Assembly (NCBI GenBank): GCA_014728245.1
Contig: WJLY01000246.1
Location: forward strand, 1-35,570
Source of the DNA: Candidatus Effluviviaceae Genus IV sp.
Lineage (GTDB): Bacteria > Joyebacterota > Joyebacteria > Joyebacterales > Joyebacteraceae
Direction of reading: 5' to 3'
DNA: 35,570 nucleotides
Part shown: positions 1-35,570 of the stretch, in pieces
Layout of the letters: every line of letters begins with the position of its first letter
How positions within the stretch are numbered: position 1 is the first letter of the stretch
Notes under the pieces: generated by a model
Told to the model about the DNA's origin: nothing
What the model saw: only the letters and a program-made list of their open reading frames with translations
The model's database searches: none
Made by a program: the position numbers and the translations under genes

Positions 1-2
1 CC

Positions 3-1115
3 CTCGCGTGGCGCCGCGGCGGCGTCCTCGGCCGGCGTCTCGTCGGAAGCGAAGACGTAGACGCCCGATGCCTTTCCGCGGAAGACGACGCGGCGTATCT
101 CGCCCTCGAAAAAGAGGACGTCGATCTCCCGCGAGGCGACGGTGTTACGCTCGCCGGTCTCGGCGACCCGGTGCTCGCTCGTGGCCCCGCCGCGCACCGT
201 CGTCAGAACAGGCTCGCCGTCCTCGAAGTACATCCGCAGCGTGTCTCCGTCAACGTGCCCGGTCTGATCCGGGTCGGACGGGCTCTCCGACTCGATCGTG
301 TAGTCGACGCGCGCTCCGTCGAGCGCGACGACTCGCGAAACCTCCCCCTCGGAGAGGAAGACGAGGATCCGCTCGCCCGAGAGGAGATCGCCGTCCTGGT
401 CTACCACGGGGTCGCCCAGGAGCTCGACCGAATCGCCCTCTCCCGAGAGGACCGCCAGCCGTGAGCGCGCGCTGACGTCCGCCGTCGCTATCTCCGCTCC
501 GCCGAAGGCGGCGATCCTGTCGTCCCCGGGAGACAGCTCGATGAGCGCCGCGGACAGCCTGCCTTCCTGTGCGCCCTCGTCGTCGAAAGTACGCATGACC
601 GGCGCCTCGGAAGCCCGCGCTTCCTCGCGGTCGAAATCGTAGAGGATGCGGCCGGCGGAGAGCTCGAACGTGCCGTCGTGGTCGACCGCAACCGCGTCCC
701 CGAGACAGACCGCGAGGCGCTCCGGCCGGTAGATGTTGATCCGGCGGGCGCGCGTGACGCCCGACGTGTCGGAGTACGTGGCGTTTCCGATGAGATAGGC
801 GCGATCGAGGTCGCGGTAGTACCTGAGCGTGTCGCAGGAGATGGTCGACTCGCCGTCGACGCCGCGGACGTCTCCGAAGACCACGGCGAGTCCGCGGGCC
901 TCGTAGTAGGTTCCGCGCTGTCCCACCAGCGTGGCTTCCCCGCGCGTGATCGTAACGTTGCCCGCCAGATGTATGACCCGGCCGTCCTCGGCACCGGCCC
1001 CCTCGACCTCTTCCGCCGTGATCACGAAACCGTCGTCCGGGTTGGTGCGGGCCGCGACCGGGACCGTCAGCGTCGTAGCGAGCGCCGTGGCGATGAGAAT
1101 GGTACGGAAGGACAT
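3..1115 (-). CDS. OstA/LptA-like periplasmic protein (partial, C-terminus runs off left edge of window)
   Basis: Reverse-complement translation from ATG at 1115 stays open to the window edge: MSFRTILIATALATTLTVPVAARTNPDDGFVITAEEVEGAGAEDGRVIHLAGNVTITRGEATLVGQRGTYYEARGLAVVFGDVRGVDGESTISCDTLRYYRD... Signal-peptide-like N-terminus followed by OstA-type beta-repeats (LAGNVTITRGEATLVG, LLGDPVVDQDGDLLSGERI). Absent from the ORF track because it has no stop in the window. Confidence 0.75.
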   Translation of the reverse strand, partial: MSFRTILIATALATTLTVPVAARTNPDDGFVITAEEVEGAGAEDGRVIHLAGNVTITRGEATLVGQRGTYYEARGLAVVFGDVRGVDGESTISCDTLRYYRDLDRAYLIGNATYSDTSGVTRARRINIYRPERLAVCLGDAVAVDHDGTFELSAGRILYDFDREEARASEAPVMRTFDDEGAQEGRLSAALIELSPGDDRIAAFGGAEIATADVSARSRLAVLSGEGDSVELLGDPVVDQDGDLLSGERILVFLSEGEVSRVVALDGARVDYTIESESPSDPDQTGHVDGDTLRMYFEDGEPVLTTVRGGATSEHRVAETGERNTVASREIDVLFFEGEIRRVVFRGKASGVYVFASDETPAEDAAAAPRE

Positions 1116-1168
1116 GTCAGACCTCGAGCGACTGGAAGCCGCAGCGGCCGCGCGGGCAGGCGCGGCAG

Positions 1169-2113
1169 CTAGAGACGGCCGTCGCGGGCAAGGAGCGCCG
1201 CCCCGACAACTCCAGCGGTCTCACCCAGCTCCGCGGCCACGATCAGGGGGGCCCGGAAGTCACAGGCCGAGAGACGCGCCCGCATCTCCTCGCGCGCGGG
1301 GGCCAGAAGCAGGTCGCCGGCCTCTGCCACGCCTCCTCCGACCACGATGACGTCCGGATCCAGTATCTGCGAGATGTTCGCGAGCCCCACACCCAGGTTG
1401 CGCCCGACCGCGGCAAGCGACTCCAGCGCCACCTCGTCACCCCGCGCTGCTGCCGCCCCCACGTCTCTCGAGGAGAGCGTGCCGGCGGACACGGCCGGCG
1501 AGAGAGCCGACTCCCTCCCCCCTCCGATCATCTCAACGGCGTGCCTGACGACGGCGCCCGCGCTGGCCATGCCCTCGAGGCAACCCCTCGATCCGCAGAC
1601 GCAGGCCGCTCCATCGAGGTCTATCGTCGTGTGGCCGATCTCGCCCGCGCTGCCGTGGCTCCCCCTGTAGAGGGCGCCTCCGAGCACGATCCCGCCCCCG
1701 ACGCCCGTGCCGAGGGTGAGCATGACCGCGTTCCCGGCCTCGCGCGCCGCGCCGACCTCGAACTCGGCGAATGCGGCCGCGTTGGCGTCGTTCTCGAGCT
1801 TGACGTTGAGGCCGAGCCTCTCGGAGAGCATGTCGGCAAGTCTGACGTCGCTCCAGGTCGGAAGATTCGGTGAGGAGTGAACCACGCCTCTCGCCGAATC
1901 GACAAGGCCGGCGCACGCGCACCCGCAGACCGCGGGCGAGACGCCGGCCTCGTCGACGAGGCCGGGGACAGACAGGGCTGCCGTCTCGACGGCGTCGGCG
2001 GGCCCGCGCCCGGACCAGCTCCCGGAGGCGAACGACAGAACGGCGCCGTCCACGGAGACGAGCGCCGTCTTGACGTTCGTGCCGCCTATGTCTACTCCGA
2101 GGAGCGCGACCAC
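1169..2113 (-). CDS. ROK family sugar kinase (glucokinase-like)
   Basis: MVALLGVDIGGTNVKTALV phosphate-binding N-terminus; GTGVGGGIVLGGALYRGSHGSAGEIGH; ROK zinc motif CVCGSRGCLEG. Confidence 0.9.
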   Translation of the reverse strand: MVALLGVDIGGTNVKTALVSVDGAVLSFASGSWSGRGPADAVETAALSVPGLVDEAGVSPAVCGCACAGLVDSARGVVHSSPNLPTWSDVRLADMLSERLGLNVKLENDANAAAFAEFEVGAAREAGNAVMLTLGTGVGGGIVLGGALYRGSHGSAGEIGHTTIDLDGAACVCGSRGCLEGMASAGAVVRHAVEMIGGGRESALSPAVSAGTLSSRDVGAAAARGDEVALESLAAVGRNLGVGLANISQILDPDVIVVGGGVAEAGDLLLAPAREEMRARLSACDFRAPLIVAAELGETAGVVGAALLARDGRL

Positions 2114-2119
2114 TCGTTC

Positions 2120-3238
2120 CTACTCTCGGCTCTCAAGGAGAAGGGACTTGCCGCTCTCGGGATCGAAGTAATGCGCGCTGCCCATGTCGAACACGAGATC
2201 GATGTCGGTGTTGACGGCGGGAGGCTCGCGCACGTCGATCCTCCCAACCAGGTCGTCCCCGCCCAGGGAAAAGTACAGGTAGATCTCGCTTCCCATCGGC
2301 TCGACCACGTCCAGATGAGCGGTGACCGGTGCGCCGGTCTCTATCTCGTCCCTGTCGGCCGCCTCGAAGATGTCCTCCGGGCGTATGCCGAGGATGATCT
2401 CGCGGTCCGCGTAGTCCTCGAGCGCCGAGGCCGCCCCGGGCGATACGGGGCCCTCGAAGCCCTCGCCCCTGAAGACCACGCCGCCGTCGGCTTTGACGAG
2501 CCTGCCCTCGATGAAGTTCATGGCGGGACTGCCGATGAAGCCGGCCACGAACCGGTCGACCGGCTTCTGGTAGATCGTGAGCGGATCGTCTATCTGGTGT
2601 GACACGCCGTCCTTCAGGACGACGATGCGACTGCCCATCGTCATCGCCTCGACCTGATCGTGCGTGACGTAGATGATCGTGGCCGACAGGCGCTCGTGCA
2701 GCTTGCTGATCTCGGTCCTCGTCTGTACGCGCAGCTTGGCGTCGAGGTTCGAGAGCGGCTCGTCGAACAGGAATACCTTCGGCTTGCGGACGATGGCGCG
2801 GCCGACCGCGACTCTCTGGCGCTGCCCGCCGGAGAGCGCCTTGGGCCTGCGATCGAGAAGCTTGCCGATCCCCAGGATATCCGCGGCCTCGCGGACCCGC
2901 CTGTCTATCTCTTCCTTCTCGTACTTCCTGAGCCTGAGGCCGAACGCCATGTTGTCGTAGACCGACATGTGCGGATAGAGCGCGTAGTTCTGGAAGACCA
3001 TCGCTATGTCGCGATCCTTCGGCGGAACGTCGTTGACCAGACGGTCGCCGATGTAGATCTCCCCGTCGGTCACTTCCTCGAGCCCCGCCACCATCCGGAG
3101 AAGTGTCGACTTGCCGCAGCCGGACGGCCCAACAAGAACGACGAACTCCTTGTCCTTCACCTCGAGGTCCACGTTCTTGACGGCGACGACCTCGCCGTCG
3201 AAGATCTTCGTCACCCCCTTGAGAACGACGTTCGCCAT
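2120..3238 (-). CDS. ABC transporter ATP-binding protein, MalK/UgpC-like
   Basis: Walker A GPSGCGKST, signature LSGGQRQRVAVGRAI, Walker B VFLFDEPLSNLDAKLR, plus C-terminal TOBE-like extension (LGIRPEDIF). Confidence 0.93.
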   Translation of the reverse strand: MANVVLKGVTKIFDGEVVAVKNVDLEVKDKEFVVLVGPSGCGKSTLLRMVAGLEEVTDGEIYIGDRLVNDVPPKDRDIAMVFQNYALYPHMSVYDNMAFGLRLRKYEKEEIDRRVREAADILGIGKLLDRRPKALSGGQRQRVAVGRAIVRKPKVFLFDEPLSNLDAKLRVQTRTEISKLHERLSATIIYVTHDQVEAMTMGSRIVVLKDGVSHQIDDPLTIYQKPVDRFVAGFIGSPAMNFIEGRLVKADGGVVFRGEGFEGPVSPGAASALEDYADREIILGIRPEDIFEAADRDEIETGAPVTAHLDVVEPMGSEIYLYFSLGGDDLVGRIDVREPPAVNTDIDLVFDMGSAHYFDPESGKSLLLESRE

Positions 3239-3256
3239 TCCAGCTCCTCCAGATTT

Positions 3257-4547
3257 CTAGCCGGTCTCCACCGAGTGCCCTACGCCGAGGCTCTGCATGA
3301 CGTCGCCAACAGTGTAGTGGGAACCGGTGATCAAGACAAGGTCGGCCTCGCCGGCCGTCGACAGCGCATGACGCACGGCGGCGCCGGGCGTCTCGACGAC
3401 GGTGGCGTCGATTCCCAGTTCCCGAGCCGTCTCAGCCACGTGCGCGGGGTCGGCGGCCCGATCGGTCGAGGGTCTTGTGACGATGAGCGCGTCCACGACG
3501 TCGGAGAGAGCCGCGAGAAAGCCCCGGATGTCCTTGTCGCCCATGATCCCGAGCACCGCGACGGTCCGCTCCGGCACGAACACCTCGGCAAGCGCGTCGG
3601 CCAGCGCCGCCGCTCCGTTCGGGTTGTGCGCGACATCGGCTATAAGGGTCGGCCGCCTGTCGATGATCTGCATCCGCCCGACGCAACTGGCCTCGGCAAG
3701 GCCCCTCCTGATCGCTCGTTCATCCGGCTCGAAGATGCCGTCTTCCGCCAGCTCGTAGAGCGTGACGAGAGCGGTGGTCGCGTTCCTCACCTGATGGCGT
3801 CCGATCATCGATATCGAGACGCCCTCCAGACCGTGCTCACCGTGCGAGAAGTCAAAGAAGCTGCCGGACGGCGTCAGCGAGATCCTCCCGCCCACCGAAT
3901 CCGGACCGACCGGCACGAGCCTCGCCTTCCTGGCCGCGACAACGCCCCTTATCACGTCGAGCGCCGCACCCGAGGCCCCGACGACCGCCACCCCGCCCTC
4001 GCGTATGATGCCGGCCTTCTCGGCCGCGATCGACGGTATGTCGCTGCCCAGTATCTCCGCGTGGTCGACTCCGATGCCCGTTATCACCGATACCACCGAG
4101 TCGAGAGCGTTGGTCGCGTCGAGCCTTCCCCCCAAGCCCACCTCCGCTACCGCGAGGTCGACTCCCTCCGCGGCGAAGTGAAGGGCGGCGACGGCAGTTA
4201 CGATCTCGAAGAAGGTCGCCTCTATCTCATCGGCGGCCGGCTTCAGGCGCTCCACGTAGTCGACGACCTGCGCCTGCTCGATGCCCCTGCCGCAGACCGA
4301 TATCCGTTCGGTGAAGTCGACCACGTGCGGCGACATGTAGAGACCGACCTTCATGTCGTGCTCGGCGAGCATCGATGCGATCATGCAGGCGGTCGAACCC
4401 TTGCCGTTCGTGCCGCCCACGTGAACGACTCTGAACCGCTCGTGGGGGTCGCCCACCGCCGCCAGGAGCTTCACCACGCGGTCGAGACCGGGCTTCATTG
4501 TGAAACGGTGCCTCGCGAAGAGCCAGCCGAGGCACGATCTGTAAGTG

Positions 4548-4576
<29 letters not shown>
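3257..4576 (-). CDS. folC: Folylpolyglutamate synthase/dihydrofolate synthase
   Basis: Mur-ligase-type ATP motif VVHVGGTNGKGSTACMIASML, AEVGLGGRLDATNA, DVAHNPNGAAALADAL. Adjacent to accD as in many bacteria. Confidence 0.93.
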
Positions 4577-5450
<874 letters not shown>

Positions 5451-5501
5451 TGCGCGCTTCCTCTCTTGTCCCCGTCTTAGCTTCCGCCCACTCCAGAGAG
5501 A

Positions 5502-6359
5502 CTACAACTTATGGAGCACGGCCGCCACGAGAGAAACCATCGCGGCAGCGCCTCTGCGGCCGGCCTCCAGGACCTCCGCGTGCGTGGTGGTCTCGAAACG
5601 CCCGGGGAGCGGCACGTTCGTGATGAGAGAGAGCCCCAGCACCGGAAGCCCCAGGAGGTGCGCCGTCTGTACCTCCGCCACGGTCGACATACCGACCGCG
5701 TGGGCGCCGGCCGCTCGCGCAAAGGCTATCTCGGCCGGCGTCTCGTAGGACGGGCCGAGCGACCCCATGTAGACCCCCCGGCGGACGCGAAGGCCGTTTG
5801 CGAGGGCCTCGCGTCCGGCCAGCTCGACAAGCCCGGGCGAGTAGGCCGCGGCCATCCTGAATGTCTGTCGGACGCGCGGCCGCCATCTGCCCGTGACGGT
5901 CGAGATCTGGTCCACGATCAACATTATGTCGCCGACCTCGAAGCCCGGGTCTATCCCGCCCGCGGCGTTCGTTATGACGAGCGTCTCCGCGCCCAGCGCC
6001 GCGGCCAGCCGGACCTGCCAAGTGACGTCCTCGTAGGAGCGGCCTTCGTAGTAGTGAACGCGGCCGGAGTAGACGAGCACCCTGCGCCCGCCCAGAAGCC
6101 CCTGGATCAGGGCGCCGCCGTGCCCCTCGATCGAGGGCGCCGGGGTCCCCGGCACGTCGGAGTACGGTAGCTCCAGACGCTCCCCGAGCCCTTCGGAGAA
6201 GGCCGAGAGCCCGGACCCCAGGATGACCGCCGCCATCGGGCGGCCGAATCCCCGTTCCCTCAGGCGGCGCGCCGCCTCGCCCACGTCGCCGTCGACCGGG
6301 CTCGCGAGCCGCTTCTTCGTCGGAGGCCCGTCAGGGCCGTACTCATCCCGCGCTCTCAA
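5502..6359 (-). CDS. Purine nucleoside phosphorylase
   Basis: AAVILGSGLSAFSEGL, GRVHYYEGRSYEDVTWQVRLAAALGAETLVITNAAGGIDPGFEVGDIMLIVDQI, GPSYETPAEI, VGMSTVAEVQTAHLLGLPVLGLSLITN. Confidence 0.93.
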   Translation of the reverse strand: MRARDEYGPDGPPTKKRLASPVDGDVGEAARRLRERGFGRPMAAVILGSGLSAFSEGLGERLELPYSDVPGTPAPSIEGHGGALIQGLLGGRRVLVYSGRVHYYEGRSYEDVTWQVRLAAALGAETLVITNAAGGIDPGFEVGDIMLIVDQISTVTGRWRPRVRQTFRMAAAYSPGLVELAGREALANGLRVRRGVYMGSLGPSYETPAEIAFARAAGAHAVGMSTVAEVQTAHLLGLPVLGLSLITNVPLPGRFETTTHAEVLEAGRRGAAAMVSLVAAVLHKL

Positions 6360-6383
6360 CCGTGCGTCCTCCGCGGGCAGTCA

Positions 6384-6869
6384 CTAGCCCGGCTCGTTCG
6401 TGAGATCGGCGATCATGACGATGGCGTCCTCTCCCGTGTCGGCGTAGTACCGCTTGCGCATCGCCACGGGCTTAAACCCGAACCCGCGGTACAGGCCCAG
6501 AGCCGGCGCGTTCGTCTCCCGCGCCTCAAGTGTGGCAAGCGCCGCCCCGCGTTCCCGCGCGTCGTCGAGCACCCGCGCGACGAGGCGCCTTCCCACTCCC
6601 TCCCGCCTCCGGTCGGCCGCGACGGCCACGTTGCCTATGTGCACCTCGTCGCACGCGATCCACGAGACTATGTAGCCGACCAGGCTTCCCCCTCTCCTCG
6701 CCACCCAAGAGGAGCTTGACTCCTCCCTGCACTCGCGCTCGAAGGAGCTCCTCGACCAAGGAAACGAGAAGATCGAGCCCTCCAGCTCGGCCACCTCGTC
6801 GACGTCGGCGAGGCTGAGAGGACGGATCGTGAGCCCTTCTGCCGCCTCGCGCCGGGCAGCGGATTCCAA
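6384..6869 (-). CDS. rimI: GNAT N-acetyltransferase, ribosomal protein alanine acetyltransferase RimI-like
   Basis: HIGNVAVAADRRREGVGRRLVARVLDDARERGAALATLEARETNAPALGLYRGFGFKPVAMRKRYY; located directly downstream of tsaB. Confidence 0.88.
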   Translation of the reverse strand: MESAARREAAEGLTIRPLSLADVDEVAELEGSIFSFPWSRSSFERECREESSSSWVARRGGSLVGYIVSWIACDEVHIGNVAVAADRRREGVGRRLVARVLDDARERGAALATLEARETNAPALGLYRGFGFKPVAMRKRYYADTGEDAIVMIADLTNEPG

Positions 6870-6879
6870 CTGGCCTCTC

Positions 6880-7551
6880 CTATATGCCTCTCAGGTATAT
6901 CGGTCTCAGCGACGCCACGTCTCCGGGCCCGTCGGCCGCCTCGGCCAGAGACGCGAGTGCGACCGGGTCGGGCCTCTCGGCGGCACCACTCGGGAACCTC
7001 GCGCGGTCGCCGGCGGCGCGCTCGATGTCCTCGCGGTAGAGCGAGGCACCGGAGCCCGCGAAGAGAACCGGCTCTCCCGACGCGCGGTCGAGCGCATCCC
7101 GGATGAAGGCAACGGGATCGAAGGCCCCGTCGGCCGATACCCTCTCGGGGACGGCGCCCGCGCGGAAGACGGACGCGTAGACCTCGCCCCTGCGGGCGTC
7201 GAGCATGGGCGCGACGTAGCCCGCTCCGCCGTCGCCCCTGAGCGCGGTCAGCGCGAGCGCCTCGAGCGTGGGGACGGCGAAGATCGGAAGCCCGCCCGCC
7301 GACGCGAGCCCCTTCGCCGTGGCGAGACCGACCCTGAGACCGGTGAATCGACCCGGCCCTATCGAGACCGCCAGCCCGTCGAGTCTCGGGAGCGAGAGCC
7401 GGGCCCGCCCGAGGACGCGATCGACCGCCGCCATGAGCTCTTCCGACCTGCCTCGCCCCGCCTCGACCGACCGCTCGGCCAGAAGCTCGCCGCGTTCGAC
7501 GATCCCGACCGTCTCGACCGGCGTCGCGGTCTCCAGCGTCAAGAGGAGCAT
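6880..7551 (-). CDS. tsaB: tRNA threonylcarbamoyladenosine biosynthesis protein TsaB
   Basis: MLLLTLETATPVETVGIVERGELLAERSVEAGRGRSEELMAAVDRVLGRARLSLPRLDGLAVSIGPGRFTGLRVGLATAKGLA. The ORF track extends to 7713, but the conserved N-terminus starts at Met 7551. Confidence 0.9.
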   Translation of the reverse strand: MLLLTLETATPVETVGIVERGELLAERSVEAGRGRSEELMAAVDRVLGRARLSLPRLDGLAVSIGPGRFTGLRVGLATAKGLASAGGLPIFAVPTLEALALTALRGDGGAGYVAPMLDARRGEVYASVFRAGAVPERVSADGAFDPVAFIRDALDRASGEPVLFAGSGASLYREDIERAAGDRARFPSGAAERPDPVALASLAEAADGPGDVASLRPIYLRGI

Positions 7552-8030
7552 CGACCCTCCGTACCGCTCCACGTCTCGCGGAGCCCCTGAAGAGCCCGCT
7601 CGTGCCGCTCGCCCTTCGCACGAAACTCGAAGACGCGCCGCGTCCTGTCTCGGCTCTCGACCGCGACGTCGAGCCTGTCGTCCGGCAGAAGTCCGCCGGC
7701 GCGCTCCGCCCACTCGATCAAGGCCACGCCCCGGCTCCAGAAGAGCTCCCGGTAGCCCAGTCCCTCGACGGAGTCCGGGCCTTCCATCCTGTAGAGATCG
7801 ACGTGGTAGATCGGAAGACGACCGTCGTACTCGTTCACGACGACGAAGCTCGGACTCGACACGTAGCCGTCGAATCCGAGCCCCGCCGAGATGCCCTGCA
7901 CAAGCACGGTCTTCCCGGTTCCCAGCTCGCCGCGGAGCGCGACGACGGCGCCCGCGAAGAGCCGGCTGCCCAGAAGCCTGCCCAGATCTCTCGTCTCTTC
8001 GGGCGAACTGGTTGAGAAGACCGCTGTCAT
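7539..8030 (-). CDS. tsaE: tRNA threonylcarbamoyladenosine biosynthesis ATPase TsaE
   Basis: MTAVFSTSSPEETRDLGRLLGSRLFAGAVVALRGELGTGKTVLVQGISAGLGFDGYVSSPSFVVVNEYDGRLPIYHVDLYRM; Walker A GELGTGKT. Conserved N-terminus starts at ATG 8030 (ORF track extends to 8279). Overlaps the tsaB start by 13 bp. Confidence 0.92.
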   Translation of the reverse strand: MTAVFSTSSPEETRDLGRLLGSRLFAGAVVALRGELGTGKTVLVQGISAGLGFDGYVSSPSFVVVNEYDGRLPIYHVDLYRMEGPDSVEGLGYRELFWSRGVALIEWAERAGGLLPDDRLDVAVESRDRTRRVFEFRAKGERHERALQGLRETWSGTEGRCSS

Positions 8031-8056
8031 GTCCAGCGGAAGCCTCCGAGTCTGCG

Positions 8057-9640
8057 CTAGGCTCTGGGCGTCATCACCGCGCACGGGAGTATCATCTCCT
8101 CGAGGGAGATCCCGCCGTGCTGCAGGCTGCCCCTGTACTGACGCTCGTAGCGATGGAAGTCCGTCGGATAGACGAAGTAGTAGTCCTCCTTGGCGATGGC
8201 GTACTGCTTGCTCGCCCCGTCGGACGGCAGCTTGAACGCGGCCGGGTTCCTGATGAGGAACGTCTCCTTCTCGTCGCACCCGAGGTTGCTGCCGAACTTG
8301 TACCGCAGATTCGTCGACGTGTCGCGGTTGCCGCGTATCAGCGCCGCGCGCCTGCCGACGACGGCGCCGTGGTCGGTCGTCAGCACGACCGTGGCGCCGT
8401 GACGCCCCATCTCAACGAGGATGTGGTACAGAGCCGAGTGGTTGAACCAGGACCGCACCAGCGACCGGAATGCGGGCTCGTCCGGAGCCAGCTCCTGGAG
8501 GATCTCCGATTCCGAGCGCGAGTGCGAGAGGATGTCGACGAAGTTGTAGACCATCGAGACGAAGGGCAGGTCGTGCATCGACGACATCTGCCGCCGCACG
8601 TTGTCCGCCTCCTCCCTCTCGTAGATCTTGACGTACTTGTGCGCGGGCGAGAGCCTGATGCCGTGCCTCTCCAGCTGGCGGTCCATGAGCTGCCGTTCGA
8701 ATCGGTTCTTGCTGGTCTCGTCGCGGCCCGGGCCGCCCAGGGTCTGGGGGTAGATCTCCGTGAACCTGATCGGCCAGAGACCGCTGAAGAGCGCGTTCCT
8801 GGAAAACGGCGTCGCGGTCGGCAGTATGGAGTAATAGTGGTGGTTCTCGATCTCGAAAACGGGCTCCAGACTGGGTACCAGGCTCATCCAGTGGTCGAGG
8901 CGCATGCAGTCGAGCACGACGAAGTAGACCTTCTCGTTCGCCTTGAGTCTGGGCGCGACGAACTCGCGGAAGATGTCGACCGAGAGCATCGGCCTGTCGC
9001 CGGGGTCGGCGTCCACCCATCGCCCGTACTCCTCGGCGACGAAGCGGCCGAACTCCTGATTCGCGGACTGCTCCAGGTCCTCGTGCGTCTGCCTGAGCCC
9101 GGGGTCGCGGAAACGATCGAGCTCGAGGTCCCAGTTCATCAGGCGCAGGTAGACGCGCGTCCACTCCTCCCAGTCGAGCGGACTCATGATGCGCATGCGG
9201 AGCTGACTGGACTCGGCCGCGTAGGTCTGCGCGAGCTGGTCCTGCAGTATCCTCCGGCCGTCCAAAATGCGCTTGATCGCGAGGAAAACCTGTGTCGGCT
9301 TGACGGGCTTTATCAGGAAGTCGTCGATGCGCCTCCCCAGCGCGTCGTTCATGAGCTCCTCTTCCTCGCTCTTGGTGACCATGACGACCGGGAGCGACGG
9401 ATCGAGCTCCTTGATCTCGCCCAGTGTCTCCAGACCGTCCATACCGAGCATCATCTCGTCAAGGAGAACGAGGTCGTAACGGTTGTCCCGGAGGAGGCCG
9501 AGGGCCTCCTCGCCCCCCGTCGCGGACCCTATCTCGAAGCCCTTCTGCTCGAGAAAGAGGATGTGCGGCCTCAGGAGGTCTATCTCGTCGTCGACCCAGA
9601 GGATCCTTCTGCCTGGCTGTTCCATTCGAGTCCCTTCCAT
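8057..9640 (-). CDS. porX: PorX-like response regulator: N-terminal receiver domain + C-terminal PglZ/alkaline-phosphatase-superfamily domain
   Basis: Receiver: ILWVDDEIDLL, LVLLDEMMLGMDG phosphoacceptor, VMVTKSEEEE, DFLIKPVKPTQV. PglZ-type: YFVVLDCMRLDHWMSLVPSLE, YYSILPTATPFSRNALFSGLWP, TVVLTTDHGAVVGRRAALIRGNRDTSTNLRYKFGSNLG. ATG at 9625 (MEQPGRRILWVDDE) is an alternative start. Confidence 0.85.
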   Translation of the reverse strand: MEGTRMEQPGRRILWVDDEIDLLRPHILFLEQKGFEIGSATGGEEALGLLRDNRYDLVLLDEMMLGMDGLETLGEIKELDPSLPVVMVTKSEEEELMNDALGRRIDDFLIKPVKPTQVFLAIKRILDGRRILQDQLAQTYAAESSQLRMRIMSPLDWEEWTRVYLRLMNWDLELDRFRDPGLRQTHEDLEQSANQEFGRFVAEEYGRWVDADPGDRPMLSVDIFREFVAPRLKANEKVYFVVLDCMRLDHWMSLVPSLEPVFEIENHHYYSILPTATPFSRNALFSGLWPIRFTEIYPQTLGGPGRDETSKNRFERQLMDRQLERHGIRLSPAHKYVKIYEREEADNVRRQMSSMHDLPFVSMVYNFVDILSHSRSESEILQELAPDEPAFRSLVRSWFNHSALYHILVEMGRHGATVVLTTDHGAVVGRRAALIRGNRDTSTNLRYKFGSNLGCDEKETFLIRNPAAFKLPSDGASKQYAIAKEDYYFVYPTDFHRYERQYRGSLQHGGISLEEMILPCAVMTPRA

Positions 9641-9695
9641 GTGCGCGGGCCCGACAGAGGCGCCCGGAGCTCCCGCCGCGGGCCTCCTCGGGGTG

Positions 9696-10973
9696 TCACG
9701 AGATCGGGAGCGTTATCGCGAACGTGGTGCCCTTGCCCGGCTCCGTCCAGGGCACCGAGAGCCGGCCCTTGTGGTAGTCCTCGACGATGCGCCGCGAGAG
9801 CGCGAGGCCCAGTCCCCAGCCCTTTCGCTTGGTGGAGTAGCCCGGCTGGAACACCCTGCGCTTCTCTGCCGGCGAGAAGCCTCTCCCGCTGTCGGTGACC
9901 AGTATCCGGACCTGGCCCTGCTTGGGCAGGTGCTCGGTGGAGACCTCGATTCGCCCGCCCTCGGGGCCGAGCGCCTCGATCGAGTTCTTCACCAGGTTCT
10001 CCACCACCCACTCGAGGAGCTCGCGGTTGACCTCTAGCTGCGGAACGTGCTCGTAGCGCTCTTCTATCGTCACGTCCTTCCTGAGCGCCTCCGCGCGCCT
10101 GCGGAGGTAGTCGACCACCTCCCGCAACACGACCACCACGTCTTCCCGCTTCGTCTTCGGTATCGACCCGATCTGATTGAACCGGAGCGAGATCTTCTCC
10201 AGGCGCTCGAGGTCGCGCTGCATCTCGCCGGTCATGTCGGCGATCTTCTCGGACGGGCAGCCGCTCTTCGCCAGCTCTCGGATCAGCTCTACCCAGCCCA
10301 TCATCGATGAGATCGGGGTGCCGAGCTGGTGCGCGGTCTCTCTGGCCATGCCGACCCATATCGACCGGAGCTCGGCGAGCTTCGCGTTCCGGAATCCCAT
10401 GAAGCCGAGGAAGACGAGCACGCCGAAGGCCAGAAGCTCGACCGCGGGGAGGAACCTGATCTCCCGGATCATGCTCGATTCGCCGTAGTGGATGTAGCCG
10501 TGGACCTGATCGTCCCCGACGCGCGTCATCGGTATGGGCGCGTTATGGCTGTCGAGTTCTCCTACGAACTCGAACACCTCTCCGAACCGGGTGTTCTTCG
10601 TGCTCTCGTAGTCGGCGGTAAGGTATTGCCGGTGGCTCACCTCTTCGGGATCGAGGTCGACGGGCGTGCCCTTCCAGGTGATCGGGACTCCCCGTACGTC
10701 CGTGATCACGATCGGGAAGTCGATCGTCTGGATCAACTCAGTGAAGATCGCGCGCAGCTCCTCGTTCTCTCTCGCCGCGTACGTGGCGCTGGCGCACAGG
10801 CCCGCGAGCGATCGGGACAGCGTGGCGGCCTGGGCCTCGAGCCGCCTGATGAGGCTGTTCGTGTACAGCAGTATGGCGATGGCCAGCACGGAAACGGCGA
10901 TGAAGACATACGCTCTCGAGCGCGACGTGCTGAGGTCGGCCCACTCCGTGCCCCTCCGCCTGCCTGACGCCAT
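9696..10973 (-). CDS. Membrane sensor histidine kinase, probable partner of the PorX-like regulator
   Basis: N-terminal TM (AYVFIAVSVLAIAILLYT), second TM (VELLAFGVLVFLGFMGF), H-box ARETAHQLGTPISSMMGW, N-box EWVVENLVKNSIEAL, G-boxes TDSGRGFS and GWGLGLALSRRIVEDY. One gene upstream of porX on the same strand. Confidence 0.9.
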   Translation of the reverse strand: MASGRRRGTEWADLSTSRSRAYVFIAVSVLAIAILLYTNSLIRRLEAQAATLSRSLAGLCASATYAARENEELRAIFTELIQTIDFPIVITDVRGVPITWKGTPVDLDPEEVSHRQYLTADYESTKNTRFGEVFEFVGELDSHNAPIPMTRVGDDQVHGYIHYGESSMIREIRFLPAVELLAFGVLVFLGFMGFRNAKLAELRSIWVGMARETAHQLGTPISSMMGWVELIRELAKSGCPSEKIADMTGEMQRDLERLEKISLRFNQIGSIPKTKREDVVVVLREVVDYLRRRAEALRKDVTIEERYEHVPQLEVNRELLEWVVENLVKNSIEALGPEGGRIEVSTEHLPKQGQVRILVTDSGRGFSPAEKRRVFQPGYSTKRKGWGLGLALSRRIVEDYHKGRLSVPWTEPGKGTTFAITLPIS

Positions 10974-11015
10974 TGCTCGCCCTCCGGAAACAGCCTTCCG
11001 CCACGTCCGTTCTTC

Positions 11016-11043
11016 AGTCTAGCATGGGGTCGGGGGGAGTCAA
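11016..11043 (-). promoter_or_regulatory. Candidate sigma70-like promoter for the histidine kinase-porX-tsaE operon
   Basis: Minus strand TTGACT (11043-11038) - 16 bp - TAGACT (11021-11016), about 40 bp upstream of the kinase ATG, in the gap after serS. Confidence 0.5.
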
Positions 11044-11109
11044 GCGGGCCCGCCCGCGGGAGAGCGTGAGCCTTGCGAGACTGAAGGGCTCGAGGAGTCG
11101 CGCTGCCGG

Positions 11110-12381
11110 TCAGGCTATCTCGGCGAGACCGTCCATGTAGGGTCGGAGGGCCTCGGGGATCCGCACTCGGCCGTCCGGAGTCTGGTAGTTCTCGACGACG
11201 GCGATGAGCGTCCGCGGCAGCGCGAGTCCCGACCCGTTCAGCGTGTGCACGAACCCGGGTTTCCCGCCGTCCTCCGGACGGTACCTGATGCCTGAGCGCC
11301 GGGCCTGGAAGTCCTCGAAGTTGCTGCACGACGACACCTCGAGCCAGGCGCCGACCCCCGGGGCCCACGCGTCGATGTCGTAGCATTTCGCGGCCGCGAA
11401 CGACAGATCACCCGTGCAGAGCGTCTTCACCCTGTACGGGATGCCGAGCCTCTGCAGGATGTCCTCGGCGTTCGCCGTCAGCGACTCCAGCTCGTCGTAG
11501 GAGGTCTCGGGCTCCACGAATTTGACCATCTCGACCTTGTCGAACTGGTGGACGCGGATCAGCCCCCGAGTGTCCTTGCCGTACGACCCGGCCTCGCGCC
11601 TGAAGCAGGGCGAGTATCCGACGTAGCGGACGGGAAGACGCCCGCCGTCGAGTATCTCCTCGCGGTGGATGTTCGTGATCGGTACCTCGGCCGTCGGGAT
11701 GAGGAAGAGGTCGTCGTCGCTCGTTCGGTACATGTCCTCTTCGAGCTTGGGCAGCTGCCCCGTACCGGTCATCGCGTCCCGGTTGGAGAGGAAGGGCGTC
11801 GACACCTCAGTGTAGCCGTGCTCCTTCGTGTGCACGTCGAGCATGAAGCGGATGAGCGCCCGCTCCAGAAGCGCGCCCAGTCCCACGAAGCAGATGAACC
11901 CCGACCCCGCGATCTTCGTCGCTGCGGGGAGATTCAGTATCCCGAGCTCCTCGCCTATCTCCCAGTGCGGCCGGGGGCTCGCGCAGGGTTCTTCGGGCTC
12001 GCCCCACTCCCGCACGAGCACGTTGTCGTCCTCGTCCTTCCCGACCGGGACCGAGGGGTGCGGTATGTTCGGCACGGTGAGCGCGAGCGCCTCGATCTCG
12101 TCGCGAAGCCCGGCCATGCGCTCGTCGAAGGCCTTGATCCTGGCCGAGACGTCGCGCATCTGTGAGATCAGCTCCGACGCGTCCTCGCCCTTCTTCTTCA
12201 TCTCGGCTATTCGCTCGCTCGAGACGTTCCGGTCCTGCTTCAGCTCGTCGGCCTCCACGATGAGCGCGCGAAGCTCCTCGTCGAGCGACAGCAGTCTCTC
12301 GAGATCGGCCTTCTCGCCCTTGTCTGCGATCGCCTTCCTGACCGCATCGGGGTCGTTGCGTATGTGCTTCAGATCCAGCAT
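11110..12381 (-). CDS. serS: Seryl-tRNA synthetase
   Basis: [117 protein letters not shown]. Confidence 0.97.
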
Positions 12382-12425
12382 CTCCGTACCTACCGGTTGC
12401 GGGACTTCGTTGCGGCGCCGGTCGT

Positions 12426-13601
12426 TCAGCGCACTTCGACTGTCTCTTTGGGCTTCTCGGGCGCTTCGGCGGGCTTCTCGAGCTCGGACGATCGCTCCCG
12501 CGGGGGCAACGTGAGAATCAGCAGATCTTCGTCGTCCGGCTCGACGACTGCGCTCTCGAACCTCATCTTCCTCAGCACCGCGAGCGCCTTCTCGGGGACG
12601 GGAACGCGCACGAGGCGCAGTCCGAGGAACGCCATCCCGACCACCGCCGCGATCGTGGCGACCGCGACGAGCGACGGCCCGCCGGAGCTCAGAAACGAAA
12701 GGTATATCGCCGCGCCCGTAAGAGAGGCAGAGATCAGATATATGGTCGAGGCCGTCTGCCTGGGCGACATGCCCAGGCGCGCGAGGCGATGAGAGCTGTG
12801 GTCCTTGCCGCCGGTCGCCACGTCACGGCCGTCGAGTACTCTTGAGGCGGTCACCAGAAACGCGTCGAAGATCGGATAGCCGAGCATGAGAACCGGCAGA
12901 AGGAGCGACGTAGACCCCGCCTCGGCTCCCGCCACCGCGCGAAGCGAGAGGCCGCCCACCACGTATCCGAGGAAGAGGCTGCCGGCATCGCCCAGGAAGA
13001 TGGAGGCCGGCCAGAAATTGTAGCGGAGGAAGCCCAGAGCGCCGCCGGCCACCGCTATGGCGGCGATGGCGGTCACCATGTGCCCGTTCCCCAGCGCCAG
13101 GGAGAAGATGCCGAACGAGGCTATCGCGGCCAGGCCGGTCGTGATGCCGTCCATGTTGTCCAGGAAGTTGAACGCGTTCATGAGCCCGACCATCCAGAGG
13201 AGCGCGACCGGGAACCCGATGACCATCGGAACCGGCAGTCCCTCCACGCCGCCCGACAGGAGCATGACCGCCGCGGCGACGGTCTGGCCGGTAAGCTTCA
13301 CGGCCGGGCGCATGCCGTTCGCGTCGTCGGCCAGGCCCAGGACGACCACCATGAGGCCGCCCGACATGAAGCCCACGATGCGCGCGCTGTAAGGACATTG
13401 GATGAGCGCGAGCGCGGCCGCGGCCGACGCCAGGCTGGCCAGCGCCACCGCGATCCCGCCCATCAGCGGCGTAGGCTTGAGATGGACCTTGCTTCTGTTC
13501 GGATGGTCAAGAAACCGGAGGCGCGTGGCCAGGCTGCGTACCGCCGGTGTCAGGGCGAGGACGGCCAGAAGCGAGAGCCCGAACGCACAAAGATAGATCA
13601 T
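12426..13601 (-). CDS. Polyprenyl-phosphate glycosyl-1-phosphate transferase (MraY/WecA/TagO family)
   Basis: [86 protein letters not shown]; many TM segments. Confidence 0.93.
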
Positions 13602-13639
13602 GACAGCTCCCCGGGGGATTCTGTCCCGAATCGGTCGGG

Positions 13640-13668
13640 ATTATTCCTAACACACCGGTAGCTGTCAA
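13640..13668 (-). promoter_or_regulatory. Near-consensus sigma70-like promoter upstream of the WecA/MraY-like gene
   Basis: Minus strand TTGACA (13668-13663) - exactly 17 bp - AATAAT (13645-13640); 39 bp upstream of the ATG at 13601. Confidence 0.65.
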
Positions 13669-13720
13669 GCTCTTTATCGGTTGACCTCCTCCGCCGCTGT
13701 CCCGGGCGGGACGGGGCGGA

Positions 13721-13737
13721 AGCCCGCTCGTCGGGCT
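13721..13737 (-). terminator. Stem-loop directly downstream of the epimerase stop codon (possible weak terminator)
   Basis: Minus strand AGCCCG-ACGAG-CGGGCT, 4 nt after the stop of the 13742..14701 CDS. No clear U-tract. Confidence 0.3.
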
Positions 13738-13741
13738 CACA

Positions 13742-14701
13742 CTAGCGCTTGAAGTCCGCCACTACGCGTTCCAGAAGCTCAGCAAGTGAGATGCGCGGCT
13801 CGTAGCCCACGAGCGACCTTATCTTCGAGAGATCGGGGATCCGCCGTCTCATGTCCTCGAATCCCTCCTCGTAGGCCTTCTCGTAGGGTATGAACTCTAT
13901 CTCGGAGTCGGATCCCGTGAGTTCGAGCACCCTACGGGCCAGTTCCTCGATCGTTGTCTCCTCGTCGCTACCGAGGTTCAGCACCTCCCCGTTCGCCGCA
14001 GGCTCCTCGATCAGGGCCAGGACACCGCTCACTACGTCCGATACGTCGCAGAAGCATCTGGTCTGCTGCCCGTCGCCGTAGACCGTGAGCGGGTGGTCGA
14101 GAAGCGCCTGCTTGACGAAACGCGGTATGACCATGCCGTACTGGCCGGTCTGCCTGGGCCCGCACGTGTTGAAAAGACGAACTATGACGACGGGTAGCTG
14201 CTTTTCCCGATGATAGGCGAGCGCGAGGAATTCGTCAATCGCCTTCGAAGAGGAATAGCCCCACCTGCTGATGGTCGTGGAGCCGAGCACCCGGTCGTCG
14301 TCCTCCGCGCAGGGCTGGTGATTCGCCTTCCCGTAGATCTCCGAGGTGGAGAAGATCATCACCTTCTTCTTGTACTCATTCGCCTGCTGCAGGACGATCT
14401 CGGTTCCGCGGATATTGGTCTCGAGCGCCTTCAGCGGATTGTCGATTATGTACTGGACGCCGACCGCGGCTGCGAGGTGGAAGACCACGTCTACCTTGGC
14501 CGTCAGCTCGGAGACCACGCGTTCGTCCAGGATCGTGTCGATCACGTACTGGAAGCCGGGGTGCTCCTCGAGGTGGGCGATGTTCTCGAAGCGACCCGTC
14601 GAGAGATCGTCGATCATCCAGACCTTGTCGTCGCGGGCGAGGAGCGCTTCCACGAGATGCGATCCTATGAAGCCGGCCCCACCTGTGACGAGCGCGTTCA
14701 T
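13742..14701 (-). CDS. NAD-dependent epimerase/dehydratase (nucleotide-sugar SDR)
   Basis: Rossmann motif VTGGAGFIGSHLVEALL, YSSSK (YxxxK), NTCGPRQTGQYGMVIPRFVKQAL, VYGDGQQTRCFCDVSDVV. Confidence 0.9.
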   Translation of the reverse strand: MNALVTGGAGFIGSHLVEALLARDDKVWMIDDLSTGRFENIAHLEEHPGFQYVIDTILDERVVSELTAKVDVVFHLAAAVGVQYIIDNPLKALETNIRGTEIVLQQANEYKKKVMIFSTSEIYGKANHQPCAEDDDRVLGSTTISRWGYSSSKAIDEFLALAYHREKQLPVVIVRLFNTCGPRQTGQYGMVIPRFVKQALLDHPLTVYGDGQQTRCFCDVSDVVSGVLALIEEPAANGEVLNLGSDEETTIEELARRVLELTGSDSEIEFIPYEKAYEEGFEDMRRRIPDLSKIRSLVGYEPRISLAELLERVVADFKR

Positions 14702-14969
14702 CCGTGCGGAAACTCCCCGTTGACAGAAACGGCCCCTCGCGCGCCACGGGACCGATCACAGCTTCACTACTCTCTCGAATAGGACGATACACCGGCGGGC
14801 GTCTTCGAAGCAAACGATTTCCGGTTGCCCGCGGGGAGCCCGCTCCCGATCGACCGGCGGCAGACGTCTGGCGGCCACCCGGAAGCAGGCTGTTTCCGGT
14901 GACCGATCCCCTCGTGACGGCGCTGCGAAACCGACGGGAACACGAACACAGCGCGCCGCTCAACAAGCC

Positions 14970-15671
14970 TTACGCTGATGAGCGCCCCTCATCGCCGGTC
15001 CGGTCTCCGTCCGGCACGCCGCACCAGGCGACGGCGATCCAGTCGCGCCCCAGGTCGACGAGGAAAAGCCTCTCCGGGCCGATGCCGGCTGCCGAGAAGA
15101 GCCCCAGCACCTCGCCGCGCCCGTAGAAGCGCACGAAGCTCCCCGAGAGGGCGAACCGCAGCTTCCTTATCGGCACGCGCCACTCCCAGCGCTTCGGGAA
15201 CGAGGCGAAGATGCGGCCCCGGCACCTGTTGACCATGAGCGCCAGGTCCACCGACGGGTCTTCAATGTAGTCGAAGTAGCCGGTCGCGACCACGACGTCG
15301 AAGGTCTCGTCGGTCGAGAGGTCCCTGAAAGGCTCGACGCGGAACTCGCAGCGCTCAGCGACTCCCCTCGTGACCGCTTCCTCCTCGGCTATCCGGATCA
15401 TCTCCCCGGCGAAATCGACGCCGAGGACACGCGAGGCGCCCCGTCCGGCCAGCTCGAGCGCGTAGCGCCCCGACCCGCAGCCCACGTCGAGCGCCTTCCA
15501 CTCGCACGGAAGCGGCGCGAGGTTGCATATCAGCCTGAAGCGCTCGACCACGACGCGCCGGAACATGCGGTCGATGACCCGCTGGTAGAAGGGCTTCCTG
15601 CGCTCGTAGACGGCGTCGAAGCGATGCGCCGCGCGCTCGAAGTGCTCACGTACGATGTCGCTCGAGCTCAT
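14970..15671 (-). CDS. Class I SAM-dependent methyltransferase
   Basis: ALDVGCGSGRYALELAGRGASRVLGVDFAGEMIRIAEEEA; TFDVVVATGYFDYIEDP. Confidence 0.85.
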   Translation of the reverse strand: MSSSDIVREHFERAAHRFDAVYERRKPFYQRVIDRMFRRVVVERFRLICNLAPLPCEWKALDVGCGSGRYALELAGRGASRVLGVDFAGEMIRIAEEEAVTRGVAERCEFRVEPFRDLSTDETFDVVVATGYFDYIEDPSVDLALMVNRCRGRIFASFPKRWEWRVPIRKLRFALSGSFVRFYGRGEVLGLFSAAGIGPERLFLVDLGRDWIAVAWCGVPDGDRTGDEGRSSA

Positions 15672-16479
15672 GTACCATCACCCCGCCTAAGGGTTGGAAA
15701 GAGAACTCGCTCAGTAAGCGCTCGAGCTTACCTGCCGTCGGCCCGAGATTCCAGTAGTGAGTCAATCTGGCCTTCCAGTGGAACGCGACGCGCGGATGGC
15801 CCGGATCGAGCTCCCAGGGGTGTATGTAGAAGACGACCGGCCTTCCCTCCTTCTCGAGCCTCCTCAGGTGGAGTCTGGTGAGCGCGTAGGGGTATATCCT
15901 GAAGTACGCGCCTCCGGTCGCCGGCAGGCGGCGTCCCGGGTAATCGACGACCGACAGCGGGAACTCGAAGACGCTTCCGGACGGCGTGTAGACGGGCCCC
16001 GGAGCCGTGTCGAAGTCCGGAATGCCGTACCGCCAGTTGCGGACGGGGAAGACACTCGAGTCGCACTCGAACCCGAGCTCCGCGAGGACATCGAACGCCC
16101 ACAGAGAGCGCTCGGTGATCGAGAAGTAGGCGGCCCTGTACGCGCTGACGCGCGTTCCCGACACGTCCTCGATCGCCTTCTTCGCATCCTCGGTTTCGCG
16201 CCTGAACCTCTCCGGCGTCATCGAGTACAGAAGGTCGTGCGACCAGCCGTGGCAACCGATCTCGTGCCCGTCGGACGCCAGCGCCCGGATGAGCGCCGAC
16301 TGCTCCTTCGCAACAGGTCCCAGAACGAAGAAGGTGGCCTTGGTCGACCGATCGTCCAGAAGTTCCCTCAGAACACCCATCCCGATGCCGAGGCGTCGCT
16401 CCGACCCGGCCTTCTCGAGAGGGTCGATCGGAACCCCGTCGAACCAGTCCTCTACGTCCACTGTGAACGCGTGCAGCAC
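15646..16479 (-). CDS. Polysaccharide deacetylase family protein (PEP-CTERM/XrtA-locus type)
   Basis: HAFTVDVEDWFDG, STKATFFVLGPVAKEQSALIRALASDGHEIGCHGWSHDLLY, C-terminal PVVFYIHPWELDPGHPR typical of the PEP-CTERM-locus deacetylase subfamily. GTG at 16479 preceded by GAGGGGGA is a better start than the ORF-track start at 16548. Confidence 0.88.
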   Translation of the reverse strand: MLHAFTVDVEDWFDGVPIDPLEKAGSERRLGIGMGVLRELLDDRSTKATFFVLGPVAKEQSALIRALASDGHEIGCHGWSHDLLYSMTPERFRRETEDAKKAIEDVSGTRVSAYRAAYFSITERSLWAFDVLAELGFECDSSVFPVRNWRYGIPDFDTAPGPVYTPSGSVFEFPLSVVDYPGRRLPATGGAYFRIYPYALTRLHLRRLEKEGRPVVFYIHPWELDPGHPRVAFHWKARLTHYWNLGPTAGKLERLLSEFSFQPLGGVMVHELERHRT

Positions 16480-16492
16480 GGGTCCCCCTCGA

Positions 16493-18142
16493 TCACGCGC
16501 CCGGACGCCGCGTGGCCCGCTCCCGGCCGCGCAACGTGGCGATGACATCGTAACCGAAGACGGCCTTCATGAACAGGCCCGCCGCCGCGTAGAGGAGACT
16601 CCCCAGCAGAGCCGCGACGGCGAGGTTCGCCACGGAGTGTTCCGGACCGACGAGGACGAGGTACCCGTGAACCACGCCCGCCGCCGCCGCCGCCGCGGCG
16701 ACCGGCGGCAGGAGCTCCGAAAGGTACGACCTGACCCGCAGGCCGACCACTCGCGTCACCGCGTATATGACGATCGGGACGTTCACGCACCCGGCCAGCA
16801 GAACGGCTATCGACGCGCCCTCTATGCCCCACCGCGTGGTGAACGGGTAGATGACGACGGCGAGTGTGGCAAGGTGAAGCATGGTAAGGCGCGTCAGTAT
16901 CTCGGGCCGTCCCACGCCGTGGAAGACCGGGCCCGCGGTCGCCCCCACCGCCCGAAGGAAGCCGTAGGCGGTCAGGAGCTGGAGCGGGACGATCATCGGA
17001 AGCCACTGGTTGGACTCGGGAGTCCCCAGAAACACGCGCACGAAAACGGGGCCGAGAACGATGATCCCGGCGGAGAGCGGAGCGGCGAGAAACATGTTCA
17101 AGCGTAACGTTCGCCTGAACGCTCTGGCCAACCTCTCGGGCTCATGCTGTAGCTTCGAGTACGCGGGGAACGCGACGCCGGATATCACATGCGTGACCTC
17201 GGTGGCAGGCGCGCTCCCGTAGATGTAGCCCATGCGGTAGAACGCCAGCGGCTCGGTACCGAGCACGCGTCCGACGAGTATGTCGTCCCCCTGAGTCAGG
17301 ACGTAGCGCAGTACCTCCGAACCCCACACCCACCTCCCGAATCCCACGAGCTTCCGCATGCGCTCCCTGTCGATGCGGAAGCGCACGCGCGGCGCGACGA
17401 TGTGCGATACCACAAGCCTCACGAAGTTACCGGACAGAAGCCCGAGGACAAGCGCCCACGCGTTCTTGAGCATCACGGCCGCCACGAACGACACGACCAG
17501 GTCGGCCAGCGTGCCGCTCATCCTGTAGGCGAACTGGAGTCCGAACCTGAGGTTCTTCTGGAAGCGTACGACTCCGATGTTGGTGAATCCCAGGAGCGCG
17601 GCGTTGATGCCTACGGCTGCCACGAGCGGGGACGCGCTCGGCTCCCTGAAGAACGCCGCGACCGCTGGCGCCGCCGCGTACAGTATCGCCGCCAGCGCCA
17701 CGCCCCTCAGCGCCTGCACTGTCCAGGCGGTGTCCAGGTACGGCGAGATGTGGCCGTCCTCCCAGACGAGCGCCTCCTGGAAGCCGGTCCTGGATAGATA
17801 GTCGACGAGCCATAGCGCGAGAAGGGCTATGCCGAACCGCCCGAAGTCCTCGGGAGACAGCATGCGCGCAAGGACCGTCATCCGCACGAGCCACACGAGG
17901 CGCTCGACCACCCTGAGCGCAAGGACCCAGAATCCGCCCCTGACGACCCGATCATGCAGCGGCGGCCCGCGCAGGCTGCTCCTCTTGCTCGGCTCGTTGT
18001 TCCCGGCGTCGCCCGGCCGGCGCAGTAGCCAGCTCGGCATCAGACGACGGCTCCGGCTGCGAACACGTCCCTCACCACTCGCTCTCTCCCCTCGCCGCAC
18101 GAGGGACCGATCCGGTCTGTCCGCGCGCGACCCGCGGCCCAT
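16493..18142 (-). CDS. Oligosaccharide flippase / polysaccharide biosynthesis membrane protein (Wzx-like)
   Basis: VLALRVVERLVWLVRMTVLARMLSPEDFGRFGIALLALWLVDYLSRTGFQEALVW; many TM segments, MATE/Wzx-type N-terminus. Start uncertain (18142 or ATG 18040). Confidence 0.88.
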   Translation of the reverse strand: MGRGSRADRPDRSLVRRGERASGEGRVRSRSRRLMPSWLLRRPGDAGNNEPSKRSSLRGPPLHDRVVRGGFWVLALRVVERLVWLVRMTVLARMLSPEDFGRFGIALLALWLVDYLSRTGFQEALVWEDGHISPYLDTAWTVQALRGVALAAILYAAAPAVAAFFREPSASPLVAAVGINAALLGFTNIGVVRFQKNLRFGLQFAYRMSGTLADLVVSFVAAVMLKNAWALVLGLLSGNFVRLVVSHIVAPRVRFRIDRERMRKLVGFGRWVWGSEVLRYVLTQGDDILVGRVLGTEPLAFYRMGYIYGSAPATEVTHVISGVAFPAYSKLQHEPERLARAFRRTLRLNMFLAAPLSAGIIVLGPVFVRVFLGTPESNQWLPMIVPLQLLTAYGFLRAVGATAGPVFHGVGRPEILTRLTMLHLATLAVVIYPFTTRWGIEGASIAVLLAGCVNVPIVIYAVTRVVGLRVRSYLSELLPPVAAAAAAAGVVHGYLVLVGPEHSVANLAVAALLGSLLYAAAGLFMKAVFGYDVIATLRGRERATRRPGA

Positions 18143-18277
18143 CGACGCGAAGGTCCCTCAGGCCGCGAGATTGTAACACGCGCGCGAAGCGGCCGAAAGG
18201 GGACGCGCCGCCGGGAAGCGGCGCCGCGGCATGTGGACGTCCCCCACGAATGCGTTTACCCGCGGCCGCGACCCGTC

Positions 18278-18306
18278 TTGCCGCCGACGCGGGCGCGTAG
18301 TATCAT
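18278..18306 (+). promoter_or_regulatory. Candidate sigma70-like promoter for the lone plus-strand glycosyltransferase
   Basis: TTGCCG (18278-18283) - 17 bp - TATCAT (18301-18306), followed by a long leader to GTG 18438. Confidence 0.4.
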
Positions 18307-18437
18307 CCCGCGACGCGGGGGCGGCAGAGCGAACTCACCCGCCCGACGGGACGTCGCACCAAAGGTCCGCACGCATCACACGGCCGCCCGCGGGAGCGAA
18401 CGACGAAAAGGAGCACACGACCAGGGGGGAGAACCGC

Positions 18438-19592
18438 GTGAACGCCACCGTCCTTTTCGATGCCAGACTCGTCCTCGGGAAGCCCACGGGGATAGGGCGC
18501 TACATCGCGTCGATCCTGCCCGAGCTCGTCAGGCGGGCCCCCGAAACCACGTTCCGGATCCTGAGGCGCGAGGAACCGTGGCCCGGATACGAACTAGAGG
18601 GCGTAGGCGGCCCGAACGTCGAGCATGTCGTGACCTCACTCCCCCACATGTCTCTCAGGCAACACGTCGAGCTGCCTCGGGTCGCCCGGCGCCTCGGAGC
18701 CGACCTCCTGCACTACCCCCATTTCGACGCGCCGGTGGACCCGGGCGGCGTTCCCGTCGTCGTCACGATACACGACACGAAGCAGCTGCCGGGGAGCGGC
18801 CTCGGAAACAGCCTCCCCCTGTTCCGACGGCTCGCGTTGCGCGTCCTCATGAAGCGCACGCTCACGAGCGCGGCGGCCGTCATCAGCGTGTCGAAGACGA
18901 CCTCCGAATCACTCGAGAGATTCGTGCCCGGGTGTTCCGATCGCACAACCGTCGTGTACGAGGCCTCGGATCCGGACTTCCGCCCCGCGTCCGAGCGGGC
19001 CGTCGAGGTATTGAGACGCGCTCGCTCGCTCGAAAGGCCCTTCGTACTCACGGTGTCCGAGCGCCGGCCGCACAAGAACATCGAGGGGCTCCTGAGAAGC
19101 TACGCGCGGTCCAGGTGCAGATCGTCGCATGATCTTGTCGTGGTAGGCCGGCCGTGGCGGGACTACCGGGGGCCCGAACGCGCTCTCCGGGAGCTGGGTC
19201 TCTCCACGTCCGTGAGGATACTCGGCGACGTCGCCCACGACGAGCTGGTCGCTTTCTACACGGCCGCCGACGCGTTCGCTCTCGTGTCGTTCTACGAGGG
19301 GTTCGGACTGCCGCTTCTGGAGGCGATGGCCTGCAAGACGCCCGTCGTGGCGTCGACGACGTCCGCCGCAGGCGAGATCGTGGGCGATGCCGGGGTCAAA
19401 GTCGACCCGACAGACCACGCGGCGATCGCCGACGCGCTCGACCGCGTGGTTCTGGACAGGGAACTTCACGATTCGCTGATAGAGCGGGGACTGGATCGGG
19501 AGTCCGAGTTCACCTGGGGCCGCGCCGCCGAGGAGACCCTCGACGTCTACCGTCGCGTGCTCGAGGGGCGTCCGGCGGCCCGCCGCCGGTGA
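18438..19592 (+). CDS. Glycosyltransferase family 4 (GT-B)
   Basis: VNATVLFDARLVLGKPTGIGRYIASILPELVRR; VSERRPHKNIEGLLRSY; FALVSFYEGFGLPLLEAMACKTPVVASTTSAAGEIVGDAGVKVDP. GTG 18438 has a GGGGGGAG Shine-Dalgarno; the ORF track runs upstream to 18231. Confidence 0.9.
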   Translation: MNATVLFDARLVLGKPTGIGRYIASILPELVRRAPETTFRILRREEPWPGYELEGVGGPNVEHVVTSLPHMSLRQHVELPRVARRLGADLLHYPHFDAPVDPGGVPVVVTIHDTKQLPGSGLGNSLPLFRRLALRVLMKRTLTSAAAVISVSKTTSESLERFVPGCSDRTTVVYEASDPDFRPASERAVEVLRRARSLERPFVLTVSERRPHKNIEGLLRSYARSRCRSSHDLVVVGRPWRDYRGPERALRELGLSTSVRILGDVAHDELVAFYTAADAFALVSFYEGFGLPLLEAMACKTPVVASTTSAAGEIVGDAGVKVDPTDHAAIADALDRVVLDRELHDSLIERGLDRESEFTWGRAAEETLDVYRRVLEGRPAARRR

Positions 19593-20788
19593 GCGGCTCG
19601 CGACTCCCTCCCTGACACGAGGTCCTCGAATAGCTGCTCGTAGTTCCTCACCATCGCGCGCTCCGAGAAAGACTCGTCGAACTCCTCGATCGCCCTGCGG
19701 CTCATCTCCGCACGAAGCGACGCGTCCGATATCAGGCGGTCGAGACGCTCGACCATCTCCTCGACCGCTTCGGGCCGCACGAGATGTCCGTTCCTCCCCT
19801 CGATGACGCTTTCCTCGATGCCCGCTATGTCGTAGGCGACGACGGGAACGCCGGTCGCCAGGGCCTGCGGCACGACGCGCGGCAGCCCTTCCCAGAGCGA
19901 CGTCAGTATGAACAGGTCGAAGGCGCGGAGGAGATCGGGCACGTCGTGTCGCAACCCGAGGAGCTCCAGCTTGCCATCGAGCCCCGCGTCCGACACGGCG
20001 GCCTCGATCTCCGCCCTCAACGGACCGTCACCCACGTAGACGAAGCGCGCGTTCTCGTGACGCGAGAAGGTGCCACGAGCCACGCGAACGAAGTCGTGCG
20101 GATTCTTCTGAGGAGAGAGCCGACCCACCGACCCTACGAGGATCTCGTCGCGACTGACGCCCAGTTCTGTCCTAACCCGCTCGCGCACCTGGTCGTCGGG
20201 GTAGAAGTCCGCGAGAGGTATGCCGCTCCTTATGAGGCGGTAGGACGCGGGTCGACCGATGTGCGCGTCTAGCCCCACGCGCGTCGTACGCTCGGAGACC
20301 GACACCAGCGGCCACGTGATCCAGGACATCGCACGCTCGATGCCGGCGTAGAACCAGCGGACGAGCGGGTGCATCCGGTCGTGGAAGCCCCATCCGTGAT
20401 GAACGTGCGTCACGTGGGGCACGCCCGCCAGCCTGGCGGCAACGCGTCCCACGATCCCCGCCTTCGAGCTGTGCGTCACGACGATGTCGAAGCGCCGGGC
20501 GCGCATCATGCGGGCAAGCTGCGCGGTCACCAGGATGTCCTTGAACGGACTGATCTCGCGGACGAGGTTCGGGATGATCGTGACGGGAATGCATCTCCGG
20601 CGGGCGTCGTCCAGAAGCGACCCCTCCGAACCGGCCTGCGGGCCCGTCCAGAGCTCCGATTCGAACCGGCCGCGGTCGACCTCCCCGGCGGCGGCGATCG
20701 TGTTCTCCTGCGCACCGCCCACGATCAGCCGCGTGATGAGCTGAAGTACGCGAACCCGACCGTCGGACCTGGACACAGTCTTGCTCAT
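19547..20788 (-). CDS. Glycosyltransferase family 4 (GT-B)
   Basis: MSKTVSRSDGRVRVLQLITRLIVGGAQENTIAAAGEVDRGRFESELWTG; VGSVGRLSPQKNPHDFVRVA; LTSLWEGLPRVVPQALATGVPVVAYDIAGIEESVIEGRNGHLV. Start set to ATG 20788; the ORF track extends to 21193. Confidence 0.92.
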   Translation of the reverse strand: MSKTVSRSDGRVRVLQLITRLIVGGAQENTIAAAGEVDRGRFESELWTGPQAGSEGSLLDDARRRCIPVTIIPNLVREISPFKDILVTAQLARMMRARRFDIVVTHSSKAGIVGRVAARLAGVPHVTHVHHGWGFHDRMHPLVRWFYAGIERAMSWITWPLVSVSERTTRVGLDAHIGRPASYRLIRSGIPLADFYPDDQVRERVRTELGVSRDEILVGSVGRLSPQKNPHDFVRVARGTFSRHENARFVYVGDGPLRAEIEAAVSDAGLDGKLELLGLRHDVPDLLRAFDLFILTSLWEGLPRVVPQALATGVPVVAYDIAGIEESVIEGRNGHLVRPEAVEEMVERLDRLISDASLRAEMSRRAIEEFDESFSERAMVRNYEQLFEDLVSGRESRAAHRRRAAGRPSSTRR

Positions 20789-20804
20789 GTTCCGTCCCCG
20801 TGTC

Positions 20805-21866
20805 TCACTCGGCAGCTCGCTCCGGATTACGTCCCGACCGCTCCGCACCGTCCCCGGACCTTCTCGAGCCTCGGTCCGTGGGCCTCCACGTCGCACCGAG
20901 CAACCGCGATGGATGCCCGCTCTGGACGCTGATCTCCGGTGTCCACTCGAACGCCCGGAGGCGGCGCCTGAGCTCCTGATAGATCGCCGCCCGTTCCCGG
21001 GACGACGGGCGGCCGCCCAAGATAGCGCAGCGAGCGTCCGCCCTGTAGAGCCAGGTGCGGAACAGGAGTCGCTGGGACCACAGACGGGACACGATCTCCG
21101 GCGCCGCGCCCTCTCCCTCGCAGAAGTAGATGAAGTCGGAGAGCACCCTCGCCGCGAACGCCGTGCGCTCGGTCTTCCTCGTCGACGCTCCACCGCCGTG
21201 TCCGAACACGCAGGAGGCGGCCACCCCGACGGATACGCCGAGACGGAGCGCCCTGCGGCACCACTCGACGTCCTCGTTGTACAGGAAGTAGTCCCCGTCC
21301 ATCGGGCCGAGCGTGCTTAGCGTCTTCTTGTGGAGCGCCATGGCCGCGCCGGATATGGCCGGAGCAAACACCACGCGATCGTCCCCGAGCCGCCGCAGGA
21401 GCTCGGTCCTGGATGCAAGGCGGCGGCCGGGAAGGAAGAGGCCTTCCCGTAGGATGTCCGAGAGGACCGGCAACGGACGGGCCGTATCATACGTCACGCG
21501 TCCGTTCCTTCCGATCATCACTCCGCCTATGAGACACGGTTCCGTGCCGTCCAGGACAGCGCGTACCAGACCCGCCAGCGCTCCCTCGAGGGGACGCACG
21601 TCGGGATTCAGGATGACGAGGGCGTCGCCGCGCGCGTCCGACAGCCCGCGGTTCACCGCCCTCGCGTAGCCGAGATTCCGCTCCTCCCGCAGGAGCCGCG
21701 CCTCAGGGGCCGCTTCGTGAATGAGACGGTCGCTCCCGTCGTTGGAGTCGTTGTCGACCACGATGATCTCCGCGCCGCAGCCCTTCGCCATGGCGGCCAG
21801 GCTCGCCACCGACTCGGCGGCCTCTTCTCCCCCGTTGTAGTTGACAACGATGACACTCGCTCTCAT
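20805..21866 (-). CDS. Glycosyltransferase family 2 (rhamnosyltransferase-like)
   Basis: MRASVIVVNYNGGEEAAESVASLAAMAKGCGAEIIVVDNDSNDGSDRLIHE; GDALVILNPDVRPLEGAL; DGDYFLYNEDVEWCRRALRLG. Start at ATG 21866; the ORF-track start at 22094 lies within the upstream gene. Confidence 0.92.
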   Translation of the reverse strand: MRASVIVVNYNGGEEAAESVASLAAMAKGCGAEIIVVDNDSNDGSDRLIHEAAPEARLLREERNLGYARAVNRGLSDARGDALVILNPDVRPLEGALAGLVRAVLDGTEPCLIGGVMIGRNGRVTYDTARPLPVLSDILREGLFLPGRRLASRTELLRRLGDDRVVFAPAISGAAMALHKKTLSTLGPMDGDYFLYNEDVEWCRRALRLGVSVGVAASCVFGHGGGASTRKTERTAFAARVLSDFIYFCEGEGAAPEIVSRLWSQRLLFRTWLYRADARCAILGGRPSSRERAAIYQELRRRLRAFEWTPEISVQSGHPSRLLGATWRPTDRGSRRSGDGAERSGRNPERAAE

Positions 21867-21960
21867 CGCCTCTCCAGCGTCCGGTAGATCGTCTCGTAAT
21901 CTGAGATGACACTCGCTCTCATCGCCGCTCCAGCGTTCGGTAGATCGTCTCGTAATCTGA
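21849..21960. repeat. 56-bp tandem duplication (two copies, 2 mismatches) spanning the stop/start junction of two glycosyltransferase genes
   Basis: Copy 1 21849-21904 gatgacactcgctctcatcgcctctccagcgtccggtagatcgtctcgtaatctga; copy 2 21905-21960 gatgacactcgctctcatcgccgctccagcgttcggtagatcgtctcgtaatctga. 54/56 identical, directly abutting. Confidence 0.97.
21863..21922 (-). CDS. 19-codon chimeric mini-ORF created by the tandem duplication (possible coupling minicistron)
   Basis: Minus strand ATG at 21922 overlaps the GT4 stop (ATGA); translation MRASVISDYETIYRTLERR*; its stop overlaps the GT2 ATG at 21866 (ATGA). Confidence 0.35.
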   Translation of the reverse strand: MRASVISDYETIYRTLERR

Positions 21961-23151
21961 AAGGGTGTCACGCATGTCAAGCCTGTCCGCCGCGAACGTG
22001 AGGCAGCGTCGGCGGGCCGAATCGGAGCGAAGATCGCCTTGCGCTGCGGCGGTCGCGACCGCTTCAGCCGCTCCCGCAGGGTCGTCCGGGTCAACGAGAA
22101 TGCCGAGGGAGTGCTGGTCTATCCAGTCGCGCGTGTCCCCGATCCCGCCTCCGGCGACGACCGGCAATCCCGCGGCCATGTACTCGCTGAACTTGATCGG
22201 CGCGCAGACCTGTTTTGAGATATCATCATCGATCAGCATGAGACCGACGTCCGCCGCCGCGAGGAACCCCGGCACCTCTTCCACGGGAGACGTCGTAAGG
22301 TCCATCCGCCCGGGCGGGATGCCCTCAGCCAGCGCCATGCGGCGCAGAGCCTCGGGGTTCGGATACACGGTCGCGGCGAAGCGTGCCTCTGGCATGGCGC
22401 CCAGAACCCGAGCCACGAGTTCGACCGTCCTGTCGAGCCTGTGCCACTTTGCGGACGACCCGGCGTAGGCGAAGACCAGGCTTCCGTTCCATCCGCGCCG
22501 AGCGCGGGCGGCCTCGCGCCTGTCCAGGGGTCCCTTGAATCTGCGCAGATCGACGCGGTTGGGAATCACCGTGATCTTGTCGGGGTCGAGCACGCGGTCG
22601 AGGTCACTCCTCTCCATGAGATGGTCCCTGAATCGCTCCGACACCACGACGATGGCGTCCGCCCTGCGCAGCAGCCTGCGCTCGAGCCACCGCGCGAATC
22701 TGAGCCTGGCGGTGCCCGGTTCGAACGCGCCCTCCAGCAGATACTCGTCGACGAAGAGCCCACGCATGTCGAAGAGGAAGCGAGCGTTCACAAGCGGCCG
22801 GACGAGCATGGCCATGATCCCCGGGAAGTAGCTCCTCGCATGGACGACCCGCGTTCCCCCGAACACGACGCTCGCGAGCACCGCCGTCGCCCCCATCGGG
22901 ATCTCCAGCCATCGAGTGCCCACGACGGGCATCGGCCAGTGCGCGACATCGTGGGCGAGGAGCCTTTGCCTGACGCGTTCGTACTCCGCCGCGTCGTTCG
23001 CGGAACGTCCGCGGCGCCATGGCTCGAATGATATCACCGAGAACGGACGCTCAGCGGAGAGAGCGACCGTCTGCTCGAGTCCGTGCAGGTGCGATATCGG
23101 CGCCGTCAGGCTCTCGCGGACGAGGTAGAGCACGCGGCCGCGCGGCTTCAT
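21919..23151 (-). CDS. Glycosyltransferase family 4-like
   Basis: MKPRGRVLYLVRESLTAPISHLHGLEQTVAL; ADAIVVVSERFRDHLM; VFAYAGSSAKWHRLDRTVELVARVL; APIKFSEYMAAGLPVVAGGGIGDTRDWIDQHSLGILVDPDDPAGAAEAV. Confidence 0.88.
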   Translation of the reverse strand: MKPRGRVLYLVRESLTAPISHLHGLEQTVALSAERPFSVISFEPWRRGRSANDAAEYERVRQRLLAHDVAHWPMPVVGTRWLEIPMGATAVLASVVFGGTRVVHARSYFPGIMAMLVRPLVNARFLFDMRGLFVDEYLLEGAFEPGTARLRFARWLERRLLRRADAIVVVSERFRDHLMERSDLDRVLDPDKITVIPNRVDLRRFKGPLDRREAARARRGWNGSLVFAYAGSSAKWHRLDRTVELVARVLGAMPEARFAATVYPNPEALRRMALAEGIPPGRMDLTTSPVEEVPGFLAAADVGLMLIDDDISKQVCAPIKFSEYMAAGLPVVAGGGIGDTRDWIDQHSLGILVDPDDPAGAAEAVATAAAQGDLRSDSARRRCLTFAADRLDMRDTLSDYETIYRTLERR

Positions 23152-24569
23152 GCCTGCCCCCCTCCTCTGACCGGTTGCTCCAATGCGGGCCGCGCATCGG
23201 TCTTCGAGACGCTCATGCGCTCAGCGACGGCGAGGAGGATCCACAGCAGGTAGTTGCTGGCGGGCTCGGCGGCGGGGAAGGACTGAGCCTGGAGATAGAA
23301 CGCGGTTCCTCCGATGAGAAGCGCCGCTCTCGGCCACCCCGCAGCTTCCGCCCTGGCTCTTGACCGAACGACGTTGCGGAAGAAGAGCACGCACACGGCA
23401 AGCGAGAGGAGCAGGCCCGGCACGCCCATCGCCAGTCCGCGCTGAAGGAAGTAGTTCTCCGCGGTGAACGCGACCTCCCGCGCGCGCGTCACTCGATAGC
23501 GGCCCTCCAGCGCTGTCCGGATGCTCCCCCACCCGACGCCGAGGAACGGGTGATCACGGACAACCTGGACGGCCTGGCGATAGGTGATCATGCGCGCCGC
23601 CACCGTCATGGCGTCCCCCGTTACTACGTTTTCGAACTTGCGAACGAGCGCCGCAGGGGACGCGAAGAAGAGGACGACGAGCGCGACGGGCACCGCGAGC
23701 AGCACTACCCTGCGCCGTCGGAACACGACTGCGGTCGCCACGCCGGCGCCGAACATGCCGACGAGGCCCGCCGCCGAGTAAGTGAAGAGGTTGGTGACGG
23801 CCGAGAGAAGACCCGTGGCCGTCGTCACGGTCCGCGCGCGACGCGAGAGCCTCGACGCGAGGAGCCCGAGCGCAAGTCCGAAGCCGACCGTGAGATAGTG
23901 CGAGAACCTGAGCGCGTGGTTGAACGTCGAGAAGATGCGTATGTGCGGGCTGTCTCCGAGCCCGTACGCGATCATCTTGTTGCCCCACTTCGGCAGCTGC
24001 GCGTCGACCGGAAGAAAGGCCTGGTAAAGGCCGTAGGCGGCGGCCGGCGCAAGGCCCAGCACGATCGCGGCGAGCGTGCGCGTAGCGGTGCGTCCATCGC
24101 GCACGAGCTGGTACGCGAGGTAGAAGAACGTGAGCTGGCAGACGATCCTGTAGACCGAGGCCGCGCCCCACATGACGCGCGTCGCCGTGTAGAGCCCGAT
24201 CACGCTGAGCCCTAGGACGACGATCCCCAGACGGAATGTCACGCTGCGCTTGAGTATCCTGGTGAGCCCACGCTCGTACAGTACGAGGACGGCAAGGGCG
24301 TAGAGCAGCACGTCTCCGTAGAAGAGCGTGATCGTGCCGGCGACATCGACTGCGAGCGCCTGCCTCAGGGGAATCGAGCCGACGAGCGCGTACCAGAGCC
24401 CGAGCCTGAGACCGAATCTGAGGACGAGCACGACGGTCGCGGCGACAAGGAGAACAAAGGCCGCGGACTCCAATGGTCGCAGCGCAACGGCCACGGTCAG
24501 CGCCACGAGCGCCAGCGCGATCGGAATCCAGGGGGTTCGCGGAAGATCTCTTCCCGTGAGTCGGGTCAT
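23148..24569 (-). CDS. O-antigen ligase/polymerase family membrane protein
   Basis: About 12 hydrophobic segments; Wzy/WaaL-like region HPFLGVGWGSIRTALEGRYRVTRAREVAFTAENYFLQRGLAMGVPGLLLSL. ATGA overlap with the downstream GT4. Start set to ATG 24569; the ORF track extends to 24629. Confidence 0.82.
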   Translation of the reverse strand: MTRLTGRDLPRTPWIPIALALVALTVAVALRPLESAAFVLLVAATVVLVLRFGLRLGLWYALVGSIPLRQALAVDVAGTITLFYGDVLLYALAVLVLYERGLTRILKRSVTFRLGIVVLGLSVIGLYTATRVMWGAASVYRIVCQLTFFYLAYQLVRDGRTATRTLAAIVLGLAPAAAYGLYQAFLPVDAQLPKWGNKMIAYGLGDSPHIRIFSTFNHALRFSHYLTVGFGLALGLLASRLSRRARTVTTATGLLSAVTNLFTYSAAGLVGMFGAGVATAVVFRRRRVVLLAVPVALVVLFFASPAALVRKFENVVTGDAMTVAARMITYRQAVQVVRDHPFLGVGWGSIRTALEGRYRVTRAREVAFTAENYFLQRGLAMGVPGLLLSLAVCVLFFRNVVRSRARAEAAGWPRAALLIGGTAFYLQAQSFPAAEPASNYLLWILLAVAERMSVSKTDARPALEQPVRGGGQA

Positions 24570-24577
24570 GCCTCGTG

Positions 24578-25786
24578 TCAATCCGCTTTGCCGCCCGCGG
24601 ACCGCGCCGTGCCCCACGAGCGCAGCCACCGCGCGCAGCGGATCAGGAGCGCAGGAGCCCTCACGGCGCCTTCTCCCGCCTCGCTCTCGGAGTAGGACAG
24701 AAGCCCGTCGGCCAGAAGCGCGGTCGCGATCGACGCGATGAAGGCCAGTATCGCGGTGAGCAACACGATGAGCTTGCGCCTCGGGCGTTCACGAAGCTCG
24801 GGCCGCACTGCCCTGTCGAGCACGGCGATGACACGGAGGTCACGGACCTCCTCGGTCCGCGCCTGTTCGAGCTCCGCCCTCAGGAACTCGTAGACCTGTT
24901 CCTGTATCCTGACCTCGCGGGTGAGCTCGATGAGTTCGATCCCCAGCTCCGGGATCCCGCCGAGCGGGACCAGGACGCCGTCGGCCTTCTGCCCGCTCCC
25001 GGTCAGCTCGCCTATCCTCTCGTCGAGCTCGGTCAACCTCGCGTCGATCTCTCGCATCTCCACCATGTCGGGCGTGGAGAACTGCTCGAGCACGCCTCTC
25101 TTCATCGAGAGCTGAGTCCGCTCGGCCTGGAGTGCGGCGATGGCCTCGACGGTCACGCGCGTCTGCTCGCTGAGCTCTACGGTCCTGTGATCCTGCTGGA
25201 ACGCGCGCAGACTCTGTGTAGCGTCGTCCAGGCGCTCCTGTGTCACGCCCAGCGCCTCGCTCAGCGACTCTACGGTCCTGCTCGCCTGCTCCACGCTCGT
25301 TGTCCGGATGTGCCGGTCGAGGAGCTCGGCGAACCTGTTCGCAATATTCGCCGCGCGTTCAGGGTCGCGGTCCTCGACCGAGATCTCTATCAGGCCTTCG
25401 GGCGTCGTTTCGACGATCATGTGCTCGCCGAGCTTGTTCATGGCCTCGACGCGCGAGTCCTCTCGATACGCCTTCATAAGGCCGAACTCGTCGACGACCT
25501 GTCCGCGGAGGCTGCGGCTCTTGACGATGCCGATCATGAGGTCGGTCTCCGGCGTCCTCGAGAGGAGGCCGCCCGCGCCGAAATCGAAACCGGCCTGGGT
25601 GAAGACGCTCAGCACGCTGCGGCGCGACCCGGTCTCCTCCGGAGGAAGCAGCACCGTGTTCGCCTTGTACCACGAGGGGAGCACGAGGCTCACGACGGCG
25701 GCGATCACGATGGCCGCCAGCGTAACGCGTACGACCATGGATCTCCACGCGAAGACGACATCGAGCAGCGATCGTTCACGGTCCAT
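24578..25786 (-). CDS. Wzz/GumC-like chain-length determinant protein
   Basis: N-terminal TM (LAAIVIAAVVSLVLPSWYKANTVLLPP), long coiled-coil middle, C-terminal TM (KLIVLLTAILAFIASIATALLADGL). No C-terminal BY-kinase domain. Confidence 0.85.
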   Translation of the reverse strand: MDRERSLLDVVFAWRSMVVRVTLAAIVIAAVVSLVLPSWYKANTVLLPPEETGSRRSVLSVFTQAGFDFGAGGLLSRTPETDLMIGIVKSRSLRGQVVDEFGLMKAYREDSRVEAMNKLGEHMIVETTPEGLIEISVEDRDPERAANIANRFAELLDRHIRTTSVEQASRTVESLSEALGVTQERLDDATQSLRAFQQDHRTVELSEQTRVTVEAIAALQAERTQLSMKRGVLEQFSTPDMVEMREIDARLTELDERIGELTGSGQKADGVLVPLGGIPELGIELIELTREVRIQEQVYEFLRAELEQARTEEVRDLRVIAVLDRAVRPELRERPRRKLIVLLTAILAFIASIATALLADGLLSYSESEAGEGAVRAPALLIRCARWLRSWGTARSAGGKAD

Positions 25787-25798
25787 GTGGCCCGTCTC

Positions 25799-27373
25799 CT
25801 AGTTGTTCGCGGCCTGGTCAATCACAAGATAGATCGTGGCCACGGACGAGATAAAAGCTACGATGTCCCGGGCGTTGTCCCACCAGCCCTCATCGGGCTC
25901 CTCTGGCACCCAGATCTCGTCCCCGGGGAAGATCTCCTTCGCCCGACCCGCGCGGAACTGGTGTCCTGTCTCGTCGCGGATCACCATGACTCTGCTTCTG
26001 TTCGCGTCGTCGGTGTAGCCGCCCACCAAGTCGATGTAGCGCGTGTACCGCTCGTTCGGTTCGTACGGGACATGCCCGGGCATCATCACCTGTCCGCTCA
26101 CGAGCACGGTCTGCTGCGCTTTCGGGAAGACGATCCGATCGTTGTGTCGAAGCAGCGGATCCTCCGCCTCCTCACCCGAGAGGAGCGCCTCGAAGTCGAC
26201 GACCACGCTCCGCTTGTCCTGGCGGTATCTGGTCTTGAGATACGCGTACTCCATCTCCGTCATGCGGTCGAACGGAGTCTCGTTCAGTCGCTCGAGCTCC
26301 GGGTCAGGCTTGTCGTCCGATCTCAGACGTATGATGAGAGCGTCCCGCAGCGACGCCCACTCGGTCGGTCCACCGGCTCGTCGAATGACGTCCGACGCCC
26401 TGTCGGAACCCTCGTTGATGCCGTAGTGCCCCGGAAAGCGTACCTCACCGTCGACGCGAACGAACTCCGCCCTCCGCCAGTCCGGCCTGGACGGAACGTA
26501 GAGCTGGTCCGCGGGCATGACGGCCGCGCCGCGACCGGCCTCGGACGTCAGGTCGACGGGCCGGCCCTCCGTCGTGCGGTCATCGACGAACCGCCTGAGC
26601 TCCGAGCTGTCAGGCACGGCGGCCCGCTCGAGCCCTCCGGCAAGCTCGACGAGCGACCACGCGGTCTCGCCCTCGACGTACTCGTAGCGCCCCGGGCGCG
26701 CTACCGCGCCGAGGACGTGCACGTATTCCACCATGTGCGGAACGTAGACCACGTCGCCGTCGAGTATCGGGGCGTCCGCCTCGACGTCGCCCGCTTGGGC
26801 GTACCTCGTGAGATCGACGCGCCGGGTCCCTCCCGAGCGTCTCGTGACCGTGATGTTCCGGCGGCTGGCGGGGTCCAGGAGCCCACCGGCCCTCTGGATC
26901 AGATCGCTCGCGGTCTCGAGAGCGGTCGCCGTGTACGCCCCCGGGTTCTCCACCTCTCCCAGCACGTTGACTCGTATGCGCCTCAGGCCGGTCAGCGAGA
27001 TGCTGAAATCCACGTTCCTGTAGACGCGCGAGAGCTCCTCGGTGATCCGCACTCTCGCCTCGTCCAGCGTGATTCCCGACACAGGGATCGACGCCACACC
27101 GGGCACCACCAGATCGCCGTCGGGGACGACCATGACCGGCGTCGACATGACCGTCGGACCCCATACGGTGATCGTAAACCTGTCGCCCGGACCCACGATG
27201 TACGTCGCTCCGTCGACGGGTCCGCGCAGCGCCGCCGGCTTCACCTCGTCGACCGGCGCCGCCCGCTCGACGATGACCTGCGCGCCCGGTTCAGGCTCTT
27301 CGGCCGCCGAGAGCTCGGATGGGAGAAAAGGTGCAAGGATCAGAAGCGCGAGAATGAAACGCGAGTGTCTCAT
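25799..27373 (-). CDS. SLBB-domain polysaccharide export protein (Wza-like)
   Basis: MRHSRFILALLILAPFLPSELSAAEEPEPG signal peptide; YIVGPGDRFTITVWGP; VNVLGEVENPGAYTATALETASDLIQRAGGLLDPASRRNITVTRR; repeated SLBB segments (VLGAVARPGRYEYVEGET; VDGEVRFPGHYGINEG; VSGQVMMPGHVPYEPNERYTRYIDLVGGYTDDANRSRVMVIR). Start set to ATG 27373. Confidence 0.92.
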   Translation of the reverse strand: MRHSRFILALLILAPFLPSELSAAEEPEPGAQVIVERAAPVDEVKPAALRGPVDGATYIVGPGDRFTITVWGPTVMSTPVMVVPDGDLVVPGVASIPVSGITLDEARVRITEELSRVYRNVDFSISLTGLRRIRVNVLGEVENPGAYTATALETASDLIQRAGGLLDPASRRNITVTRRSGGTRRVDLTRYAQAGDVEADAPILDGDVVYVPHMVEYVHVLGAVARPGRYEYVEGETAWSLVELAGGLERAAVPDSSELRRFVDDRTTEGRPVDLTSEAGRGAAVMPADQLYVPSRPDWRRAEFVRVDGEVRFPGHYGINEGSDRASDVIRRAGGPTEWASLRDALIIRLRSDDKPDPELERLNETPFDRMTEMEYAYLKTRYRQDKRSVVVDFEALLSGEEAEDPLLRHNDRIVFPKAQQTVLVSGQVMMPGHVPYEPNERYTRYIDLVGGYTDDANRSRVMVIRDETGHQFRAGRAKEIFPGDEIWVPEEPDEGWWDNARDIVAFISSVATIYLVIDQAANN

Positions 27374-27453
27374 GTTACCTTTCCCGGTGCGGCGCAACGA
27401 CCGGCGCCTCGCCTGGCCCGGCGCGCGGCCGTCGCGGACAGAAACGTTCACGT

Positions 27454-27990
27454 TCACCCGTCCACCCGACCCCAGTCGTATGGAATATCGTTGTCGTGAG
27501 GATCGACGCGGTGCTCGTCCGGGGACTCGTAGTCGTATGGCTCGGTCGGGCAGTTGACCAGGTAGCTCGGCGCGTCTCCGATGGCTTTCATGCCGTGCAG
27601 CACGCCCGGCGGAATGACGACGAGGAGGGGATTCAGCTCTCCCAAGAAGAACTCATTGACCTCGCCGTGCGTCGGCGACTCCTCTCGCCCGTCGTACAGC
27701 ACGACCTTCATCATTCCCTTCACGATCGTGAAGTAGTCGGTCTGGACCTTGTGGTAGTGCCAGCCCTTCACCACGCCCGGGTACGCTATGGACAGATAGA
27801 CCTGTCCGAACTTGCGGAAGATCCCGTCGTCGGAACGCAGCATCTCCATCAGGTAGCCGCGCTCGTCGGGGATCAGCCTCAGCTCCTTGATCTCCACGCC
27901 GTCGATCAGGCGCTTCGCCCTCACTCCTCTGGGCAGCTTCCCGGCCTTCTCCTCTGACGACATCGCGTCTCTCCTCGGTGAATCGGTCAT
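27454..27990 (-). CDS. RmlC-like cupin / dTDP-4-dehydrorhamnose 3,5-epimerase family protein
   Basis: LRLIPDERGYLMEMLRSDDGIFRKFGQVYLSIAYPGVVKGWHYHKVQTDYFTIVKGMMKVVLYDGR...LLVVIPPGVLHGMKAIGD. Confidence 0.88.
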   Translation of the reverse strand: MTDSPRRDAMSSEEKAGKLPRGVRAKRLIDGVEIKELRLIPDERGYLMEMLRSDDGIFRKFGQVYLSIAYPGVVKGWHYHKVQTDYFTIVKGMMKVVLYDGREESPTHGEVNEFFLGELNPLLVVIPPGVLHGMKAIGDAPSYLVNCPTEPYDYESPDEHRVDPHDNDIPYDWGRVDG

Positions 27991-29309
27991 TCCCTGTTCG
28001 GCTTGCCCCTGCCGACACCGTCGAAGCGGAACCCGAGCGGCTCGAAGTCCTCCGGGTCATAGACGTTCCTGCAGTCGACGACCGACGGCTCCGCCATCAG
28101 CGTCCGGAGCCGTTCGAGATCGAGCCTCCTGAACTCGTTCCACTCGGTCATGAGCACGAGCACGTGCGCCCCCGTGGCGGCCGCGTACGCGTCGTTCGCG
28201 TATTCGATGTCGGGCAGCACGGCGCGCGCGTTCTCCATCGCGACGGGGTCGAACGCCCTGACCGTCGCCCCCAGATCGACCAGCCCGTTGATCAGGACCC
28301 GCGACGCCGCGTACCTCATGTCGTCGGTGTTCGGTTTGAAGGACAGCCCCAGGACGCCGACGGTCCTGCCGCTCACGTCTCCGCCCGCCGCCCGGACGAC
28401 CTTGTCGACCATGCGCTCCTTCTGCAGCCGATTGACCTCGATGGCCGCGGCGACGATCCGAGCGTCCGCGCCGGCCGCCTCCGCCGTCTTGACAAGGGCT
28501 TTCGTGTCCTTGGGGAAGCACGAGCCGCCGTAGCCTGCTCCGGCGTGAAGGAACTTCGGCCCTATCCGCTTGTCGAGGCCCATCGCGTACGCCACCGACT
28601 GGACGTCGGCCCCAACGCGCTCGCACATCCAGGCGATCTCGTTTATGAACGATATCTTCGTTGCCAGGAAGGCGTTCGACGCGTACTTGATAAGCTCAGC
28701 GGACTCGACCGTCGTCTCCACGAAGGGCGTCTTGATCAGGTAGAGCGGCCTGTAGATGCTCCTCATGGTCGCCATGGCGCGCTCGCTGTCGGCGCCGATC
28801 ACCACTCTGTCGGGACGCATGAAGTCGCCCACGGCCGAACCCTCGCGCAGGAACTCGGGGTTGGACACGACATCGAAGTCGTGCGGCTCGGTCTGGTGGT
28901 CTCGGATGATCGCTGCGATGCGCCTCGCGGTGCCCACGGGGACGGTGCTCTTCTGAACCACGAGGCGGTAGCCGTCCATGTACCGCCCGATCTCTCCCGC
29001 CACGGCGTCGACCTGCGAGAGGTCGACCGCGCCGCCGTCTCCCTCGGGCGTTCCGACCGCGCAGAAGATGACCTCGCTTTCGCGGACAGCCTGCCCGATG
29101 TCGGTCGTGAAGGAAAGCCGCCCTTCTCTCACGTTCCTCTCGACGACCTCCGAGAGCCCCGGCTCGTAGAACGGGATCTCGCCGCGGGAGAGGGTCTCGA
29201 TCTTGCTCTCTATCCTGTCGACGCAGACCACCCTGTGGCCGAGGTCGGCCAGTCCCGCGCCGCCCACCAGCCCCACGTAGCCCGTACCGACCACCGCTAT
29301 CCTGTGCAC
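27987..29309 (-). CDS. UDP-glucose/GDP-mannose dehydrogenase family protein (UDP-glucose 6-dehydrogenase)
   Basis: IAVVGTGYVGLVGGAGLADLGHRVVCVD; SNPEFLREGSAVGDFMRPDRVVIG; ELIKYASNAFLATKISFINEIA; GYGGSCFPKDTKAL (catalytic Cys). ATGA overlap with the downstream cupin. Confidence 0.95.
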   Translation of the reverse strand: MHRIAVVGTGYVGLVGGAGLADLGHRVVCVDRIESKIETLSRGEIPFYEPGLSEVVERNVREGRLSFTTDIGQAVRESEVIFCAVGTPEGDGGAVDLSQVDAVAGEIGRYMDGYRLVVQKSTVPVGTARRIAAIIRDHQTEPHDFDVVSNPEFLREGSAVGDFMRPDRVVIGADSERAMATMRSIYRPLYLIKTPFVETTVESAELIKYASNAFLATKISFINEIAWMCERVGADVQSVAYAMGLDKRIGPKFLHAGAGYGGSCFPKDTKALVKTAEAAGADARIVAAAIEVNRLQKERMVDKVVRAAGGDVSGRTVGVLGLSFKPNTDDMRYAASRVLINGLVDLGATVRAFDPVAMENARAVLPDIEYANDAYAAATGAHVLVLMTEWNEFRRLDLERLRTLMAEPSVVDCRNVYDPEDFEPLGFRFDGVGRGKPNRE

Positions 29310-29313
29310 TGGC

Positions 29314-30132
29314 TCAAGCCCCTTCCCTAAGCACCTCGTACGCGGCCACGTTGGCCGCCCGCACCTCTATCGGTCCCAGCGCGGAACGCTGCTCAGCCAC
29401 GTGTACCTCGACGTCCCGCCTTCCGCCGCGGGAGAGCGCCTCCGACGCCGCGGCCACCGCCAGCTCGGGAACGTTGTTCTCCTCGGACAGATGTGCCAGA
29501 ACCAGATCGGCCACCGGCGCGTCACGCAGAGCGGCTATCTCGGCCGCCGCCGCGACGTTCGAGAGGTGTCCGACGTTGCTCGCTATGCGCTTCTTCAGAC
29601 GCCAGGGGTAGGCCCCGGTCCGAAGCATCTGCTCGTCGTGGTTGAACTCGAGCACCACGCAATCGGAGTCGCGCAGATGGCGCCTTACGGCGCCGCTCAC
29701 GAGGCCGAGATCGGTAGCGACCGTCAGCCGGCCCCCCGAATCCGCGATGGAGAAACCCACCGGCTCGGCGCAGTCGTGGCTCGTGACGAAGGGCACGACC
29801 GAGAGCTCTCCTATTCTGAACTCGCGGCCCGGCTCTATGTAGACCCGCTGCGGGATCGTGCCCGCCCTTCCTCGCATACCGTCGTGGGTCCCGCCCGTGG
29901 CGTAGACCGGCAGTCCGAACCGTCTGGCGACCGGTCCGAGGCCGCTGACGTGGTCGGAATGCTCGTGAGTGACGACTACAGCGGCGAGATCGTCCGGATC
30001 GACTCCGGCGGCGCGCGCGCCCGCCGCTACTCTGCGCGCGGAAATCCCCGCGTCCACGAGAAGATGTGTCTCTTCGGAAGACACCAGGATAGCGTTCCCG
30101 GAGCTTCCGCTGGCAAGAATGGAGACCCGCAA
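29314..30132 (-). CDS. MBL-fold metallohydrolase (YycJ/WalJ-like)
   Basis: LRVSILASGSSGNAILVSSEETHLLVDAGISARRVAAG; VVVTHEHSDHVSGLGPVARRFGLPVYATGGTHDGM; VVLEFNHDEQML; VLAHLSEENNVPELA. TTG at 30132 fits the family N-terminus; the ORF track starts at ATG 30180. Confidence 0.88.
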   Translation of the reverse strand: MRVSILASGSSGNAILVSSEETHLLVDAGISARRVAAGARAAGVDPDDLAAVVVTHEHSDHVSGLGPVARRFGLPVYATGGTHDGMRGRAGTIPQRVYIEPGREFRIGELSVVPFVTSHDCAEPVGFSIADSGGRLTVATDLGLVSGAVRRHLRDSDCVVLEFNHDEQMLRTGAYPWRLKKRIASNVGHLSNVAAAAEIAALRDAPVADLVLAHLSEENNVPELAVAAASEALSRGGRRDVEVHVAEQRSALGPIEVRAANVAAYEVLREGA

Positions 30133-30196
30133 ATCGAGCGCTCCCGAAGGTGAGTGCAATCCAGCCAAGCAAGCTAACACAAGGCCAATCGCGCGG

Positions 30197-30325
30197 TCAA
30201 AAGCTTTCGGCCGACGGCGGCAACACGTCCTTGCGCCCTTTCCTGGGCTTGGAATCGGTAAGAACGACCGCCGCCAGCGCGGCCAGAACCATGACGACGA
30301 TCAGCCAGCCTGCTGCGCGCTTCAC
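30197..30325 (-). CDS. Small single-TM hypothetical protein (42 aa)
   Basis: GTG at 30325 preceded by AGGGA; translation VKRAAGWLIVVMVLAALAAVVLTDSKPRKGRKDVLPPSAESF*. Hydrophobic segment then basic tail; not in ORF track (short, GTG start). Confidence 0.5.
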   Translation of the reverse strand: MKRAAGWLIVVMVLAALAAVVLTDSKPRKGRKDVLPPSAESF

Positions 30326-30397
30326 GTGTTCCCTGCCTCACGAATCAGCCACCCGAGGCTTTCGCCTTCCGGGTGGCCGTCCTTCCTCGGTCGGCGG

Positions 30398-30679
30398 CTA
30401 CGCGTCCTGACCGGGACTGCGCTGGGCATCTATGTACTGCGATATGAGTCTCTCGAACCTGCTCTTGTAGATGAGGTCGAACTTGTCCATCAGGTCCGGG
30501 ATGATCTCCTGGGCCTCTCTTCTGACTCGCTGGGCAAGGACGGTGGCTTCCTGTCTGTTGAGCCTGCCGCCCCTGATCTCCTCGCAGGCGCTGTCGACCA
30601 GCTCTCTGAGCGTGTCCAGCTTCCGCTCCTCCTGCTCGAGCAGCTCTGCCATCTCCACGTCGTAGGGCTCTTTCGACAT
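30398..30679 (-). CDS. Hypothetical helical protein (93 aa)
   Basis: MSKEPYDVEMAELLEQEERKLDTLRELVDSACEEIRGGRLNRQEATVLAQRVRREAQEIIPDLMDKFDLIYKSRFERLISQYIDAQRSPGQDA; charged, coiled-coil-like; a promoter-like sequence lies upstream. Confidence 0.7.
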   Translation of the reverse strand: MSKEPYDVEMAELLEQEERKLDTLRELVDSACEEIRGGRLNRQEATVLAQRVRREAQEIIPDLMDKFDLIYKSRFERLISQYIDAQRSPGQDA

Positions 30680-30763
30680 CTATCCGTCGCTCCGTGCGTC
30701 TCTGATGAGAACGCGCCGCTCCGTGCGCGCGGTGCGTCCGGGGGAGTTTCCGTCTTTCCGGGT

Positions 30764-30793
30764 ATTCTATTCGGTGAACGGCCCCGCGGTCAA
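30764..30793 (-). promoter_or_regulatory. Candidate sigma70-like promoter (minus member of a divergent pair)
   Basis: Minus strand TTGACC (30793-30788) - 18 bp - TAGAAT (30769-30764), upstream of the 93-aa ORF. Confidence 0.5.
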
Positions 30794-30813
30794 GCCAGAA
30801 GGGGCTCTTACGC

Positions 30814-30843
30814 TTGACATCGTGGAGCCGCACGGCGTACGCT
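30814..30843 (+). promoter_or_regulatory. Candidate sigma70-like promoter (plus member of a divergent pair)
   Basis: TTGACA (30814-30819) - 18 bp - TACGCT (30838-30843), about 55 bp upstream of ATG 30897. Confidence 0.4.
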
Positions 30844-30896
30844 AAGGTGGCGAGCGGGCGCTACTTGTGTGCACACTGAATGGGAGCTTCAACGGC

Positions 30897-31079
30897 ATGA
30901 GACTTCTGTCGTTCGTTCTGGCGGTGATCGCGGCCGCCGTCTTTCTGCTCGGAATCGCCGTCAACTTCGCGGGCGGGCGGTTCGTGGCCGGACTCGCGCC
31001 GATAACGCTGTGGCGTTTCTCCGTGGCCTGCATAGGATTCGCGATATACCTGCACCTCTTCGCGAAGGACAGGGGCTAG
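30897..31079 (+). CDS. Small hydrophobic membrane protein (60 aa)
   Basis: MRLLSFVLAVIAAAVFLLGIAVNFAGGRFVAGLAPITLWRFSVACIGFAIYLHLFAKDRG; two predicted TM segments; GGGAG upstream of ATG 30897. Confidence 0.65.
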   Translation: MRLLSFVLAVIAAAVFLLGIAVNFAGGRFVAGLAPITLWRFSVACIGFAIYLHLFAKDRG

Positions 31080-31155
31080 GTCGAGCCCGCTTCGCTCGTC
31101 CCTCGACGGGAGTTCGACTTCACGCGCCCTGTAGGCGGCGAGAGGACCTGAACAC

Positions 31156-33612
31156 ATGAACGACGGGAAGCCCCGCAACCGAATCCTGGCAATGGCGGAG
31201 TGGGCGGAGACGCTGCCCATCTCCATGGGCCGCTGGCTGCTCCTGCTCGCGGCCATCGTCGTCCTGCGGCACTTCCTGGAACAGCTCTCCGGACAGAGTC
31301 GGACGCTCTACTTCCTCTCGTACTTCCTGCACTACCCGCTGGCATACGTGGCTCCTCTCCTGGCCCTGTCGGTCCTCCTGGCCGCGGCCGCCAGGGAGAA
31401 GGTCGAGCGCGTCACAAGGCTCATGCTCTTCGCCTGGTTACTGACGCTTCTGCCTCCCCTGATCGATCTCGTGGTCCACAGCGCCGCGGAGGCCCCGCAG
31501 CTCATAGGCTATCTGATCCCCCGCGACTCGTCGCTCGGCGATGCCTTCCTGAACCTCCTGAACCCCGCGTATCAGCGCTTCCAGGGCACCACGACGGGCA
31601 TCCGCGTGGAGGCGGGCCTCGGCTGCCTGCTCGGAGCCTACTACGTCTTCCTCAAGACGCGCAGCGCAGGGAGGGCGGTCGTCTCGTTCTTCGCCGTGTA
31701 CGTCACTATGTTCTTCTTCTTCGCGCTGCCCCCGATCACACTCGCGGTTGCGAGGCTCCTGGGCTCGGAGGCCGAGAACGTCTACGTGCTCTTCTTCTCC
31801 AAGGCCGACGTCCATCGCGCGTTCGTCAACGCGACGCCGTTCGCGGTGTCCGATCTCTCCAACGCGCTGATCGACATCATCGTCATAGTCCCCGTGCTGG
31901 CTCTCTGGTACCGGCTGTATGACCGAGAGCGTTTCTCCGGTCTAATGCGCGGCCTGAACCCGATCCGCATCGTCTTCCACGTCGGGGCTGTTGTACTGGG
32001 AGCCGCTCTGGGCGCGAGGCTGCTCCTGGACTCGCCGGGCGTCTTCTCGATCTCGCAGTTCTTCGACGCGATCTCTCTTCTGGGGCTCGCCGCAGCGGCG
32101 TTCTTCACGGCCGCGTCCGCGGGCGCGATGGACGCTCTGGGCCGCGCGGGCGAAGCCGGAGACGCGCCCCGGACAGCGGCGAGTGTGCACGACATCCGTC
32201 TCAGAGCCGCCTTCTTCTTCTCGCTGGCCTGCCTCTTCGCTCTCTCCGTGAGCTACGTCGCGCTCACGTACGTGCTCGCCGCTCTCTCGGCATGGTACAT
32301 ATACCACTCGTCGCCGTTCAGGCTCGCGAGATTCCCGCTGCTCGGGGGGTTCGTGGCCGGCGGCGCGCTCCTCTTCATGCTGTCGATGGGATATTCGGCC
32401 TACGCCGGCGCATCGGCGTCTCTCTGGATGCCCGGGAGCCTTACGGCCCTTGCTCTCTTCGTACCGACGCTCTCGCTCCTCGCCAGAGACGTGTGGACGC
32501 AGAGGCGGGACCGGTTCTCCCTGTGCGCCCTCGCCGGCGCGACCAGGTGCCGCGTCATAGCCGGGGGCGGCGTTCTTCTGTCCTGTCTCCTGCCCGGAGC
32601 GCTCCTCACGATGCCTGCGCTCCTCATTCCCGGCGTCATCGTCGGAGGCGCGGGCTTCGGGCTCCTGGTAAAGGGAAGCGGTCGCACCATACCCCCGGGG
32701 CTCGCGCTCCTTGCAGTCATCCTCACGACGGCGGCGTTGGTCATGGGCGCGCACGAGGCTCCGGTCCTCTCCGCCCAGCTACAGGCCACGTCCTTCTCGG
32801 AGATGAGCAGGCGCGAGGGTAACTTCGCGCTGTCCGAGCGCGACCCCGACCTGCCCACGGGGATGGACGAAGGCCTCAGGCTCTTCGAAGAGGGAGACTA
32901 CGAGGGGGCGGCGAGCGCCTTCCGCCGGGTGCTGGAGCGAGACCCGGAGAACGCGGACGCCTACGTCAGCATAGGCAGCGCCTATCTGCGTCTGGAGAGA
33001 CTGTCGGAAGCCGCCAGGGCATTCCGGAAGGCGCTGGATCTGGAGCCTGACAACGCGCGGGCACACGTCGGCCTGGGCCAGACCTTCCAGTTCTACGGCG
33101 ACTTCGACTCGGCCTTCGAGGAGCTCACGACGGCGCTGGAACTGGCGCCCGACGACCCGAACCTGGTTCACGCCATGGCCGGGTTCTTCAAGGCCGCGGG
33201 AGACCCGGAGCAGGAGGCCAACGCCCTCGAGAGAATGCTGGAGCTGGACCCGGACCGCCCGAGGGTCTATTCGCGGCTGGCCGACATCTACATGGCGGCA
33301 GGCATGTACGACCGGGCGATCGAGACGCTGAACCGCGCGACCACGGCCGATGCGGAGCCCGAGCATCTCCACACCCAGCTCGCTCAGGCGTACTACCTGT
33401 CCGGCGACCTCGACGCGGCGGAACGTGAAACCAGGAGGGAGATCGAGAAGCACCCCGGCCGCGCTTCTCCTCACGCGGTCTTGGCCGGGCTCCTTGCGGA
33501 AAGAGGCGACGTCGAAGAAGCGAGAGCCGAGTACAGGGAGGCGATTTCGCTCACCGGCGACGCGATATTGCGGGAGCGACTGGAGAGGGAGTTGTCGAAG
33601 CTGGGCGAGTGA
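31156..33612 (+). CDS. Multi-TM membrane protein with C-terminal TPR repeats
   Basis: About 12 hydrophobic segments over aa 1-530, then repeated TPRs: EGLRLFEEGDYEGAASAFRRVLERDPENADAYVSIGSAYLRLERLSEAARAFRKALDLEPDNARAHVGLGQTFQFYGDFDSAFEELTTALELAPDDP... Confidence 0.85.
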   Translation: MNDGKPRNRILAMAEWAETLPISMGRWLLLLAAIVVLRHFLEQLSGQSRTLYFLSYFLHYPLAYVAPLLALSVLLAAAAREKVERVTRLMLFAWLLTLLPPLIDLVVHSAAEAPQLIGYLIPRDSSLGDAFLNLLNPAYQRFQGTTTGIRVEAGLGCLLGAYYVFLKTRSAGRAVVSFFAVYVTMFFFFALPPITLAVARLLGSEAENVYVLFFSKADVHRAFVNATPFAVSDLSNALIDIIVIVPVLALWYRLYDRERFSGLMRGLNPIRIVFHVGAVVLGAALGARLLLDSPGVFSISQFFDAISLLGLAAAAFFTAASAGAMDALGRAGEAGDAPRTAASVHDIRLRAAFFFSLACLFALSVSYVALTYVLAALSAWYIYHSSPFRLARFPLLGGFVAGGALLFMLSMGYSAYAGASASLWMPGSLTALALFVPTLSLLARDVWTQRRDRFSLCALAGATRCRVIAGGGVLLSCLLPGALLTMPALLIPGVIVGGAGFGLLVKGSGRTIPPGLALLAVILTTAALVMGAHEAPVLSAQLQATSFSEMSRREGNFALSERDPDLPTGMDEGLRLFEEGDYEGAASAFRRVLERDPENADAYVSIGSAYLRLERLSEAARAFRKALDLEPDNARAHVGLGQTFQFYGDFDSAFEELTTALELAPDDPNLVHAMAGFFKAAGDPEQEANALERMLELDPDRPRVYSRLADIYMAAGMYDRAIETLNRATTADAEPEHLHTQLAQAYYLSGDLDAAERETRREIEKHPGRASPHAVLAGLLAERGDVEEARAEYREAISLTGDAILRERLERELSKLGE

Positions 33613-33619
33613 TGGACCG

Positions 33620-34102
33620 TCACTTCTCCCCGCGGCTTCCCGCGTCGTGCACGAGCACCCTGCATGGCGCGGCTTCCTCCAGGTCCCTGACGGCCGACCC
33701 CACTACCAACCGCGATAGGGCGGGACGGTCCCTCCGGGTCACGAAGATGGCGGACGCGCCTTCTCTGCGCGCCTCCTCCAGGGAACACCTCACCATCTCT
33801 CCCTTGACCAGCCTGGTGCGCACGCTCACTCCCCGATCCGCCGCCAGTCGCTCGATTCGCGCGAGTTCCTCACGGCCCTGCCGCTCCTGCTCCTCGCGCA
33901 TCGTCTCCATCAATTCGTCGCTCGGAACCTCTCCGAGCGAACCCGAGTCCCGCAGCCGAGACCGGAAGTCGGCCGAGATCGTGGTGTCCACCACGTAGAC
34001 CGCTACCAGCTCAGTGTCGGGCTGCTCGGCCGCTGTCAGGGCCTCCTCCACGCTCGCGTCCGACACGCGGGCCGGCGTAAGAATGAGCAGTATGCGCTTC
34101 AA
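33620..34102 (-). CDS. Universal stress protein (UspA) family
   Basis: MKRILLILTPARVSDASVEEALTAAEQPDTELVAVYVVD; IFVTRRDRPALSRLVVGSAVRDLEEAAPCRVLVHD (Usp-type nucleotide-binding tail). Confidence 0.8.
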   Translation of the reverse strand: MKRILLILTPARVSDASVEEALTAAEQPDTELVAVYVVDTTISADFRSRLRDSGSLGEVPSDELMETMREEQERQGREELARIERLAADRGVSVRTRLVKGEMVRCSLEEARREGASAIFVTRRDRPALSRLVVGSAVRDLEEAAPCRVLVHDAGSRGEK

Positions 34103-34118
34103 GAGAGAGCCTCCTCGT

Positions 34119-35540
34119 CTAGCCGCCTATGCCCAGGAGGGGCCAGTAGAACCTGGCCACCAGGGCGAAAAGGACAAGGGCGGCCACCTTCAGAAGAGAG
34201 CCTGCCAGAATAGAGTCCCTGAGTCTATGGTATCCTGCGGAGTATGCGATCGCGTTCGGCGGCGTCCCCATCGGCAGGGCGAAGGCGAGTCCGGCCGGCA
34301 CGGCAACCGCGAAAACGATCGGGATCGGAGAAAGCCCGTTGCCCTCAGCGACGCCGAAGCAGATCGGAAGAAGCAGCGCGACGGCCGCGACGTTGCTTAT
34401 GGCCTCCGTGAGGAACGCCGCGAGAACGGCGAAGAGGATCATCAGCCAGTAAGGCGAGAGTCCGCTCGCGCGGGAGAGCACGACCTCGGCTATGAAGCGC
34501 GCTCCGCCTGTGTCGTGCAGCGAGTATGCCAGCGCGATGGCGCCTCCGTACATCAGTATGACGCCCCAGTTCACGTACTCCTCCACACTTCTCCAGTCGA
34601 TCAGGTTGAAGACGAAGAGCGACACGGCCGACAGCATGGAGACCGCCGCGAGTCCTATCGACTGCCCGGCTGAGACCCATGCCACGATCGTAGCCACCGT
34701 GACGATCGCCACGCCCTTCTCCCGCCTGGAGACCGGACCCAGCTCGCGAGCCTTTCTGTCGAGCGCCTGCCTGGCGCGGGCGACGTTCTCTATGTCCTGC
34801 CTGAACAGCCTCGGGAGCGCGAAGTAGATGACGAACATCATGACGACGGAGAAGGGCGCGACCGCGATCATCCACTCGAGGAAGCCGATCGTCTGCCCGT
34901 AGTGCTCTCCAAGTATGCCCAGCGCGAGCGGAGCCCGCGCGCCGCCCAGGAAGGTCGCTACGCCGCCCGCGACCGCGCCCCAGGCCAGAGCCAGGAAGAG
35001 CGCCTTGCCGTAGGAGCTGCGCAGCGGCGGTATGTCAAGAGCCCGCGCTATCTCCAGCACGATCGGGAAGAGGAGCGCCGCAACTGCGTGTTCCGGCATC
35101 CAGAACGCCAGGAACCCGCCGGAGAATATGACGCCGGCGAGAAGCGTTCTCGGGCTGCTCCCGAAGCGCCGGAGGAACAGAACGGCCAGTCGAGTCGAGA
35201 GCCCGCAGCGCATGAGAGCGGCCGCGAGGATGAAGGCCCCCAGGATGAAAAAGATGACCGGCCGTCCGAAGAGGGCGAAGGCCCTCGTGGCGGGAATGGC
35301 CCCGAGAAGCGGGAGAAGGACGATCGCGAAGAGACTGGTGACGGCCAGCGGCAGCGCCTGAGTGACCCAGAGCACGAAGCAGAGCGCGAACACGGCGATC
35401 GCGCTCTGCCCCTCTCTCGTCAGGTTCTCGGGCGTGGGAGCGAGGTAGACGCCCGCGCAGAGAAGCAGCGCCACGACGATGAAGAGCGTCCTCCGACGAC
35501 CCAAGCGTATGCCCTTTCGTGAATGGACGTTCGCGCCCAC
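34119..35540 (-). CDS. SLC13/DASS-like anion transporter
   Basis: About 12 TM segments; AIAVFALCFVLWVTQALPLAVTSLFAIVLLPLLG; LTEAISNVAAVALLLPI; ALPMGTPPNAIAYSAG. Second-half SN motif present; first-half motif divergent. Confidence 0.82.
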   Translation of the reverse strand: MGANVHSRKGIRLGRRRTLFIVVALLLCAGVYLAPTPENLTREGQSAIAVFALCFVLWVTQALPLAVTSLFAIVLLPLLGAIPATRAFALFGRPVIFFILGAFILAAALMRCGLSTRLAVLFLRRFGSSPRTLLAGVIFSGGFLAFWMPEHAVAALLFPIVLEIARALDIPPLRSSYGKALFLALAWGAVAGGVATFLGGARAPLALGILGEHYGQTIGFLEWMIAVAPFSVVMMFVIYFALPRLFRQDIENVARARQALDRKARELGPVSRREKGVAIVTVATIVAWVSAGQSIGLAAVSMLSAVSLFVFNLIDWRSVEEYVNWGVILMYGGAIALAYSLHDTGGARFIAEVVLSRASGLSPYWLMILFAVLAAFLTEAISNVAAVALLLPICFGVAEGNGLSPIPIVFAVAVPAGLAFALPMGTPPNAIAYSAGYHRLRDSILAGSLLKVAALVLFALVARFYWPLLGIGG

Positions 35541-35570
35541 GTGTGGAGCCCGCGCGCGCAGGGCGCGGTC

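Follow-up and report, generated by a model that had tools for sequence, protein, structure and literature searches.

Two abutting 56-bp copies of a stop/start junction lie between adjacent, co-directed GT4-type and GT2-type glycosyltransferase genes of a surface-polysaccharide operon. The most probable reading, to which we assign a probability of about 0.7, is that a single recent tandem duplication over an ancestral ATGA overlap gave rise to this arrangement, that it is near-neutral, and that translation of GT2 would be preserved by a relay through a new minicistron or by the duplicated native context upstream of the GT2 start. The duplication would represent one 56-bp event in this lineage.

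Two tandem copies of the GT4-GT2 junction

Within the window (the whole stretch of 35,570 nt that was analysed), positions 21849-21960 form the sole tandem repeat with a TRF score of at least 50, with a period of 56, 2.0 copies, a 96% match and 0 indels. The abutting copies, at 21849-21904 and 21905-21960, are identical at 54/56 positions, which for a tandem pair of this length puts a chance match far out of the question. Each copy carries the last 13 codons of GT4, the ATGA overlap and the first six codons of GT2. The original prediction had described two abutting copies with two differences, each joining 13 GT4 codons plus stop to six GT2 codons through a shared ATGA, and both TRF and the sequence bear out this layout to the base. 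The features at and around the junction are as follows (an asterisk denotes a stop codon):

21905..21960, minus strand: copy 1 of the 56-bp unit (transcript-upstream), from which the GT4 C-terminus and stop are supplied (TRF, sequence)
21849..21904, minus strand: copy 2 of the 56-bp unit, with the real GT2 start and 38 nt of native upstream context (TRF, sequence)
21919..21922, minus strand: ATGA overlap 1, GT4 stop TGA / mini-ORF ATG (sequence)
21863..21866, minus strand: ATGA overlap 2, mini-ORF stop TGA / GT2 ATG (sequence)
21863..21922, minus strand: relay mini-ORF of 19 codons and a stop, MRASVISDYETIYRTLERR* (frame 2 of the translated sequence)
21928..21931, minus strand: GGAG, weak SD-like core, 5-nt spacer to the copy-1 ATG, duplex energy -6.0 kcal/mol
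21872..21875, minus strand: GGAG, weak SD-like core, 5-nt spacer to the copy-2 (GT2) ATG, duplex energy -6.4 kcal/mol
21919..23151, minus strand: GT4-type glycosyltransferase, intact, ending SDYETIYRTLERR* (Pfam PF13579, PF13439 and PF13692; six syntenic orthologues at ~50% identity)
20805..21866, minus strand: GT2-type glycosyltransferase, intact, starting MRASVIVVNYNG (Pfam PF00535; orthologue alignments from residue 1)
23148..24629, minus strand: O-antigen ligase/polymerase (Wzy_C), upstream of GT4 (Pfam; overlaps the GT4 start at 23148-23151)

Domain matches give the order of the minus-strand operon as an SLBB-domain export protein, a Wzz-type chain-length protein, the Wzy_C ligase/polymerase, GT4, GT2 and another GT4. 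The duplication has probably left both GT4 and GT2 intact, and it would have been tolerated because neither protein was changed. The stop/start spacing of a translationally coupled gene pair is present twice at the GT4-GT2 junction, in the form of the two ATGA overlaps. A search of the genome found no second site for the 56-bp unit, which marks it as a local copy, and a mobile repeat is rejected as its source on the same ground.

On the coding strand, the two copies differ at unit position 24 (A/G) and at position 34 (C/A), and both mismatches exchange synonymous Arg codons in the GT4 frame (CGA/CGG and CGG/AGG). The mismatches had previously been taken to speak against a fresh assembly artefact, an argument that is not strong given that co-assembled haplotypes would yield just such GT4-synonymous differences. 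Indeed, the metagenome assembly may have concatenated two strain haplotypes that had a single junction copy apiece and differed at two synonymous positions, an explanation that we regard as unlikely. It would account for the synonymy, which is expected at ~7% for two random changes, although selection on copy 1, as the part that encodes the working GT4 C-terminus, would be just as likely to produce this pattern. In addition, the source assembly is fragmented, with 2.75 Mb in 325 contigs, and the nearest of the named relatives that were found are metagenome assemblies too, Candidatus Eisenbacteria among them. The 56-bp breakpoints also show no flanking microhomology, so that replication slippage is not visible at this site, in contrast to two other loci with 13-bp partial third copies. 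On the other hand, De Bruijn assemblers normally require reads across the exact junction, which counts against an end-to-end join of this type.

The mini-ORF as a possible relay and initiation of GT2

As originally predicted, translation yields a 19-aa mini-ORF, which runs from the ATG at 21922, on the GT4 stop, to position 21863, within the ATGA of the GT2 start at 21866, such that it is bounded by ATGA at both ends. Coupling by termination-reinitiation acts over short distances in E. coli and H. volcanii, where a spacing of ~20 nt nearly abolishes it, as +38 nt does in E. coli, and where the final 15 nt of the upstream gene are enough (PMC10666635). With the GT4 stop and the GT2 start set 52 nt apart by the duplication, coupling of GT2 to GT4 would be largely lost unless ribosomes are relayed via the mini-ORF or initiate anew at GT2. 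In copy 2, the GT2 start would be given back together with 38 nt of its own upstream sequence, the weak GGAG included, which leaves both routes to GT2 available. We suggest that ribosomes finishing GT4 may reinitiate on the mini-ORF and then again on GT2, in a two-step termination-reinitiation relay, and that GT2 initiation from the duplicated weak SD may operate in addition or instead; either way, GT2 output would be little altered. The earlier claim that coupling is kept through a relay mini-ORF is therefore upheld with respect to the ATGA geometry, and the relay itself is plausible, whereas the retention of coupling is what we infer from the sequence.

A duplex energy of -5 or better is reached at 43% of the minus-strand ATGs in the window, so the scores of the two GGAG cores are not significant alone and, with both cores being weak, the SD is set aside as a sole explanation.

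The chimeric 19-residue peptide might also be thought functional in its own right, as its frame is open and equipped with a start, a stop and a weak SD-like GGAG. However, the two halves derive from the adjoining genes and are read in the same frames as there, hence the openness is automatic, and the peptide has neither another genomic copy nor any conservation. We find a function of this kind hardly credible, and the peptide is probably functionless.

A single junction at the syntenic loci of relatives

Related genomes, which had been named as a check on the locus, have the GT4 and GT2 orthologues side by side at six loci from three genera of the same family, where GT4 is ~50% and GT2 41-51% identical to the proteins encoded here. 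A single ATGA junction is present in 6/6 of these loci, which indicates that one junction copy is ancestral and the second copy derived. The copies are thus arranged head-to-tail here and single in the relatives, as expected of a tandem junction duplication, and, judging by these comparisons, the second copy is private to this metagenome-assembled genome. A search of GTDB genomes returned distant relatives only, at protein identities of 35-54%, and yielded no further genome of this species.

The operon is not uniform among relatives. One same-genus genome (57% complete) has a different gene preceding GT2. We also note that a different gene precedes the GT2 orthologue, with GT4 absent between, at three loci (L028, L029 and L031, in genomes G005, G018 and G001, respectively), and that the C-terminus of this preceding gene resembles that of the ligase/polymerase. 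GT4 therefore seems to be a variable component of this operon.

Geometry of a duplicated ATGA junction

By reasoning from the sequence, any segment that spans a stop/start junction can always be copied in tandem with both genes kept whole, because the first copy would complete the upstream gene (A) and the second would start the downstream gene (B). From the ATG within copy 1, translation would follow the native frame of B through its first codons up to the unit boundary and continue into copy 2. With a unit length of 2 mod 3, as is the case for 56, entry into copy 2 would occur in the native frame of the tail of A, which has no stop before its own TGA, and the product would be an open mini-ORF that ends on the second ATGA. 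By the same reasoning, the combination of an ATGA overlap with a unit of 2 mod 3 produces a relay mini-ORF by necessity, with a prior chance of 1 in 3, such that selection is not required as an explanation. The "clean" outcome from a unit that is not a multiple of three, which the original prediction had emphasized, is thus real as geometry but not notable, being automatic once this 1-in-3 chance has fallen.

The second junction could alternatively be a selected regulatory element that tunes the GT4:GT2 ratio, for example through ribosome loss at each relay step, and possibly by a reversible change in copy number. While the relay-like geometry and the strong distance dependence of coupling (PMC10666635) are compatible with such a role, and location within a surface-polysaccharide operon would suit variation in expression, we consider it highly unlikely: the element is not conserved (0/6 syntenic relatives), it consists of a single extra copy that has already diverged, its geometry arises without selection in one case out of three, and neutral-looking duplications of a similar kind are common.

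Comparison with MIRUs and other short upstream ORFs

The statement that no class of duplicated coupling junctions had been described does not hold with respect to architecture, since the mycobacterial MIRUs are a described class with a similar arrangement. In a MIRU, the ORF and the gene that follows it are coupled at -4 nt, a coupling believed to make the insertion harmless to expression (PMC12548453), and the MIRUs of senX3-regX3 comprise either three 77-bp units or two 77-bp units and one 53-bp unit (PMC4213456). As in a MIRU, a short repeat is located here between genes of an operon, and its ORF meets the downstream gene at the -4 nt (ATGA) spacing, at 21863-21866 between the mini-ORF and GT2, a correspondence that concerns spacing only. 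Moreover, the MIRU units of 77 and 53 are 2 mod 3, like the 56-bp unit. In contrast, MIRUs are interspersed at many loci and are apparently mobile, whereas the 56-bp unit is present at one site and is composed of the end of GT4 and the start of GT2. By analogy, the locus would work like a MIRU, yet it is not a MIRU. For duplicated ATGA junctions as such, no paper was found in the literature on tandem duplication with gene overlap.

The leader ORFs in the integron attI1 (ORF-11, ORF-17 and ORF-18) and bicistronic designs rest on the same principle, in which ribosomes are brought to a start codon by a short ORF located immediately upstream (PMC8876359; PMC12548453). These initiate from their own region, while the mini-ORF described here is intra-operonic, would be fed by a full upstream gene and appears to be born of a duplication. 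A -4 nt overlap is the commonest prokaryotic gene spacing (PMC10666635) and is the spacing of both junctions here, as in termination-reinitiation at ATGA overlaps generally; what sets this locus apart from a simple ATGA overlap is that two follow one another, separated by a 19-codon ORF.

If real, the locus clearly illustrates, in a natural setting, how a relay minicistron of the MIRU type could originate in one step from the ends of two joined genes. It also leads to a testable rule, namely, that units of 2 mod 3 keep ATGA coupling, whereas other lengths break the coupling or lengthen the downstream protein. The broader proposal, that tandem copying of ATGA junctions provides MIRU-like relay minicistrons with a general but so far unrecognised route of birth, in which units of 2 mod 3 are preferentially kept as the only ones to preserve coupling and of which this locus would be a fresh example, seems to us quite unlikely. 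Alone, and in one uncultured genome, the junction duplication alters little, and its interest as a possible route of minicistron birth is modest.

Short tandem duplications elsewhere in the genome

The tandem-repeat scan of this genome covered ~29% of it (794 kb) as stretches, with N-masked short contigs excluded, and two-copy duplications were counted at a period of at least 20 and an identity of at least 90%. This yielded 18 two-copy duplications in 794 kb (2.27 per 100 kb), compared to 12 in 413 kb (2.91 per 100 kb) for the relatives, and the lack of a raised density argues against the joining of haplotypes during assembly. Frame-breaking duplications occur at five gene ends in the scanned part of the genome (the window and four others), where the proteins keep their family domains, and none was found inside a gene in the 794 kb. 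Unit lengths are multiples of three in 15/15 in-gene duplications but in only 5/15 elsewhere (Fisher p = 2e-4), a contrast that is partly circular, since any copy that breaks the frame within a gene would cut short the called ORF and is then classed as "edge". This distribution suggests real duplications that are filtered by selection on proteins, with no special excess in this assembly. The periods of the gene-end duplications elsewhere in the genome vary from 27 to 61 bp and show no fixed, k-mer-like length, which likewise disfavours an artefact. The ordinary gene-end two-copy duplications of this genome share their range of size and divergence with the 56-bp pair, although among those sampled the 56-bp pair alone centres on an ATGA overlap. 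By analogy with them, the junction looks like ordinary duplication noise with a geometry that resembles that of a MIRU.

Four other gene-end duplications in this genome leave the upstream domain intact, namely, one of 61 bp at a nucleotidyltransferase stop, one of 34 bp (2 x 17) where a beta-lactamase-fold gene ends, and the 35-bp and 50-bp duplications described below. At a beta-lactamase-fold gene end (L129 17504-17571, G000:C141), the 17-bp unit is present ~4 times and forms a chain of five-codon ORFs, MAKGR*, MAKRL*, MAKGR* and MAKRR*, with TGATG or TAATG at the joints and without a close downstream gene. A 35-bp tandem duplication (L050 17803-17872, G000:C9) spans the stop of an ABC permease gene that is followed by a solute-binding protein gene. 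At a further locus (L141 8205-8304, G000:C177), a 50-bp duplication with two mismatches encompasses the 3' end of a DUF3307 gene (12 codons plus the stop), and its junction creates an ATG upstream of, and in frame with, a pantothenate kinase gene.
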